DNA from: Haloterrigena turkmenica DSM 5511
GTDB taxonomy: Archaea; Halobacteriota; Halobacteria; Halobacteriales; Natrialbaceae
Assembly: GCF_000025325.1 (NCBI RefSeq)
Contig: NC_013743.1
Location: 62,001 to 126,000, forward strand
Direction: 5' to 3'
Length of the DNA: 64,000 bases
Numbering within the stretch: the stretch's first letter is position 1; each line of letters opens with the position of its first letter. A program made the position numbers and the translations under genes. Below are positions 1-64,000 of this stretch, in pieces. Under the pieces are notes generated by a model that did no database searches, was not told the DNA's origin, and saw only the letters and a list, made by a program, of their open reading frames with translations.

Positions 1-95
1 GGCACGACCGCGCCGAGGAACGCCGGCGCGACCGAAAGGCGTCGATGGTCGACCAACTCATCAGCGAACACCGCGCCGGCGACAACGAGGTCTGA
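1..95 (+). CDS. C-terminal tail of a gene cut by the window edge
   Basis: An open frame runs in from the left edge and ends at the TGA at 93-95, giving about 30 charged residues (ending GDNEV). It is rich in Arg, Asp and Glu and uses codons like the neighbouring genes. Too little is visible to assign a function. It converges on the next gene. Confidence 0.55.
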   Translation, partial: HDRAEERRRDRKASMVDQLISEHRAGDNEV

Positions 96-154
96 GGGTC
101 GTTCCAACCGATTCTTCCCGAATCGCGATCACCTGCGTCGAGACGGCCGACTCG

Positions 155-409
155 TCAGTCCGCCGACTCCACGGGTGACAGCACCTGCGGCACCTCCTCG
201 ATATCGACCTCGTCGGTCAGTTCCTCGGGCTGGTCGACCGGGCCGTTGACGAACAGCGCGTGTACGATAAACCCGAGCGCGACGAGCCCGAGGACGGCGA
301 TCGAGATCTCGAGCGCGATCGCCGTCGCGTAACCGATACCGGCGCCGAGACCGAGACTCGCGGCGATACACAGTAAGACGAGGTCGTAGTAGTGCAGCGA
401 GTATCCCAT
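155..409 (-). CDS. Small two-helix membrane protein, function unknown
   Basis: 84 residues starting MGYSLHYYDLV. Two hydrophobic segments (about residues 8-30 and 34-55) are followed by an acidic cytoplasmic-type tail rich in Glu and Asp. A TTG 27 nt upstream could extend the protein by nine residues, but the ATG at 407-409 precedes the hydrophobic core and looks like the conserved start of haloarchaeal relatives as I recall them. No catalytic motif is visible and I do not know its role. Confidence 0.75.
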   Translation of the reverse strand: MGYSLHYYDLVLLCIAASLGLGAGIGYATAIALEISIAVLGLVALGFIVHALFVNGPVDQPEELTDEVDIEEVPQVLSPVESAD

Positions 410-488
410 ATCGGAATACTGGCGGCGAAGCGACAAAACGCTTCGGAGCGCAGTCGCAGCGTCCGGTACCGATTCGCTCGCTCGCCGA

Positions 489-668
489 TCAGAACATCCC
501 GAAGTTCTGGAGCATTCCCGATATCAGGGACTTGATGACCAGCCCGAGACCCCCGACGATGAGCGCCATTCCGAGCGCGATCAACAGGTTTTGAGAGGCG
601 ATGAGGCCGATCCCGCCGAGCAAGATCAGGAGACCGACGATACCGAGCGCGTCGAGATTCTTCAGCAT
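489..668 (-). CDS. 59-residue glycine-rich membrane protein
   Basis: The protein starts MLKNLDALGI and consists of two back-to-back hydrophobic helices (about residues 8-25 and 28-48) with GG and GLG packing motifs and a short tail ending NFGMF. The longer frame upstream of the ATG at 666-668 is antisense noise. It resembles a small haloarchaeal family I believe is catalogued as DUF7470, but that name is from memory. Its function is unknown. Confidence 0.75.
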   Translation of the reverse strand: MLKNLDALGIVGLLILLGGIGLIASQNLLIALGMALIVGGLGLVIKSLISGMLQNFGMF

Positions 669-912
669 ACTCAGCACTGCCCAGCCGAGAGAAATAAACG
701 GCGTGGTTTTCCGGTTTCGGCTGGCGCTCCCGTCGATACACGGATCCCGACCGTCCTCCCACGGCCTCGGTGACTCGAACACCGACAGCGATCGTTCCGA
801 CTGGCTCGAGTGCGACCCTGACGATGGCCGACTTCGCCTCCCGCGACCGTCGCGGGTTTTCGCTTCGTACTTTCTATAAACGGTTAAACCGCTAGGCTCC
901 GAACGCTCGCCC

Positions 913-1203
913 ATGAGCGACGACGGTAACGGCGGTCGGAAGAACCTCCGGATGCCCGAGGACGACGAGGTCTTCGCGACCGTCACGGACATGCTCGGGG
1001 CGAATCGGGTGCAAGTACGCTGTGCCGACGGTCAGGAGCGCACCGCGCGCATTCCCGGCAAGATGCAAAAGCGCATTTGGATCCGCGAGGACGACGTCGT
1101 CCTCGTCGAACCCTGGGACTGGCAGGACGAGAAGGCCGACATCACCTGGCGCTACGAGAAGAGCGAGGCCGACCAGCTGCGCGACGAAGGCCATATTCAA
1201 TAA
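913..1203 (+). CDS. eif1A: Translation initiation factor aIF1A (eIF-1A)
   Basis: 96 residues, the normal length for archaeal aIF1A. The protein is one OB/S1-type fold that helps start-codon selection and subunit dissociation on the 30S ribosome. Diagnostic stretches are [20 protein letters not shown] near residue 14, [12 protein letters not shown] near residue 46, and the [18 protein letters not shown] strand near 60. The start ATG gives the expected short N-terminal tail. It stands alone, followed by a hairpin-rich non-coding stretch. Confidence 0.97.
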
Positions 1204-1629
1204 CCAATCTTTTGCTCTCTCGTGACTGAGCGGATCTTCGATTCGCGAGGTCCGCGAGACCGGAGGTCTCGCTTGATGACGAAAGACGCTTCGCGCTCTT
1301 TTGGACTGGGCGATTCCTTCGGAATCGCTTGCAGTCGGCGCTTCGCGCCGACGACCTCGCGGAGCTTCGCTCCGCTCAGCTTTGATGAAACGCACTCTTC
1401 CTTCCCCTTCATTCACTGCGTTCATTCCGGGTCAGTCGTCGGCCCGCGAGCGCCGGTGGCGCTCGCGGTGAACGGCGTCACTCGGGTTTTCAAACCGCTC
1501 GCTCGCCGACAGTACGGGTGAGCTAGGTTCAGCCACAGAAAACACGTCCTCGAGAGCGTCCACTCAAGCAGCCCCGGCGACCAATCGCTTCGACTGACTG
1601 TCAGTCGACACAGAAGACTTATTTCGCCC
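1204..1629. repeat. Hairpin-rich non-coding region after aIF1A
   Basis: No credible gene. The stretch is built of perfect inverted repeats: 1334-1352 (7-bp stems, loop CTTCG), 1359-1375 (GCGGAGC/GCTCCGC) and 1445-1467 (10-bp stems around GGT). A TTTGATGAAA motif near 1380 also occurs, in degenerate form, in the repeat at 10021-10180. The composition matches the other gene-3'-end repeats in this window. I could not find a second copy of the aIF1A 3' end here. Confidence 0.6.
1616..1626 (+). promoter_or_regulatory. TATA-like box of the subtilase gene
   Basis: GACTTATTTCG is centred about 27 nt before the ATG at 1648, the spacing expected for a leaderless haloarchaeal transcript. This supports the 1648 start over the TTG at 1630. 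Confidence 0.4.
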
Positions 1630-1647
1630 TTGTACATCCTCCCGGGC

Positions 1648-2997
1648 ATGAAACTCAGTCGGCGGCGGTTACTCGGCGGTATCGGGGCCGGCGCCGCGGC
1701 CGGGCTGCTCGGAGTGCCGGCGTCGGCGGCGGAATCCAGCATCGGTACCGACACCGAGCGGGTGTTCGTGCACCCGCAGACGAGCGTGCTCGACGGGCTC
1801 GGCGAACTGCTCGACGTGGTCGAGGCCGTCGGCGGAACCACGGTCCTCGAGTACGACAACTTCGAGTTCGTGGTCGCAGAGGTGCCGTCGACCGGACTGG
1901 ACGAACTGCGTCAGGATCGCCGCGTGGCGACCGTCGAAGAGGACGACGAGACGGGGATTCCCGGGGACTGGTCGCCGTCCCTGTCGGACATCTTCGGTTC
2001 TCCCGGCGGCTCGGACTGTTCCTCCCATCCCGACCAGCGACCGTCCTGGGGGGTGGAACGCATCGGCGCCCACGACGTCGACTCGTCCGGATCGGACGTC
2101 GACGTGGGGATTCTGGACACGGGAATCCAGTCGGACCACTGCAGTCTCTCGGTCGCCGGCGGGCGGAATTTCACCGCTGACGGGACGGCCGGCGACTACG
2201 AGGACCGCCACGGCCACGGGACCCACGTCGCCGGGATCGCCGGTGCCGACGACAACGACCGCGGCGTCGTCGGCGTCGCTCCCGAGGCGAATCTGTACGC
2301 CGTGAAGGTACTCGACGACGACGGCTCCGGTCGATACAGCGAGCTGATCGCCGGGATCGACTGGTGTATGTCCAACGACGTCGAGATCATCTCGATGAGT
2401 CTCGGCGGCGAGGCCGAGAGTTCCACGCTCGCCGGGGCGATCGAAGACGCTCACTCGGCGGGCCATCTCCTGCTCTGTGCGGCCGGGAACGAAGGGAACG
2501 ACGGGAGCGACTCGTGTGCCGCGGAGACGATGACCTACCCGGCGACCCACGAGGACGTCGTCGCGGTGACCGCGATGGACGAGAACGATCGGCTGGCGTC
2601 CTACAGCAGCGTCGGCTCGGCCGTCGACCTGCTGGCGCCGGGGACGAACGTCACCTCGAGCACCGTCGACAACGAGTACGCCGAGGCGAGCGGCACGAGT
2701 ATGGCGTGCCCGTTCGTCGCCGGCGTCGCGGCGCTGGTCTGGGAAACCCGCGAGGAGGACGGCCCGGGACCGAACGGCCCGGTCCGAGAGATCCTCGGTG
2801 AGACGGCGGAGACGGTGCTCGGAACCTGCGCGGAAGGCGACGGGCTCGTGAACGCCCCGTCGGCGCTCGGCGACGAGCGCGCGGCCGAGGGATCGGACTG
2901 GAGCAGCGGTCCCGTCGGCGGTCTCCGGTCGCTCCTCGAGCGATTCGTGGATCTGATTGTGGGCTTCTTCGAGTGGCTCTGGAGTCTCGTTTCGTAG
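1648..2997 (+). CDS. Tat-exported subtilisin-like serine protease (halolysin type, S8)
   Basis: 449 residues. A Tat signal (SRRRLLGG at 4-11) leads into an inhibitor-I9-like propeptide (about 35-100) and then the S8 catalytic domain. The triad is Asp157 (ILDTG), His190 (HGHGTHVAG) and Ser351 (SGTSMACP), and Asn281 (AAGNEG) forms the oxyanion hole. Six or more cysteines in the catalytic part could form disulfides. Instead of the C-terminal extension common in halolysins, the protein ends in an amphipathic or hydrophobic helix (VDLIVGFFEWLWSLVS), which suggests membrane association. The start is set by the Tat signal and TATA spacing. It probably acts outside the cell. Confidence 0.93.
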   Translation: MKLSRRRLLGGIGAGAAAGLLGVPASAAESSIGTDTERVFVHPQTSVLDGLGELLDVVEAVGGTTVLEYDNFEFVVAEVPSTGLDELRQDRRVATVEEDDETGIPGDWSPSLSDIFGSPGGSDCSSHPDQRPSWGVERIGAHDVDSSGSDVDVGILDTGIQSDHCSLSVAGGRNFTADGTAGDYEDRHGHGTHVAGIAGADDNDRGVVGVAPEANLYAVKVLDDDGSGRYSELIAGIDWCMSNDVEIISMSLGGEAESSTLAGAIEDAHSAGHLLLCAAGNEGNDGSDSCAAETMTYPATHEDVVAVTAMDENDRLASYSSVGSAVDLLAPGTNVTSSTVDNEYAEASGTSMACPFVAGVAALVWETREEDGPGPNGPVREILGETAETVLGTCAEGDGLVNAPSALGDERAAEGSDWSSGPVGGLRSLLERFVDLIVGFFEWLWSLVS

Positions 2998-3091
2998 CCG
3001 CGACCCGAATCTTCGTAACTGCGACGGAATCCTCGGAGAACAGTGAGCGCGGGTCCGGTCCGACCGATTCGCTCGAGGCGTCGAACGCCGG

Positions 3092-3160
3092 CTACAGTCC
3101 GGCGACGTCTTCGATGGCGTCGGTCAGTTCCGTAATCGACTCGAGGTCGTGTTCGCCCAC
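3092..3160 (-). pseudogene. Displaced second copy of the aminotransferase gene 3' end
   Basis: Read on the minus strand these 69 nt encode 22 codons plus a TAG stop, ending EHDLESITELTDAIEDVAGL. They align codon for codon with the real end of the aminotransferase gene at 3379-3447 (ending ...DVADL plus TAA). I count 57 of 69 identical bases, and most differences are at third codon positions. About 218 nt of hairpin-rich sequence separates the copies. Nothing upstream of the fragment is coding. Confidence 0.85.
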
Positions 3161-3378
3161 GTAGACCCACCTTTTGCGCTACGGGCTGGCGACGCCAGTC
3201 CTCGGCAAAAGCTGGACCAAAAGCACTCCTCACTCCCTCGGCTCGCGGCGCGTTGCGCCGCGAGCCAGTCGTTCGTCGGCCCGCTCACTCACTGGCTCAC
3301 GGCTTCGCCGTTCGCCTATTCGCGGCGCGTCGCGCCGCGCAACCGTTCGTTCGCGGTGAAAACACTACGAGCGTCAGC
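3161..3378 (-). repeat. Insert-like element between two copies of a gene 3' end (family A)
   Basis: About 218 nt lies directly after the aminotransferase stop, in that gene's orientation. It holds palindromic blocks, such as the facing GGCTCGCGGCGCGTTGCGCC arms near 3238-3262 and a GGCTGGCGACGCCAGTCC hairpin near 3184-3201. Border motifs are ACCCACCTTTT (3165-3175) and TGGACCAAAAGC (3213-3224). The same motifs occur, similarly spaced, in the element after ileS (36533-36660). No open frame, transposase or direct target duplication other than the gene-end copy is visible. Confidence 0.7.
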
Positions 3379-4491
3379 TTAGAGATCCGCGACGTCCTCG
3401 ATGGCGTCAGTTAGCTCCTTGATCGACTCGAGGTCGTGTTCGCCCATGTGGCCGATGCGGAACGTCTGCTCACCGAGCTGCGAGCCGTAGCCGTTCGAGA
3501 AGACGAAGTCGTACTCCTCCGAGACGGCGTCGATGGTCGCGGCGACGTCGATGTCCCGGGTGTTCTCGATGCAGCTCACCGTCTGGGACTCGTAGCCCTC
3601 CTCGGGGAACATATCGAAGTGCTCGCGGGCCCACTCGCGGGTGTACTCGGCCATTTCACGGTGGCGCTCGTCCCGAGCCTCGTGGCCCTCCTCGAGCATG
3701 TACTTCATCTGCTTGCGGTAGGCGAGCATGACCGGGATGGCGGGCGTGGAGTGAGTCTGGCCCTTCCGGTCGTAGTAGTCCAGCGAGCGCTGGAAGCCCC
3801 CGTACCACGACGCGGAGTCGCTCTCGAGTTCGCGCTCGTAGGCGTCGTCGCTGACGACACAGACCGCTAAGCCGGGGGGCATCGCGAAGGCCTTCTGGAC
3901 CGACGTGAAGATGACGTCGATGTCGTGGTCGTCGATCTCGACGAGGTCGCCGCCCAGCGCGGAGACGGCGTCGACGACGAAGTAGGTGTCCTCGAACTCG
4001 GCGACGACGTCGCCGATCTCCTCGATGGGGTTGCGGACGCCCGTCGAGGACTCGTTCATCACGCAGGTGACGACGTCGTACTCGGTGTCGCTCTCCTCGA
4101 GGCGCTCGCGCACGTCCTCGGGTTTGACCGCCTGTCCCCACTCGTACTCGAGGGTGTCGACGGACTTGCCGAGGCGTTCTGCGACGTTGGCCTGCCGTTC
4201 GCTGAAGCTGCCGCAGGTCGTGACGAGGACGTTCTCGTCGACGAGATTCAGAATCGAACTCTCCATGAACTCGGTGCCCGAGCCGGTGAGGATGATGACC
4301 TCGTTGTCGGTGCCGAGGAACTCCTTCGTGTCCTCGACGATGGTCGTGTAGAGGTCGGTCATCCGGTCCATCCGGTGGCCGAACATCGGCTGGCTCATCT
4401 CCTCGATGACGTCCTCGCGCACCTCGGTCGGGCCCGGGATGTACAGCGTCTTGTCGGGGTAGTCGTCCTTGTATTCGCGTTTCTCGGTCAC
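3379..4491 (-). CDS. PLP-dependent class V aminotransferase (alanine-glyoxylate / serine-pyruvate type)
   Basis: 370 residues, with the normal family length. Fold-type I features are PGPTEV at 19-24, the cofactor-binding SGTEFME near 71, the Asp of FVVDAVSALGG (D174), and the Schiff-base lysine K200 in SVQKAFAMPPG. Family members move amino groups between alanine or serine and glyoxylate or pyruvate. With SerA and SerB also in this window, a role in serine synthesis is possible but unproven. The start is GTG (4489-4491), and a second in-frame GTG at 4498-4500 adds three residues. Its 3' end is duplicated downstream (3092-3160). Confidence 0.9.
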   Translation of the reverse strand: MTEKREYKDDYPDKTLYIPGPTEVREDVIEEMSQPMFGHRMDRMTDLYTTIVEDTKEFLGTDNEVIILTGSGTEFMESSILNLVDENVLVTTCGSFSERQANVAERLGKSVDTLEYEWGQAVKPEDVRERLEESDTEYDVVTCVMNESSTGVRNPIEEIGDVVAEFEDTYFVVDAVSALGGDLVEIDDHDIDVIFTSVQKAFAMPPGLAVCVVSDDAYERELESDSASWYGGFQRSLDYYDRKGQTHSTPAIPVMLAYRKQMKYMLEEGHEARDERHREMAEYTREWAREHFDMFPEEGYESQTVSCIENTRDIDVAATIDAVSEEYDFVFSNGYGSQLGEQTFRIGHMGEHDLESIKELTDAIEDVADL

Positions 4492-4694
4492 GGAAGTCAC
4501 CTGATACGGTCCACTGCGTCGTGCGGTGGTATGGTACTTTTGATGCCAACCGGAAAGAGGGCAGCTGATCGGCGGCTGTCCGCGGGAGGCCCGTCTCGAA
4601 CCGCGGCGACCGATCGCGCGACGGTCGAGCACGGACGGCGCCGATCAGAAACTGGCTCAGTTCCCGGTCTCGAGGCCGACGGTTTCGCGCAGCG

Positions 4695-5651
4695 TTACTC
4701 CGGCGTCGCCCCTTCGATCCGGATCTCACCTTGCATCGTGTTCTGATGTGGCTCACAGGCGTAGACGGCCATCTCCGCGCTGGCCTCGAACGTGAGGAAC
4801 TGATCGCTGGGCTCTTCCTCGCTAGTCAACTCCGTCGAGAGGCCGTCAACGACTTCGTTGTCGTCGTTTCGAATCTCGATATTGTGCACGGTGCCGTCGC
4901 CCTCGGTCCAGCCGAGTTCGTACGATTCGCCGTCCTCGAGGACGAACGTCGGATTCGGCAGGCCCTCGACGGACGCCGGTGTGATCCCTTCCCACTCGAT
5001 GGTTTGTGCGCGGAACTCGACTCGCGTCCCCGGCTCGATCCGGACCTCCTGACCCGCCGCCGACCCCTCGTCGTCGGACTCGTCCGACCCGCGGTCGACG
5101 GGCGTCTCAATGACGATGTCGCCGCGCATCGTGCTCTCGTGGGGGGTGCACACGTAGGCGGCCATCTCCTCGGTGGCCTCGAACTCGAGCCACTGCTCCT
5201 CGCCGGGCTCCTGGGTCACGGGCGTCGAGAGATCGTCGATGACATCGTCGCGGGCGTCGCGGATTTCGATGTTGTGTCCGAGGCCGTCACCCTCCATCCA
5301 GCCGAGGCGGTACGTTCGGCCCGCCTCGAGCGGGAGGGTCGGGTTCACGTCGCCCTCGATTCCGGCCGGCTCGAGGGCCCGCCAGCCGTCGAGTTCGCCG
5401 CGAAGTTCGATCTCGAGCGGCGCCGCTTCCGCATCGTCGTCGGCCGCCTCGTCACCGTTAGACTGTCCCTCGTCGTCGGTCTCGTCCGGCTCCGATCCCT
5501 GCTCGTCGGACGGTTGCGAGTCCGCGTCGGAGGAGTCGTCCGGATCGTCGACGCTGCTCTCGTCGATACAGCCGGCGAGTGCGGCGGTCGCTGTCGCGAG
5601 CCCGGCGGCTCGAACCACGGTCCGGCGAGTCAGCCGGTCGGAATTGGACAT
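4695..5651 (-). CDS. Halocyanin-like lipoprotein with two blue-copper (cupredoxin) domains
   Basis: 318 residues. A Tat signal (RLTRRTVV) and lipobox LAGC (Cys28) anchor it outside the membrane, followed by an acidic linker (about 30-78). Domain 1 (about 78-185) has the ligand set H126, C168, H171, M175. Domain 2 (about 200-312) has H256, C299, H302, M306. Both use the CxxHxxxM loop of type-1 copper sites, so both can probably bind copper and carry electrons at the cell surface. The next gene is a one-domain paralogue, pointing to domain duplication. The ATG is placed by the signal peptide and by a TATA box at 5669-5679. Confidence 0.88.
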   Translation of the reverse strand: MSNSDRLTRRTVVRAAGLATATAALAGCIDESSVDDPDDSSDADSQPSDEQGSEPDETDDEGQSNGDEAADDDAEAAPLEIELRGELDGWRALEPAGIEGDVNPTLPLEAGRTYRLGWMEGDGLGHNIEIRDARDDVIDDLSTPVTQEPGEEQWLEFEATEEMAAYVCTPHESTMRGDIVIETPVDRGSDESDDEGSAAGQEVRIEPGTRVEFRAQTIEWEGITPASVEGLPNPTFVLEDGESYELGWTEGDGTVHNIEIRNDDNEVVDGLSTELTSEEEPSDQFLTFEASAEMAVYACEPHQNTMQGEIRIEGATPE

Positions 5652-5668
5652 ATTCTCACTACTGTCAC

Positions 5669-5679
5669 GCGATAAAAAG
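5669..5679 (-). promoter_or_regulatory. TATA box of the two-domain halocyanin gene
   Basis: On the minus strand this reads CTTTTTATCGC, centred about 23-25 nt before the ATG at 5651. That fits a leaderless or nearly leaderless transcript. Confidence 0.45.
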
Positions 5680-5867
5680 TTCTTCCTATCGATCAGGTTG
5701 CGTACGTCGTTCCGGTCGTCCGCGCGGCGTCGCCGCACTGCTTGCGTTTCGATCGAGACGGAAGTCACTCGTCGTCGAAAAACCGCAAAACGAGGGAATC
5801 GGGACGGACAAATCGGGAGAAAGCGCGATTCCGTTCGGCGTCGAACTACGACGAACGCCGTCCGTCG

Positions 5868-6452
5868 TTACTCTTCGGACTCGTTGCCGGATTCGTTGCC
5901 CTCGGACATGTTGCCTTCGGACTCGTTGCCGGATTCGTTGCCCTCGGACTCGTTACCGTTGCCACCGCCGTTGCTGCCTTCGACCTGCAGCTCGCCGACC
6001 ATGTTCGACGAGTGGGGCTTGCAGACGTACTCAGTCATCTCACTACTGGCGGTGAACTCGAGCATCTGATCGCTGGGCTCCTCCTCGTCGGTCTGCTCGG
6101 TCGCGAGATCGTTGACGACCTCGCCGCTGTCGTCTCGAATCTCGATGTTGTGTCCGGAGCCGTCGCCCTGCGTCCAGCCGATCTCGTACGTTTCGCCGGC
6201 CTGGAGGATGAGCGTCGGGTTCGACTCGCCCTCGATGTCGCTCGGGGCGATACCGGTCCACTCGGTCGTGGCGGCTTCGAGTTCGACCGTCGTATCGGGC
6301 TCGATCTCGTACCCGTCGCTGCTGCCGTTTCCGTTGCCGTTCTCGTCGCCGTTGCCGCTGCCGCCGCCACAGCCGGCAACCATCGTGGCCGCTGCCGTCG
6401 CGCCTGTAAGCTTCAACGCCGTCCGCCGTGAGATTGGGTTATCTCGTGCCAT
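5868..6452 (-). CDS. Halocyanin-like lipoprotein, single blue-copper domain
   Basis: 194 residues. It has a Tat motif SRRTALKL, lipobox VAGC (Cys28), a Gly/Asn/Glu linker, and one cupredoxin domain (about 48-158) with ligands H101, C144, H147 and M151. The C terminus (about 161-194) is low-complexity Gly/Asn/Glu/Ser built from repeated ESEGN/ESGN units. It is a close paralogue of the two-domain gene downstream, and the two are separated by 216 nt with the downstream gene carrying its own TATA box. It probably carries electrons at the outer membrane face. ATG 6450-6452 is preferred over the adjacent GTG. Confidence 0.88.
   Translation of the reverse strand: MARDNPISRRTALKLTGATAAATMVAGCGGGSGNGDENGNGNGSSDGYEIEPDTTVELEAATTEWTGIAPSDIEGESNPTLILQAGETYEIGWTQGDGSGHNIEIRDDSGEVVNDLATEQTDEEEPSDQMLEFTASSEMTEYVCKPHSSNMVGELQVEGSNGGGNGNESEGNESGNESEGNMSEGNESGNESEE
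5872..5955. repeat. Tandem codon repeats in the halocyanin tail
   Basis: Near-identical units containing GTTGCCGGATTCGTTGCCCT recur here, encoding the ESEGN/ESGNESEGN tail. Such a tract could vary in length by slippage. It is inside the coding frame and is not a CRISPR array. Confidence 0.7.
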
Positions 6453-6473
6453 CACTACGGGATTAGGATTGAG

Positions 6474-6484
6474 TACATAAAAAT
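6474..6484 (-). promoter_or_regulatory. TATA box of the one-domain halocyanin gene
   Basis: The minus strand reads ATTTTTATGTA, centred about 27 nt before the ATG at 6452. This is leaderless-type spacing and supports that start. Confidence 0.5.
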
Positions 6485-6717
6485 TGATACCCTCTATCGT
6501 GACACTGTCATGTGTTCACACACCATCCAGCGTGCTGGTAAGTTCCCGTGATAAGACAGTCCGAGACGACTCGAGAGCGCCTCACGGACCGTTATAGCAC
6601 TCGATGACTGCTCGAGTGTAGTCGAGCTACGAACCGTCTTTCTCAGCTGTATTATATCGTTTCTGACAACGAGGGCGATCGAATTGTGCAATTCGTCGCA
6701 GTTGGTGAGAGAGCAGC

Positions 6718-7950
6718 TCAGAGCGATCCACGATCTTCGGTTGCGAACTCGTCGCCGCGCCCGATCGACAGGCGCAGGAACACCGGTACGGCCAGCAGCG
6801 CGATGGCGATCTCGAGGCCGCCGACGGCGAGGAACGCGAGGCCGTAGCCGTAGTCGCCGGCGACGGTGCCGCCGACCAGGAAGCCGCCGAGGAAGCCGAG
6901 GCTACCGGCGACGTTGAAGCCGGCCATCGCGAGGCCGCGCTCGCTCTCGGCGGCGATGTCGGTGACCAGCGCCATCGTCGCCGGCGAGACCAGCGCGCCG
7001 AGGACGCCGACGCCGACCATGCCGATCGCCGCTGTCGCGACCGACGGCGCGGCCCCGACCGCGAGGATCCCGACGCCGTAACACACCGAGCCGACGACGA
7101 TCGGTATCGTTCGGCCGATTCGATCCGAGAGCGCCCCCATCGGGTACTGCAACAGCGCGAAGGGGGCGAAAAAGCACGCCAGCAACAGCCCGGTCACGGC
7201 GGGTCCGACGCCGAAGGCGTCCTGAAAGTAGAGCGTGCCGACGAGCGCGAAGAAGCCAGCCGTCATTCGGTCGATGAAGCCGAAGGCGAAGGGGATCGAC
7301 AGCGCCGGTCGCTTCCGAACGCCCTCGAGGAGCGCGCGAACGGCCCGCCGGCTGTCGGGCGAGCGGTCCGGGACCCGCGTGACGAGCAGGCCGACGACCA
7401 CGAGCAACCCGGCGGCCCCGAGCAGCGGCGCGAGCGGGTTCACTTCGGAGAGTTGGCCGCCGATCGGGGCGCCGAGCGCGGCGCCGAGACCGATGGCGAT
7501 CCCCGCCGCGCCCATGTTCCGGCCGTGGCCGCCCTCGAGGTCCATCAGCATGGTCATCGTCAGCGAGAACGCGCCGATGGTCATCGCGCCCTGCACGAAC
7601 CGCATGACGAGGACGCCCTCGAACGGGATCGATCCGATCGCGGGAACGGCGGCGAGGGCGGCGTAGCTGGCGGCGCCGGCGAGCGCCCCGGCGACGATGA
7701 AGGGCGTGCGACGCCCCGTGATATCGCTCGCGGCGCCCCAGACGCCGACGAAGGCGACATAGCCCGCGAACTCTGCGACGAGGAACCACATGCTGGCGTC
7801 GAGGTCGGTCGCCGCGAACGCCGATGTCGCCGCGTCGGCCCCGAGCGCGTCCACGAGAGTCGACACGCCCGGATAGAGCAACAGCTGGGAGAACAGCACG
7901 GCGAAGACGACGGCCGCGAGCACGATCCGGTCTCGGTCGCTCGAGTGCAC
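6718..7950 (-). CDS. Major facilitator superfamily permease
   Basis: 410 residues with about 12 hydrophobic helices in two halves joined by a short charged loop (RVPDRSPDSRRAVRALL, about 195-215). MFS signature loops are visible: GAASDITGRRTPF after helix 2 and its second-half echo GALSDRIGRTIPI near residue 275. The AESERG loop near the last third recalls drug- and sugar-efflux members. The substrate cannot be read from sequence. It is divergent from the lipoprotein gene at 8067 and sits alone. Confidence 0.9.
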   Translation of the reverse strand: MHSSDRDRIVLAAVVFAVLFSQLLLYPGVSTLVDALGADAATSAFAATDLDASMWFLVAEFAGYVAFVGVWGAASDITGRRTPFIVAGALAGAASYAALAAVPAIGSIPFEGVLVMRFVQGAMTIGAFSLTMTMLMDLEGGHGRNMGAAGIAIGLGAALGAPIGGQLSEVNPLAPLLGAAGLLVVVGLLVTRVPDRSPDSRRAVRALLEGVRKRPALSIPFAFGFIDRMTAGFFALVGTLYFQDAFGVGPAVTGLLLACFFAPFALLQYPMGALSDRIGRTIPIVVGSVCYGVGILAVGAAPSVATAAIGMVGVGVLGALVSPATMALVTDIAAESERGLAMAGFNVAGSLGFLGGFLVGGTVAGDYGYGLAFLAVGGLEIAIALLAVPVFLRLSIGRGDEFATEDRGSL

Positions 7951-8066
7951 GTCTCTCCCTTCTCACCGCTGGCTATCAAGAGCGTCGGTCTCGATCCGCG
8001 GTGTCGGGATAAGAGCTGACTCAGTGAACCGATGCGCTTTCGTCCTCCGGCGACCTGTCTTCTTCG

Positions 8067-8723
8067 ATGACTCTCACGCGCCGCGGACTTCTCGCAGCGG
8101 GGGCGACCGCCGGAGCGAGCGCGCTCGCCGGCTGTACCGACTTCGTCGCCGATTCGCTCTCGTCGGATCGGGCGACCGTCGCTCGAGCGGCCCTCCAGGA
8201 GACCGGCTACGCCGAACGCACCGTCGAGGAGGTCGTCGTCGAGCGGACTGTCGGCCGGTTCGGACTCGAGCGGACGATCGAGGCCCGCAACTGGTACGCC
8301 GAGTACGACCGCGCGATCGCGCTCGACGCGCTCGGACTGGGTCGGCTGCAGGCGTCGGTCGTCTCCGTGCTCACGACGCCGCAGGTGTCGGTGCTCGGAA
8401 AGACGTTCAATCCCGTCGGCGACTACTCCACGGACGAACTCGTCGCGCTGATCCAGAGCCGGTACGACGAACTCGAGGGCGTCGAGCGCGTCGGCGAGGA
8501 GTCGGTGTCGGTACTGGGAACGGAGACGACGCTGGTCCGCTACCGCGCCGAGGCTCGACTGATCGACGCCGGGACGACCGTCGACGTCTTTCTTCAGGTC
8601 AGCGAACCCGTCGCCCACGGGGACGACTTCGTGATCGGCGTCGCCGTCTTTCCCCAGGCCCGGGGCTTCGAAACCGAGTCCGGGAACGTCCGGACGCTGC
8701 TCGAGGCCCTCGAGCACGGCTGA
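8067..8723 (+). CDS. Tat-type lipoprotein, function unknown (DUF6517-like)
   Basis: 218 residues. MTLTRRGLLAAG and the lipobox ALAGC (Cys near 23) mark an exported lipid-anchored protein. The mature part mixes alpha and beta segments and lacks catalytic motifs. I believe it belongs to the haloarchaeal DUF6517 lipoproteins (memory, not searched). The start directly precedes the signal. It is followed by a methyltransferase gene after 133 nt, so co-transcription is possible. Confidence 0.8.
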   Translation: MTLTRRGLLAAGATAGASALAGCTDFVADSLSSDRATVARAALQETGYAERTVEEVVVERTVGRFGLERTIEARNWYAEYDRAIALDALGLGRLQASVVSVLTTPQVSVLGKTFNPVGDYSTDELVALIQSRYDELEGVERVGEESVSVLGTETTLVRYRAEARLIDAGTTVDVFLQVSEPVAHGDDFVIGVAVFPQARGFETESGNVRTLLEALEHG

Positions 8724-8856
8724 GCGGGCGACGGGAGCGGCGTGACGGCTCGAGCGGCTGTGGCGGTGGCTCGCGTTCGTTCGCGCGCGAGCCGACCGAA
8801 TCCACAGCGTTACGTCGAATCGGGGACACCGTCCACGTCATGAAGGGTGTTCGGTC

Positions 8857-9537
8857 GTGACGCAGCCGACTCGGGACGACGAAACCGTCAAGGAGTTCGT
8901 CCGACGGCACTGGGACGGCCGCGCGGCGACGTTCGACGAGGAGCCCCAGCACGGCATCCACACCGACGAACAGCGCGATCGCTGGCTCGAGGTGCTCCGT
9001 GAGCGGATCGGCGACGAACCGCGTCGCGTCCTCGACGCGGGCTGTGGGACCGGTGTCCTCTCGCTGTTGCTGGCGGAACTGGGTCACGACGTTACCGGCG
9101 TCGACTTCGCGCCGTCGATGCTCGAGCGCGCCCGAGAGAAGGCTCGAGCGACGGACCACTCGATCGAGTTCCACCGCGGGGACGCGGAGTCACTCGCCGT
9201 TCCGGACGACGCCTTTGAGCTCCTCACGGCACGCCACCTCGTCTGGACGCTCCCGAACCCCGCGGCGGCGATTCGGGAGTGGCAGCGAGTGGTCGAGCCG
9301 GGCGGCCGGATCCTCCTCGTCGAGGGCTATTGGGACCACGACGAGCCGTGGGACGAGTACGAGGAGATCCACGACGACCTGCCGCTGTACGACGGTCGCT
9401 CGCCGGACGAACTGCGCGAGGTGCTCCTCGAGGCGGGCCTCCGGGACGTCGAGTACGACCCGCTGCGGGATCCGACGCTGTGGGGACGAGCGCCCCGTCA
9501 CGACTATTACCTGATGAGCGGGACCGTTCCCCGTTGA
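8857..9537 (+). CDS. Class I SAM-dependent methyltransferase
   Basis: 226 residues from a GTG start. The Rossmann-type SAM fold is marked by motif I VLDAGCGTGVLSL (about 51-63), the acidic end of strand 2 (VTGVDFAPSML), and motif III/post-III regions (RVVEPGGRILLVEGYW). The ubiE/methyltransf_11 type is likely, but the substrate is unknown. The preceding ATG at 8840 is closed by a stop after six codons, which makes the GTG the best start. Confidence 0.88.
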   Translation: MTQPTRDDETVKEFVRRHWDGRAATFDEEPQHGIHTDEQRDRWLEVLRERIGDEPRRVLDAGCGTGVLSLLLAELGHDVTGVDFAPSMLERAREKARATDHSIEFHRGDAESLAVPDDAFELLTARHLVWTLPNPAAAIREWQRVVEPGGRILLVEGYWDHDEPWDEYEEIHDDLPLYDGRSPDELREVLLEAGLRDVEYDPLRDPTLWGRAPRHDYYLMSGTVPR

Positions 9538-9569
9538 GTTCGGCTCGCCAGGGAGTCACGCGGTGGCGA

Positions 9570-9908
9570 TTACGGCCGAATGTAGGCGTAGCCCTCGTCC
9601 TGCAGCCGGGTCAGCTCTCCGCCGCCGGAGGGAACGGTCTCGACGCCGTCGACGAGGTCGGACTCCGCGAGGTCCTTCAACTCGAGGGTGTTGCCACAGG
9701 CCTTGACCGAGAGGCCGCGCTCGAGCAGTTCTTCGACCATATCGCTGCCGTCGCCGCCGGCCGTCAACGGCTCGATACCCTCGGCCTGGGCGACGATGGC
9801 GATGTCGCCGATCTCGACGGAGTCGTCCTCCGTGAGATTTTTCGCGATGGTGAGCGCGGTCTGCTGCTGGTCCGGGTCGTCGGCGATCAGGTGGAATACT
9901 GTTTGCAC
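9570..9908 (-). CDS. DsrE/DsrF-like small protein
   Basis: 112 residues from GTG (9906-9908), starting VQTVFHLIADDPDQQQTAL. The alternating beta-alpha pattern, the conserved VKACGNTL loop (Cys, as in DsrE/DsrF sulfur-carrier relatives) and the end YAYIRP fit the DsrE-like family. Members bind sulfur or act as small-molecule or tRNA-thiolation helpers. The exact role here is unknown. Codons further upstream run into repeat sequence and are not coding. Confidence 0.85.
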   Translation of the reverse strand: MQTVFHLIADDPDQQQTALTIAKNLTEDDSVEIGDIAIVAQAEGIEPLTAGGDGSDMVEELLERGLSVKACGNTLELKDLAESDLVDGVETVPSGGGELTRLQDEGYAYIRP

Positions 9909-10020
9909 GATCGGCTCTCGGCCACGTGCGGTGGTAGTTGTTGGCCCTGCAAGGTGAGGCCGCTCGAGCACTCGTAACTTCGGATAGTCTATGCTGGAGC
10001 CCCAACCTCGTGTGAACATC

Positions 10021-10180
10021 TGCGAGCGTAGCGGTGAACCCCTAAGCATCCGCGAGCGTAGCGAGCGGTTTCCCGCCGGAGCGGGCGAAGCCCGCGGAGG
10101 CGGCCTTTTTTCATCGAAGTTTTTGTGCCGAGCGGTGAGCGAGCACCGCGAGCGAACCCGAGGCGGAAAAAGTTCGTGCG
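10021..10180. repeat. Hairpin-rich repeat between DsrE and metY (family C)
   Basis: Direct partial repeats of GCGAGCGTAGC(GG) lie at 10022-10034 and 10052-10067. A hairpin GCGGGCGAAGCCCGC lies at 10081-10095, then GCGGCCTTTTTTCATCGAAG and a block flanked by the inverted pair AAGTTTTTG (10117-10125) and GAAAAAGTT (10165-10173). This resembles widespread haloarchaeal intergenic repeats and shares the T-run ... A-run layout of the family A inserts. Here it lies between two divergently transcribed genes rather than after a stop codon. Confidence 0.6.
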
Positions 10181-10258
10181 TGAGAATACCACTGAATCGG
10201 CTGCGGTTTTTGCCGTTACTGAGACGCATATGACTCTGCAGTAGTATGCATACGAAAC

Positions 10259-11590
10259 ATGAGCGACGACGCGAGCGACGGGACCGCCGACGAATCGGAG
10301 CGTCCCGAGCGCGGTCTCGGGACACGAAGCGTCCACGCCGGCCAATCGCCCGATCCGGAGACGGGAGCGATGGCCCCGCCGATCTTCCAGACGACCTCCT
10401 ACGTCTTCGACGACGCCGACACCGCCGCCGACCGCTACGCCCTCGAGGACGACGGCTACATCTACTCTCGCATCGCGAACCCGACCGTCCGCACCCTCGA
10501 GAAGCGCCTGGCCTCGCTCGAGGGCGGCGCGGACGCGGTCGCGACGGCCAGCGGGATGGCCGCGCTGGACTCGGCGACGCTGATCCTCGCCGAGGCGGGC
10601 GACAACGTGGTCTGTTCGACCGACACCTACGGCGGGACGACCGCCTACCTCTCGAAGACCGCTTCCCGACGGGAAATCGAGACGAAATTCGTCCCCACCC
10701 TCGAGTACGACGCCTACGACGACGCCATCGACGAGGACACCGCGTTCGTCCACGTCGAGACGATCGGCAACCCCTCGCTGGTGACGCCGGACTTCGAGCG
10801 CGTCGCCGAGATCGCCCACGAGAACGGCGTGCCGCTCGTGGTGGACAACACCTTCGCGACGCCGGCGCTCTGTCGCCCGCTCGAGCACGGGGCTGACGTC
10901 GTCTGGGAGTCGACGACCAAGTGGCTCCACGGTTCGGGCACGACCGTCGGCGGCGTCCTCGTCGACGGCGGCTCGTTCCCGTGGGGCAAGCACGGCTACG
11001 ACGAGATCGCGGGGCCGAACCACGCCTACCACGACGTCGACTTCTCGCGGGACTTCCCCGAGGCTCCCTTCGCCGCGACGGCGCGCTACCGCTCGCTCCG
11101 GAGCCTGGGGAACCAGCAGTCGCCGTTCGACGCCTGGCAGACCCTCCAGGGCCTCGAGTCGATGCCCCTCCGAGTCGAGAAACACTGCGAGAACGCCCAG
11201 GTCGTCGCGGAGTACCTGGCCGACCACGAGGACGTCGCGTGGGTCACGCATCCCGGCCTCGAGACCCATCCGACCCACGACAACGCCACCCGCTATCTGT
11301 CGGACTTCGGCGGCATGGTCGCGTTCGGCCTCGAGGGCGGATTCGAGGCGGGCAAGACCTTCTGCGAGAGCGTCGAGGTCGCGCAGTTCCTCGCGAACAT
11401 CGGCGATGCAAAGACGCTGGTGATTCACCCCGCGAGCACGACCCACGGGCAGTTGACGCCCGAAGAGCGCGAGGAGGCCGGCGTCACCGACGATCTGATT
11501 CGGATGTCCGTCGGCATCGAGGACCCCGAAGATATTCTCGCGGACTTAGAGCAGGCCATCGAGGCGGCGACGCGGGCGGTGAGCGATTGA
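10259..11590 (+). CDS. metY: O-acetylhomoserine aminocarboxypropyltransferase (sulfhydrylase)
   Basis: 443 residues, typical of MetY. This PLP enzyme of the Cys/Met metabolism family makes homocysteine from O-acetylhomoserine and sulfide in the cytoplasm. Evidence includes the N-terminal [22 protein letters not shown] near 69, ASGMAAL near 97, the PLP lysine K221 in [11 protein letters not shown], and the MetY-typical [20 protein letters not shown] block. The partner metX follows after 25 nt, so the two are surely one operon and supply each other's substrate. A cystathionine synthase role is less likely. Confidence 0.94.
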
Positions 11591-11615
11591 CACCCTGATA
11601 CCCCAACTCACAGCT

Positions 11616-12827
11616 ATGACGACCAAAGACACGATCGATCTCGGCGAGTTCCAGTTCCTCTCTGGGGAGACGATTCCGAGCCTCGAGGTGGCCTACGAGA
11701 CCTACGGCGAGTTCACCGGCGACAACGCGGTGCTGGTCTGTCACGCGCTGACCGGGAGTTCCCACGTCGCCCGGCGGCCCGATTCGGGCGGCGACACCGC
11801 CGGCCAGGCCCGCGCCTGGTGGGGCGACGTCGTCGGCCCCGGGAAGGCCATCGACACCAGCGAGTACTACGTGGTCTGTGCGAACGCACCCGGCTCCTGT
11901 TACGGCACGACGGGGCCGGCCACCGAGAACCCCGAGACGGGCGAGCCCTACGGGACCGACTTCCCGCCCGTCACGGTCGGCGACTGGACCCGGTCCCAGC
12001 GCAAGCTGCTCGACGAACTCGGCGTCGGTCGCCTCCGCGCCGTCGTCGGCGGCAGCGTCGGCGGGATGAACGTCCTCGATTGGCTGCGCCGCTACCCCGA
12101 CGACGTCGAGCGGGCCGGCGTCGTCGCTTCGGCCGCCCGACTCGATCCGCAGTGTCTCGCGCTCGATACGGTCGCCCGGCGGGCGATCACCAGCGATCCG
12201 AACTGGAACGGCGGCCATTACTACGGCGGTCCCGAGCCGACGGACGGGCTCGCACGCGCGCGCCAGATCGGCCACATCATGTATCTCTCGAAGCCCTCGA
12301 TGGCCCGAAAGTTCGGCCGCCGCTCGGCCGGCCGGGAGGCCGTCCGCGAGGAGCCGACGGATCCCGCGGCCGCCTTCTTCCCCTACCGGGAGGTCGAGTC
12401 CTATCTGGACTACCAGGCCGACAAGTTCACCGACCGCTTCGACGCCAACAGCTACCTCTACATGACCCGGGCGATGGACGACTTCGATCTGTCGGCGGGC
12501 TACGAGTCCGACGCCGACGCGCTGGCGGCCTTCGAGGGGGAACTCCTCTTGCTCTCGTTTACCGGCGACTGGCACTTCACCACCGAGCAGGCCGAGGCGC
12601 TGGCCGAGGCCGCCCGCGAGTCGAACGTCGACGTCGCCCACCACGTCGTCGAGTCCGACCACGGCCACGACGCCTTCCTCGTCGAACCCGAGAAGGTCGG
12701 TCCGCCGCTGTCGGACCTGCTCGAGACCGGCCTCTCCGGCCGGGCCATTACCGATACCGCCGACGATGACGAGCCCGCCGAGACGGAATCGTTCGCACCG
12801 GTCCACACGAGTCTATTTTCTGAGTGA
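11616..12827 (+). CDS. metX: Homoserine O-acetyltransferase
   Basis: 403 residues. The alpha/beta-hydrolase fold transfers acetyl from acetyl-CoA to homoserine, providing the substrate of MetY. Visible are HALTGSSHV near 43, the nucleophile Ser147 in VGGSVGGMN, and the C-terminal Asp (TGDWHFT) and His (DHGHDAF) of the triad. The elbow has Val where many relatives have Leu. The C-terminal tail (about 375-403) is acidic and variable. It is 25 nt downstream of metY. Confidence 0.95.
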
Positions 12828-12912
12828 TACGTTCGCCGCGTTCGTCAGTTAATTCAGCGACAAACACCGTTTATCTCGCGCAGAAACTCCTATCTGCCGA
12901 TACTGTGCCGTA

Positions 12913-12924
12913 AACTATAATATC
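12913..12924 (+). promoter_or_regulatory. TATA box of the gene at 12946
   Basis: AACTATAATATC is centred about 28 nt before the ATG at 12946. It supports that start over the GTG at 12937. Confidence 0.4.
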
Positions 12925-12945
12925 TCTCTGTTTGATGTGTCGCCG

Positions 12946-13761
12946 ATGGCAGACGAGAGGCAACTCGAGTACGAGGACGAACAGACGGCCGACCGGTCGG
13001 CACAGCAGCCGGCGGTCGAACGAGCCAACGCCGGCGGGAGCGACCTGCCGATCAAACAGGGGGCGGTGTTCGGAGCGATCGCCCTGATCGCGACGTATCT
13101 CTCCCACCTGTTCCTGACGGCCATCGCGACGGCCCGATCTACGCCCGCCGCCGGCATGGTCGGCGAGGGCGAGGACGCATCCCTCGTGGTCGCGGAGATG
13201 GTCGCCTCCTGGAAGGCCGCGGGCTGGAGCTATCTCAGCACGTTCGGGACCGGGTTCGAGGCCGAAGGCGAAGTGGCGTCGCTCGGCGGCGTTCCGAACC
13301 ACGGTGCCGCGTCCGTCAGCGGCGCGTTCTCGATGTCGACGCTGTTCCTGTTTCTCGTGACGATCGGCGGGATCGCCGCCGCCGGCTATGCCGTCGCCCG
13401 ACACACGGAAGCAGACGACGCCGTCGAAGCGGCGAAAGCCGGCGTGACCGTCGCCGTTCCGTACTTCGCGTTCGCGCTGCTGGCCGCGCTCGTGATGACG
13501 CACACGTTCTCCGAGGGGCCCGCGATCGAGGCGCTCGTCGGGGGCGAGTTCAGCAGCGGCGCCGTTCCGGGCCTCGAAGCCGCCGATTACCTCGGCTCGG
13601 AAGGCCACGTCACCTCCGAGGTCGAGTTCGGTCCGTCGGTCACTGACGCGATCCTCTACGCCGGCCTCATCGTGCCGGTCGTCCTCGGGGCGCTCGGGGG
13701 CGTCGCCGCTCAGCGAGAGGACGCGCTCGAGAAACTGATGGCGAAAGTCGATCAGCTGTAG
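12946..13761 (+). CDS. Multi-pass membrane protein, function unknown
   Basis: 271 residues: an acidic N terminus (about 1-35) followed by about five hydrophobic segments (roughly 40-64, 125-148, 162-182, 225-250). Between them are long extracytoplasmic-type loops rich in Gly, Glu and Ser. No transporter or enzyme motif is seen, and I do not recognise the family beyond it being of haloarchaeal type. The nearest gene upstream (metX) ends 118 nt away and this gene has its own TATA box. Confidence 0.8.
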   Translation: MADERQLEYEDEQTADRSAQQPAVERANAGGSDLPIKQGAVFGAIALIATYLSHLFLTAIATARSTPAAGMVGEGEDASLVVAEMVASWKAAGWSYLSTFGTGFEAEGEVASLGGVPNHGAASVSGAFSMSTLFLFLVTIGGIAAAGYAVARHTEADDAVEAAKAGVTVAVPYFAFALLAALVMTHTFSEGPAIEALVGGEFSSGAVPGLEAADYLGSEGHVTSEVEFGPSVTDAILYAGLIVPVVLGALGGVAAQREDALEKLMAKVDQL

Positions 13762-13883
13762 GACCGCGACCGCAGCGTTTCGGGGTCGACGAGGCACAGC
13801 TTCGCACCGATCGATACGCGTCTTCGACTGCGGCGCATTTGACGTCGAACCAGCTACCGGGATCGTGAAAACAGCGAAGCGAG

Positions 13884-14279
13884 TTAGTCGGCGGAGCCGT
13901 CGGCCGACGATTGGTACTGGTGATCGGTGGCGACGAACTGCTCGGCGTCGATCGACGACGAGGAACCGGTGAGCCAGCGCCGGAGATCGCTCGCGAAGAG
14001 CACGGGACTCTCGAGTCGAGAGAGTCGACCCGTGATGCTCATTCCGGTCGGCGAACGGATCATCGCGATCAGAGCCCACATGGTGCCGGCCGCGAGCGAG
14101 CCCATCGCGGAGTTGGCCATGCCGAGACTGAGGAAGGTCATGCCGTAGACGAATCCGATCGCCATTGAGGGGAGGCTCGTTCCGAGGGGCACGCGAGCGC
14201 TGGCGTCGCGGAGGGTCGGTGCCAGGAAGATGATCGAGAGCCCGCTTCCAATCATGAAGATGAAATCTTGCCACATCAT
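13884..14279 (-). CDS. Small membrane protein with three hydrophobic segments
   Basis: 131 residues beginning MMWQDFIFMIGSGL. Hydrophobic stretches lie at about 4-22, 35-55 and 58-80, with conserved-looking TLRDASARVP between the first two. The tail is polar and ends in Ser/Asp. The second ATG (14274-14276) is an equally possible start. Family known to me only as an uncharacterised haloarchaeal type. It converges on the previous gene. Confidence 0.75.
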   Translation of the reverse strand: MMWQDFIFMIGSGLSIIFLAPTLRDASARVPLGTSLPSMAIGFVYGMTFLSLGMANSAMGSLAAGTMWALIAMIRSPTGMSITGRLSRLESPVLFASDLRRWLTGSSSSIDAEQFVATDHQYQSSADGSAD

Positions 14280-14496
14280 ACAACTACTTACTCGGTAGTG
14301 AGTTAAAGCTCTCTCGGTATCAAAATCGGCCGTTATACTGGATATTCGCCGATCCGTGACTGTTCGTATTCGGTCCAGCGCCGACATGATCGATAGTGTG
14401 GAATCCGTTCGATTCAGCGGTCGCTCCCGAGTACTACGACCGGGTAATGAGGCGTAGTCGTCCGGATGATGTGGTCGAAACTAGAGAAACACGTCG

Positions 14497-15147
14497 TTAC
14501 TCGCCGCGCTCCGCGAGGACGCCTTCCTCGAAGAGGACTTCGCGGGCCTCGGCCATCGACGTCACGACGACATCGCAGTGAGGTTCGACGGCCGGTTTCG
14601 GCTCGAAGCCGATCGCGAGGCCGGCGACCTCCAGCATCGGCAGATCGTTGGCGCCGTCGCCGACTGCGACGGTGTCGGCGAGGTCGACGCCGACGTCGTC
14701 GGCGAGGTCTTCGAGCGCGTCGTCCTTGGTGCCCTCGATGAGCGGTCCCTCGACGGCGCCCGTGAGTTCGCCGTCCTGCATCGGGAGTCGGTTCGAGACG
14801 ATGTGGTCGACGGAAACATCTTCGCGCTCGAGAGCGGCGGCGACGCCGCGTTCGAAGCCGCCAGTGAGGATCGCGGTAGTGACGCCGGCGTCGTTCAGTT
14901 CGGCGATGAGGTCGGCGGCACCCTCCCGGAGTTCGACCTGATCGAAGGCGGCGTCGGCCTCCGCTTTCGGCAGGCTCTCGAGCAGCGCCGCCCGCTGGTA
15001 GAGGCTCTCGGCGTAATCGATCTCGTCGTTCATCGAGCGTTCGGTGATCTCGGCCATGTCGTCGGCGACCCCGCGGCGGTCGCCCAGCAACACGGTCATC
15101 TCGGAGTCGGAAAGCGTCCCGTCGAAGTCGAAAGCGACGACTGTCAT
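14497..15147 (-). CDS. serB: Phosphoserine phosphatase, HAD family
   Basis: 216 residues. HAD motif I is DFDGTLSD (nucleophile Asp7, acid/base Asp9), motif II is ILTGG, the lysine is in EGTKDDAL, and motif IV is VGDGANDLPML. The cap insertion (about 14-75) is of SerB type. It would hydrolyse phosphoserine in the last step of serine synthesis, and SerA lies 7 kb away. Other HAD substrates cannot be excluded. ATG 15145-15147 directly precedes the catalytic strand. Confidence 0.9.
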   Translation of the reverse strand: MTVVAFDFDGTLSDSEMTVLLGDRRGVADDMAEITERSMNDEIDYAESLYQRAALLESLPKAEADAAFDQVELREGAADLIAELNDAGVTTAILTGGFERGVAAALEREDVSVDHIVSNRLPMQDGELTGAVEGPLIEGTKDDALEDLADDVGVDLADTVAVGDGANDLPMLEVAGLAIGFEPKPAVEPHCDVVVTSMAEAREVLFEEGVLAERGE

Positions 15148-15305
15148 CGCTCGCCGATTGTCGGGCCCCGGATAAACCAGTTCAGGTTTCGCTGCGGCTC
15201 CCCGACGGTCCGACGGACGGTCGCCCGCCACCGCAACGCTCTCCCGTCGTCCCCTCCCAGTTCGAACCCCTCGATGACGCGACTACGACCGGGTGAGCCG
15301 AGCCG

Positions 15306-16205
15306 ATGACGACGAGCGCCACTCTCGAGGTCCTCGCGCTCGCGCTCGTCCCGGCGATCCTCTGGGGATTCACTCCGATCTTCGACAAGCGCGGCATGGC
15401 CGCCGGCGGCGACTCGGTGCAGGCGTCGCTGGTCGTCGCCCTCGTCGACTCGGGGATCTACTGGCTGGTCATCGCCGCGCTCTACGGACGGTCGGCGTTC
15501 TCGGAACTGACCCTCGAGATCCTGGCCGTCTTCGCCTTCGCGGGCGTCGTCGGCACCGCCGTCGGCCGGATCGCGATCTTCGTCGGCGTCGACAGGGTCG
15601 GGGCGAGCCTCAACAGCGCGATCCTCAGCACGCGGCCGCTGTTCGCGTCCCTCCTCGCGCTGACCTGGCTGGGCGAACCGCTCGGCCCGGTGACCGGCGT
15701 CGGAATCGTCGTCCTCGTGGCCGGCCTCGCCCTGCTGACCGCCTCGAGAGGCGGCGACCTGAGCGGCTGGACGCCCCGTGACCTGCTGTGGCCGATCGCC
15801 GCCGCTGCGACCTTCGCCGTCGCGAACGTCGCGCGCCGGTACGGGATGCTCGAGACGCCGCTCTCGGCGCTCGAAGCGGTGGCGCTCAACGAGACGGCCG
15901 GGCTGGTCGCGCTGGTGGCCTACGTCTTCGCCGTCAGCGGTCGCGACGCGCTCGAGCGCCCGCGGGAATCGTACCGCTACTTCGCCGGTAGCGGCCTCCT
16001 GACGGCCGTCGCGATGCTGTCGCTGATGACCGCGCTCGGCCTCGAAAGCGGTCGAATCGCGCTCGTCGACCCGCTGGTGGCGACCGCGCCCTTCTTCACG
16101 CTGGTGTTCGCCGCCGTCCTCCTGCGGGACGTCGAGCGAGTGACGAAGGGCGTCGTCGCGGGCGCGGTGTTGATCATCGTCGGCGCCGCGTTGATCACGC
16201 TCTGA
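15306..16205 (+). CDS. EamA/DMT-superfamily permease
   Basis: 299 residues with ten predicted helices in two EamA repeats (about 5-140 and 160-299). Family signatures include the N-terminal WGFTPIFDKRG and DRVGASLNSAILSTRP near 98, and the second-repeat end DVERVTKGVVAGAVLIIVGA. Such proteins move small metabolites across the cytoplasmic membrane, and the substrate is unknown. It is divergent from serB. Confidence 0.88.
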   Translation: MTTSATLEVLALALVPAILWGFTPIFDKRGMAAGGDSVQASLVVALVDSGIYWLVIAALYGRSAFSELTLEILAVFAFAGVVGTAVGRIAIFVGVDRVGASLNSAILSTRPLFASLLALTWLGEPLGPVTGVGIVVLVAGLALLTASRGGDLSGWTPRDLLWPIAAAATFAVANVARRYGMLETPLSALEAVALNETAGLVALVAYVFAVSGRDALERPRESYRYFAGSGLLTAVAMLSLMTALGLESGRIALVDPLVATAPFFTLVFAAVLLRDVERVTKGVVAGAVLIIVGAALITL

Positions 16206-16354
16206 ACTCCTCGAGGAGCCGAGTCGCTCGAGAGGCCGTCGCCGACTCGAGCGGGTGTCGTGCCGCGTCGCCGACCGCTCACGCGTGGTACTCGAGAGGG
16301 AAGGTCCGGATGCGCGGACGGGATCGGAGGCGCCGTCTCCGAAGTGGACGGCGA

Positions 16355-17134
16355 CTAGGTTTCTACGACGCTGACGGAATCGCCGACGCGAAGCGCTTCG
16401 CCGCGGTCGGCCTCGAGGACTCGCGAGATGAGCATCACCGTGTAGTAGTGGTCGAACGCGTCCGCGTCGGCCCAGTCGGGGAAGGTCTCCTCGCGCTTCC
16501 GGACGAACCGCTGTCGGAACTCGTCGATCGGCTCGCCCGTCTCGGGATCGCGCTGGGGAACGACGCAGCGACCGCAGGGCGTGACGCCCTCGAAGCGGAC
16601 GCCGTCGATCTCGAAGGCCGGTGCGCCTTCGCCGACGAAGCGGTCCTCCCAGAACGGCTCGACGCCGCCGATCTCGACGTTCGCGCGGAGGCGCCGACGG
16701 GCCCCCTCGACGGTCATGCCTTCGTCCTCGAACCAGCCGGCGACCGTCTCGAGCGTGGCGGTGCTGATCACCGACGGCCCCATCTCGCGGCGGTCGACGT
16801 AGCCGAGTTCCCGGTCGCGCTCGAGAGTCAGATCCTCGTCGAAGAAGTCGCCGAACCAGTCCGCGGCGCGGTCGCACTCCATCTCGAGGTCGAACCGGGC
16901 GACCTCGCCGTCGGGGGCTTCGACCTCGAGTGCGTCCGTTTTCGCGTCGTAATCGGTCCGCAGGTCGTGGACCCGATCCGTTCGCTTCCCGTTGAGCACC
17001 TCGCCGTCAGCGTCGAACAGGGCGAACTCCCGGTCGGACGCGAGCGTGCCGCCCGCGAGAACGTCGGTGGCCTCGAGTTCGATACCGTCGAGTCCCTTGA
17101 CCGGGTAGACCCTGAGCCGCTCGAGTCGTGCCAT
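16355..17134 (-). CDS. MOSC-domain protein (molybdenum cofactor sulfurase C-terminal type)
   Basis: 259 residues. The N-terminal MOSC_N barrel starts RLRVYPVKGLDGIEL. The MOSC domain follows with LRANVEIGGVEPFWEDRFVGEG and the conserved cysteine motif TPCGRCVVPQRDPETGE (about 195-211). Relatives include YcbX and mARC, which handle molybdenum-cofactor sulfur or reduce N-hydroxylated compounds. The start ATG at 17132-17134 gives MARLERLRVYPVKG, matching family N termini. Confidence 0.9.
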   Translation of the reverse strand: MARLERLRVYPVKGLDGIELEATDVLAGGTLASDREFALFDADGEVLNGKRTDRVHDLRTDYDAKTDALEVEAPDGEVARFDLEMECDRAADWFGDFFDEDLTLERDRELGYVDRREMGPSVISTATLETVAGWFEDEGMTVEGARRRLRANVEIGGVEPFWEDRFVGEGAPAFEIDGVRFEGVTPCGRCVVPQRDPETGEPIDEFRQRFVRKREETFPDWADADAFDHYYTVMLISRVLEADRGEALRVGDSVSVVET

Positions 17135-17272
17135 TGGTAGAACTTGACACGAGGTGTACATATAGTTGTTCGTTCGAACGCCATCGGCGGCGACGGCCCG
17201 TCAGTGGGTTTCGGCAGCCGATCCGCTCGAGCGACGGTTCGCTCGGATCGTCGGCGGGCGCTCCCCGTCGCC

Positions 17273-17827
17273 TCACTCCTCGTCGACGCGACGGGCGGTC
17301 ACCCGAAACAGGTTCAGTCGCGTGCTGAACACCTGCGCGTCGGCGACGAGTTTGTACGTCGTGCCCGTCTCGAGGGGCTCGCGCGCGAAGAGGTGGGTCG
17401 CGGTCCCGACCGCCCCGCCCTCGAGCCTCGAGCGAGCGACGTAACCGGTGTACTCGTCGGGTTGCGTGAGGACGGGAACCGTTCCGCCGTCGGGCGGGCG
17501 AAGGAGTCGGACGACGGTCGTCGCCGGAAGCCGGTCGACGACTCGAACGGTCAATCCCGGCCGATAGTCGTCGAGCGATACCAGCACGAGCTGGCCTTCC
17601 TCCGACTGCGCGTCCACTTCCGCGGACTCGTCCTCGGCGTCGGGGGGCGCGGCCTCGAGCGAGGCCGACGACCCGACGATGACGATACTGGCGGCACCCA
17701 CCCGTCGCTTCGATGCGTTATTCGACGACTCGCCCGTCGCGGCGGACGAGCCGTTCGGCTGCTTCGATCGCTGGTTGGCTGTCATGTGCGGTGGGGCATT
17801 CGCGGTCTCTGTCGGTAATTCTTTCAT
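17273..17827 (-). CDS. Third of three tandem paralogues, unknown beta-rich protein
   Basis: 184 residues from ATG 17825-17827. A later ATG at 17783-17785 is the alternative. After a polar N terminus with a possible weak export signal (KRRVGAASIVIVGSS), the last 110 residues parallel the two upstream genes: a QLVLVSLDDYRPG strand, TTVVRLLRP, QPDEYTGYVARSRLEGG, a LFAREPLETG segment, and STRLNLFRV at the end. The shared frame is 'strand - TTVxIL - QPDEYxGxxxRY - FLFxR - LNL'. Function unknown. It lies about 115 nt downstream of its neighbour. Confidence 0.75.
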   Translation of the reverse strand: MKELPTETANAPPHMTANQRSKQPNGSSAATGESSNNASKRRVGAASIVIVGSSASLEAAPPDAEDESAEVDAQSEEGQLVLVSLDDYRPGLTVRVVDRLPATTVVRLLRPPDGGTVPVLTQPDEYTGYVARSRLEGGAVGTATHLFAREPLETGTTYKLVADAQVFSTRLNLFRVTARRVDEE

Positions 17828-17941
17828 CGGCGTCGATCTGGGCGCAGTTACGTCTTCGAACCGCCGCTGGTAGGTGATCGCCTCGAGACTCGTAGACGAA
17901 CTCACCGACCGTAACGCGATCAAAAATAAGCGACGAATTCG

Positions 17942-18268
17942 CTACTCGACGTCGGTCGAGAGGAGGTTCAGTGTCGGACTGAACATCGTCGCTTCTTCGC
18001 CGAGTGTTCCGGTTTCGCCGGTACTGATGCTCCCGTTGCGGATGAACACGAGGGTCGTGGGACTCACCGGACCGCCGTCGACCTGGTACCGCACGACGTG
18101 GCCGACGTACTCGTCCGGTTGCGAGATCTCGGGGACGGTCTCCTCCTCGGCGGTCTGGAGGATTTGCACCGTCGTGCTCGTCTCGAGTTGCGAGAGGACC
18201 TCGAAGTCCTCTCCGGCCTCGTAATCGTACGTGAAGACCAGTATTTGGCCTGGGTCGTCTTGCACCAT
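17942..18268 (-). CDS. Second of three tandem paralogues, lacks a signal peptide
   Basis: 108 residues: only the core domain of the family, from MVQDDPGQILVFTYDY to PTLNLLSTDVE. The motifs STTVQILQ, QPDEYVGHVVRYQVDGG and LVFIRNG line up with the flanking genes. The ATG follows the upstream stop by two bases, so the pair must be translated from one transcript. Unlike the first gene it has no export signal, suggesting a cytoplasmic version of an exported protein, or dependence on the partner. Confidence 0.85.
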   Translation of the reverse strand: MVQDDPGQILVFTYDYEAGEDFEVLSQLETSTTVQILQTAEEETVPEISQPDEYVGHVVRYQVDGGPVSPTTLVFIRNGSISTGETGTLGEEATMFSPTLNLLSTDVE

Positions 18269-18270
18269 TG

Positions 18271-18816
18271 TCAGTCACCTCCCATATCGGCGACCGTCTC
18301 GTTGCCGGTCGTCTCGTTGCCGGTCGTCTCGTTCTCTTCGACGGTGTCTTCCTCTTCGACGGTGTCTTCCTCTTCGACGGTGTCTCCACTGCTGCCCAGC
18401 GCCGTGCCGATGAGGTTCAGATCCGAACTCAGTACCGAGGCGTCCTCACCCATCGTCCCGCTGTCACCGGCGCTCAGGCTCTGGCCACGCACGAACAGGA
18501 ACGTCGTGATCCCCGCCTGCTCGCCGATGTCGTACCGGATGATGTGGCCGGACCACTCGTCGGGCTGCGAGATCTCCGAAACGGTCTCCCCATCTACCTG
18601 CAGAATCTCGACGGTCGTGCTCGTCTGCAGCGGCGCGATGACGTCGAAATTTCCGCCAGGATAGTAGTTGTTCGCAAAGACCGCTACTTGGTCTGCCTGT
18701 GCGCTGACTGTGGCCGTCCCGAAGGCGCCCGTTCCGAGCGTAAGCGCACCCGTCGCGAGGGCACCCTTCGCCATGAACGACCGCCTCGAGTCGCCTGTCG
18801 TGTCTTGTTCACTCAT
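18271..18816 (-). CDS. First of three tandem paralogues, Tat-exported
   Basis: 181 residues. A Tat signal (DSRRSFMAKG, then a hydrophobic run ending VSA near 40) precedes the core domain (AVFANNYYPGG ... STTVEIL ... QPDEWSGHIIRYDI ... FLFVRGQ ... SDLNLIG). A repetitive acidic tail ends the protein (VEEEDT and NETTG units). The 108-aa paralogue follows with a 2-nt gap. The domain is short, beta-rich and of no family I recognise. It is probably anchored or displayed outside the cell. Confidence 0.85.
   Translation of the reverse strand: MSEQDTTGDSRRSFMAKGALATGALTLGTGAFGTATVSAQADQVAVFANNYYPGGNFDVIAPLQTSTTVEILQVDGETVSEISQPDEWSGHIIRYDIGEQAGITTFLFVRGQSLSAGDSGTMGEDASVLSSDLNLIGTALGSSGDTVEEEDTVEEEDTVEENETTGNETTGNETVADMGGD
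18297..18385. repeat. In-frame tandem repeats in the exported paralogue
   Basis: Two adjacent repeat types occur: a 15-bp unit GTCTCGTTGCCGGTC (about 2.5 copies) and an 18-bp unit containing TTCGACGGTGTCTTCCTC (about 3 copies). Both unit lengths are multiples of three, so copy changes would alter tail length without a frameshift. Confidence 0.8.
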
Positions 18817-19525
18817 TTTGCTCTCACGCCCTCGTGGGCGATCCATCCTTGACCGAGTTGCCAGATAAACGCCGTCGACCGTTCCTTCTAGTATCCATCA
18901 ATTTAATATGAGTAGCAGTATTCGGTGGTTGTTTCGACAGTATCTGATAATCTGGCACGTCTAACGCTATTGTTCGTGTGACGAGTCGAAGATCTAAAGA
19001 CGAGTTTTGGTCCGACCTGTCGGATAGCTGAATCTGGTTGGCGCGAGTGACCATCGCACTGGACGAGCAAACAGGTGATTGCGTCGTTCGTTCGAGGAAA
19101 GAGTTACTGCGCGGGTGACGGCCTAGCGAATGGATGCAGGCACGGTGAAACGTGTGATCAACGGTCTTCTACGCGCCGAAATACGGCGATATCCGGCGAT
19201 CGATCTCGTAACGGTTCGCGTCTCGAGCGAGACCGCTCGGTCGGATCGATCCGATCTTGTCGGCCACCGAACAAACACCGACGCGCGTTCGCGACTGTAA
19301 CGAAAACCGTCACCTTCCGACCGAACAGTTCTGTTTCACCGATCCGCATCCCAGCCGGATCGTCCGGTATCTCGACAGACGAGCGATGAGTGGATCGGCC
19401 GAGAGCCGGTACGGACCGGTCGCCGAGTCGTTCGCGATTAGCGTTCGGCCGGGACGGTGCAATCAGGCGCTGCGTTTCGAACGGTAGCATCCTTTATCCA
19501 GCCGGTCGTCTAACTGCGCCGGAGC
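18817..19525. other. 709-nt gap without a convincing gene
   Basis: The first about 200 nt are relatively AT-rich and contain a GATAAACG box (18866-18873, minus-strand TTTATC), probably the promoter of the three-paralogue operon with a leader of about 25 nt. Frames up to about 110 codons exist on both strands (18824-19054, 19075-19389, 19158-19490). They are rich in Arg and Ser and lack acidic haloarchaeal composition, so I treat them as non-coding. The right end holds the promoter of the 19526 gene. Confidence 0.5.
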
Positions 19526-21427
19526 ATGGTACTGAATAGCAATGGCAACCGAACGCTCCCGCGAGGCGTGTCTCGCCGACGATTCGTGGCGACGGCGGCC
19601 GGCAGCGCGGGGCTGCTGTCGATCGCCGGGACCTCGTCGGCCCAGGACGACGACGGCGGGTTCTCCGACGCTCGACTCGTTTCGACTCGGGATTTCGACG
19701 CCGCGACGATCCAGACGCTCTACACCTATCGGAAGCGGCGCGCACTCGAGGTGCTCCTCTCCGACCCCGAGGTCCACGCGGTCGCCGAGGACATGCGCTC
19801 GAGTTACGAGGCGTACGATCCGTACACGAACTCCCTCGACGCGGTCAGCGTGCAGGGCAGTCCGGACGTCGAAATCGAGGGCGATCTCGACGAGGGGGTG
19901 TTCGACGTTACGGCTGTCGACAGACAGATCGCGTACGGACTCGTCGATCGCCGGACCGACTCCCTCGCCGCGCTGACTATCACCGACCCGCAGGACGTCT
20001 CGTGGCGGGCTTGGGAGGTTGGCGACGCGGGACTCGAGGAAGCGCGACTCCGACGGGTCTTCGAAGACGCCCGCGTACAGGAGTACGTGGACGGCAACGA
20101 CTGGTTTCCGTCGCTGCCGATCGCCGAATCGATCACGGCGACCGGGGAGATCGAACGCGGTGGCGTGATCCCGGTCGCCCTGTTCGTCGACGAGGGCGAA
20201 GCGATCACCGCCGTGGTCGTCGATCTCGACGTGCGGAACGACGACGTCGGTTCGGTGAGTGACGTGACGCGGGTCGAACGGTTCGTCGAGGTTCCGCCGC
20301 ACGAACTGGCGGCGACCATCGTGCCGGCGGACGACACCGTCCTCGGAACCGTCCCGGCGGTCCCGCTCGAGCGGCGACCGTGGTACACCGCGGTCGACGG
20401 CGGCCACCGGATCGAGGAACCGCCGGAGCCGTTCGATCGGGCCGGGTGGCGAATCGGGTGGGACGACTCGGGCAACCATGGCGTCGAGATCGCCGCCGAG
20501 TTCCGGGATCGCCCGGTGTTCGCGAGCCTCGGTTCACCCGCGACCCTCAGCGGCTACGGCCTCCCGGAACGCGACGGCGAGAACACGCTGGAGTGGTTCT
20601 TTCCGGACGACGAATTCGCCTTCAGTGGCGACTTACTGGTCTGGGACGTCCATAGCGCCGCGCTCGGCGGACCGGGGCTGCTCGGCGTCGTGACGTATCC
20701 CGCAGGCGCGGATCGACCGGCCGGATTCCGGTTCAGATCCCACTATCAGACCGGCGCTCGCGGCGCCGAGGGTCGAGACCACCGCTCCGGCTACCGGTTC
20801 GGGCAGTCCAGTCACGAACTCGCCACCGAGTTCTGGAACGACGGGACGATCGTTCCGATCTGGCGCCGCCAGGGCCCGGGGTTCGTGACCGACTATGCGT
20901 CCACGAGAACTGACAGCGTGTTTGCAGACGCCGAAACGGATCTCGAGACCGATCCGGACACCGGCACCGACGGGGACGCGAGCGAGAACGGCGTTCCCCA
21001 TCACTCGATCGCGACGGTCGCGATGGACGTCACCCCCGGAACGATCGACGGCGTCGAGATCGCACGCTACGACGGCGACGAGTGGACGACGCCGGAAACG
21101 GAGTTCTATCTGGTCGGCGAGCCCGGTACGGCCGTCCGGTTTTCCAACCCCGAGGGCCCGGAAACGATCGGCGTTCCGCTCGAAGACGGGATGGAGGTCG
21201 TCGTCGTTCGCCGGAGCGCCGGGGAAGTCCCGGGCGCCCAGCGACTCGCGGATCGAGGGATCGAAACCGCGTTCGTCCATCCGGCGCAGTACATCGGCGA
21301 CGAACCGATCCAGGGCGAACGCGTCGTCGCCTGGCTCCTGTTGGAGGCCGCGACGGGGCGACTCCCCCATCCGACCGGGTCCACGTCCTTCGAAACCCAG
21401 GCGACGATGCGACTGTCCGGCTACTGA
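19526..21427 (+). CDS. Large Tat-exported protein of unknown function
   Basis: 633 residues. VSRRRFVATAAGSAG (15-29) with a cleavage-like TSSAQD marks Tat export, and there is no lipobox. The mature protein is mostly beta-rich. An acidic linker (DAETDLETDPDTGTDGDASE, about 470-490) splits a large N-terminal part from a C-terminal module (about 495-633) with HPAQYIGDEPIQGERVVAWLL. Stretches such as EFWNDGTIVPIWRRQGPG faintly recall copper-amine-oxidase-like folds, but no NYDY cofactor motif is present, so I assign no function. Confidence 0.75.
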   Translation: MVLNSNGNRTLPRGVSRRRFVATAAGSAGLLSIAGTSSAQDDDGGFSDARLVSTRDFDAATIQTLYTYRKRRALEVLLSDPEVHAVAEDMRSSYEAYDPYTNSLDAVSVQGSPDVEIEGDLDEGVFDVTAVDRQIAYGLVDRRTDSLAALTITDPQDVSWRAWEVGDAGLEEARLRRVFEDARVQEYVDGNDWFPSLPIAESITATGEIERGGVIPVALFVDEGEAITAVVVDLDVRNDDVGSVSDVTRVERFVEVPPHELAATIVPADDTVLGTVPAVPLERRPWYTAVDGGHRIEEPPEPFDRAGWRIGWDDSGNHGVEIAAEFRDRPVFASLGSPATLSGYGLPERDGENTLEWFFPDDEFAFSGDLLVWDVHSAALGGPGLLGVVTYPAGADRPAGFRFRSHYQTGARGAEGRDHRSGYRFGQSSHELATEFWNDGTIVPIWRRQGPGFVTDYASTRTDSVFADAETDLETDPDTGTDGDASENGVPHHSIATVAMDVTPGTIDGVEIARYDGDEWTTPETEFYLVGEPGTAVRFSNPEGPETIGVPLEDGMEVVVVRRSAGEVPGAQRLADRGIETAFVHPAQYIGDEPIQGERVVAWLLLEAATGRLPHPTGSTSFETQATMRLSGY

Positions 21428-21489
21428 ACCGTCCCGCCGCGTCGGGTTCGTCGATGAGGTAGTTTTTGCCACCGCACCCAACAACGGAA

Positions 21490-21500
21490 GCGTTTACGTG
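21490..21500 (+). promoter_or_regulatory. TATA-like box of serA
   Basis: GCGTTTACGTG is centred about 27 nt before the ATG at 21522, compatible with a leaderless serA transcript. Confidence 0.35.
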
Positions 21501-21521
21501 CTGCGCACTATTGTCTCGCGC

Positions 21522-23108
21522 ATGAAAGTACTGGTCACGGATCCGATCGCCGACGCGGGTCTGGACGTACTCAGAGACGCCGGCCACGAGGTCGAGACAG
21601 GCTACGAGCTCGAGGGCGAGGATCTCCTCGAGGCGGTATCGGACGCCAACGGCATGATCGTCCGCTCGGGAACCGAGGTCACCGCCGAGGTGCTCGAAGC
21701 CGCCGAGGAGCTCGCGATCGTCGGCCGCGCCGGCATCGGCGTCGACAACATCGACATCGACGCCGCCACCGACGAGGGCGTCATCGTCGCCAACGCGCCC
21801 GAGGGCAACGTCCGCGCGGCGTCCGAACACACCGTCGCGATGACGTTCGCGGCCGCCCGTTCGATCCCGCAGGCCCACATCCGCCTGAAGAACGGCGAGT
21901 GGGCGAAAGGTGACTACCTCGGGGCCGAACTCGACGGCAAGACGCTGGGCGTCGTCGGCCTCGGCCGCGTCGGCCAGGAGGTCGCCAAGAAGCTCGACTC
22001 GCTCGGCATGGACATCGTCGCTTTCGATCCCTACATCTCCGAGGAGCGCGCCGACCGACTCGGCGCCGAACTCGTCGACTTCGAGGACTGTCTCGCTCGG
22101 GCCGACTTCCTGACGATCCACACGCCGCTGACCCCCGAGACCGAGGGGATGATCGGCGAAGAGGAACTCGACCTCCTCGAGGGCGGCTACATCGTCAACG
22201 TCGGCCGCGGCGGCATCATTCAGGAGGACGCCCTCGCCGCGAAGGTCGAGGACGGCACCCTCGCCGGCGCCGCGCTCGACGTCTTCGCCGAGGAGCCGCT
22301 GTCGCCGGATTCGCCGCTGCTCGAGCACGACGAGATCATCGTCACGCCCCACCTCGGCGCCTCGACGGAGGCCGCCCAGGAGAACGTCGCGACCTCGACG
22401 GCCGACCAGGTCAACGCCGCGCTCGCCGGCGAACCCGTCGCGAACGCGCTGAACGCCCCTTCGATCGACGAGAGCGCGTTCCCGCGTCTGGAGCCCTACA
22501 TCGACATCGCCGAGACCGCGGGCAAGATCGCGGCCCAGCTGCTCGAGGGTCGCATCGAGGACATCGAGGTCGTCTACGAGGGCGACATCGCCGACGAGGA
22601 CGTCGAGTTCGTCACCGCGAGCGCCCTGAAGGGCGTCTTCGAACCCCTCGAGTGGCAGGTCAACGCCGTCAACGCGCCCCAGATCGCTGAGGACCGGGGC
22701 GTCGACGTCACCGAGTCCAAGACCCGACAGGCCGAGGACTTCCAGAGCCTGATCTCGGTGACCGTCAGCAACGACGACGACGAGGTGTCCGTCGACGGGA
22801 CCCTCTTCGCCGGCGACGACCCGCGGATCGTCCGCGTCGACGGCTACCGCGTCGACGCCATCCCCCACGGGAAGATGGTCGTCACGCGCAACACCGACGA
22901 ACCCGGCGTTATCGGCCTCATCGGCTCGGTCATGGGCGACCACGACGTCAACATCGCCGGCATGTTCAACGCCCGCGAGACCATCGGCGGCGAGGCGCTG
23001 ACCGTCTACAACGTCGACAGCGAGATCCCCGACGGAGCCCGCGAGGAACTCGAGGCCGACGAGCGCATCATCGGCCTCAACTACATCACGCTGAACGGCC
23101 AGGCCTGA
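21522..23108 (+). CDS. serA: D-3-phosphoglycerate dehydrogenase
   Basis: 528 residues, the long SerA type. The substrate domain (1-100, MKVLVTDPIADAGL) and Rossmann domain (LGVVGLGRVGQEVAKK near 145) carry the catalytic Arg (NVGRAGIGVDN and NVGRGGII regions) and His (TPHLGAST). An intervening regulatory domain (about 320-445) and a C-terminal ACT domain (about 450-528, NTDEPGVIGLIGSVMGDHDVNIAGM) complete it. It oxidises 3-phosphoglycerate with NAD for serine synthesis, and the ACT domain suggests serine feedback. A long open frame continues upstream but the family start is this ATG. Confidence 0.96.
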   Translation: MKVLVTDPIADAGLDVLRDAGHEVETGYELEGEDLLEAVSDANGMIVRSGTEVTAEVLEAAEELAIVGRAGIGVDNIDIDAATDEGVIVANAPEGNVRAASEHTVAMTFAAARSIPQAHIRLKNGEWAKGDYLGAELDGKTLGVVGLGRVGQEVAKKLDSLGMDIVAFDPYISEERADRLGAELVDFEDCLARADFLTIHTPLTPETEGMIGEEELDLLEGGYIVNVGRGGIIQEDALAAKVEDGTLAGAALDVFAEEPLSPDSPLLEHDEIIVTPHLGASTEAAQENVATSTADQVNAALAGEPVANALNAPSIDESAFPRLEPYIDIAETAGKIAAQLLEGRIEDIEVVYEGDIADEDVEFVTASALKGVFEPLEWQVNAVNAPQIAEDRGVDVTESKTRQAEDFQSLISVTVSNDDDEVSVDGTLFAGDDPRIVRVDGYRVDAIPHGKMVVTRNTDEPGVIGLIGSVMGDHDVNIAGMFNARETIGGEALTVYNVDSEIPDGAREELEADERIIGLNYITLNGQA

Positions 23109-23140
23109 GCCGGTCGAACGGGAGTCGTCCGGTTCCCGAC

Positions 23141-23269
23141 TCAGGACTTCGCGTCCGCCCTCGCAGGAAGCGTCTGGAGACAGTTCCGACAGTACGTGTA
23201 GTAGTGATCGTTTTTCGTTCCGCAGACGCGACAGGTGACCGGTTTCTCGATCCGTCTCTGTGAACTCAT
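23141..23269 (-). CDS. 42-residue zinc-ribbon protein
   Basis: MSSQRRIEKPVTCRVCGTKN ... is a single CxxC-x11-CxxC zinc ribbon (Cys13, Cys16, Cys28, Cys31) with aromatic residues between, plus a short tail. Small haloarchaeal zinc fingers of this kind are abundant and mostly uncharacterised. Upstream frame extension is not supported. It converges on serA. Confidence 0.75.
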   Translation of the reverse strand: MSSQRRIEKPVTCRVCGTKNDHYYTYCRNCLQTLPARADAKS

Positions 23270-23569
23270 CGTCGGTGTTCGGCCCTCGAGGGTGATATCC
23301 GACGCGCTGACGTTTGCAAGCCCGTCCGCCGCGCCGACTCCCAACGATAGCGGTTGAGTCGGCGCCGTCCGACGACGTACTCACGCCCGCTGAGAGTTGG
23401 GATCACCGCTCAGCCCGTTCGACTGTCTCGGTCCCGGACCCGACCGGCGAGCAGTGCTCTCTTCCGTGTAGGGTGCTATTGTATCCCACCCTGTCGACGG
23501 TCGATATCGATTCACCGTCTCGAGACGTTCACGACCCGATGATTGTAATCGGATATGACGGGTAACATA

Positions 23570-23579
23570 CATTTTTATG
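23570..23579 (+). promoter_or_regulatory. TATA box of the lipoprotein gene at 23604
   Basis: CATTTTTATG is centred about 29 nt before the ATG at 23604. The alternative ATG at 23577 overlaps the box itself, so the inner start is favoured. Confidence 0.5.
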
Positions 23580-23603
23580 AGCCGGGATATTGCGCTTCTC
23601 GAT

Positions 23604-24674
23604 ATGAATCGTCGGAAATTCATCGCGGCGACAAGTGTCGGCGTCGGAATGGCTGGCTGTCTCACCGGAAACGGAACCGATGACGGTGACGACGGAACCG
23701 ACGGCACGAACGACGCGAACATCGACGTGAACGACAGCGAGGAGGGAAGCCACTCGAGCGATCCCGGCACCGACGGGGACGGGAGCCAGAACGACAGCAA
23801 CGAATCCTCGGCCGATTCGGAGCCCGATGAGTCCGACGACACCAACGAAACGGACGGCGAAGACGACGATGAGAACGAGACCGACGACCCGTCGGGGCAA
23901 ACGACGTCGTTCGACTCCTGTACGCGAGCGACGGTGTCCGGATCGTTCGCGGACGGCGACGTCGCCTTCGCGAGCACGGGATTCTACGACGAGGACGGCC
24001 TCTTCGGCAACACGATAATCGAAGACGGCGTCGTCTTCGGTGACGCCGTCGACGCCCCCTTCTCGGGCACGGTCGTGTTCGAGATCGGCGACGGCGCGGG
24101 CGTCTCCGAGGGGAGCGACGAGATTGTCGTCACGGTCCCCGACTACGGCGGCGTCGGCACCGTGATCACGTCGCTGACGACCGAGCAGGCCGATTATGCC
24201 GCGGGCGCCCCGACGACGCCGAACCCACACGCCGAGGACTGTCTCAGCGAACTCGAGGCCGAGGCCGGCGGCGGTGACGATAACGGTGGCGACGGCGATA
24301 GCGACACCGGCGACGATGGCGACACCGACGGCGACGATAGCGAGAGTGACGGCGACGCCGGCGACGGCGCGGCGTCGTTCGCGGTCTCGATCCTTAACAC
24401 CAACTCCCCGGTCGACGCGGGCGACTCCCTCGAGGGAACCGTGGAGGTCCGGAACACCGGCGGCGCCGCCGGCTCCGGCACCGTCGACCTCATCGTCGGT
24501 AACGATCCGACGACCGTCGAGTCGCGGTCGGTATCGCTCGAGGCCGGCGAACGGACGACGTTCACGATGGGCTACCAGACGCCGCCGGTCGCGTCCGATC
24601 AGGAGTTCCCAGTCCGCGCCGAGACGGCCGACGATTCGGACCAGCAGACGGTGCGCGTCCGCGGCGTCCAGTAA
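23604..24674 (+). CDS. Acidic lipoprotein with a C-terminal CARDB-like domain
   Basis: 356 residues. MNRRKFIAATSVGVGMAGC gives a Tat-like signal and lipobox (Cys19). A long Asp/Glu/Ser/Asn linker (about 20-105), a middle beta domain (about 106-215, with FDSCTRATVSGSF) and a second acidic Gly/Asp linker (about 220-260) follow. The last about 90 residues look like a CARDB/Ig-type adhesion domain (EGTVEVRNTGGAAGSGTVDL). It is probably a surface-displayed protein with unknown ligand. Confidence 0.85.
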   Translation: MNRRKFIAATSVGVGMAGCLTGNGTDDGDDGTDGTNDANIDVNDSEEGSHSSDPGTDGDGSQNDSNESSADSEPDESDDTNETDGEDDDENETDDPSGQTTSFDSCTRATVSGSFADGDVAFASTGFYDEDGLFGNTIIEDGVVFGDAVDAPFSGTVVFEIGDGAGVSEGSDEIVVTVPDYGGVGTVITSLTTEQADYAAGAPTTPNPHAEDCLSELEAEAGGGDDNGGDGDSDTGDDGDTDGDDSESDGDAGDGAASFAVSILNTNSPVDAGDSLEGTVEVRNTGGAAGSGTVDLIVGNDPTTVESRSVSLEAGERTTFTMGYQTPPVASDQEFPVRAETADDSDQQTVRVRGVQ

Positions 24675-24935
24675 CCGCGAGCGCGGTTCCGACCGATTCC
24701 CGCGGCGCGAGAATCCGCCCCGTCTCTGAACCCTCGCTCGAGCGTATCGGGACGTGATGCTCTCGACAGCAGGGTCGCCCGGCGGACGCCTCGTGCGCAC
24801 GTCGCAGTTCGGCCGCTCGCAGCGGTCCGTTCCCCTCGAGTCTACCGCCGTCGTCCTCCAGTACGCCGCTCTCGAGCGGCCGGAGGCGAGGGCCGTGGCA
24901 AAAGACCTATCGCCGTGCCAACCAACCGCCCGTAC

Positions 24936-25310
24936 ATGGACGACGACGTTTCGGTCGACTTCGGCGAGGACGGGCTCGTCCCCGCCGTGGCACAGGACGC
25001 GGAGTCCGGCGAGGTGCTCATGCTCGCCTACGTCTCCCCCGAAGCTCTCGAGCGCACGCGCGAGACGGGACGGGCCCACTACTACTCGCGCAGCCGCGAC
25101 GAGCTCTGGGAGAAGGGCGCGACGAGCGGCCACGTCCAGGAAATCGAGGAGGTACGCGTCGACTGCGACGCCGACACCTTGCTCTACCTGGTCGATCAGG
25201 AGGGCGGGGCCTGCCACACCGGCTACCGGTCGTGTTTCTACCGGACGATCGACGGCGAGAACGTCGGCGAGGAGGTCTACGACCCCGACGACGTCTACGG
25301 CGACGAGTAA
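24936..25310 (+). CDS. hisI: Phosphoribosyl-AMP cyclohydrolase
   Basis: 124 residues from ATG 24936. An in-frame GTG at 24915 would add seven residues. This is the third step of histidine synthesis, opening the purine ring of phosphoribosyl-AMP. Diagnostic residues: [14 protein letters not shown] with the Cys77 and Asp78/Asp80 metal ligands, and [12 protein letters not shown] with Cys93 and Cys100 for zinc. The archaeal single-domain form lacks the HisE part. A coiled-coil gene starts 7 nt after its stop and must be co-transcribed. Confidence 0.95.
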
Positions 25311-25316
25311 CCGATC

Positions 25317-26498
25317 ATGAGTGAACGCGCCCACCGCGCCGGCGTCGATGCCGGCTCCGGTTCCGGCGCCGACGGACAGTCCCCGCTCGAGGCCCTCGAG
25401 GGTGCCCGCAGGCGGTTCGAGGAGGCCGACCGGCAGATTGCGGACGCGGGCGGCGACGCCGTCGCGGAGGCCGCTGAGGCCTACCGCGACGCGACGACGT
25501 TGCTCGAGGACTACGTCGACCGGGCGACGGGCACCGGTCGGGAGAACTTCAAGGCCTACGTCGAACTCGAAGGGCAGTTCGACTCGCTGGTCTCGGGACT
25601 ACCCGACGATCTGAAGGGCCGCGAGGCGTTCGAGGAGGCCCTCGACGCGATCGACAAGCGCCGGCTCAGCGAGTCGGACTTCGAGCGCGCCCACGAGGCC
25701 CTCGAGCCGGCGGCCCGGTACGCCGAGTTGCTCGACGAACGCGAGGCCGCCCGCGAGGCGATCGCCGAGGCTCGAACCGCCGCCGCCAAGCGCCGGCGGG
25801 AACTCGGCGACGAAATCTCGGAGCGCGAACGACTGGTCGAACTGGGCGAGGCCGATCTTGAGGCGCCGGTTGAGGAGCTCCGCGAGCCGATCGAGGCCTA
25901 CAACGAGGCGATCGAGACGGCCTTCGAGGAGTACCGCCTCGAGGCGTCGGCTCGCGAGGTGTTCGAACTGCTCGAGCGGAGTCGCTGGTACCCGTTCGTC
26001 GACTACGAACGGCCCCCCGACGACCTCGAGACCTACGTCCGCGAGGATCCGGCCGGCGAGTACACGCTCCCCGAACTCCTGGAGTACGCGAACTACTCGC
26101 GGTCGAAACTCGAGCACTACGTCTCGAGCGCGGACGAACTCAAGCGCCGGGTGGCGACCCAGCAGACGTTCCTCGACGGGATCGACGCCGAGCCGCTGAC
26201 GATCCCGTGGCCGCCGGGCGAGGCGGGCGCGCTCCGCCACCGGGTCCGCGAGTGTCGCCCGTTCGTCGAGCGCGTCGCCGACGAGGACGCCGTCGCGAAA
26301 CTGCGGTCGATCCGGCGACTCACGACCGATCCCGATTTCGAGTACGACCGACTCCAGACCGCGGCGCAGGCGGTCGCACGGCTTTCGGCCGACGAGCGCG
26401 AGCGGCTGGCCGACGGCCGGGTCGCCGACGAACTCGAGTCGTTGCGCCGCGAGCGCGAGCGGCTGGAGGAGGCGCTCGAGGTCGAGGACCCGATCTGA
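25317..26498 (+). CDS. Long coiled-coil protein linked to hisI, function unknown
   Basis: 393 residues, very rich in Glu, Ala and Arg, with heptad-like helical stretches (about 20-215 and 325-390) around a conserved-looking centre SRWYPFVDYERPPDDLETYV (about 222-241) and ELLEYANYSRSKLEHYV. No catalytic motif. It matches a haloarchaeal family I believe is DUF7118 (memory only). Its position 7 nt after hisI suggests translational coupling but not necessarily a histidine role. Confidence 0.85.
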   Translation: MSERAHRAGVDAGSGSGADGQSPLEALEGARRRFEEADRQIADAGGDAVAEAAEAYRDATTLLEDYVDRATGTGRENFKAYVELEGQFDSLVSGLPDDLKGREAFEEALDAIDKRRLSESDFERAHEALEPAARYAELLDEREAAREAIAEARTAAAKRRRELGDEISERERLVELGEADLEAPVEELREPIEAYNEAIETAFEEYRLEASAREVFELLERSRWYPFVDYERPPDDLETYVREDPAGEYTLPELLEYANYSRSKLEHYVSSADELKRRVATQQTFLDGIDAEPLTIPWPPGEAGALRHRVRECRPFVERVADEDAVAKLRSIRRLTTDPDFEYDRLQTAAQAVARLSADERERLADGRVADELESLRRERERLEEALEVEDPI

Positions 26499-26574
26499 GC
26501 GCGATCTGCGTGCCGGTTTCTGCGGACTCTCCTTCGAGGCCACGAGTGAAGTCCCCGTCCGTCGTACGATCGGT

Positions 26575-26988
26575 ATGACCAGACAGCTGCTCGTTCCGAT
26601 GGACGACTCCGAGACGGCCCGCGCGGCCCTCGAGCACGCGCTGTCGGTGTTTCCGAACGACGAGGTGACGGTAGTGCATGTCGTCGACGAACTCGAGGCG
26701 GGATACGGCGGCCGACCGCCGATGACCGACAGCGGCGGAACCGACGCGGACGAACCGAATTTTTTCGCGGACGTACGTGAAATCGCCGCCGAGCACGACC
26801 GGCGCGTCGAGACGGCCGTCGTCGAGGGCACGTCGGCCGAGGCGATCCTCGAGTACGTCGACGCCAACGACGTCGATGGGATCGTGATGGGCAGCGAGGG
26901 GCGGTCGGGCGTCTCCCGAATGCTGCTGGGCAGCGTCGCCGAGGCCGTCACGCGGCAGGCGTCGGTGCCGGTGACGATCGTCCCCTAG
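26575..26988 (+). CDS. Universal stress protein (UspA family)
   Basis: 137 residues with a single Usp domain. RQLLVPMDDSETARAAL at the N terminus and the ATP-binding GxxG-x9-GS signature in GSEGRSGVSRMLLGSVAEAV near the C terminus are intact, so nucleotide binding is likely. The loop at about 42-63 (GGRPPMTDSGGTDADEPNF) is longer and more acidic than usual. Confidence 0.93.
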   Translation: MTRQLLVPMDDSETARAALEHALSVFPNDEVTVVHVVDELEAGYGGRPPMTDSGGTDADEPNFFADVREIAAEHDRRVETAVVEGTSAEAILEYVDANDVDGIVMGSEGRSGVSRMLLGSVAEAVTRQASVPVTIVP

Positions 26989-27143
26989 GCGGATCGGATT
27001 CGATTCCCCGTCCAGCGACCCCCGTCCAGCGTCGTTCCAGTCGGAAAACCGAACGTTCGTCCGCTGTCGATCGACGGCGACCTCGAGAATCGGCCGTTTA
27101 TCGAATCGCGGGTGTTTTTCCGTCGAAGACGTAAGGACGAGCC

Positions 27144-27653
27144 ATGGACGACCGGCTGGGGACGACGCTCCACACAGGACTCCTGCTCTCGACGACCGCG
27201 GTGCTGGCGTGGCTCTCCGGCTTCCCGATGTTGTTCCCGAGTCTCGGTCCCTCCGCGTTCGTGCTCGCGCTGTTCCAGGACAGCGACGCGACGTCCCCGC
27301 GGCGCGTGATCGGTGGCCACGCGATCGGCGTCGTCGCCGGCTTGCTCGCCTACCACTCCTTCGGCGTCACGCTATCGATCACGGCCGCGACCGATCCCGG
27401 CTCGCTCGCGGGGCTCAGACTCGTTTCCAGCGGCGTCGTCGCGACGATGCTGACCGCGGGCGGCATGCTCTGGACCGAGACCCGCCACCCGCCGGCCTGC
27501 GCGACCACGCTGATCGTCTCGCTCGGCCTGCTCTCGACTCCCCTCGAGGGGGCGCTGATCGTCGTCACCGTCGTCGTGCTCGTCGTCGCTCACGAACTCC
27601 TGCTGGCGACCGAGCGGGTCGGCGCGCGGTACGGGGACCGGCTCCGATCGTAG
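27144..27653 (+). CDS. HPP-family integral membrane protein
   Basis: 169 residues, four to five helices. Family marks are FPSLGPSAFVLALFQ near 30 and the eponymous HPPACATTLIVSLGLL near 113. Bacterial and plastid members are linked to nitrite transport or CBS-domain regulation, but the haloarchaeal substrate is unknown. The C-terminal soluble part is missing here. Confidence 0.88.
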   Translation: MDDRLGTTLHTGLLLSTTAVLAWLSGFPMLFPSLGPSAFVLALFQDSDATSPRRVIGGHAIGVVAGLLAYHSFGVTLSITAATDPGSLAGLRLVSSGVVATMLTAGGMLWTETRHPPACATTLIVSLGLLSTPLEGALIVVTVVVLVVAHELLLATERVGARYGDRLRS

Positions 27654-27824
27654 GCCGGCAGGGGCCGGCCCCGGTTCCAAGCCGACGGCGCTCGCGCGAC
27701 CGCGGTATTGATACGCCGTCGATACGTTCTCGATATCGAACACGATGCAGGCGGCTGCCATGGGTGAACGGCCGGACGTAATCGAATCGCGAGCGGTCGG
27801 TTCGACGCGCGGAGGTGTCCGACG

Positions 27825-29675
27825 GTGGACGCGCTGACGACGCTGCTCCTGCTCGGTCTCGCCGCAGCGAGCGCCACTGTCCTCGCGATGGCGCTCGAGG
27901 CCCGCGGGCTCCTCCCGCCGTGGGTCAGCGTCTGGGGGCCGGTCGTGACTTTCGAGACGGAAAACGGGCTCGGCGCGCTCGATCGGCTGGCCCGTCCGCG
28001 CTATCGGCGTTTCTGGCGGCGGTGGAGCGACGTCGGCACCGCCATCTCGCTGCTGTTGCTCGTCGCGATGACTGCCGTCGTCCTGTTCGCCGCCTACGTC
28101 GCGCTGACGCGGGAGGCTGCCACGCAGGTGAATCAGCCGCGAAACGCGCTGGCGATCCCGGGGGTCAACGACTTCCTGCCGCTGGCGGCGACGCCGGCGA
28201 TCCTCGTCGGCCTCGCCGCCGCCGTCGTCGTCCACGAGTTCAGCCACGGCCTGCTCGCTCGCGTCGAGGACGTCGCCGTGGAGTCGGCCGGCCTGATCTT
28301 CCTCGCCCTCGTCCCCTTCGGCGCGTTCGTCGGCATCGACGAGGACGACGAGGCCGCCGCTTCGACGGCCGCCCGCAACCGGATCTACGTCGCGGGGATC
28401 GCGAACAACCTCGCGGTGGCGCTGATCGCGTTCCTCGCGCTGTTCCTGCTGGTCTCTACCTCGATCGCCGCCGTCTCCGGCGTCGCCGTCGGCGGCGTCT
28501 ACGCCGGGACGCCGGCGGATCAGGCCGGCCTCGAGCGCGGCGACGTCGTCACCGCCGTCGACGGTCGGGCGGTCGAGGACGCCGACGACCTGCGGACGGC
28601 CCTCGACGCGACCGACGAGCGCGTCGAACTGACGGTCGCGGGCGGCCGCGACGACGCCAGGACCGTCACACTCGAGCGATCGGTCGTCGTTACCAGCACG
28701 CTCGAGGGGGATGCGGCGAGTGCCGACGGCGGCGAGCGGAGCGATAGCGGGACCGACGGCGGCGACGGAAACGCGACCACCCTCGAGCCCGGCGAGACGA
28801 TCACGGCGGTCGACGGAACCCGGGTCGACACCGAACGCGAGTTCCGCGCGGCCCTCGAGAACCGCACGGTCGCGACGCTCGAGACGGAGGACAGCTCGAC
28901 GACGATCATCGCCGGCGCGGCCGTCGCCGCGATCGACGTCGACGGGCCGCTCGCGACCGCCGGCGCCCCCGACCCGGACGGCGATCCGCGAACGCTCGTC
29001 ATCACGCGCCTCGAGGGCGAGCGAATCGTCGATAGCGACGACCTCCTCGAGACGCTCGCGGAGGTCTCTCCCGGCGAGACCGTCGCGCTCGAGGCCGTCG
29101 TCGACGACGAACGCCGCGAGTATGAGGTGACGCTCGGCGACCGGAACGGCGAGGCGGTTCTCGGGATCACCACGGTGCCGGGAACGAGCGGGACGACGGT
29201 GACTGACCTCGGCGTCGATCCGCATCCGAGCGCCCAACACCTCGGCATCCTCCGGGGTCAGCCGGTCGCGGACGGGCTCGGATCGTCACCTCTCGAGCGC
29301 GGGTTCGCCGTCTTCGCCCTCCCCTTCGCCGGGCTGATCGCCGGTTTCTCGACGGCGAACTTCGGCGGCTTCGTCGGGTCGATCGCGGACTTCTACGCCG
29401 TGACGGGGCCGCTCTCGGTCCTCGGCGGCAGCGTCTTCGTCGCGGCGAACGTCCTCTTCTGGACGTGGTGGCTCAGCCTGCTGGTAGGCGTCTTCAACTG
29501 CATCCCCTGCTACCCGCTCGACGGGGGCAAGCTCCTCCGAACGACCGTCGAGGCCGCCGGCTCGAGGACGGGACTCGAGCGGCCTGATCGGTCGGCGACC
29601 GCGGCGATGGTCGCCGCCAGCGCGGTCGTCGTGGTCGCGATCCTGCTGGTGCTCTCGAGTCCGTTCCTCGGATGA
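27825..29675 (+). CDS. Site-2-type intramembrane zinc protease with PDZ domains (M50)
   Basis: 616 residues from GTG 27825. Helices flank the metal site HEFSH (His137, Glu138, His141), and the third ligand region is NCIPCYPLDGGKLL near 560. Between them lie PDZ-like segments (about 220-290 with GLERGDVVTAVDGRAV, and about 310-420), inserted with an acidic Asp/Gly linker. Such proteases cut membrane-bound regulators or signal remnants within the membrane. The substrate is unknown. Confidence 0.92.
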   Translation: MDALTTLLLLGLAAASATVLAMALEARGLLPPWVSVWGPVVTFETENGLGALDRLARPRYRRFWRRWSDVGTAISLLLLVAMTAVVLFAAYVALTREAATQVNQPRNALAIPGVNDFLPLAATPAILVGLAAAVVVHEFSHGLLARVEDVAVESAGLIFLALVPFGAFVGIDEDDEAAASTAARNRIYVAGIANNLAVALIAFLALFLLVSTSIAAVSGVAVGGVYAGTPADQAGLERGDVVTAVDGRAVEDADDLRTALDATDERVELTVAGGRDDARTVTLERSVVVTSTLEGDAASADGGERSDSGTDGGDGNATTLEPGETITAVDGTRVDTEREFRAALENRTVATLETEDSSTTIIAGAAVAAIDVDGPLATAGAPDPDGDPRTLVITRLEGERIVDSDDLLETLAEVSPGETVALEAVVDDERREYEVTLGDRNGEAVLGITTVPGTSGTTVTDLGVDPHPSAQHLGILRGQPVADGLGSSPLERGFAVFALPFAGLIAGFSTANFGGFVGSIADFYAVTGPLSVLGGSVFVAANVLFWTWWLSLLVGVFNCIPCYPLDGGKLLRTTVEAAGSRTGLERPDRSATAAMVAASAVVVVAILLVLSSPFLG

Positions 29676-29760
29676 GTTGCCGAATCCTCTGAGTCGAGTG
29701 GTTCGGCTGAATCGTCCCGTATTTGGAGCGATACAGATGAACGTACGCAGATCACTCGTG

Positions 29761-29943
29761 CTGGCAACGGGGAGTTGCCACGCCCTCCCCAGCCGATTCA
29801 CTCACTCCTTCAGTCGTTCGTTCATCCACTGTCAGAGCACGCTCTGACAAGCCTTCGCTCACACGTTCGCGAAGACCTCGCGCAGAATCGTCGATCGCCC
29901 CTCGAGTCGCTCGGTCACGATCGACAGCGCACGCCACCGCATG
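29761..29943 (-). repeat. Repeat family B copy downstream of glmM
   Basis: Read on the minus strand, the block begins TGCGGTGGCGTGCGCTGT, runs through CTGCGCGAGG, and ends with GAATCGGCTGGGGAGGGCGT followed by a GGCAACTCCCCGTTGCC hairpin (right half near 29763-29779). Two more copies flank the pibD 3' region (45051-45240, 45333-45499). Each copy lies just after a gene and in that gene's direction. Confidence 0.7.
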
Positions 29944-29997
29944 TAGGATCGGATGCAGACGAAAGGGGAGACTGCGACTGATTGCCAGTCGATCGAC

Positions 29998-31362
29998 TCA
30001 GACCTCGGCCTTCGCCTCGGTCAGCGTCTCGAACATCTCGTCGGCCAGTTCGTCGGCGCGCTCTCTGTTGCGGGCCTCGGCGTAGACTCGGACGAGCGGT
30101 TCGGTGCCGGAGGGGCGGGCGAGCACCCACGCGTCGCCGTAATCCAGCCGGTAGCCGTCCCGAGTGTTGAGTTCGGCGTCGGCCGACTGGGCGTGGTTGG
30201 CCGCGGCGTCTAGCATCGCGTCGCGCTCGGCCGTCGACTCGTAGGCGACGTTGTGGCGGACGTTGGCGTAGCCGCCGTAGGGGGCGACGATCTCGCTGAC
30301 CGGTCGCTCGGCGACGAGCTCGAGGAAGCGAGCCGCGGTGAAGGCGCCGTCCCGCGAGAGACGGAAGTCGGGGAAGAAGATCCCCCCGTTGCCCTCGCCC
30401 GCGATCGGGACGCGCTCGCCGTTCGCCTCGAGTTCCTCGATTCGGGTGATGATGTTCGTCGACCCGATCGGCGTCAGCTCGAGGTCGGCGCCGACCTCGG
30501 TGACGACGTCGACGAGCCGCTGGGAGACGTTGACCGCCGAGACGGTGGTGTCGCCGGCCTCGAGTTCGGCTGCGGCGAGGGCGGCGAGGGTGGCGTCGCC
30601 CTCGACGTACTCGCCGGTCTCGTCGAAGAAGATGGCGCGGTCGGCGTCGCCGTCGTGGGCGATGCCGACGTCGGCGTCGGTGGCCCGGACCAACTCCCCG
30701 AGGTCCTCGAGGTTGTCCGGGACGGGTTCGGGGTCTCGGCCGGGGAAGTGGCCGTCGGGCTGGCCGTTGACGGTGACGACGCGACAACCGAGTTCGCGGA
30801 GGAATTCGGGGCTGGTGAGCGCGCCGGCGCCGTGGCCGGGATCGAGCGCGACCGTCAGCTCGGCGTCGGAGATGGTCTCGTAGTCGGCCGCCGCGAGCAG
30901 TTCGTCGATGTACGACGCCCGCACGCCGTCGACTTCCCGGACGCGGCCGGTCTCGTCCCACGAGGCGACGTCGAACGCTTCGGCGAGCAGCACGTTCTCG
31001 ATCTCCTCTAAGTCCGTGATCGCGAGCTCGATCCCGTCGCTGCCGACGAGTTTGACGCCGTTGTACTGGGGCGGGTTGTGCGAGGCCGTGATCACCATGA
31101 CGGGGATCCTCTCCCGCTCGGCGTAGGCCTGTGCACCCGGCGTGGGCAGGATTCCCAGCCGATCGACGTCCGTCCCCGTGCTCGCGAGTCCGCTCGCGGC
31201 CGCGTCGGCCAGCATCCGCCCGGTGTATCGCGTGTCGCGCGCGAGACCGACCCGGTCGACCCCCCACGCCGTCCCGGCCGCTTTCGCGACGCGCAGGACG
31301 AACGCCGGCGTCAGCTCTTCGTTGGCGACGCCGCGCGTTCCGCTCGATCCGAACACTTGCAT
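29998..31362 (-). CDS. glmM: Phosphoglucosamine mutase / phosphohexomutase
   Basis: 454 residues of the alpha-D-phosphohexomutase superfamily. Four domains: the active phosphoserine Ser94 in ITASHNPPQYNG, the metal loop DGDADR near 235, the sugar-binding GEGNGGIFFPDFRLSRDG near 325, and the phosphate-binding RPSGTEPLVRVYAEA near 420. GlmM activity (glucosamine-6-P to 1-P) is the usual haloarchaeal assignment, but phosphomannomutase cannot be excluded. ATG 31360-31362 is preceded by an in-frame GTG. It is divergent from the beta-propeller gene. Confidence 0.88.
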   Translation of the reverse strand: MQVFGSSGTRGVANEELTPAFVLRVAKAAGTAWGVDRVGLARDTRYTGRMLADAAASGLASTGTDVDRLGILPTPGAQAYAERERIPVMVITASHNPPQYNGVKLVGSDGIELAITDLEEIENVLLAEAFDVASWDETGRVREVDGVRASYIDELLAAADYETISDAELTVALDPGHGAGALTSPEFLRELGCRVVTVNGQPDGHFPGRDPEPVPDNLEDLGELVRATDADVGIAHDGDADRAIFFDETGEYVEGDATLAALAAAELEAGDTTVSAVNVSQRLVDVVTEVGADLELTPIGSTNIITRIEELEANGERVPIAGEGNGGIFFPDFRLSRDGAFTAARFLELVAERPVSEIVAPYGGYANVRHNVAYESTAERDAMLDAAANHAQSADAELNTRDGYRLDYGDAWVLARPSGTEPLVRVYAEARNRERADELADEMFETLTEAKAEV

Positions 31363-31444
31363 CACGCGCTAGTCGTATGGGTCCCCTCAAAGGGGTTCCG
31401 GAGCAGACGGAACGCTTTCGGCGCGCGGCCCCGACCGTGGACGT

Positions 31445-32332
31445 ATGCATTCCATCGAGGAAAAGCGCGTCTACGGCGACCGCGAAGGGGCCCTCGAGGC
31501 CTACGTCGCCAGTTCGATTGGCGTCGTTCGCGTCCGCGTCGCCGACGACACCGTTGGAGAGTTCGGCCTCTGTGACCGCTGTACGGCCCGCGACATCGCG
31601 GCGACCGACGGCGTCGTCGCGATCGCGACCGACGAGGACGTCCGCCTGCTCGACCTCGAGCGCGGCGACGACGCTGACGACGCGACGGTCGTCGACAGCG
31701 GGTTCGGTCCCGCCGTCGCCGTCGGCGCCGACAACTCCGGGCTGGTCGCCGCCGGTCCCGACGGCGGCGTCGCCCGCCTCGAGTCGCCCTCGGTCGGCCT
31801 CGGCGACGCCGGGAGCGCCCGCGAGTGGACGCCCCTCGAGAGCGACGGCGTCGCGGCGGTGCGGGCGATCGACGGCGACCTCGTCGGGACCGAAAGCGGC
31901 GTCTACCGCGTCCACGAGGGCTGCCTCGACCACGCCGGCCTCTCGGACGTACGGGACGTCTCCGCGGCTGGCGTTCCGCTGGCCGCGACCGAAGACGGCC
32001 TTTACAAACTCGGCAACGGCTGGATGCAGGCCCTCGAGGGAGCGTTCGAGACCGTCGCCGCGGACCCGCGAAGCGAACGCGGGCAGTTGACTCGCGCCCA
32101 CGCGGTCGGCGGCGACGCCGTCTACGCCTACGACGCCGACGACGAGTCCTGGACCGAGTACGATCGCTCGAGCGCGCCGATCGTCGGGATCGGCTACGGA
32201 CGCACCGTCTACGCCGTCACCGAACGAGGGACCTTCCTCTCGGCGACGCCCGACGACGAGGCCAACCGATGGCGGTCCCAAACGATCGGCGTCAGCGGCG
32301 TGACGGGACTCGCCGTGCCCGGCGGCGAGTAA
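31445..32332 (+). CDS. HVO_0234-family beta-propeller protein
   Basis: 295 residues of repeated short beta units, for example DGVVAIATDEDVRLLDLERGD and SGLVAAGPDGGVARLES, consistent with a small soluble propeller. Two CxxC-like cysteines occur near 41-45 (FGLCDRCTARD). I recall this family, next to a glmM-type gene, in Haloferax (HVO_0234). Its function is unknown. It starts 82 nt from the divergent glmM start. Confidence 0.85.
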   Translation: MHSIEEKRVYGDREGALEAYVASSIGVVRVRVADDTVGEFGLCDRCTARDIAATDGVVAIATDEDVRLLDLERGDDADDATVVDSGFGPAVAVGADNSGLVAAGPDGGVARLESPSVGLGDAGSAREWTPLESDGVAAVRAIDGDLVGTESGVYRVHEGCLDHAGLSDVRDVSAAGVPLAATEDGLYKLGNGWMQALEGAFETVAADPRSERGQLTRAHAVGGDAVYAYDADDESWTEYDRSSAPIVGIGYGRTVYAVTERGTFLSATPDDEANRWRSQTIGVSGVTGLAVPGGE

Positions 32333-32381
32333 CGGTTCAGGTACATACTGAATCGGTGATCACGGGTCGGTCGTCTGACGG

Positions 32382-32391
32382 ACATTTATCT
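32382..32391 (+). promoter_or_regulatory. TATA box of the lipoprotein gene at 32417
   Basis: ACATTTATCT is centred about 30 nt before the ATG, fitting a leaderless transcript. Confidence 0.45.
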
Positions 32392-32416
32392 GTATTGGAT
32401 ACTTTCCACTTCGAAT

Positions 32417-32926
32417 ATGAGTGGGATTCAACGCCGCCGACTCCTCGCCGCGACCGGTGTCGGCCTGACAGGTGCGATCGCCGGCTGTCTGGGGAGCGAC
32501 GAAACCGACGGCGCGAACGGCGACGAGAACGGGGACGAAGACGGTAACGAAAACGAGACCGAAACCGAAGACGACGAGATCGCCGAGTCGGTCTCCGGCA
32601 CCATCGTCGTCGACAACCTCGACGACGCGTCTCACACGTTCGACATCCTCATCGAATACGACGGCCAGATTCAACACTGGGAGACCAGATCTCCCGGTGC
32701 CGACGAGACGCTCTCCTTCGACCACAGCTGGTCGGTCGACCGAGAGCAGTTCCGCGTGACCGCCCGGCTCAACGGGGGCGAGCCGGTGAACATCACCCCG
32801 TCGAACTGGAACGAGTCGTCCTGTCTCAGCATTTTCGTCCGCATCACCGACGGCGAGACTATGACATACTCGAGCAACACCGATCCCGGCCACTGCGAGA
32901 GCACGACGGACGACGAATCCGAGTAG
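32417..32926 (+). CDS. Tat lipoprotein with acidic linker, function unknown
   Basis: 169 residues: MSGIQRRRLLAATGVG, lipobox IAGC (Cys24), an Asn/Asp/Glu linker (about 27-57), then about 105 residues with a beta-sandwich-like pattern (SGTIVVDNLDDASHTFDILIEYDG). Two cysteines (CLSIFV and PGHCES) could form a disulfide. It resembles small haloarchaeal surface lipoproteins, with no known ligand. Confidence 0.85.
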   Translation: MSGIQRRRLLAATGVGLTGAIAGCLGSDETDGANGDENGDEDGNENETETEDDEIAESVSGTIVVDNLDDASHTFDILIEYDGQIQHWETRSPGADETLSFDHSWSVDREQFRVTARLNGGEPVNITPSNWNESSCLSIFVRITDGETMTYSSNTDPGHCESTTDDESE

Positions 32927-33016
32927 CCGGCTGCGCCGTCTCCCGCCGCGGTCGGTCGTCGACGCGTCGAACGAGAGAACGAAAACGGGTTTACCCCCCG
33001 CGCTCTCCCCTCGAGT

Positions 33017-33871
33017 ATGACTACGATCGTCAGCGGGTCGGCCTCTCAGACGCTGGCCGCCTCCCTCGCGGACGAACTCGAGGTATCACTCGCCGCCGTC
33101 GAGTACGACCGGTTCCCGGACGGCGAACTGCTCGCGGCCGCTCCCGACTTCGACGACGACAGAGCGATTATCGTCGGCTCGACGGTCTCGAGCGACGCCC
33201 ACCTCGAACTGCTCCAGCTCCAGGACGCCGTCCGCGAGGCCGGCGCCGAGGACGTCGTCACCGTCCTGCCGTACATGGGCTACGCCCGCCAGGACGAGGC
33301 CTTCGAGGCGGGCCATCCCGTCTCCGCCCGCGCGGTCGCCCGTTCGATTTCGACCGGAACGGACCGCGTGCTGACCGTCAACCCCCACGAGACGGCGATC
33401 TGCGAGTTCTTCGAGCCGACGGCGACGGCCGTCGACGCGGCGGGCCGGCTGGCCGATCCGCTGCCTGCCGACCTCGCGGACCCCGTCTTCCTCTCGCCCG
33501 ATGCGGGCGCGATCGACCTCGCCGAAACGGTTCGAGACGCCTATGGCGACGGCGAGACGGACTACTTCAAGAAGACCCGCCACTCCGGCACCGAGGTCGA
33601 GATCTCCCCCAGCGACGTCGACGTGGCCGGCCGCGACGTCGTCGTGACTGACGACATCATCGCGACGGGATCGACCATGAGCGAGGCCGTCGGCGTCCTT
33701 CGGGACCGCGACGTCGGGCGCGTCTTCGTCACCTGCGTCCACCCGCTGCTGGCGCGCAACGCGGTGACGAAACTCCGCCGCGCGGGCGTCGAGACGATCT
33801 ACGGCACCGATACGATCGAGCGAGAAGTGAGCGCCGTCTCGGTCGCACCGGCGATCGCTGACGAACTGTAA
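33017..33871 (+). CDS. prs: Ribose-phosphate pyrophosphokinase (PRPP synthase)
   Basis: 284 residues, the short archaeal class. The paired phosphoribosyltransferase-like domains contain VEYDRFPDGEL near 29, the ATP-site MGYARQDEAFEAGHP near 92, and the PRPP loop VVTDDIIATGSTM near 211. It makes PRPP for histidine, purine and pyrimidine synthesis in the cytoplasm. hisI, hisA and hisB in this window consume or depend on its product. Confidence 0.96.
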   Translation: MTTIVSGSASQTLAASLADELEVSLAAVEYDRFPDGELLAAAPDFDDDRAIIVGSTVSSDAHLELLQLQDAVREAGAEDVVTVLPYMGYARQDEAFEAGHPVSARAVARSISTGTDRVLTVNPHETAICEFFEPTATAVDAAGRLADPLPADLADPVFLSPDAGAIDLAETVRDAYGDGETDYFKKTRHSGTEVEISPSDVDVAGRDVVVTDDIIATGSTMSEAVGVLRDRDVGRVFVTCVHPLLARNAVTKLRRAGVETIYGTDTIEREVSAVSVAPAIADEL

Positions 33872-33975
33872 CCGACCCGCCGACACCGCGCCGCCACGGT
33901 TTTGCGCTGCTGGTCCGTCGATTCGAGCGTCCGTTCTCGAGACGACTGTCCGACCGTACCAGAGACAACCGACGC

Positions 33976-36093
33976 TCAGTGGCGCCGCCGACCGACCGTC
34001 GAGATCGCGACCGCGAGTCCGAGCGCGACGGCCGCGGCCGCGACACCGAAGCCGGGCATCGATTCGACCGTCGATTTGATTCCGCCGACGGAGACCGTCG
34101 CCGTCCGCTCGCCGGCGCTGATCTCGTAGTCGCCGGCGTCGTCGAACGTCAGTTCGGCCGCGACGCTCCCGGTCTCGCCCGGCGCGAGCGCGATCGGCTC
34201 ACCGTGTTCGGTCCCCGACGCGGTCCGGAACGCGAGGCGTCCGGCCGCGGGGAGGGAGTCGGCGGTCGCGACCGATGCGGTCGCCGTCACCGTCTCGCCG
34301 GGGTCGACGCCGGCGGGTTCGACCCGCAGGTCGGTGACGGTCAGGCTCGGCGTCGACCGAACGTAGACGGTCAGCCGGTCGCCTCCGACGCGAACGTCGT
34401 AGATTCCCGGCTTCGCCGGCGTCCACACGAGCGTCGCCGTCGCCCTCTCGCCGGCCTCAAGGACTCGCCGTTCGGTCGCGACGACGTCGCCGTCGACCTG
34501 CAGGGTCGCGTCGGCGGTTCCCGCGCGGTCGTCGACGTTCTCGAGCGCGACCGGTACGGTGACGCGCTCGCGGGCCGGCACCGCCAGCACGTCCCCGGCG
34601 CCGATTTCGGTAGCGGGCCCCGAGAGCGCCGCGCGATCCCAGCGCTCCCACTCCCGGCCGTCGACCGTGACGGGTTCGTCGCCGAGTCCCGACGTGGTCG
34701 CGGTGCGAGACTGCCCGAACGTCGCCTGGTGTTCGTAGTAGCTCCACATCTCGGGCGTCGACGTCGTGTGCGCGTACCGCTCGGCGCTCGCTCGCAGTTC
34801 GTTCCCGCCCGCCGCCTCGAGCGCCGCCAGGACGTCGGCCGCCGTCACCCGCTCGTCCTGCGCGTTCAGCGTTCGGACGATATCCTCGAGGCGCCGATCG
34901 CCGTCGGTCGCCTCCCGTAACTGGCGGTCGAGTTCGCCGTAGACGAGCGCGCCCTTCGTGTAGTCGGTCCGCTCGTGGCCCCACGTCTCCGGTTCGGCGA
35001 GGACGCCGTCGGCGTATGGCGACCGCTCGCCGCGCTCGACGTGATCGCGGAACTCGCTGAACGAGATCAGCCCCTGCTCGTAGGCGAGCGAGGCGGCGTG
35101 GTACTCGGCTCCGCCCTCGACGAGCCACTCGGCGTCAGACCCGACCTCGCCGTTGGCGAAGCGCTGGTGGACGTGGACGTACTCGTGGAGCCAGACGTTC
35201 GACGCCTCGGAGAGCGGCGCGTCGGCGCGGACCCACGCGTCGGCCGCGCCGTACTGAAGGCCCCGCGAGCCCCAGTCGGCGTCGCTCGGAACCGCGGCCA
35301 CGAACACCTCCTCGTCGCTCGGCGCGATCGAGAGCCTATCGCTCGCGTCGCCGAGCGCCTCGAGGATGTCGTCGGGGTCCTCGTGGAGGTCGGCGGCCTC
35401 GGGGACGACCAGTCTGATGGTCTCGCCGTTTTCGGTCCGCTCGTACTCGGTCACCGGTCCGAAGACGGCGATATCGCCCCCGGTCGCTCCCGGTCCGTCG
35501 ACGGTCACCGTCTCCTCGATTCCGATGCTGACGTCGGCCTCCCGCCGGTAGGAGACGCTGACGCCCGGCACGGGAACGACGCCCCACTCGCCGGTATCGA
35601 CGAAGCTGTAGCCGCTCCGGCTCGAGTCGACGCGAGCGCCGGTTCCCGTCCGGTCGGCGGGGAGCCGGACCCGGATCGACGGCGCCTCGCCGTCACCGGT
35701 CCACCGGTAGGTCCCCTCGTCGGTCGCCTCGAATCCGTCGGTCGACTGAACCTCGGCCTCGTCCTCGAGATCGACCGTCAGGCTGCTCATCGGCTCCGGG
35801 ATATCGAACGTGAACTCGGCCTCGTACACGTCCGGCCGGTCGGGCAGGTGCCGGAGTTCGATCGTCCGGTGGAGGATATCGTCCGCCTCGGCCATCGCGG
35901 CCGCCTCGGCGTCGGTCTTCGTTGCGGCGCTCGATTCGGCGGTAGCAGTTGATACAGCAGTCGACTCGAGCGCCCCGGCGCTACCGGCCGCCGGATCGCT
36001 CGCTGTCGGACTCCCGCCGGCGCCGGCGATGCCGGCCGGAACGGTTCCGAGTAGTACCAGCACGATGACGAGAACGACGGCTCGAGATGTCAC
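33976..36093 (-). CDS. Surface gluzincin metallopeptidase with PGF-CTERM anchor
   Basis: 705 residues from GTG. A Sec-type signal (about 1-25) and a beta-rich N-terminal part (about 75-235) lead to a peptidase-like region with HEYVH at 303-307 and Glu326, exactly the HExxH-x18-E spacing of M1/M61 gluzincins. A helical part (DYTKGALVYGELDRQL, about 390) follows, then one or two CARDB/Ig-like domains (about 500-670). The end is MPGFGVAAAAVALGLAVAISTVGRRRH, a PGF-CTERM signal (PGF at 680-682) processed by archaeosortase A in relatives. It is probably lipid-anchored to the S-layer and cleaves extracellular peptides. Confidence 0.88.
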   Translation of the reverse strand: MTSRAVVLVIVLVLLGTVPAGIAGAGGSPTASDPAAGSAGALESTAVSTATAESSAATKTDAEAAAMAEADDILHRTIELRHLPDRPDVYEAEFTFDIPEPMSSLTVDLEDEAEVQSTDGFEATDEGTYRWTGDGEAPSIRVRLPADRTGTGARVDSSRSGYSFVDTGEWGVVPVPGVSVSYRREADVSIGIEETVTVDGPGATGGDIAVFGPVTEYERTENGETIRLVVPEAADLHEDPDDILEALGDASDRLSIAPSDEEVFVAAVPSDADWGSRGLQYGAADAWVRADAPLSEASNVWLHEYVHVHQRFANGEVGSDAEWLVEGGAEYHAASLAYEQGLISFSEFRDHVERGERSPYADGVLAEPETWGHERTDYTKGALVYGELDRQLREATDGDRRLEDIVRTLNAQDERVTAADVLAALEAAGGNELRASAERYAHTTSTPEMWSYYEHQATFGQSRTATTSGLGDEPVTVDGREWERWDRAALSGPATEIGAGDVLAVPARERVTVPVALENVDDRAGTADATLQVDGDVVATERRVLEAGERATATLVWTPAKPGIYDVRVGGDRLTVYVRSTPSLTVTDLRVEPAGVDPGETVTATASVATADSLPAAGRLAFRTASGTEHGEPIALAPGETGSVAAELTFDDAGDYEISAGERTATVSVGGIKSTVESMPGFGVAAAAVALGLAVAISTVGRRRH

Positions 36094-36484
36094 TACCTAC
36101 GGCTGGTAAATCAGCCACCATGACTTTTGTGGCAGAGATACTGTCAGCAGAAAATGAATGATACCATTGAAAGAACACGCCGCGGAATCGCGGTGCAAAC
36201 AGTCGTCCGGTGAGTGGTCACGTTTCGATTGATGCGTTTCGTCTGTTACCGTCTGCATCTCGCTCGATGACGGTGATCGTTCGAACCGCCTCCGTTATTG
36301 CTATCGTGGCCTCGTACCTGTCAGCACTCATCGCCTCATCGCACGACCCCCCGAGAGCCACTTTGTTCGTCGTCTGCTCACGGGCGCGAAGCACCCGTTC
36401 GCACGATTCGCGGGACTTCCAGTCCCGTGCTATTCGCTTCCGAGGACGTCACGTTCGCTTAGCCCTCGAGATGCTCAGCGGTAC
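36094..36484. other. 391-nt gap between the gluzincin promoter and the ileS 3' repeats
   Basis: No credible gene. The first 100 nt are AT-richer and should contain the gluzincin promoter. From about 36380 there are hairpins, for example ACGGGCGCGAAGCACCCGT (36378-36396) and GCGGGACTTCCAGTCCCGT (36412-36430), of the same style as the other repeats in this window. Confidence 0.5.
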
Positions 36485-36532
36485 CTAATCCGATGCCTCG
36501 GCGGCCGCCAGCGGCTCGACCGCGATCTCGAC
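36485..36532 (-). pseudogene. Displaced second copy of the ileS 3' end
   Basis: On the minus strand 15 codons plus TAG encode VEIAVEPLAAAEASD in place, matching the true IleS C terminus (EIGVEPLAAAEASD, 36661-36708). I count 40 of 48 identical bases over 36485-36532, and most changes are synonymous or conservative. The copy is separated from the gene by about 128 nt carrying the same border motifs as the element after the aminotransferase gene. Confidence 0.85.
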
Positions 36533-36660
36533 ACCCACCTTTTTCCGTTCGGGTCGCTCACGGTGTTCGCGACCACTCACGCAAACATCTGGACCAAAAA
36601 GCGCAGATCGTTCGGCTCCGCCTCACGACCTGCGAACCGTCTCAGTCCGTTCGACGGACG
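36533..36660 (-). repeat. Insert-like element between two copies of the ileS 3' end (family A)
   Basis: 128 nt directly after the ileS stop. ACCCACCTTTTT (36533-36544) abuts the displaced copy and TGGACCAAAAAG (36590-36601) lies inside. Between them is a GAGTGGTCGCGAACACCGTGAG-like hairpin on the minus strand. The same two motifs occur 48 nt apart in the 3161-3378 element, here 57 nt apart. No coding potential. Confidence 0.7.
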
Positions 36661-39600
36661 CTAATCCGACGCTTCGGCCGCTGCCAGCGGCTCGACCCCG
36701 ATTTCCATCGTCACGTCCTCGACCTCCCACTCCTTGCGGTGGCCGTCGTCGATCTCGCCGATCTCGTCGGCGCGGACCTCCTCGCGGATCAGGTCCTCGC
36801 GCTCGGCGACGAGGTCGGCGACGCGGTCGTCGTCGATCTCCAGATCCAGGGCGATCCGTTCCTCGACGTCGAGATCGAGGTCCTTGCGCATCTCCTGGAC
36901 GCGGCGGATGACCTCGCGGGCGTAGCCCTCGCTCTCGATGTCGTCGGTCAGCGAGGCGTCGACGTAGGCGACGCCGCGATCGTCGCCGTTCAGTCCGAAC
37001 GCGGTGCCGGCGATGCCGTCGGGCGTCTGGGTGACGAACGAGACCATCTCGTCGGTGATCTCCTCGCCCTCCTCGAGCACGTCTGCAACGGCCTCTTCGA
37101 TCGCCTCGAGGCTCGGCTCGTCGATGCGGGCCTCGTTGAGCGCGTTCATGACCTGCCCGGCGCGGTCGCCGAAAGCCGGTCCGAGTTCGCTCATGTCGGC
37201 CTCGGCGCTGTACTGCAGTTCTTCCCAGCGGTCCTCCGCGGAGACGAGCTCGATCTCGCGGGCGTTGAGTCGGTCCTCGAGCAGCGGCGTGTGGCGCTCG
37301 ACGGCCTCGACGACGCGGTCGTCGTCAGCAGCCACGACGACCCGCGGGACGGGCCAGCGCAGCTTGCGGCCGGCCTGCTGGCGGGCGTTCGCGCCGGCCT
37401 CTTCGATCGCGCGGAGGATGGCGACGTCGTCCTCGAGCTGTTCGTCCTGCCAGTACTCGTCGACCTCGGGCCAGTCCTCCATGTGGACGGTGTCGAACCC
37501 GTCGTCGCCGGTCAGCGTCCCGTAGATTTCCTCGCTGATGAACGGCGCGTACGGCGCGAGCAGGGCGACGCTCTCCCGGAGGACCTGATAGATCGTCGCG
37601 TAGGCGGCCCGCTTCGAGCCGCTGTCCTCCTCGGCCCACATGCGCTCGCGGACGGCCTGCACGTAGAATCGCGAGACGTCCTCGACGACGAACTCGATCA
37701 GGGCGTCGAGCGCGCGGTCCTGCCGGCGGTCCTCGAAGGCCTCGGTCATCTCGGCCTTCGTGGACTGGAGGCGGGCGAGCACCCATTCGTCGATGAGTTC
37801 GAGGTCCGAATCGACGTCCTCGAGAGTGGTTGCGGTGGGATCGAACTCGTCTAAGCGCATGTAGGGCAGCGGGAACCGGAAGACGTTCCACAGCGTCCGG
37901 AGGTGGTTCTCCATCGTCTGCATCCCGTCCCAGTCGAAGCGCATGTCCTCGCCCTGCGGGTTGTTCGACAGGAGGAACATGCGCATGACGTCGCGGCCGT
38001 GGCGGTCGATGGCCTCGTGGGGGTCGATCAGGATGTCCTTGGACTTGGACATCGCGCGGCCGTCGGGCATCAGCGCGTGGCCGTGCATCAGCACCTCCTG
38101 ATACGGGCTCTCGCCGAGCGCGGCGGTGCTCATCCCCAGCTGGGACCAGAACCAGCCCCGCGTCTGGTCGTGGGCCTCGAGGATGAAGTCGGCGGGCCAG
38201 AGCTCGTCGAAGCGGCTGTCGTCTTCGGGGTAGTTCAGCGTGCCCCAGGAGGCGACCGAGGAGTCGAGCCAGACGTCGAAGACGTCGGGGACGCGCGTGT
38301 AGGTGGTCCCGTCCTCGGTGATGGTGAGGTCGTCGACCGTGTCCTTGTGGAGGTCGACGTCCTCGGGGTCGACGTCCTGATCGACCCGATCGGCGAGTTC
38401 CTCGCGGTCGCCGATGACGATCATGTCCTCGTCATCATCTCGGTCCTCGGGCGTCCAAACGGGCAGCGGGATGCCCCAGTAGCGCTGGCGGGAGACGTTC
38501 CAGTCGGGGGCCTCCTCGACGAAGTCCCGGAAACGGTTGTCGCGGGCCCACTCGGGGTGCCACTCGCTGTCCTCGATGTTGTCCAGCAGTTCGTCCTTGA
38601 CGTCGGTGATCGTGATGAACCACTGGTCGGTGACGATCTGGAGGATCCCCGTGTCACAGCGCCAGCAGTGGCCGTAACTGTGGTGGACGGTACCCGAGGC
38701 GAGCAGCGCGCCGTTGTCCTCGAGGTCGTCGGTGATCTCCGGATCGGCGTCCTTGACGAACTGGCCCTCGTACGTGCCGGCCTCCTCGGTGTAGACGCCG
38801 TCGCTGCCGACGGGACAGAAGATCGGGAAGCCGAGTTCGCGGCCGCGCTCGAAGTCCACTTCACCGTGGCCGGGCGCGGAGTGGACGAGCCCCGTGCCGT
38901 CGCCGTCGGTGTCGACGTAGTCGGCGGCGTAGACCTCGAGCGCCCCCTCGACGTCGACGTGGTCGGGTACCTCCTCGGCGAGCGGGTGCTCGTAGGACCA
39001 GCCGATCAGCTCCTCGCCGGAGCGCTCCTCGACGACCTCGTAGTCGTCGTAGCGGCCCTCTCGGAGGACCTCCTCGTGTTTCGCGTCAGCGACGTACAGC
39101 AGTTCCTCCTCGCCGTCCTTCTCGGCCCGGACGCCGACGTAGTCGCCTTCGGGGTCAACGGCGACGAACGTGTTCGCCGGAACCGTCCACGGCGTGGTCG
39201 TCCAGATGACGATCTTGCCCTCGCGGTCCTCGAGGTCGAACTTGACGTAGATCGAGGGGTCCTCGACGTCCTCGTACTCGACCTCGTTGTTCGCGATCGC
39301 GGTCTCGCAGCGCGGACACTGGGAGATCGAGCGGTGGCCCTTCTCGACTAACCCGCGGTCGGCGGCCTTCGAAAAGCCCCACCAGGCGGCCTCCATGTAC
39401 TCCGGTTCGACCGTCCGGTAGGGGTCGTCCCAGTCCATCCAGACGCCGAAGTCTTGGAAGTCCTCCTGGAGCCCCTCGAGTTGCTCGTCGGCGTAGTCCT
39501 TACACTCCTGGATGAAGTTCTCCTCGCCGAACTCCTCGATGTCCTTCTTGTTCTCGAAGCCGAGTCGCTCCTCGACGCGGGTCTCGATGGGCAGGCCGTG

Positions 39601-39867
39601 CATGTCGTAGCCCGGCCGGTCGGTGACGTCGTACCCCTGCATCCGCAGGAACCGCAGGTAGACGTCCTTCAGCGACTTGTTCCAGGTCGTTCCCATGTGC
39701 GCCGACCCAGACGTGTACGGCGGCCCGTCGACGAAGAAGAACGACTCGCCGTCGGATCGGTGCTCGACCGTCTGCTCGTAGGCGTCGACGTCGTCCCAGT
39801 AGTCGAAGATCCGCCCCTCGAGTTCGTGCGGATCGTACTGGTCGTCGACCTCGCCGAATCTGCTCAT
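36661..39867 (-). CDS. ileS: Isoleucyl-tRNA synthetase
   Basis: 1068 residues, the archaeal/eukaryotic-type length. Class I features: the HIGH-equivalent HMGT (57-60) after PPYTSGSA, an editing CP1 insertion (about 190-400), the KMSKS-equivalent AMSKS near 607, a tRNA-anticodon-binding helical domain (about 690-850) and a C-terminal alpha/beta extension. Cysteine pairs CPRC (about 187) and CWRC (about 405) may bind zinc. It charges tRNA-Ile and hydrolyses Val-tRNA-Ile. A second copy of its last codons lies downstream. Confidence 0.97.
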   Translation of the reverse strand: MSRFGEVDDQYDPHELEGRIFDYWDDVDAYEQTVEHRSDGESFFFVDGPPYTSGSAHMGTTWNKSLKDVYLRFLRMQGYDVTDRPGYDMHGLPIETRVEERLGFENKKDIEEFGEENFIQECKDYADEQLEGLQEDFQDFGVWMDWDDPYRTVEPEYMEAAWWGFSKAADRGLVEKGHRSISQCPRCETAIANNEVEYEDVEDPSIYVKFDLEDREGKIVIWTTTPWTVPANTFVAVDPEGDYVGVRAEKDGEEELLYVADAKHEEVLREGRYDDYEVVEERSGEELIGWSYEHPLAEEVPDHVDVEGALEVYAADYVDTDGDGTGLVHSAPGHGEVDFERGRELGFPIFCPVGSDGVYTEEAGTYEGQFVKDADPEITDDLEDNGALLASGTVHHSYGHCWRCDTGILQIVTDQWFITITDVKDELLDNIEDSEWHPEWARDNRFRDFVEEAPDWNVSRQRYWGIPLPVWTPEDRDDDEDMIVIGDREELADRVDQDVDPEDVDLHKDTVDDLTITEDGTTYTRVPDVFDVWLDSSVASWGTLNYPEDDSRFDELWPADFILEAHDQTRGWFWSQLGMSTAALGESPYQEVLMHGHALMPDGRAMSKSKDILIDPHEAIDRHGRDVMRMFLLSNNPQGEDMRFDWDGMQTMENHLRTLWNVFRFPLPYMRLDEFDPTATTLEDVDSDLELIDEWVLARLQSTKAEMTEAFEDRRQDRALDALIEFVVEDVSRFYVQAVRERMWAEEDSGSKRAAYATIYQVLRESVALLAPYAPFISEEIYGTLTGDDGFDTVHMEDWPEVDEYWQDEQLEDDVAILRAIEEAGANARQQAGRKLRWPVPRVVVAADDDRVVEAVERHTPLLEDRLNAREIELVSAEDRWEELQYSAEADMSELGPAFGDRAGQVMNALNEARIDEPSLEAIEEAVADVLEEGEEITDEMVSFVTQTPDGIAGTAFGLNGDDRGVAYVDASLTDDIESEGYAREVIRRVQEMRKDLDLDVEERIALDLEIDDDRVADLVAEREDLIREEVRADEIGEIDDGHRKEWEVEDVTMEIGVEPLAAAEASD

Positions 39868-39967
39868 ACGGGTGCAATCTCACTCCGAGAGTAAAGGGGA
39901 ATCGGTCCTGCTGGCGGCCGTGTGGCTCGGTTGGAGACCGTCGGTCCGTTGAAAAACAGCTACTCTG

Positions 39968-40210
39968 TTACTCTGCGACGCCGAACAACCGCGCGAGCAC
40001 TTTCTGGTAGCCGAGGCCGTAGACGCCGGCGTAGAGCATGACGCAGCCGATCGCCGCGAGCCAGAACGCGACCGTCGTCTCGCCCGCGCCGACGTGTTGC
40101 ATGCTCGCGTACTCGGCGGCGAAGCCGCCGATCGTCAGGACGCCCGCGGCGATCGTGTAGGCCACCAGCGGGAGCAGTTCTGCGAGGAGTTCCGGAATTG
40201 CCGTTCCCAT
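39968..40210 (-). CDS. Small membrane protein with two helices
   Basis: 80 residues, MGTAIPELLAELLPLVAYTI. Helices at about 12-32 and 47-68 are linked by a short loop with Glu-Thr-Thr. The end KVLARLFGVAE is charged. It is of a haloarchaeal type without known function. It lies 100 nt upstream of ileS on the same strand, so co-transcription is possible. Confidence 0.78.
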   Translation of the reverse strand: MGTAIPELLAELLPLVAYTIAAGVLTIGGFAAEYASMQHVGAGETTVAFWLAAIGCVMLYAGVYGLGYQKVLARLFGVAE

Positions 40211-40305
40211 TACCTACCGAGAACCGCTGCGGGTAGGTAAATCTGTCTGCTCGCGGGGGACGAGAATCCGCGGAATCCGAGCGACATAACCCGACGCCGG
40301 CCTAC

Positions 40306-40986
40306 GTGACGCACGTGTCTCCCTCCCCTTCCGACACCAACGCGGATCCGGCCTATCCGACCGAGCGAAACGTCATCGAACCCGGCTGCGAGCGCTGTCC
40401 GGCGCTCGCCGAGCACCGCGAGTGCATCTCGTGGGGGACCGGCCCGCTCGAGGCCAGCGTGCTGGTCGTCGGCGAGGCGCCTGGTCCAGGCAATCCCGAC
40501 GCCGACCGCTGGAAGGGCGGTAACTGGACCGGCAAGGCATACACCTCCCGTCACTCCGGCCGGCGCATCCGCCGGATGCTCGAGCGGGTCGGCTACGGTG
40601 ACGACGCCTACTACACGAACGCGGTGAAATGTTTTCCAGCCGATCCGGCGGATCCGACGAGTAATCGGGAGCCGACGCCCGAAGAGCGAACGAACTGCCG
40701 CGGCCACCTGCTGACCGAGATCGAGACGGTCGATCCCGACGTCGTCCTCGCGACCGGGAAACACGCCACGACGAGCGTCCTCGCGGCCGAGGACCACACC
40801 CTCGAGGGCTTCATCGACGCCGTCCTCGAGCCCGTGGACTGCGAGCGACTCGAAACGACGCTCCTGCCGATCCTGCATCCGTCGTACCAGGACGTCTGGA
40901 TCGGCCGGCTGGGATACGAACCCGACGAGTACCTCGCGGCGATCGGCGAGGCGCTCGAGGAACTGTGTGGTCAGGTCGGCGAGTAA
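40306..40986 (+). CDS. Uracil-DNA glycosylase, iron-sulfur type (family 4/5-like)
   Basis: 226 residues from GTG 40306. A GTG at 40315 is a possible later start. Motif A is VVGEAPGPGN (about 55-63), with motif B LHPSYQD near the C terminus. Four cysteines (C28, C31, C109, C131) have the spacing of the [4Fe-4S] cluster. It removes uracil from deaminated cytosine in DNA, which matters for a high-GC genome. The long DADRWKGGNWTGKAY loop is unusual relative to minimal family 4 enzymes. Confidence 0.9.
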   Translation: MTHVSPSPSDTNADPAYPTERNVIEPGCERCPALAEHRECISWGTGPLEASVLVVGEAPGPGNPDADRWKGGNWTGKAYTSRHSGRRIRRMLERVGYGDDAYYTNAVKCFPADPADPTSNREPTPEERTNCRGHLLTEIETVDPDVVLATGKHATTSVLAAEDHTLEGFIDAVLEPVDCERLETTLLPILHPSYQDVWIGRLGYEPDEYLAAIGEALEELCGQVGE

Positions 40987-41070
40987 CGCCCCGACCGCGG
41001 TCTCGCATCGCTACCGGAGACGTCGACCAGTCATCGCCCGCTACCGAGACGCCGAACGGCCGTCGCCTCG

Positions 41071-41772
41071 CTACGACCGCTGTGATTCGGCGCTCGCTCG
41101 GAGCGAAGCGGGTGCGACGTCCCACCGATCCGCGGTCACGCCGTCGACGCCGGCCTCGCGCAGCGCGCGGACGTCGTCGGTCGTCCGCGCGGCCTTCCAC
41201 GCGATGACGTCGAACCCGCGATCGCGGGCGGCGGACACGACGTCGGTTTCGACGCAGAGGTCGTAGTGCGGGAAGACGTGCGTACAGTCGAGTTCGATCG
41301 CTCGCGAGAGATTCTCCTCGGGTTCGTCGCCGAAGAGCAGTCCGTTCGGGACGTCCAGATAGTTCGTCTCGATCTCGGCCAGCGCCTCGGGGAGAAACGA
41401 CGAGATTCGGACGTCGGCTCCGGCCGTCATCGCCGACTGCAACGTTTCGGAGGCGATCCCCCGTTCTTTCAGCTCGAGTTGCAGGGTGACGTCGTCCGGG
41501 ACGGCCCGCAGGACCGTCTCGAGGCGGGGAATCGATTCGCCCGACTCGAGGACGGTCAGGTCACGGAGTTCGGTCCACGGCGTCTCCGCGACCCGGCCGG
41601 ACGCGCCGGTGACGCGCTCGAGGGTTTCGTCGTGAAATACCACCAGTTCACCCGAACCGCACCGCCGAACGTCGATCTCGACCGCGGGGAGCCGACGAGC
41701 GGCTTCGCGAATTGCGAGACGGGTGTTTTCCGGAAACTGATCCGCACAGCCGCGATGGCCGATTATCTCCAT
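41071..41772 (-). CDS. Glycerophosphodiester phosphodiesterase
   Basis: 233 residues with a TIM-barrel GDPD domain. HRG at 6-8, the metal ligands in VEIDVRRCGSGELVVFHDETLERVTG (Glu, Asp, His near 48) and QLELKERG are intact. It hydrolyses glycerophosphodiesters to glycerol-3-phosphate and an alcohol. The next genes upstream, a nucleotidyltransferase and a TagF-like transferase 189 nt away on the same strand, raise the possibility that it acts on a glycerol-phosphate polymer. Confidence 0.9.
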   Translation of the reverse strand: MEIIGHRGCADQFPENTRLAIREAARRLPAVEIDVRRCGSGELVVFHDETLERVTGASGRVAETPWTELRDLTVLESGESIPRLETVLRAVPDDVTLQLELKERGIASETLQSAMTAGADVRISSFLPEALAEIETNYLDVPNGLLFGDEPEENLSRAIELDCTHVFPHYDLCVETDVVSAARDRGFDVIAWKAARTTDDVRALREAGVDGVTADRWDVAPASLRASAESQRS

Positions 41773-41961
41773 CTATCCGGGTCCCGGCACCCACCGACAA
41801 TCAACATTTTGGTTCCGCTGTGACATTCCGGACAATCGTCCAGAATGTATCGAACGCTGACCGGCGTGGCGACGAATCGCGGCGCGGGGTCGTCTCGCGG
41901 GCTCGCGACCGGCGCCGGACTTCCGCCGCGTTCGGTCGCCGATCAGACGCGGCGGTGGCGG

Positions 41962-42642
41962 TCACGCACACCGAATTCGGTCGGAGGCGAGCCACGCTCG
42001 CAGTCGGTCGAGGTCGGTTGGTCGATTGAGCTCCACGTGTCGCTCGGCCGGGATCAACAGCGGCCGCGTCGGCGTCCGCGGGTAGACGCAGGGGTACCAG
42101 TCCTCGAGCCGTTCGCGCAGGATTCGCATCGCGGCCGTTCGGTGCTCGCGGCTCACGACGCCGAAACCGGCGTGCTGGTGGCCCTCGATGAGTCCGTACG
42201 CCGAGACGCGTCCCGTCTCGTCCCACCGAATCGCCGTCTCCGTGCTCTGGAGCCCCGGAACGCACCCGACGAGGTTGAGACGGCCGCCGAGGGCCCCGAA
42301 CTGTCCGGACAGCCGCCCGAGCACCCGCTCGTCGAGGAGGACGTCGCCGTTCATTACCAGCAGATCGTCGTCGATGCGCTCGAGCGCGAGGAGCAGCGAC
42401 GCGGCGTTCTCGTACCGGTCCCATCCCTCGAGGACGATCGGGTCGACGGGATCGTACCGCTCGAGAACGGTCTCGTGACGGTATCCCAGCACGACGCACG
42501 TCCCGTCCACGTACGGCTCGAGCAGATCGCGCTGTCGATCGTACAGCGTCCGGCCGTCGAACTCGAGGAAGGCCTTCGGAACGTCGTCCGTGTAGGGTCG
42601 CATCCGCCGGCCCCGTCCCGCGGCGAGGATCACGCCGCGCAT
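41962..42642 (-). CDS. Sugar- or polyol-phosphate nucleotidyltransferase (NTP_transferase)
   Basis: 226 residues. It begins with the nucleotide-binding MRGVILAAGRGRRMRPYTDDVPKAF, with the metal/substrate Asp in LVMNGDVLLDE (about 97). Length and the ENAASLLLALE segment resemble LicC/IPCT-type cytidylyltransferases, which make CDP-choline or CDP-inositol. CDP-glycerol or a sugar nucleotide is equally possible. Its ATG overlaps the end of the TagF-like gene by 13 nt, so the two are translationally coupled. Confidence 0.87.
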   Translation of the reverse strand: MRGVILAAGRGRRMRPYTDDVPKAFLEFDGRTLYDRQRDLLEPYVDGTCVVLGYRHETVLERYDPVDPIVLEGWDRYENAASLLLALERIDDDLLVMNGDVLLDERVLGRLSGQFGALGGRLNLVGCVPGLQSTETAIRWDETGRVSAYGLIEGHQHAGFGVVSREHRTAAMRILRERLEDWYPCVYPRTPTRPLLIPAERHVELNRPTDLDRLRAWLASDRIRCA

Positions 42643-43616
42643 CGCAGCACCTCGCTGGCGGCGCGTTCGCCGGCCCGGCCGTCCATCGGAATTCCGAGCT
42701 CCTCGAGCCACGACTCGCGACGGCGCGCGACGGGTGCGGGCTCCCCGTTGCGGTAGAGGTCGTCGACCAGCGCGAGATCGAGCGCGTCCGTCGTGACGCC
42801 GATCTCCGGAACCGTGCGGTCCGGCGCGTCGATGTCCGTCAGCTGGACGAGCGGCCGTCCGGTGTGGAGCCACTCGGCGATCGACCCCGAGTAGTCCGAG
42901 ACGAGGATGTCGGACCGCCGCATGCTCTCGGTCGGCGTCACGGTCTCGTCGAAGACGACGTTCGGTAGCTCGGCGATTCGGGCCCTGCACTCGCGCGTGA
43001 CGGCCAGCCCCGGGCCCTCGCGTCTGTCGGTCGGGTGGGGCCGAAAGAGCAGTTCGTACTCGGTATCGGCGACGCACTCGACGACCGAACGGGCGGTGTT
43101 CGCGTACGCGCCGCGACCGACCATGTAGTTCGTCGGCGCGTACAGCACCCGGCGCTCGCGGGGCGGCGGCGCGTCGACCAGCGCGTCGGCTTCCGGGAGG
43201 CCGACGACGGCCACGGTCACGTCGGGCGGCGCGGCGGCCCGATAGGCCCTGGCCCACCGCTCGCCGGGCGCGAGGGCGGCGGCGACGTGCTCGAGCATCG
43301 TCCTCGCCGTGACGTCGATCTCCCCGCGACCGATCGACGCGCCGTGTCGCACGTGAACGAGCGGGTACTCCTCGTAAAACGAGAACCGCTCGATCCCGAA
43401 CCGATGGTTGTAGACGACGACGGACGGATCGATCGCTCGCACGTTCTCGTCGACCGCGCCGGGGTCTCGGACCTCGATCTCCGCGATCCGGTCGCTACAG
43501 CCGCGCGCGTCCGCTCTGACCGGGACGAACGCCGATTCGACGTCCACGTGCCGGTCGATCGCCTCGAACGTCTTCCGCATGAACGGTCGCTCGATGGCGT
43601 ACAGCACCGCTACCAT
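42630..43616 (-). CDS. TagF-like CDP-glycerol glycerophosphotransferase
   Basis: 328 residues. Typical stretches of the glyphos_transf family are VRHGASIG near 90, VLYAPTNYMVGRG near 157, LFRPHPTDRR near 193 and DILVSDYSGSIAEWLHTGRP near 237. Bacterial relatives build poly(glycerol phosphate) or poly(ribitol phosphate). Shorter single-domain versions occur in archaeal surface-glycan loci. It overlaps the nucleotidyltransferase that would provide its CDP-activated substrate. The exact acceptor is unknown. Confidence 0.85.
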   Translation of the reverse strand: MVAVLYAIERPFMRKTFEAIDRHVDVESAFVPVRADARGCSDRIAEIEVRDPGAVDENVRAIDPSVVVYNHRFGIERFSFYEEYPLVHVRHGASIGRGEIDVTARTMLEHVAAALAPGERWARAYRAAAPPDVTVAVVGLPEADALVDAPPPRERRVLYAPTNYMVGRGAYANTARSVVECVADTEYELLFRPHPTDRREGPGLAVTRECRARIAELPNVVFDETVTPTESMRRSDILVSDYSGSIAEWLHTGRPLVQLTDIDAPDRTVPEIGVTTDALDLALVDDLYRNGEPAPVARRRESWLEELGIPMDGRAGERAASEVLRCAA

Positions 43617-44223
43617 CTCGCAGTCACCCGTGCACCCGTCTCGAGCGGTAGCGTCTCGGTCTGCGTGCTGACACAGTGGCTCCGTTCGGTCGCCGTGCGA
43701 ATGATACCCACGAATAGGGTGATCAAAGTATTAATACTTGCAGCTTGCCGCCGCTATGTAGGTATACTGTCCACTTACGACGAACTTTTTGATCCGACTG
43801 TCGTAAATTCGAGACTGTCCGCTGTATGCGCCAAGTCGAACGCGGTCTCGTGGCTCGTCGGTCAATTGTCGCCGAAAAACCGCCGGCGGTGGTGTGTCTG
43901 GGTGCGTGACGTGGTGGATGCCGACGGTCGTGCGGTCGGCCCGGTGTGACCAGTGTGACGGTGTCGGTCCGGTACAGGCGTGCGATGGAGCACGAGGTTC
44001 CCATCAGCGCGATGCGACAGCCCCTGCTGGGCACTCCCACCGAGGCGGTGTGGTATATTGAACGGCCCCGATCGTCCATCACGATTCTCGACAGGTAAGC
44101 ACAGTTAGCCGGACTTTGCGCCAGTTCACACTGTTCGCGGGCGGTGATGGTCGCCGAGCGGTGGCGATCTCGACCGCGGGCCAGCGAGTAAGCTTCTTAC
44201 AGCCGGCCGACACACACTCGCGT
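43617..44223. other. 607-nt gap, partly AT-rich, no convincing gene
   Basis: 43700-43830 is AT-richer than the surroundings and contains the palindrome. A + frame to 43949 (...STYDELFDPTVVNSRLSAV...) and a - frame 43723-44082 are short and have non-haloarchaeal composition. They may be decayed mobile DNA, but I cannot identify it. The right end holds the HIT-gene promoter (CTTCTTAC near 44191, about 28 nt before its ATG). Confidence 0.45.
43726..43739. promoter_or_regulatory. Perfect 14-bp palindrome upstream of the TagF-like operon
   Basis: AAGTATTAATACTT is a perfect inverted repeat in an AT-rich patch 110 nt before the operon start. It could be an operator or a symmetric TATA region. No match to a known regulator is claimed. 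Confidence 0.4.
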
Positions 44224-44643
44224 ATGAGTACGATCTTCAGCCAGATCGTCGAGGGGGAGATCCCCGCTCGAGTCGTGTACGAAGACGAGACGACGATCGC
44301 CTTCCTCGACGCCAATCCCCTGGCGCCGGGGCACACGCTGGTCATCCCGAAAGACGAGTACGAGCGACTGAACGACGTCCCTGACGACGTCGCCGAGGAC
44401 CTCTACGCGACGATCCACCGGCTGGTGCCCGCCGTCGAGGAGAGCGTCGACGCCGACGCCTCGACGGTCGCGTTCAACAACGGCGAGGAAGCCGGCCAAG
44501 AAGTGCCCCACGTCCACTGTCACATCGTCCCGCGGTTCGAGGGCGACGGCGGCGGCCCGATCCACGCCATGTTCGGCGGTCAGGCGGACATCGACGACGA
44601 CCGACTCGACGAGATCGCCGACGAAATCGAGTCTCGAGCCTGA
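44224..44643 (+). CDS. HIT-family nucleotide hydrolase/transferase
   Basis: 139 residues. The histidine triad HVHCH (H96, H98, H100) sits in PHVHCHIVPRF, preceded by FLDANPLAPGHTLVIPK (about 27-43). HINT-type members hydrolyse adenosine phosphoramidates or dinucleoside polyphosphates. The ATG at 44224 gives the canonical MSTIFSQIVEGEIPARVVYED start, while the longer frame upstream is not conserved-looking. Confidence 0.95.
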   Translation: MSTIFSQIVEGEIPARVVYEDETTIAFLDANPLAPGHTLVIPKDEYERLNDVPDDVAEDLYATIHRLVPAVEESVDADASTVAFNNGEEAGQEVPHVHCHIVPRFEGDGGGPIHAMFGGQADIDDDRLDEIADEIESRA

Positions 44644-44744
44644 GACCGCGGTCCGGTCCGCGGGTTCTCGCTAGAGTGCCGACGGTGTCCGGCCCGCGGC
44701 GAGCGTGCCGTGACGCTTTTGTCACTCGCCCGTAACCCTGGCGT

Positions 44745-44978
44745 ATGCTCGCCGATATCGCCGCCCAGTTCCGGGCCCACCCCGTCGCCACGACCCTCGA
44801 GGTGGGGAGCGTGGTCGTCTGTCTGTTCCTGTTTCTGGGGACGCTCGCGCTGTTCGCGACCGGGCTCCCGACGGGTCGGGGCGATCCGTGGCTCGTCCTC
44901 ATCGGCGTCGGCGCGGTCTTCGTCGTCTTCTGGACCGCGCTGGTGCCGCTGTACGAGCGGTTCGTGTACGAGCCGTGA
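44745..44978 (+). CDS. Small two-helix membrane protein
   Basis: 77 residues (MLADIAAQFRAHPVATTL...). Helices at about 19-41 and 48-68 flank a GLPTGRGDPW loop, with a charged end YERFVYEP. No known function. A family B repeat lies 72 nt after its stop in the same orientation. Confidence 0.78.
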   Translation: MLADIAAQFRAHPVATTLEVGSVVVCLFLFLGTLALFATGLPTGRGDPWLVLIGVGAVFVVFWTALVPLYERFVYEP

Positions 44979-45050
44979 GTTAGCGGTCAGTGTCGCTGAT
45001 CCGTACCCGGTGAATCTCACTCTCCTTCCACTCTGAACGACGGAACCGAT

Positions 45051-45240
45051 GTGCAGTGGCGCGCGCTGTCGATCGTGACCGAGCGACTCGAGGTGCGACC
45101 GACGGGAGCACCTCGGATGCAAACGGGGAACGGTGTGACCCGTGAGCGACGCGAGGGGCGATCGGCGATACTGCGCGAGGGATGAGCGAACGAAGTGAGC
45201 GAATCGGCTGGGGAGGACGTGGAATTCCCTGTTGCCAGCG
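45051..45240 (+). repeat. Repeat family B copy downstream of the 44745 gene
   Basis: Runs from GTGCAGTGGCGCGCGCTGTC through CTGCGCGAGGGATGAGCGAA to GAATCGGCTGGGGAGGACGT and a terminal TTGCCAGCG. It is the inverted partner of 45333-45499, about 92 nt away, so the two convergent genes each carry one copy after their 3' end. Confidence 0.75.
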
Positions 45241-45332
45241 TAAGTGGCGTGTTCACTACTCACTCGAGGAGACCGATTATTGATTGGGTTTCACTTCAGA
45301 ACCGAGTTCGAAACGACGCGCTCTGCTAATCG

Positions 45333-45499
45333 TGGCAGCTGGGGGGTGCCACACCCTCCCCAGCCGATTCGCTCGCTCGCTGGCTCACGGCTGTGCCGTT
45401 CGCCGTTCCGCGGCGCGAAGCGCCGCGCTCCGCTCCCTCACTCATCCCTCGCGCAGTGTCGAGCTGCGGTTCACCGCGGTACAGCGCGCGCCACCGCAG
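45333..45499 (-). repeat. Repeat family B copy downstream of pibD
   Basis: On the minus strand: TGCGGTGGCGCGCGCTGTAC ... CTGCGCGAGGGATGAGTGAG, a GCGGCGCTTCGCGCCGC hairpin, then GAATCGGCTGGGGAGGGTGT and a CCCCCCAGCTGCCAC end. It is oriented with pibD. The internal hairpin differs from the other copies, so the core ends are conserved while the middle is replaceable. Confidence 0.75.
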
Positions 45500-45577
45500 G
45501 TGACGAGACTTGCTCGTCTGTCGAGCGGTCGAACGCGCCGCTTCTCGGACGACGAAACGAAATCGTGCTCGAGACAC

Positions 45578-46627
45578 TCAAAGCAGCGGGCCGATGAACA
45601 GATTCCCGTAGCCCAGCGCGACAAGCAGGCCGAGGAACGTCGGGACGAGAAACGGCGTGCCCGGCGAGATCCAGACCGTTTCGTTCGTCGCGAGCACCTC
45701 GAGGCCCTCCCGGAGTTCGGCGGGCCGGGTTCCGTAGGCCGAGCCGTCGATGTCCTCGAGGAAGGCCGCGGCGCCCCAGGGGTCGTCGTCGATCGATGTC
45801 TCGAAATCGTCGTCATCGAAGTCGGTCTCGAGCCCGTCTCCGTCGTCGGCGTCGGTCTCGAGTTCGCCGTCGTCCTCGAGCCTCGCTCCACCGTCGCTCC
45901 GAACCGTCGCAGTGACGGCGCCGTCGGTCGGGGGGTTGGGCTCGTCGGGCAGGGTCGTCGGATCGCGGTAGCGGTCGGGGTCGTCGCGGACGTCGGCCAG
46001 CGTCAGGCCGCGCCAGCGGAGGTACATCCGAAGGGCGTCAAGGTCGAGTCCGCCCCGAGAGGGGCCGTCGGGCGTCTCGAGGAGACGGCCGTGGGTCTCG
46101 GGGACCGCGTCCCACGAGACGGGCCAGCCGATGAACATGACGCCGGTAAACCGACCGGCGACGGCGTTGCGGACGGCGAGGAAGATCGGAGCGGCGAGGC
46201 CGATGAAGACGGTGTTGACCAGGACGGTAAACGCGAACGCCTCGACGGGCATGGTCGTCAGGGGGAACGTCTGCGAACCGATCGCGTACTCCGGGTAGAC
46301 CGGGAAGAACAGGGCCAATACGAGCAAAGCCTTCGCGTCCGCGCCGCCGATCCCGCCGACCCACCAGAACAGGTAGGCGATGGGGACGACGAAGCCCAGG
46401 CTGACCGCCGTCGGCAGGAGGAAGTCGTAGGTCCAGGCGGTCCCGCCCGTCGTCCAGGCGAGCCAGCCGTCCCAGACGAGCAGGACGGCGCCGAGCAGCG
46501 AGAGGGGGATCCAGACGGCACTCGAGACGCGCCTGGTCTTGATGTCGCGGACGGCGACCCAGGCGAAGACGGGAACGGCGACGAGCCGCAGGAGATCGGG
46601 GGTCGTCGCGACGTCGGCGAGAGTCAC
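45578..46627 (-). CDS. pibD: Type IV prepilin / archaellin signal peptidase
   Basis: 349 residues with six or more helices. The aspartic protease pair is D28 (AVRDIKTRRV) and D97 in GGADAK, the haloarchaeal form of the GxGD motif. It cleaves class III signals of pilins and archaellins at the membrane. A long acidic hydrophilic insertion (about 215-300, Asp/Glu-rich) precedes the last helix. No pilin gene is visible nearby. Confidence 0.9.
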   Translation of the reverse strand: MTLADVATTPDLLRLVAVPVFAWVAVRDIKTRRVSSAVWIPLSLLGAVLLVWDGWLAWTTGGTAWTYDFLLPTAVSLGFVVPIAYLFWWVGGIGGADAKALLVLALFFPVYPEYAIGSQTFPLTTMPVEAFAFTVLVNTVFIGLAAPIFLAVRNAVAGRFTGVMFIGWPVSWDAVPETHGRLLETPDGPSRGGLDLDALRMYLRWRGLTLADVRDDPDRYRDPTTLPDEPNPPTDGAVTATVRSDGGARLEDDGELETDADDGDGLETDFDDDDFETSIDDDPWGAAAFLEDIDGSAYGTRPAELREGLEVLATNETVWISPGTPFLVPTFLGLLVALGYGNLFIGPLL

Positions 46628-46879
46628 AGATTCCCCTCTCGAAGCGGGGGAGTGTTATCCTTTCGGCTGCCCACCGGAGCCGTCGGACTCGAGATCGAGC
46701 CCGGGGCGGATCGATCTACGGACGCCAGACGGAAGCGGATGACGGCAGCCAAGCACGGGAGACACCGCCATCCATCGATGGCTCTCGAGGTACGGAGCGA
46801 TCGGCCACACTAAAAATTCGGTTCGCAGGTGGTGCAACCTGCGTGTCTGCAACTCGGCCCGTTCGGGCCGACGACTGGC

Positions 46880-47269
46880 TTAGATGACGCGGTTCTGCAG
46901 GTAGTCGAGGTGCTTGGCGTTGTAAACGATCTTGACCTCGTCGGTCTCTGCGGAACCGATGCAGGTCAGTCGGACGTCCTTCTCCTCGACTTCCTCGTCC
47001 GAGAGGATCTGCTGCATGTCCATGTCGATCTCGCCCTCGAAGACGATGGCTGCGCAGTTCGCGCAGGCGCCTGCGCGGCACGAGAAGGGCCAGTCGTAGC
47101 CCTGGGCCTCGGCGGCCTCGAGGATGTACTCGCCCTCGGCGACGTCGAGGGTACCGTAGTCCTCATCGTCGAGGCCGGCGTCTGCGGCCTGCTCGAAGAG
47201 GTCGTCGTCGTCCATGTCCCAGCCCTGGTCGTCCAGTACTTCGTAGTTGAGGTATTCTACCGTGGGCAT
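46880..47269 (-). CDS. fdx: Halophilic 2Fe-2S ferredoxin
   Basis: 129 residues of the plant-type fold, with cluster cysteines C64, C69, C72 ([10 protein letters not shown]) and C103. The acidic N-terminal insertion ([18 protein letters not shown], about 20-37) is the known haloarchaeal salt-adaptation segment. It carries electrons for 2-oxoacid oxidoreductases and other enzymes. ATG 47267-47269 gives [10 protein letters not shown], the typical start. A strong TATA box lies 185 nt upstream. Confidence 0.95.
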
Positions 47270-47577
47270 CACTCGGTGATTCACGTCCCGCACTGGTATA
47301 GCTTGCTGTTCAGTCCTAAATTGTCTTTGACGCGGGATTGGCAAGTTCGAAGGAAAGAATGTCAATATCTGTCGATCGACGGCCCGGAAACCGGGAGAGA
47401 AAAAGAAACGTTTCAACCAACTCTCCAAGTTCTCACATCGTTTGCCGCTTTCTATATATACTAGCACACTGGTGGCAGCGAACGACGAGCCGTCGGCGAC
47501 TCAGATCGCCGCCGACGTGGCGTCGACTCGAGGCCCACCGTCGAAATGGAATCGAGATCGGTCGTCGAACGCCGCGG
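47270..47577. other. 308-nt gap upstream of the ferredoxin gene
   Basis: AT-rich upstream region. It contains a strong minus-strand TATA sequence (47450-47464) but otherwise no coding frame with haloarchaeal composition. Either the ferredoxin mRNA has a leader of about 150 nt or a small RNA starts here. Confidence 0.5.
47450..47464 (-). promoter_or_regulatory. Strong TATA box far upstream of ferredoxin
   Basis: Minus-strand CTAGTATATATAGAA is the best TATA match in the window. The transcript would begin about 160 nt before the ferredoxin ATG. Confidence 0.55.
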
Positions 47578-48762
47578 CTAAAAGCCGAATATCGGGACGA
47601 ACCGGAACGTGATGAACGCGCCGACGGTCGAGATGAGCGGGACGACGTTCTGCATGAGGATGACGCGGGCGGTCGTCGAGGGGTCGAAGAGGTCAGACGC
47701 CTTCGGGATGTCTTCGGGCTCCTCCTCGCCGATGTCGGGCGACTGTTCGCCCTCCCGTTCGGCGGTGAGCGCGCCGACGGAGACCCGAGTCTCCTCGCCG
47801 CGGGCGGCGTCGGACAGCGTCGTCGTTCGCGTCGCGCGCCCCCAGCCCAGTCCGACGATGCTCATCGTCGCGATGACGACGAAACTCGCGGGGATGCCGA
47901 TCGCGGAGAGGCCGACGACGATGGTCGAACTGATGACGGCGACGACGATCGCGGCCGTCAGCGGCAGGTTCGTGATGTCGTTACCGAGCGTGTCCAGCGT
48001 CCGACGGGCGATGGTGAAACAGCCGACGGCGACGGCCGCGGAGCCGATCAGGATCAGCGGCACCATGTCGACGTCGCCGGTGCCGTAGATCGGCGCGATC
48101 GCGTTGGCGATGTTGCTCGTGCCCGAGGAAAAGCCCATCAGGCAGCCGATGCCGACGACGACGAACGCGCCGGTGACCTCCCGCCGGTCGCCGTCGGCCC
48201 CGAACTGGAGCCGCGGTACGGCGCCCGATCGGTCGACCGAGATCATCGGCTCGCCGTCCGTACTCCCCTCGATGGCGACCCAGGCGTTGATCCGCGGGTA
48301 GAAGTACCGGCCGACGACACCGGCGACCCAGAAGCCGGTGATCGGCGCGACGATCCACCAGACGACGATCTCGCCCAGCACCGACCAGTCGAGTTCGCCG
48401 GTCGCCAGCCCGAGCGCGGCGATGGCGCCGACGGCGGTCATCGACGTCGAGGCCGGGACGCCGGCGTAGTTGCCGACGAACAGCGCGCCGCCGATGAAGA
48501 AGAGGACGGCGACGTTCGAGCGGAGCGTGAAGATCGAGGTGTCGGTGACGAGTTCCTCGCCGAGCGTGGTGACGACCTGCGGGCCGATAGTGTAGGCCCC
48601 GACGAAGAAGAAGATCGACATCAGGCCGGCGGCCATCACCTTCGTAATGACGTTCGCGCCGACGGCCGGACCGAACGCCGGTCCCGTCGTCGAGCCGCCG
48701 ATGTTGTAGCCGACGAAGATCGCAGTGAGGATTCCGACGATAAGCAGCGGTTCCGCGTTCAC
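47578..48762 (-). CDS. PiT-family inorganic phosphate permease
   Basis: 394 residues, ten to twelve helices with the PiT inverted repeats: TTGPAFGPAVGANVITK near 26 and FSSGTSNIANAIAP near 215. A hydrophilic C-terminal-proximal loop (about 330-370) carries EGEQSPDIGEEEPEDIPKASDLFDP. It imports phosphate with a cation across the cytoplasmic membrane. A paralogue (49486-50664) shares the loop's SADLFDPATTARVVLMQNVVP motif, so they arose by duplication. Confidence 0.92.
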   Translation of the reverse strand: MNAEPLLIVGILTAIFVGYNIGGSTTGPAFGPAVGANVITKVMAAGLMSIFFFVGAYTIGPQVVTTLGEELVTDTSIFTLRSNVAVLFFIGGALFVGNYAGVPASTSMTAVGAIAALGLATGELDWSVLGEIVVWWIVAPITGFWVAGVVGRYFYPRINAWVAIEGSTDGEPMISVDRSGAVPRLQFGADGDRREVTGAFVVVGIGCLMGFSSGTSNIANAIAPIYGTGDVDMVPLILIGSAAVAVGCFTIARRTLDTLGNDITNLPLTAAIVVAVISSTIVVGLSAIGIPASFVVIATMSIVGLGWGRATRTTTLSDAARGEETRVSVGALTAEREGEQSPDIGEEEPEDIPKASDLFDPSTTARVILMQNVVPLISTVGAFITFRFVPIFGF

Positions 48763-48923
48763 GTCCTGTAGTCACGCGATCCGATACTAAAAACGCGCCC
48801 ATTCGTCTCCGGGGTTGCGAGCGACAGCGGTCCGCGCGGATCCGCCGGTCTCGGGAGGTGTGATCGTCGACGGCGTTCGGCGACCGGTGTGTAGTCGCCG
48901 TACTGTCGGACCGACCGCGCCGC

Positions 48924-49349
48924 TCACCGGACGACCGTCACCGGGACCGGCGACCGACGAACCACCTTCTCCGCGACGTTACCGACGAACAGGCGGTCCG
49001 CCACGGACCCGCCGTGACTCCCGATGACGATCGTATCGTACTCGTCGGCCCGTTCGAGGATCGCCCGGACCGGATGTCCCAGCTCCACCGCCGTCTCGAG
49101 GGTCGCGTCACTGTCGGCCGCGTCGACGAGCTCGCGCGCGCGGTCGAACACCGCTTCCGCGTGGTCGTCGGCCATCTCCTCGAGGTCGTCGGCCAGCGCC
49201 AGTCCCGTCGCTTCGCCCCACAGCGCCGACGGTTCTCCGACGACGGTCAACACCGTGATTTCGGCGTCAGGATGGGCCTTGAGAGCGTACTCGAGGGCGT
49301 GTCCGCTCATCTCGGAGCCGTCCATCGGAACGAGAACGCGTGTGATCAT
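48924..49349 (-). CDS. Universal stress protein between two phosphate permeases
   Basis: 141 residues, a single Usp domain: ITRVLVPMDGSEMSGHALEYAL and the nucleotide-binding GSHGGSVADRLFVGNVAEKV. It lies between two PiT genes on the same strand. Usp proteins often partner with membrane transporters in haloarchaea, so a regulatory link is plausible but only inferred from position. Confidence 0.92.
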   Translation of the reverse strand: MITRVLVPMDGSEMSGHALEYALKAHPDAEITVLTVVGEPSALWGEATGLALADDLEEMADDHAEAVFDRARELVDAADSDATLETAVELGHPVRAILERADEYDTIVIGSHGGSVADRLFVGNVAEKVVRRSPVPVTVVR

Positions 49350-49485
49350 ACGTGCCCTCCCACGCCGACGGAAATAAGCGCAGGTGGTGACGGGTCGCTC
49401 GACACGACGCGGAGTTCCGACGCAGTCGACACGCTTGACGAGTTCGTAGGTCTATACGCGCGTGGGCGTCGCGATCGTCGTCGAA

Positions 49486-50664
49486 TCAGATTCCGAAGAT
49501 CGGAATGAACCGAAACGTGGCGTACGCGCCGAGCGTCGCGATCATCGGGACGACGTTCTGCATGAGGACGACGCGGGCCGTCGTCGCCGGATCGAAGAGG
49601 TCGGCCGCACTGGGGACCCGTTCGGGTTCCTCGTCGCCGATCGCCGGTAGCTCCTCGCCCTCCTCGTCGGCGGTCAGCGCGCCGACCGAGACCGGGGCCG
49701 ACTCCTCGCCCCGGACGGCGTCGGACACCGTTATCGGACGCGTCGCCCGCCCCCAACCGAGACCGATGATACACATCGTCGCGATGATGACGAAACTCGC
49801 GGGAATGCCGATCGCGGAGAGGAAGATAACGAGCGAGGCGCTCACCGTCGCGGTGACGATCGCGGCCGTCAGCGGCAGTTCCGTGAGTTCGTTCCCCATC
49901 GTCTCGAGAGTGCGCCGTGCGATCGTGACCGTGCCGATCCCGACCGCGGCACAGCCGATGAGGATGGCGGGATTCATCTCGAGTTCGCCGCTACCGACGA
50001 GCGGAGCGACCGCGTTCGCGATGTTCGAAGTGCCGGAGGAGAAGGCCATCAGACAGCCGATGACGATCACCATCGCCACGCCCCCCAGCTCGCGCCGGTT
50101 CGTGGTCTCGGTCGGGACCGGAATCGGAACGCGGCGGGACCGATCGATCCGGTACAGGGGGCCCTCACTGCGCACCATCGCGACCCTGCGATTGAGCGAC
50201 GAGTAGAAGTAACGGCCGATGATCAGCGAGACCCAGAATCCGATAAACGGAGAGACGATCCACCAGATAGCGATCTGCCCCATCACGACCCAGTTGAGTT
50301 CTCCGGCGGCGAGTCCGAGTCCGGCGATCGAACCGACGGCCGTCATCGACGTCGATGCGGGGACGCCGAAGAAGTTGCCGATGAACAGTGCGATGCCGAT
50401 GAAAAAGAGGACACCGACGCTCGCCTCGAGCGTGAAGACGGCGGAGTCGTACACGAGATCACCGCCGAGGGTCTCGACGACGCGACGGCCGATCGTCCAC
50501 GCGCCGACGAAGAAAAACACCGTCATCAGTACGCCAGCCATCGTCTTCGAGATGGCGTCGGCACCGACGGCCGGACCGAACGCCGGCCCCGTCGTTGCTC
50601 CGCCGATGTTGTAGCCCACGAAGACGGCCACGAGAATCCCCACGACCAGCAGCACGGACACCAT
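49486..50664 (-). CDS. PiT-family inorganic phosphate permease, paralogue
   Basis: 392 residues closely paralleling the 47578 gene: GGATTGPAFGPAVGADAISK near 22, FSSGTSNIANAVAPLVG near 210, and the same loop and end (RFIPIFGI against RFVPIFGF). Stop codons of both directly follow that ending. Two copies may serve different phosphate levels or subunits. The USP gene lies between. Confidence 0.92.
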   Translation of the reverse strand: MVSVLLVVGILVAVFVGYNIGGATTGPAFGPAVGADAISKTMAGVLMTVFFFVGAWTIGRRVVETLGGDLVYDSAVFTLEASVGVLFFIGIALFIGNFFGVPASTSMTAVGSIAGLGLAAGELNWVVMGQIAIWWIVSPFIGFWVSLIIGRYFYSSLNRRVAMVRSEGPLYRIDRSRRVPIPVPTETTNRRELGGVAMVIVIGCLMAFSSGTSNIANAVAPLVGSGELEMNPAILIGCAAVGIGTVTIARRTLETMGNELTELPLTAAIVTATVSASLVIFLSAIGIPASFVIIATMCIIGLGWGRATRPITVSDAVRGEESAPVSVGALTADEEGEELPAIGDEEPERVPSAADLFDPATTARVVLMQNVVPMIATLGAYATFRFIPIFGI

Positions 50665-50784
50665 ACTGATATACGGCTTTCACGTCGATTCAGATATTCG
50701 TTGTGCCGTCGTGTACGACGCGAGAATCGACGGGTTGTCGGGTGCGGTGGCGCCCACGTCGGTAAACCGGTACGGCTGCGAGGA

Positions 50785-51168
50785 TTACCGAGGCGTCTCT
50801 CCGGTCTCGTCCCCGCTGTCCACCGATTCGTCGGCGACCGTCTCCTCGAGGAGGTCTTCGATCTCGTCTTCGCGCGGACGACGGTCGATGCGCTCGTCGA
50901 CGGTTTCGATCTGTCGCTGGACCGCATCGACCTGTTCGCCGATCGACTGTTCGACGGCCTCTTCGACCGTCTCTTCGACTTCCTGCGTCATCCACTCCGG
51001 ATCGAAACGGGCCATCTTCCAGATGACGTGTAGTGCGTACGACACGAGAACGCCGAGCCCGAGCGCTAACCCGACCCGCGTTCCCTCGACGACGATTAGC
51101 ACGACCGAGACGAAGATCAGTGCACCGTAGGCGAGATCGATGATCGCGTCGATACGGCGCGGATTCAT
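50785..51168 (-). CDS. Membrane-anchored coiled-coil protein
   Basis: 127 residues from ATG 51166-51168 (MNPRRIDAIIDLAYGAL). An ATG at 51246 would add residues that look less protein-like. Two helices (about 10-28 and 33-52) are followed by an acidic coiled-coil tail with VEETVEEAVEQSIGEQVDAV repeats. Function unknown. It lies downstream of the SLC13 permease on the same strand. Confidence 0.7.
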   Translation of the reverse strand: MNPRRIDAIIDLAYGALIFVSVVLIVVEGTRVGLALGLGVLVSYALHVIWKMARFDPEWMTQEVEETVEEAVEQSIGEQVDAVQRQIETVDERIDRRPREDEIEDLLEETVADESVDSGDETGETPR

Positions 51169-51284
51169 CGGTCGGTCGGCCTCTTCAGCGTAGTCACGGG
51201 TCGATTTCGGACTCGATCCACACGGACGCTCATAACGTAGTGTCATTTCAGGGTAGCGTGTGAAATCACTTTGGGGGAACTGCA

Positions 51285-53141
51285 TCACACGCCCCAGAAG
51301 AGAGCGATCCCGAGCACGGTCACCACCGAGAGCAGCAACTGCAGCGGCGCGCCGATCCGGGCGTAGTCGCTAAAGCGGTAGCCGCCGGGTCCGTAGACGA
51401 AGAGGTTCGTCTGGTAGCCGATCGGCCCCAGAAAGGCGGTGCTGGCGGCGAACGTCACGGCGAGGACGAACGCGAACGGGTTCGCACCGACGCCCGCCGC
51501 CGCGGCCGCCGCGACCGGGATCAGGAGGACGACGCTGGCGTTGTTGCTGATCACGTTCGTCAGTAGCGCCGTGAGCATGTAGAACAGCCAGAGGACCGCG
51601 ATCGTCGGCAACACCTCTGCGACTTCGACGATCGCGAACGCGAGCAGCGCCGCCGCGCCGGACTGCTCGAGGGCGACCCCCAGCGGGATCACGCCGGCCA
51701 GCAGGAAGATGATGTCCCATTCGACGGCGTCGTACAGCTCGTTCGCGTCGAGGACATCGGTGACGACCATCGCGACGACGCCGGCGAGCGCGGTGATCAG
51801 GATCGGATAGATCTCGAGGGCCGCAATCGCGACGACCCCGATCATGATGGCGACGGCGACCGGCGCCTTATCGGCGCGGTACTCGGACCGTGGCGGTTCG
51901 CGGGCGACGATCACGCCGTCGCGCCGCGAGAGTCGATCCAGCATGTCGGGCGACGCCTGGATGAGCAGCGTGTCGCCGACGTCGAGCCGGCGGCCGACGA
52001 TTCGATCGCCGACGAGCGCGCCGTGGCGCCGGAGGCCGAGGACGGCGGCGCCGAACTCCTCGCGAAACGACTCGGGCTCGAGGCGTTCGCCGATCAGTTG
52101 CGAGTCCAGCGCGACGACCAGTTCCGTGACGATCCCCGACTCGCCGTCGGGAGACAGCGTCGCGGTGGAGTCCGATCGACCGACGAGTTCGACGCCCTCG
52201 GCGTCCTCGAGAGTCGCGATCGCGTCCCGGTTCGTTCGAACGACGAGGACGTCGCCCTCCGCGAGGTGGGTGCTTCGGCGGGGAGCGACCGAGCGATCCG
52301 CGTCGCGGACGACCTGTACGACGTCGACCTCGGGGCCGAACCTGTCCGTCGCCTCGCCGACCGTCTCCCCCACAAGCGGCGACCCGGGGACCACCGCGAC
52401 GTCGGCGATGTAGTCCCCGACGTCGTACTCCTCGAGGTAGTCCGCCCGCGGCGGGACGCGCTCGGGCAGGAGGTAGTGGCCGACGAAGATCAGGTAGAGC
52501 GAGCCGACGAGGGTCACGACGATCCCCAGTCGCGTGAACTCGAACATCGAGAACCGATGGAGTTCGGGGTACTCGGAACCGAGGCGGGCGCTGATGTCGC
52601 TCGCGAGGATGTTCGTCGAGGTACCGATGAGCGTGAGCATCCCGCCGATCTGCGAGGCGTAGGACAGCGGAATCAGCAGCTTCGAGGGCGAGGTGTTCCC
52701 GCGGTTGGCGACGTCGGTGACGACCGGCACTAGTAGGGCGACGACCGGCGTGTTGTTCAGGAAGCCGGAGACCGGGGCGGTCGCGGCGACGGTCGCGAAT
52801 AGCTGCCTCCGGAGGCTGTCGCCCGCGAAGGCCGCCATCCGCCGTCCCAGTTCCTGGACGAGCCCCGTTCGGCTGATGCCGCCGCTCAAGATCAGCATCG
52901 CCAGCACCGTGATCGTCGCCTCGTTGGCGAACCCGGAGATGCCGGTCTCGGGATCGACCCCCGTCCACGGTTCTAAGACGACCAGAATCACGATCAGCAG
53001 GATCGCGGTCACGTCGATCGGCAGTCGTTCGGTGACGAACAACGCGAGGGCGACCGCGACGACACCGAAGACGACGAGAACGTCCGTCGTCAGTTCGGGC
53101 CGGGTCGCGAGGTCCTGTGCGAGCGCGACGGGAACCGACAT
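51285..53141 (-). CDS. SLC13-type anion permease with TrkA_C (RCK_C) domains
   Basis: 618 residues. Two membrane halves (about 20-200 and 415-618) have SLC13/ArsB-like signatures (FLNNTPVVALLVPV, NVISNNASVVLLIPVA) and flank a cytoplasmic part with two RCK_C modules (about 215-300 and 310-395). RCK_C domains bind small regulators or nucleotides, so uptake of sulfate, dicarboxylate or similar anions is probably gated. ATG 53139-53141 is chosen over an upstream GTG. Confidence 0.88.
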   Translation of the reverse strand: MSVPVALAQDLATRPELTTDVLVVFGVVAVALALFVTERLPIDVTAILLIVILVVLEPWTGVDPETGISGFANEATITVLAMLILSGGISRTGLVQELGRRMAAFAGDSLRRQLFATVAATAPVSGFLNNTPVVALLVPVVTDVANRGNTSPSKLLIPLSYASQIGGMLTLIGTSTNILASDISARLGSEYPELHRFSMFEFTRLGIVVTLVGSLYLIFVGHYLLPERVPPRADYLEEYDVGDYIADVAVVPGSPLVGETVGEATDRFGPEVDVVQVVRDADRSVAPRRSTHLAEGDVLVVRTNRDAIATLEDAEGVELVGRSDSTATLSPDGESGIVTELVVALDSQLIGERLEPESFREEFGAAVLGLRRHGALVGDRIVGRRLDVGDTLLIQASPDMLDRLSRRDGVIVAREPPRSEYRADKAPVAVAIMIGVVAIAALEIYPILITALAGVVAMVVTDVLDANELYDAVEWDIIFLLAGVIPLGVALEQSGAAALLAFAIVEVAEVLPTIAVLWLFYMLTALLTNVISNNASVVLLIPVAAAAAAGVGANPFAFVLAVTFAASTAFLGPIGYQTNLFVYGPGGYRFSDYARIGAPLQLLLSVVTVLGIALFWGV

Positions 53142-53368
53142 CCAGATATCACAGCCCACGCCGTCCCGTGCCGTAATAGCTCGCCACGAGATCCGAACTG
53201 TAACGGCTCGAGACCCGTCATCCGCGCTGATACGCGTCGCTCGTCCGTCCGTCGCCGCCGCCCCCTCGCTCGAGTCTCCCCGCCGAGTCTCGACGGGGCC
53301 GTCGACGCCGCATCGTCGCCGGCACCGAAGTCGGTGGCTTTAGGCTCGCGCCCGGCCTGCGCCCTCGT

Positions 53369-54103
53369 ATGAGCGCGTTTCCGGAGTTTCAGGTAATTCC
53401 CGCCGTCGACATGCAGGACGGCGAAGTCGTCCAGCTCGTCCAGGGCGAGCGCGGGACCGAAAAGACCTACGGCGACCCAGTCGACGCCGCCCGGCGATGG
53501 CTCGACGAGGGCGCCGAGGCGTTGCACCTCGTCGATCTGGACGGTGCCTTCGAGGGCCAACGGGCGAACGGCGACGCCATCGACGAGGTCCTCGAGACCG
53601 TCGACGTCCCGACGCAGTTAGGCGGGGGCATCCGCACCGCCGACGACGCCGTCGACCTGCTCGAGCGCGGCGTCGACCGGGTCATCCTCGGCACGGCGGC
53701 CGTCGAGAACCCCGACATCGTCGCCGAGATCAGCGAGCGCCACCCCGACAGCGTGGTCGTCAGCCTCGACGCGAAGGACGGCGAGGTCGTCGTCGAGGGC
53801 TGGACCGAGGGGGCCGGAATCTCGCCGGTCGACGCCGCCGAACGCTACGCGGAACTGGGGGCCGCGGCGATTCTGTTCACGAACGTCGACGTCGAGGGGA
53901 AACTCGAGGGTGTCGCCGCCGAACCCGTCCGCGAACTGGTCGAGGCGACAGACGTTCCGGTCATCGCGAGCGGCGGCGTCGCGACGCTCGAGGACGTGCG
54001 GGCGCTCGAGGACGCCGGCGCGGCCGCGGTCGTGGTCGGAAGCGCGCTGTACGAGGGGAAGTTCACGCTCGCGGAGGCGCAGTCTGCCATCGACAGTAGC
54101 TGA
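53369..54103 (+). CDS. hisA: Phosphoribosylformimino-AICAR-phosphate isomerase
   Basis: 244 residues, a TIM barrel. VIPAVDMQDGEVVQLVQGERG near the N terminus with the catalytic Asp, the phosphate-binding GGGIRTADDAVDLLERGVDRVILGTA (about 77-102), and the second-half IASGGVATLEDVRALEDAGAAAVVVGSALYEGKF are classic. It is the fourth step of histidine synthesis. hisB lies 1 kb downstream but separated by repeats and a gene on the other strand. Confidence 0.96.
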   Translation: MSAFPEFQVIPAVDMQDGEVVQLVQGERGTEKTYGDPVDAARRWLDEGAEALHLVDLDGAFEGQRANGDAIDEVLETVDVPTQLGGGIRTADDAVDLLERGVDRVILGTAAVENPDIVAEISERHPDSVVVSLDAKDGEVVVEGWTEGAGISPVDAAERYAELGAAAILFTNVDVEGKLEGVAAEPVRELVEATDVPVIASGGVATLEDVRALEDAGAAAVVVGSALYEGKFTLAEAQSAIDSS

Positions 54104-54495
54104 ATCAGTGCTGGAGTCGATCCGTCGTGCAGAGATCGATGGCCTTGCTTTCAACGGCTTCCCGAAGATTCGAGCGTGCTGCTCGTTCTTCTCCTCGTTC
54201 GCTGTTCCGAGGTGCTCACTCCGTTCGCACCTCGCCTCGCTCGGCTAGCCGACAGCGTTGCAGGTAGTAACGGTCGGGAGCACGGCTCGAGCAACGCGAG
54301 AGCCGTGCGACCCGGGGGAGGGCAGGCGACCACCCGTTCTGACCGCGAGCGAGGCCGTCGGCCGAGCAAGCGGGCCGACGACCGATGTGGAGAGCGCGGC
54401 GCTACGCGCCGCGACCGAGCGAACGGCGGAGCGGAGCGTCGATGGTCCGATCGGCTGATCGGTGCGTGACCCCGGTGTTCACACTGGAACGAATG
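54104..54495 (+). repeat. Repeat-rich region after hisA (family D)
   Basis: 392 nt without a credible gene. It contains a CGAGGTGCTCACTCCGTTCGCACCTCG hairpin (about 54209-54235), a block with GAGCCGTGCGACCCGGGGGAGGGCAGGCGACC (about 54299-54330), and GGCGCTACGCGCC-type hairpins near 54399. I recall similar blocks downstream of genes in other Natrialbales. It lies after hisA in the same orientation. Short Arg-rich frames inside are not real genes. Confidence 0.5.
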
Positions 54496-54765
54496 CTATT
54501 GCCCGTAGCCGTGGCCGACGTAGAGGGCGCAGACGTTGACGGCGAGGAGGAGGAGGAACGTAACGGTGATCTGGGGATCGCCCAGTCCCTGTGCGAGCAG
54601 CGGGAGATGGACGAACGGGAGGGCGATCGCGACCCAGAACGAGAGGAACTGTGTCGGGCCTTTGACTGAGCGGACGAGCCTGCGGAGGCGCTGCTCGTGT
54701 TGTCGGTCCGATTCAGGGCCGGACGGACCGATCGATTCGTTCGAGAGCGGGGAGGGGTTTGACAT
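54496..54765 (-). CDS. Small membrane protein, two helices
   Basis: 89 residues: a polar N terminus (about 1-35), then helices at about 38-58 and 65-84 ending VGHGYGQ. It is read toward hisA. Function unknown, and no homologous family is recognised. Confidence 0.72.
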   Translation of the reverse strand: MSNPSPLSNESIGPSGPESDRQHEQRLRRLVRSVKGPTQFLSFWVAIALPFVHLPLLAQGLGDPQITVTFLLLLAVNVCALYVGHGYGQ

Positions 54766-54993
54766 CGATTCGGGTCACCTCTTCGTACACACGACATTCT
54801 CCCCTCTCATCATATAACGGACTGAATATTGTCGTCATTTCGCTTCGTTTTACCCCCGATAACGAGTCAATACCATATTTCGAAACTCGATTAGAATCGA
54901 TTAGATATTTCATAAAAGTACTAGAGGGGGTAACTCGATCCGAAGCGGTTTTCGGCTACCGAGCGGTCGAGAGTGAACTGTAGGTGACAGTAT

Positions 54994-55005
54994 CGATATA
55001 TAGAC
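54994..55005 (+). promoter_or_regulatory. TATA box upstream of hisB
   Basis: CGATATATAGAC lies about 80 nt before the hisB ATG, so a transcript from it would have a leader of about 55 nt. It sits in a 200-nt AT-rich patch that also holds the opposite-strand promoter of the 54765 gene. Confidence 0.4.
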
Positions 55006-55080
55006 ACTATCGGTACCGGCTCGCTCGACGGGGGCCGATCGAGCGCAATTCCCTTGTACCGGCGGTGCGATCGAAGCGAC

Positions 55081-55671
55081 ATGAGCGAGCGAACGGCGAC
55101 CCGAACGCGGGAGACGGCCGAGACGTCGATCGAACTCGAGCTCGCGATCGATGGAGACGGCGAGGCCGACGTCGACACCGGAATCGGTTTCTTCGATCAC
55201 ATGCTGACGTCGTTCGCCAAACACGGCCTGTTCGACCTAACCGTCGACTGCGACGGTGACCTCGAGGTCGACGACCACCACACCGTCGAGGACGTCGCGA
55301 TCGTCCTCGGAGAGGCGTTCGACGAGGCGCTGGGCGATCGCTCGGGGATCGTCCGCTACGCCGACCGGAAGGTGCCCTTGGACGAGGCCGTCGCCGGCGC
55401 CGTCGTCGACGTCAGCGGACGGCCCCGCTTCTACTTCGACGGAGCGTTCTCGCAGGCCCAAATCGGCGACTTCACGAGCGATATGGCCCGCCACTTCGGC
55501 GAGTCGCTGGCGATGAACGCCGGCCTGACCGTCCACCTCGAGGTTGTCTCCGGCGAGAACGCCCACCACGAGGTCGAGGCGCTGTTCAAGGCGCTCGCGC
55601 GGACGCTCGACGACGCGACGCGATTCGACGAGCACCGCGAGGGGACCCCGAGCACGAAGGGGACGCTCTAG
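55081..55671 (+). CDS. hisB: Imidazoleglycerol-phosphate dehydratase
   Basis: 196 residues, monofunctional archaeal HisB. The metal-binding histidine motifs are FFDHML near 37, [11 protein letters not shown] near 64, and [15 protein letters not shown] near 163. It dehydrates imidazoleglycerol phosphate in the sixth step of histidine synthesis. ATG 55081 matches the family start. An upstream in-frame codon at 55054 is less likely. Its last four bases (CTAG) also form the stop of the gene on the opposite strand. Confidence 0.96.
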
Positions 55672-56537
55672 GCCTCGGGTCGCCGCAGTTCGCCGCGCGT
55701 CTCGACGAACTCGTCCCGGTCGATCGCGTGATCGATGATCGCGTCGACCTCGTGGGACTCGAGGTCGTAGGCGCCGGCGGCGAGACTTTCGACGGCGCTG
55801 CGTTGCAGGGGAAACTCGCGGTTTCGCAGCAGCCGAAGCACCTTGCCGTACGCGGCCGGCGGCTGACTCGACTCGTCTCGATCGGCCGACGCGCTGGTCT
55901 CCGCGTCGCTCGAGCGCTCGTCGTCCGACTCGGTTGTGTCGTCGGTTTCCTCCTGGGTTGTAGACTCCGTTTCCGACGTGTCCGACTCCCCATTCGCGGG
56001 CTCGGATCGCTCGAAGGTGATCCCGTCCTCGAGAAGCGAGTTAGAATCGATTGCCGCATCACCGCCGGCGTCGGTGCCGCGGTCGTCGGGCTCGGCAGCT
56101 TCGGCGGCGTCGGTTTCGGCGGCGTCCTCACCGGTGGCGTCGCTCTCGCCGGTGGCGTCGCTCTCGCCGGTACTCGCGTCCGACACCGTCGCGTTGGGAC
56201 TCGAGGCCCGCGATCGCTTCGGGGTCGACTCGTCGGCCGACGCGACGACGGTTCCGCTCTCGCTCGTGGATTCGCCAGCGCGGGCGTCGTCGTCGCTCTC
56301 GTCGTCGGAGCGCTGGTCGCTCCCGTCCTCGTCCTCAGCGGCTGCTGCCGACGACTCGCCGTCGGCGCCGGCGCGGGCGAGCAGCGGTTCGATGAGGGTC
56401 TGCAGATGGTTCTTGCAGTCGGCACAGAGGACGACGCGTCGCTGTTCGGCCTCGGTCGGCTCGAGTTCGGGCGGGACGATTTCGAAGGCCCCGGCGGCGT
56501 CGCCGCCACAGAAGTCACAGCGTCGGAGTTCGCGCAT
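55668..56537 (-). CDS. Zinc-finger protein with a long acidic linker
   Basis: 289 residues. An N-terminal four-cysteine finger (CDFCGGDA ... [10 protein letters not shown], Cys at about 7, 10, 38, 41) precedes a very acidic Ser/Asp/Glu linker (about 60-215) and a C-terminal helical domain (about 220-289, [32 protein letters not shown]). It may be a nucleic-acid or protein adaptor. It is convergent with hisB and shares its stop through CTAG. Confidence 0.82.
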
Positions 56538-56646
56538 GGTGTGGCGTTTTCCCCGGACCGTCAAAAATCGCCCGTCAGACGCGGCGTCTCCTCGTTGGCG
56601 TCGATCACTGGGCCTTATACGCCGGCCGCCGTATACCCGGCAACGA

Positions 56647-57150
56647 ATGTTCGACGAGATCATGGAGAAGTTCGAGGGCTCGCCCAGCCAACAGGCGGTG
56701 ATTCGCTTGCTACTGGAGCGAGGGTTCTCGGTCAACGACGACGGCCGCGTCGTCTCCGGGGGGATCGAGATTCCGAACACGGGTATCGCTCGCGAGATCG
56801 GCGTCGATCGGCGCGTCGTCGACTCGACGACCGACGTCATCCTCAAGGATCCCGAACTGCGCCGTATCTTCCAGAACATCTCGCAGGTGCCGAGCCTGAT
56901 GGACCTGGCGCCGGTGCTCGACCTGACGGTACTGACGGTCACGCCCGACGACGCCGATCAGAAGGGAATCGTCGCGGGGATCACCGGGCTCTTGGCCGAA
57001 CACGATATCTCGATCCGCCAGACCATCAGCGAGGATCCGGAGTTCACCGACGAGCCACAGCTCTACCTGATCACCGATCAGGAGTTGCCGGGTAACGTCA
57101 TCACCGAAATTCGGGACCTCGAGTTCGTCCGCAAGATCGAACTCCAGTGA
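56647..57150 (+). CDS. ACT-domain regulator of amino acid metabolism
   Basis: 167 residues. The N-terminal winged-helix-like part (about 5-75, NTGIAREIGVDRRVVDSTTDVIL) resembles DNA-binding regulators, and the C-terminal part (about 90-165) is an ACT domain (LTVLTVTPDDADQKGIVAGITGLLAEHDISIRQ). This matches the archaeal COG2150-type regulators with a ligand-sensing ACT domain. Its amino acid ligand is not readable from sequence. Confidence 0.88.
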   Translation: MFDEIMEKFEGSPSQQAVIRLLLERGFSVNDDGRVVSGGIEIPNTGIAREIGVDRRVVDSTTDVILKDPELRRIFQNISQVPSLMDLAPVLDLTVLTVTPDDADQKGIVAGITGLLAEHDISIRQTISEDPEFTDEPQLYLITDQELPGNVITEIRDLEFVRKIELQ

Positions 57151-57157
57151 CGGCCGG

Positions 57158-57583
57158 TCAGTCGTCACCGTCGGTCGACACCGTATCGACGTGATCGTCT
57201 AACACCGACTTGGTCGCCGTCGTCAGTTCCTTGAACCGGTCCATCGACATACTGTCGGTCGTCACCCAGACGCCGTGGGGTCCCCGGATCACCCGCGAGA
57301 GGTAGCCGTTTTCGAACATTCGGACCGTCGCCTGGTACTCGCCGAGTTGGGTGTTGCGGTAGGCCGACTGGGAGCGAAAGCCGAGCCGCTCGTGATCGGC
57401 GAACCCGACGAGGTCGGCTGTCCGCTCGAGGTCCGAGCGGAGGTAGATCTGCTCGACCTCGTCCTCGGTGAAGTAGGTGATGCTCCGCAGTTCGTCGCCG
57501 ACGGCGGTTCGACTGACGCTGAGCAGTTCCTCCGCGAGCGTCCGGTCGATGGTTTCGGTCTCGAGCTCGGTTTCGTCGTTCAT
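57158..57583 (-). CDS. Haloarchaeal protein of unknown function, converging on the ACT regulator
   Basis: 141 residues from ATG 57581-57583 (MNDETELETETIDRTL). An ATG at 57592 would add three. Alpha/beta pattern with a conserved-looking SDLERTADLVGFADHERLGFRSQS centre and PHGVWVTTDSMSM. I believe it belongs to a haloarchaeal DUF family but cannot name it with confidence. No catalytic residues stand out. Confidence 0.75.
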   Translation of the reverse strand: MNDETELETETIDRTLAEELLSVSRTAVGDELRSITYFTEDEVEQIYLRSDLERTADLVGFADHERLGFRSQSAYRNTQLGEYQATVRMFENGYLSRVIRGPHGVWVTTDSMSMDRFKELTTATKSVLDDHVDTVSTDGDD

Positions 57584-57715
57584 ACCCGCATTCACCACAG
57601 CGGGGAACAAGAGCGTACTGAACGTAGGAAATTTGATAATTCGGCCGGACGAACGGACCGACGCGCTCTTTTCGCTACCGGGCGTACCGTCGAGCATCGT
57701 GCGAGGGGAGTCGCC

Positions 57716-58366
57716 GTGAGTCGATCGTACCGGACCGTCGCCAAGGCGGCGACCGCCGACTTCGTCGTGCAGGGCTCGGAGTTCATCGGCCGCGTTCGAC
57801 CGGTCGACTCCGTCGACGCCGCCGAGTCGTTCGTCGACGCCGTCAGCGAGGAGTACGCCGACGCCACCCACAACGTCCCCGCTTACCGGGTGCGAGTCGG
57901 CGACGAGAGCGGCGAAAACGGCGGGAGGACCGAGGACGCCGCGGGAACGGGCCACTTTCTTCGGGAGTACTCGAGTGACGACGGCGAACCCTCCGGCTCG
58001 GCGGGGAAGCCGGCGCTGAACGTCCTCACCCAACAGGAAATCGAGAACTGCGCGGTCGTCGTCACGCGCTACTACGGCGGGACGAACCTCGGCGTCGGTG
58101 GCCTCGTCCGGGCTTACTCGCGGGCGGTCAAGGAGGCCGTCGAGGCGGCCGGCGTCATCGAGGAGCGACCGCACGAAACCGTCTCGATCACCGTCGAATA
58201 CGACGATTCCGGGACGGTCCGCGGGATTCTCGAGAGCGAGGGCTACGAGTTCGAGGCCGACTACCAGGCGGATGTCTCGTTCGACGTTCGAGTCCCCCTC
58301 GAGGAGGCCGACGCGTTCCGGGATCGACTGCGGAGTGCGACGAGCGGGCGGGCGGACCTCGAGTGA
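57716..58366 (+). CDS. IMPACT/YigZ-family protein
   Basis: 216 residues from GTG 57716. The UPF0029 domain has the family motifs GSEFIGRVRPV near 21, AYRVRVGDESGENGG near 56, SDDGEPSGSAGKPALNVL near 88, and CAVVVTRYYGGTNLGVGGLVRAYSRAV near 110. The C-terminal RNA-binding-like domain (about 150-216) follows. Relatives affect translation or the GCN1 pathway in eukaryotes, and the archaeal role is unknown. Confidence 0.92.
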   Translation: MSRSYRTVAKAATADFVVQGSEFIGRVRPVDSVDAAESFVDAVSEEYADATHNVPAYRVRVGDESGENGGRTEDAAGTGHFLREYSSDDGEPSGSAGKPALNVLTQQEIENCAVVVTRYYGGTNLGVGGLVRAYSRAVKEAVEAAGVIEERPHETVSITVEYDDSGTVRGILESEGYEFEADYQADVSFDVRVPLEEADAFRDRLRSATSGRADLE

Positions 58367-58565
58367 GCCCTCGCCGTCGTGCCTGCGGCCGACTCGTTCG
58401 CCCTGAACTCTCGACGGCGAAGGCCCGGAGCGCAGCGAATCCGACTGACGGGCCCCGAGCCGCCGGCGGACGCGGCCGCGTTCGAGTGTGCCATCAGTTC
58501 TCCCTCGAGACACCAACCGAAAACAGCTCCACCGATGATCCGTCGCTCGCCGTCTCTGATCGGAG

Positions 58566-61271
58566 TTAGGCGTTGCCCGCTGTGGGCGCGGCGGGGTCCG
58601 ACTGTTCGTCAGGCAGCCGAGAATAGTTGCGATACGACAGCGAGGCGAGGATCGCGAGGCCGAGGAGCCGCAGAGAGACGGTCACCCACAAGCCGGTCAG
58701 TCCGATCGACAGCCCGGCCAGTGCGAGCGCTCCTTCGACGACGAGAAGCGGGATCTCGGGAACCATCAGCAGGATCGACGCCACGGCGTACAGGGCGCGC
58801 CGGGTCGAGTCGACCGCCGAGTACTGGTAGCCGATGATGGTGACGCCGAGCGCGTACACCCCGACGAACATCCCGATAACGGGGACGATGACTTCGGGGA
58901 GGAAGAAGCCGACATCGGCGACGTCGCTCCAGCCGATGAGCCCCCACTCGCCGTCGACTTTCCGCGCGAGGACGATCCCCGGCGAGAACACGAAGGCGAA
59001 GGGGACGAGGATCTTGTTCAGCGAGAGGAGGAACGCGATGCTCGCGGTCTTGAGCTCGTCGGCCTTGGCGACCCCCGCGCCTGCGAAGGCGGCGACGGCG
59101 ACCGGCGGCGTGACGTCAGCCATCAGGCCGAAGTAGAGGACGAAGAGGTGCGCCGCAACCAGCCAAACGCCCATGTCCTCGATCGGGCCGCCGAGCATCG
59201 CGATCAGGATGATGTACATGGCCGTCGTGGGCATCCCCATCCCGAAGATGATCGACGCGAGTCCCGTCAGAACGAGCAGCATCAGCATCGAGCCCCCGCT
59301 GACGGTGTTGATGAGCGCCGCGAGGTTCGGGCCGAGCCCGGAGACGCTGATGACTCCCGGGACGACGCCCGCGGCCGCGACGGCGACGACGACCGTCGTC
59401 GCGGTACGCGCGCCCGAGTCCATCGATTTCAGGATGAACGCCCCGAACCGGTAGCCGGTGTTCCGAGCGAGCGCGGGGCGATCGATCGACGCCGCGGTCG
59501 CGGTCGCGGCGTCGTCGACCGCTTCGTCGAGTTCGAGCAACGGCGCGTCACCTCGCGGACGAGCGAGCATGACCGCGAGACTGACGAGGATCGCGATGAG
59601 GCCGAGATCCGCGGCCGCGGCGACCGCCGCGTCGCGAATCGAGTACGCCGCGCTCGCCGACTCGAGGCCGAGTGCAACCTGAATCGCGTCGCCGAGACCG
59701 ACGCCGTAACTCGCCAAGGCGGCGGCCTGGGCGAGGTAGAGCGCGGCAATCGAACCCAGCAGCGGGAGGCGCGTCCGCTCGTTGTACGCGGCGACGACCG
59801 CGATCAGCGCGGTGATGGTGACGATCGTGTACCAGCCCGCGCGGTTGATCGAGAACCGAGCGATGACCAGGAAGTAGACCAGCAGAACGAGCGGGATGAG
59901 GTAGAACCAGCCGGTGCGGATCGCCGCCGAGACGTCGGGGAGTTCCGCACGCGGGATGCCGCCGATTCCGCCTTTGACGGCCTCGAAGTGGACCATCACC
60001 CACATGCCGAAGAAGAACGCGAACGCGGGGATCGTGGCCGCGATAATGATGTTCGAGTACGGCTCACCGATGAGTTGGACCATGAGGAACGCGACGGCGC
60101 CCATGACCGGCGGGAGGATCTGCCCGCCGGACGACGCCGACGACTCCACCGCGCCGGAGAACTCGGGCGAGTAGCCCGACCGCTTCATCAGCGGAATCGT
60201 AAAGGCGCCCGTCGTCACCGTGTTCGCGATCGACGAGCCGCTGAGCATACCCATGAACCCGCTCGAGACGACGCTCGCCTTCGCCGGGCCGCCCTTTCTG
60301 GTGCCGGTCATCGAGTAGGCGAGATCGATGAACCACTTGCCGGCACCGCTCATCTCGAGGAACGCGCCGAAGAGGATGAAGATGTAGATAAACCGGACGC
60401 TGACGCTGACGGGCGTGCTGAACACCCCCGCCTCGACCGTGTACCAGAGGTTGTAGACGATGTTGTCCCACTCGATGACCTGAATCGCCAGCGCGCCGAT
60501 CGGCGAGTCGCTGGGGATCATGTAGCCCCAGCGGGCGTAGACGATAAACGACGCGACCAGCCCCATGAGGACGACGCCGAGCGTTCGTCTGGTCGCCTCG
60601 AGCACCAGCAGGATGCCGACGATTCCGAGGAGGTACGCGACGGGGAAGTCGACCGGAAGTCCCATGGACGCGAGCGGCACCACGAGCGGCTCGAGCCACG
60701 GATACAGCTCGTGGATCGCACTGGCGTTTTCGAGGCCGATGATCGGGAGCGACCGGATCTCGTCGAACTCGGTGGTGATGTAGTAGGCCGGCCAGAGTGC
60801 GAGGGCGATCATCGCGACGTCCAGCGGCGTAATTCGGTCCCGTGACGGATCGACGACGGCCCAGCGGACGCCGTCCCCGAGTCGAGTGATCGCCCTCGAG
60901 ACGGCGTGGTCGGCGCCCAAGCGGTCGCGGACAGCTGGCGGGATCCGACCGAGCTGCTGCGCGACGAACCCGTCGCCTTCGCTTGCCGGAAACAGCAGAA
61001 AGGCGAGCACCAGCGCGAACGTGACGTGGATCGCGTTGACCTGTAACTGTTGTAGCGAGATAATCTGGAACTCACCGATCACGGGCAGCGTTCCACCGAA
61101 CTGGCGCCCACGGGCGGCGATCCACATCTGGAACGCCGAGAAGCTGATTCCGATCAGGGCGACGAGAACGGCCGCGGGTCCTCGAAGCGTCCGCCGCCGC
61201 TCGATTTCCTCAAGTACCTCGTCTGTCTGTTCGTCCGAAACCGTGTCCGTACCGCTCGTATCTATACTCAT
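58566..61271 (-). CDS. TRAP transporter permease, fused DctQ-DctM type
   Basis: 901 residues with about 18 helices. The DctQ-like N-terminal part (about 1-260) is fused to a 12-helix DctM part with typical SGSSIANTVTTGAFTIPLMKRSGYSPEFSGAVESSASSGGQI (about 340-382) and GMGMPTTAMYIILI near 680. This 4TM/12TM fusion is the membrane part of TAXI-type TRAP systems. Its ATG overlaps the end of the upstream DUF1850 gene by four bases. Confidence 0.94.
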   Translation of the reverse strand: MSIDTSGTDTVSDEQTDEVLEEIERRRTLRGPAAVLVALIGISFSAFQMWIAARGRQFGGTLPVIGEFQIISLQQLQVNAIHVTFALVLAFLLFPASEGDGFVAQQLGRIPPAVRDRLGADHAVSRAITRLGDGVRWAVVDPSRDRITPLDVAMIALALWPAYYITTEFDEIRSLPIIGLENASAIHELYPWLEPLVVPLASMGLPVDFPVAYLLGIVGILLVLEATRRTLGVVLMGLVASFIVYARWGYMIPSDSPIGALAIQVIEWDNIVYNLWYTVEAGVFSTPVSVSVRFIYIFILFGAFLEMSGAGKWFIDLAYSMTGTRKGGPAKASVVSSGFMGMLSGSSIANTVTTGAFTIPLMKRSGYSPEFSGAVESSASSGGQILPPVMGAVAFLMVQLIGEPYSNIIIAATIPAFAFFFGMWVMVHFEAVKGGIGGIPRAELPDVSAAIRTGWFYLIPLVLLVYFLVIARFSINRAGWYTIVTITALIAVVAAYNERTRLPLLGSIAALYLAQAAALASYGVGLGDAIQVALGLESASAAYSIRDAAVAAAADLGLIAILVSLAVMLARPRGDAPLLELDEAVDDAATATAASIDRPALARNTGYRFGAFILKSMDSGARTATTVVVAVAAAGVVPGVISVSGLGPNLAALINTVSGGSMLMLLVLTGLASIIFGMGMPTTAMYIILIAMLGGPIEDMGVWLVAAHLFVLYFGLMADVTPPVAVAAFAGAGVAKADELKTASIAFLLSLNKILVPFAFVFSPGIVLARKVDGEWGLIGWSDVADVGFFLPEVIVPVIGMFVGVYALGVTIIGYQYSAVDSTRRALYAVASILLMVPEIPLLVVEGALALAGLSIGLTGLWVTVSLRLLGLAILASLSYRNYSRLPDEQSDPAAPTAGNA

Positions 61272-61828
61272 ACCAGTAGTTTCCCTGACCGCACGTCGCT
61301 CTCGCTTCGGTCGTCGACGGCCGAACCGATCCCGCGAAGGGCCGTCAGACGGTCACCGATGGTGCCGTCGACCTCGAGGACGACGGAACCGTTCGACTGC
61401 TCGACGAGGTCGTACCGTTCGCCGTCGACGATGAGTTCGTGGCCGGCGATCGAGCCGGGAGAGACCACGATCTCCTCGTGGGAGCCCTCGCCCGCGACGA
61501 CGAACCCCTCGTCGGTCCGCTCGATCGGTTCGTCGGACGGCAGTCCCGCACCGTGGGAGTGAAACACCATTCGATCCGCGCGCAGTTCGGTTCCGTCGAC
61601 GACGTAGACGTCCTGAACGGGGGTCTTCTCGACGCTGTGCGTATACGAAAGGATCACCTCGTCTCCCTCGTCGACGGGGACCTCGAGCAGCGGCTCGCCC
61701 GAGTCGGCGTCTGCGACGACGAGCGTGCGTTCGGTCGCTCCCGACGCGACGACCGCTCCGGTCGCGACGAAAACAACGAGGATGGAGACGACGACGGCGC
61801 TAACGTACCATCTAGTCGATCGTTCCAT
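61268..61828 (-). CDS. DUF1850-family exported or membrane-anchored protein
   Basis: 186 residues. One N-terminal helix (about 8-30) is followed by a beta-rich domain with the DUF1850 signature SYTHSVEKTPVQDVYVVDG (about 63-81). Such proteins are regularly found between TAXI substrate-binding and fused TRAP permease genes and are thought to help the system. The stop overlaps the permease start (ATGA). Confidence 0.88.
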   Translation of the reverse strand: MERSTRWYVSAVVVSILVVFVATGAVVASGATERTLVVADADSGEPLLEVPVDEGDEVILSYTHSVEKTPVQDVYVVDGTELRADRMVFHSHGAGLPSDEPIERTDEGFVVAGEGSHEEIVVSPGSIAGHELIVDGERYDLVEQSNGSVVLEVDGTIGDRLTALRGIGSAVDDRSESDVRSGKLLV

Positions 61829-61864
61829 GAGTGGGAATCGAGGGCTGGAGATCCTCACCGAGCG

Positions 61865-62812
61865 TCAGTTGAAGTACGCCTCGGCGCCGGCGTGCAAGTC
61901 GATCGGCATCCCGTCCTGGGCCGAGTCGGCGTCGATGAAGTCCGACTTCGTGCCGATCTCGTCGGTGTTGTCGAAGATCGCCGTCGTCACCCCTTCGACG
62001 GTCTCCTCGTCGACGCCCTCGTGGGTGGCGATCATCGCCTGGACGGAGACGGTATCGACGTCGTCGTCGACGCCGTCGTAGGTTCCGCCGGGGATGGTGT
62101 CCTCGGCGAACCACTCGGCGTCGGCCATGATGTCTTCGCGCAGGTCGCCCGAGATCTCGACCAGTTCGATGTCTTGGTTGGTCGCGAGGTTCTCGACGGA
62201 GCCGACCGGCCAGCCACCGACGGTAAACGCCGCGTCGACGTCGCCGTCCTGTACCTGATCGGCCGCCGTTCCGAAGTCGGCGTTCTGTTCGTCGAAGTCG
62301 TCCTCGCTGATGCCGGCTGTCTCGAGGATCTGCAGGGCGTTGACCTGCGTCCCGCTCCCGGTGTCACCGGTGTTGACCGAGGCGCCTTCGAGGTCTTCGA
62401 GACTGTCGATTCCCGAGTCGGCCTGCGTGATAACGTGGATCGTCTCGGGGTACAGCGTCGCGACGCCACGGATGTTCTCCATCGCGTTGCCCTCGAGTTC
62501 CTCGATCCCGGTGCCGTTGACCGCGAAGTAGGCGATGTCGTTCTGAATCAGCGCGAACTCGGCGTCTTCGCTGTTGAGGCTGCTGACGTTCTCGACGCTC
62601 GCACCGGTCGACTGAACCTGCAGAGAGTAGTCCGTCTGGTCTTCGACGATCGTCTTGAACTCGCCCGAAAGCGGATAGTACGTTCCGTCGGTGCCGCCCG
62701 AGTGCCACGCGAGCTGGTTCTCATTCCCCTCGCCGGAACAGCCCGCGAGAGCGGCGATACCGGTCCCACCGATGCCTGCAATGAATGTCCGTCTATTAAT
62801 ATTCTGGTTCAT
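61865..62812 (-). CDS. TAXI-family TRAP substrate-binding lipoprotein
   Basis: 315 residues. A Tat-like signal (NINRRTFIAGIG) and lipobox LAGC (Cys25) anchor the protein outside. The TAXI-family pattern LAWHSGGTDGTYYPLSGEFKTIVED near 34, NDIAYFAVNGTG near 92 and AAFTVGGWPVGSVENLA near 195 is clear. It captures the solute for the fused permease. The substrate is unknown, with glutamate, C4-acids or similar known for relatives. The operon order is substrate-binding protein, DUF1850, permease. Confidence 0.92.
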   Translation of the reverse strand: MNQNINRRTFIAGIGGTGIAALAGCSGEGNENQLAWHSGGTDGTYYPLSGEFKTIVEDQTDYSLQVQSTGASVENVSSLNSEDAEFALIQNDIAYFAVNGTGIEELEGNAMENIRGVATLYPETIHVITQADSGIDSLEDLEGASVNTGDTGSGTQVNALQILETAGISEDDFDEQNADFGTAADQVQDGDVDAAFTVGGWPVGSVENLATNQDIELVEISGDLREDIMADAEWFAEDTIPGGTYDGVDDDVDTVSVQAMIATHEGVDEETVEGVTTAIFDNTDEIGTKSDFIDADSAQDGMPIDLHAGAEAYFN

Positions 62813-63113
62813 ACTGTTAGCGATTCCGTCGAAGCTATTTATACATTTTTGATTGTCAATCATCTCTCCGAAACAGTCAAATAATATGTTGTGGAAGTCA
62901 TTGTTTGGTGTCTACATTTTCATTCATCTCTCATTTGGCGTGAATACCTCGGCTATGGAAACGGAGACTCGGCGAGTAAGTTCGGTTGGGACAGGTCGCG
63001 CCCGTCAACGACCTCGATCGTGTCCGTCTCAAGAAGAGCGATGTCATCCGGGACCGCCTCCGGTGCGCAACGAGCGGGTGAAGCCGTCTTCGAGTGGATC
63101 GTCGCTGTCGTCG
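62813..63113. other. 301-nt gap upstream of the TRAP operon, with possible gene remnant
   Basis: 62820-62960 is AT-rich and holds the TRAP promoter. From 62953 to about 63090 a minus-strand frame (VPDDIALLETDTIEVVDGRD..., then a TAG stop at 62953-62955) has acidic haloarchaeal composition but no start. It may be the tail of a decayed gene. Confidence 0.35.
62834..62846 (-). promoter_or_regulatory. TATA box of the TAXI-TRAP operon
   Basis: Minus-strand ATGTATAAATAGC is centred about 28 nt before the ATG at 62812, an excellent haloarchaeal TATA match. A leaderless operon transcript is likely. Confidence 0.6.
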
Positions 63114-63968
63114 TCACCGCTCGGCCGATGTCTCCAGCCAGCGGTCGACAGCCTCGAGGACGGCGTCGGGGTCCTCGAGTTCGTCGCGGTCGAACCGGAC
63201 GTCGCGCAGGCCGCGGTCGAGGACGAGCTCGCCCTCGCGCAGGCGGGTGTGTCCGATCTCGCGCCACGGGACGAACGTCTTCGTGTACGGGCGCCGTTTA
63301 ACGAGCCCGTTCTCGTAGAGGCGGATCTCGCAGCGGTCGCGACCCGGACCGAACGACCACCGACCCTCGACGAGACAGCTCGTGACCCAGAAGACGGCGA
63401 TCGCCAGCCAGAGAAGGCCCTGCACCGGGGCCCCGGTGACGGCGGTACCGATTCCGATGACGAGCCACATCCCGGCGAGCAGGGCGTCGACGACCGGGGC
63501 GCCGGGCGGAGTCCACTGCCACGTTTCCGCGGGCTCGCCGGGGGCGACCGCGTCGACGTACCGGTTCCCGGCCAGTTGCGAGAGGACGTAGCCCGAGGCG
63601 AAGACCGTGATCACCGCCCAGAGCGCGACGACGTCGACGGCCGCCTCGAGCGGAGCGAACCAGACGACGACGAACGGTACGGTCGGGACGACGACCGCCG
63701 CTCGTCGGCCGAGCGTGCGGCCGAGGCGGACGGGAAGCCGCGGATCCGCGGTCGCCAGCGCCAGCCCGCCGACGAGGCCGCCGGCGAACCCGGTCGCGTA
63801 GACGCCGGGGAGGGGACCCGGGACGAACGCGGTCAGGGCGGCCGCGACCGAGGCGACGCCGGCGAGGAGGGCGCCGGCATAGACGGCGACGGCGAGCCGA
63901 AAGCGCCCGTCGGACGGCCCGTCGCCATCGTCGAGCGCGACTCGCTCGGTCGAGTTTCGCGTTGTCAT
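63114..63968 (-). CDS. Multi-pass membrane protein with PH-like C-terminal domain
   Basis: 284 residues from ATG 63966-63968 (MTTRNSTERVALDD). Six helices (about 25-210) are followed by a beta-rich soluble end (RCEIRLYENGLVKRRPYTKTFVPWREIGHTRLREGELVLD). That end resembles bacterial PH-like (PH_9-type) domains of membrane proteins. Function unknown. Confidence 0.82.
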   Translation of the reverse strand: MTTRNSTERVALDDGDGPSDGRFRLAVAVYAGALLAGVASVAAALTAFVPGPLPGVYATGFAGGLVGGLALATADPRLPVRLGRTLGRRAAVVVPTVPFVVVWFAPLEAAVDVVALWAVITVFASGYVLSQLAGNRYVDAVAPGEPAETWQWTPPGAPVVDALLAGMWLVIGIGTAVTGAPVQGLLWLAIAVFWVTSCLVEGRWSFGPGRDRCEIRLYENGLVKRRPYTKTFVPWREIGHTRLREGELVLDRGLRDVRFDRDELEDPDAVLEAVDRWLETSAER

Positions 63969-64000
63969 ACTCGAGAGACGACGGCGAACTGACAAAACGA

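Follow-up and report, generated by a model that had tools for sequence, protein, structure and literature searches.

We analyzed a stretch of 64,000 nucleotides of the Haloterrigena turkmenica DSM 5511 genome (hereafter the window), whose minus strand encodes, from position 18816 to 17273, one domain of ~95 residues three times, in the genes named here A, B, and C (Table 1). The domain of A is 48.9% identical to that of B over 94 aligned residues and 37.6% identical to that of C over 93, and B and C share 38.5% over 96. With pairwise domain alignments scoring 13 to 22 standard deviations above shuffled sequence, the original prediction was right in describing three tandem paralogs; the motifs that it gave for all three proteins are present in A and B and weaker in C (TTVVRLL, QPDEYTGYVARS, HLFAR, and LNL).

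The start of A at ATG 18816 is backed by a leader conserved among relatives. Its N terminus has the twin-arginine motif, hydrophobic core, and cleavage site of a Tat substrate (DSRRSFMAKGALATGALTLG..VSAQ), with the canonical DSRRSFMAKG, and a signal score of 93.7, against a 99th percentile of -1.5 for shuffled sequence, confirms the Tat signal first proposed for this protein. B had been described as a bare domain starting 2 nt past the stop codon of A, and the coordinates agree; it begins ~8 residues before the domain, leaving no room for a Tat signal of its own, and none was found. The two genes adjoin, the sole promoter of the module type described below lies upstream of A, and the signal is on A, with none on B. 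The long open reading frame of C opens at TTG 17923; relatives, which begin MTAERS.. or MTADWR.., favor ATG 17785, most likely the true start, which would give a protein of 170 residues. The long polar N terminus previously noted in C is present and holds a vestigial hydrophobic segment. In the window, C shows KRR ahead of this hydrophobic stretch, its orthologs have no conserved RR, and its relatives read KAR, QR, KR, or RK there or have no such segment; one C-like protein (L038) retains RRSFLNYDALAASAL.

Table 1. Features of the A-B-C locus in window coordinates
Feature	Position	Strand	Description
Candidate promoter element	18865..18885	-	GGAACGGTCG-N6-TTTAT; common to family; sole exact match of the pattern in the genome
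Candidate leader hairpin	18827..18840	-	CGCCC-ACGA-GGGCG; 10 nt ahead of the A start codon
Gene A	18271..18816	-	181 aa; Tat signal, family domain, and acidic, sequon-rich tail
Tat signal peptide of A	18700..18816	-	DSRRSFMAKGALATGALTLGTG...VSA/Q; twin arginine at residues 11-12
Family domain of A	18403..18687	-	HMM search, alignments
Low-complexity tail of A	18274..18402	-	Three NET sequons and repeats
Gene B	17942..18268	-	108 aa; bare domain without signal or tail; coupled to A
Gene C	17273..17785	-	170 aa from ATG 17785 (probable start); domain 17297-17587
Vestigial signal-like segment of C	17651..17710	-	Hydrophobic, KRRVGAASIVIVGSSASLEA

Neither Pfam and NCBIfam (at family cut-offs) nor PHROGs (by E value) gave a significant match for A, B, or C, and no significant relative of the domain was found among PDB sequences, so that the description as an unrecognized family holds. 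A fourth copy was not found in the whole genome (5,440,782 bases, 7 contigs). Relatives were detected by a single-sequence search in 69 of 125 genomes of the taxonomic family of the window, and of 391 genomes of the class searched with a profile, 65 matched, 58 from that family and seven from one other family of the order. The domain was found only in haloarchaea, where two families carry it, the Natrialbaceae and another one (Haladaptataceae in the named records); the names in these records are Natrinema, Halovivax, Halopiger, Haloterrigena, Saliphagus, Natribaculum, Halomicrococcus, and Haladaptatus. A phage or virus origin was ruled out, with no relative in 50,697 phage records and none confirmed among viral contigs, and the domain had no viral fold match with an E value of ≤0.001. 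In the Haladaptatus records (L084, L086-L099, and L101-L104) the family is expanded, with several scattered copies per genome, some of them on plasmids. Some members are labeled “calcium-binding protein” in public plasmid records, where the basis of the label is not visible; they belong to the same family, yet no Pfam or NCBIfam model matches A, B, or C of the window.

For comparison, we used the regions around most of the listed matches, leaving out those in three genomes (G145, G235, and G253) and some unlisted matches. The 246 members found there were reduced to 217 by removing nine repeated loci and three exact duplicates, and these span 82 genome labels, some of which may be the same or near-same species.

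Structure prediction for a Saliphagus A-type domain (pLDDT 88.7, pTM 0.80) gave eS28, ribosomal L2, and EutN/CsoS4B as best structural matches in VIA-align, with Z up to 4.9, which is below the safe threshold; the model of B (pLDDT 74.5) had similar weak matches. We assign most of these hits to the OB or small-barrel class, which is suggestive of a small OB-like beta barrel as the predicted fold of the family. The family resembles such small barrels (eS28, ribosomal L2, and the EutN/CsoS4B pentamers) in its structural matches but has no sequence relation to them, and the Tat signals are a feature of its own. The tails of 24 A proteins contain 33 N-x-S/T sequons spread over 15 of the 24, a count inflated by tandem repeats (shuffled tails: mean, 12.8; maximum, 22), and the 24 A domains contain none, a pattern that fits, without proving, an extracellular and glycosylated tail.

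Far from never occurring together, the homologs recur in the order A-B(-C) at 24 loci, all with an A-B pair and 18 with C as a third member, and the A and B reading frames overlap or abut. The phylogenetic tree places 21 A rows in one clade and 21 B rows in another, each with a support of 100/99. The remaining three pairs, at two Saliphagus loci and in G099 (L072, L073, and L164), form a group in which the A and B domains are each other’s nearest relatives. A single origin of all B rows was rejected (p-AU 0.021); the bare copy has thus either originated twice or been subject to gene conversion with A, and the closeness of the two domains in this group suggests one or the other. For 141 locus pairs, the median dN/dS was 0.26 for A, 0.32 for B, and 0.33 for C, and each of the three genes is under purifying selection. 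Recent or decaying duplicates were ruled out by the separate clades and the low dN/dS, and the clades, the recurrent order, and the selection support the earlier idea of a working set, not leftover duplicates. Between-locus distances, uncorrected for tree shape, correlated at 0.79 for A-B, 0.37 for A-C, and 0.56 for B-C over 16 loci, and at 0.86, 0.57, and 0.70, respectively, over all 18. A, B, and C are, in sum, old and selected paralogs of one haloarchaeal domain family, co-oriented, with A and B closely coupled. At one Haloterrigena salina locus (L070:16311-17638) A is missing, C is intact, and B is truncated and runs into a divergently oriented gene for a Tat protein, suggesting a deletion or an assembly error; this genome has an A-B pair elsewhere.

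We scored a Tat-like signal in every member with both arginine columns omitted from the score, and classed members by the state of the twin arginine (RR). By the final score L084_6328 has no signal; L045_8070 and L048_9159 (RRSS) were counted as RR, as was L116_6713 by an offset rule, and L123_4961 was counted as broken, though KRR occurs a few residues further on. Tandem sets nearly always pair a copy with an intact Tat signal with a copy without one: among 65 clusters, 56 have both an intact-RR and a non-RR member, eight have only RR members, and one, the L070 cluster near 16311, has none. The predicted arrangement of one exported and one non-exported copy, first noted in the window, therefore extends well beyond it. 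Label shuffles gave a mean of 39.8 mixed clusters and a maximum of 54 in 10,000; where all members retain a signal-like segment, 22 of 30 clusters are mixed (shuffle mean, 15.2; 22 reached in 16 of 10,000), although related clusters are not independent and these shuffle figures overstate the certainty. The better argument is the repeated change of the RR state, 17 times on the tree and at least nine on well-supported branches, as losses or regains. Single, non-clustered members are mostly RR (52/58). An RR member occurs in all 82 genome labels and a non-RR member as well in 55; the other 27 have RR copies alone. One clade (L049, L052, L121, L123, L125, L145, and L169) shows the opposite distribution, with RR present in the tail-less copy and lost from the tailed one.

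The broken signals read RQ, RH, KG, KR, TR, RD, RY, SD, SG, QR, ST, ER, EQ, and others. We compared 27 tail-less partners that retain a signal and share a cluster with a tailed RR copy; the twin arginine is broken in 19 of them and intact in eight. The first R is kept in 16, the second in 13, F in eight, M in one, and A17 in 15, whereas conservation is higher at S6 (21), G11 (22), A14 (25), and G21 (24). What these partners have lost is thus mainly Tat-specific residues, and a large part of the hydrophobic core and cleavage site is retained. The cleavage-like AxAQ is found in 91% of 23 broken-RR signals versus 55% of 129 RR signals, and the median hydropathy of the h-region (KD) is 1.29 versus 1.22 (Mann-Whitney p 0.002, with rows that are not independent).

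The sequence upstream of A belongs to a module that in relatives reads GAAACRNTCG, ~6 nt, TTAT, a short C-run/G-run hairpin, GTGAGAG, and then ATG. It precedes RR copies as well as those broken-RR copies that have transcripts of their own. From its TTAT box, we infer the roles of promoter and leader. Of 157 upstream regions, 110 contain the promoter motif (shuffles: mean, 6) and 111 a strong hairpin (shuffles: mean, 35). A sequence model of the module, built from 59 of these regions, was searched against 31 genomes with 150 first-look candidates scored per genome, so that other weak copies could be missed. Eleven matches had E <1e-8; by position all of them lie at family loci, and many had been used to train the model. 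They are followed by three matches (E 0.005-0.009) that cover the promoter half only. Promoter and hairpin leader together thus appear nearly family-specific. The promoter half also precedes a Tat-exported cupredoxin-type gene in the window’s genome and in G024, and the G025 match is near-identical sequence (L183, L195, and L196), hinting at a small shared regulon. Some clusters have no module, for instance L055, L163, and the first pair of L070. Covariation of the hairpin is marginal (own arms, 4.53; permuted arms, mean 4.29 and maximum 4.58 of 2000), most of the pairing is explained by the conserved C-run and G-run, and no known RNA family was found in the leader at the Rfam gathering score. 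Passages of a Haloferax study give 72% of protein-coding transcripts as leaderless and describe translational control via structured leaders as not typical (PMC4983044), and for these reasons a shared promoter and hairpin leader would be unusual among haloarchaea.

Apart from the family members themselves, the genomic neighborhoods checked contain mainly housekeeping genes plus one Tat protein. This Tat-signal protein of 633 aa (window 19526-21427, plus strand) has no Pfam match, is divergent from the trio, and has homologs within 10 comparison loci. Further away on the minus strand, neighboring genes at 4695-5768 and 5868-6455 have plastocyanin/azurin-type copper-binding domains (Pfam PF00127).

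The Tat pathway exports proteins already folded. Co-export through Tat with the signal on one subunit is described for HybOC and PaoABC in sections of PMC4273604 and proposed, in part of PMC8301774, for haloarchaeal NarGH, where the Tat motif is on NarG only; in Haloferax, twin arginines are described as essential for Tat export in a portion of PMC2945643. Likewise, A has a Tat signal and its partner B has none, but here the signal-bearing and signal-less members are paralogs of one small domain without recognized cofactors, RR loss recurred many times, and co-export is a prediction only. None of the matches listed in a literature search, which covered family names non-exhaustively, joins haloarchaea with Tat co-translocation or hitchhiking.

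The explanation that we tentatively place first is Tat hitchhiker export, in which A would carry B, and perhaps C, out of the cell as a folded complex of paralogs. B would be translated directly after A, fold, pair with A in the cytoplasm via the common OB-like domain, and pass the Tat translocon on the signal of A, whose acidic, probably glycosylated tail would end up outside; C would be a further, weaker passenger or an intracellular member. Other lineages may have reached the same arrangement by destroying the twin arginine of the tail-less copy (in one clade, of the tailed copy), often retaining co-regulation through the duplicated promoter and leader. We favor this reading because RR and non-RR copies are mixed in most clusters, including those in which every member retains a signal-like segment; because an RR copy is present in every genome label and a non-RR copy as well in 55; and because the RR state changed so often, with tail-less partners that lose R, F, and M yet keep S6, G11, A14, and G21. 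The 24 A-B pairs with overlapping or abutting frames, the dN/dS of ca. 0.3 in all three genes, the A-B distance correlation, higher than A-C and B-C, the same promoter and leader before broken-RR copies with their own transcripts, the sequons enriched in A tails, and the co-export precedents point the same way. The exported multimer suggested earlier would fit the pattern in an indirect manner, through the A-B coupling, the RR copy found in every genome label that has a non-RR copy, and the A-B distance correlation. Because no catalytic-looking residues are conserved, we think it more likely that the putative complex is a structural or ligand-binding surface or secreted protein than an enzyme.

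Several observations speak against hitchhiker export. Eight clusters have only RR copies and one has none, and the 27 genome labels with RR copies alone indicate that the RR protein needs no partner. Some co-occurrence is to be expected in any case, given that non-RR copies derive from RR copies. The higher frequency of AxAQ in broken-RR copies would also fit rerouting through Sec, window C has an RR absent from its orthologs, and the A-B correlation is uncorrected for tree shape, with clade members that are not independent.

Cytoplasmic roles of the sister copies come second in our ranking, as a rather unlikely alternative: only A would work outside, and B and C would stay in the cytoplasm, where they might help A to fold, inhibit or regulate it, or serve in self-protection. 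The missing signal of B and the degenerate one of C agree with such a split, and in Haladaptataceae signal-less C-like copies follow RR copies (L084, L086, L091, L096, L157, and L158), so that an intracellular role could be old; the predicted OB-like fold would suit nucleic-acid or protein binding. Against it, the many genome labels that have only RR copies argue that A requires no cytoplasmic partner, and the persistence of the hydrophobic core and cleavage site in broken-RR copies would be odd for a cytoplasmic protein. A very improbable reading is a built-in secretion monitor, in which unexported OB-like copies, or unexported precursor, would bind the leader hairpin of the family and stop translation when export lags, the intracellular sensor having evolved through erasing the export tag of a duplicate.

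Ranked third, and improbable in our judgment, is rerouting, in which copies without the twin arginine but with an otherwise preserved signal would pass unfolded through Sec, with B and C as separate cases. This would entail two export routes, and it agrees with the selective loss of R, R, F, and M, the retained core and AxAQ, and the slightly more hydrophobic h-region of broken signals. These h-regions are still weakly hydrophobic and Ala/Gly-rich, however, and rerouting cannot hold for B, given its complete lack of a signal. We place last, with similarly little credence, ordinary subfunctionalized and non-interacting duplicates at an ancestral locus in which each signal loss marks an independent new role, since, although C is the most diverged with a variable N terminus and the neighbors are mostly unrelated housekeeping genes, the mixed state is recurrent, adjacency and coupling are persistent, and promoter and leader are shared.

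If A does carry its paralogs through Tat, as hitchhiker export proposes, signal-bearing and passenger subunits would have arisen repeatedly from one gene, and the family would offer many natural replicates for testing the evolution of Tat hitchhiking.
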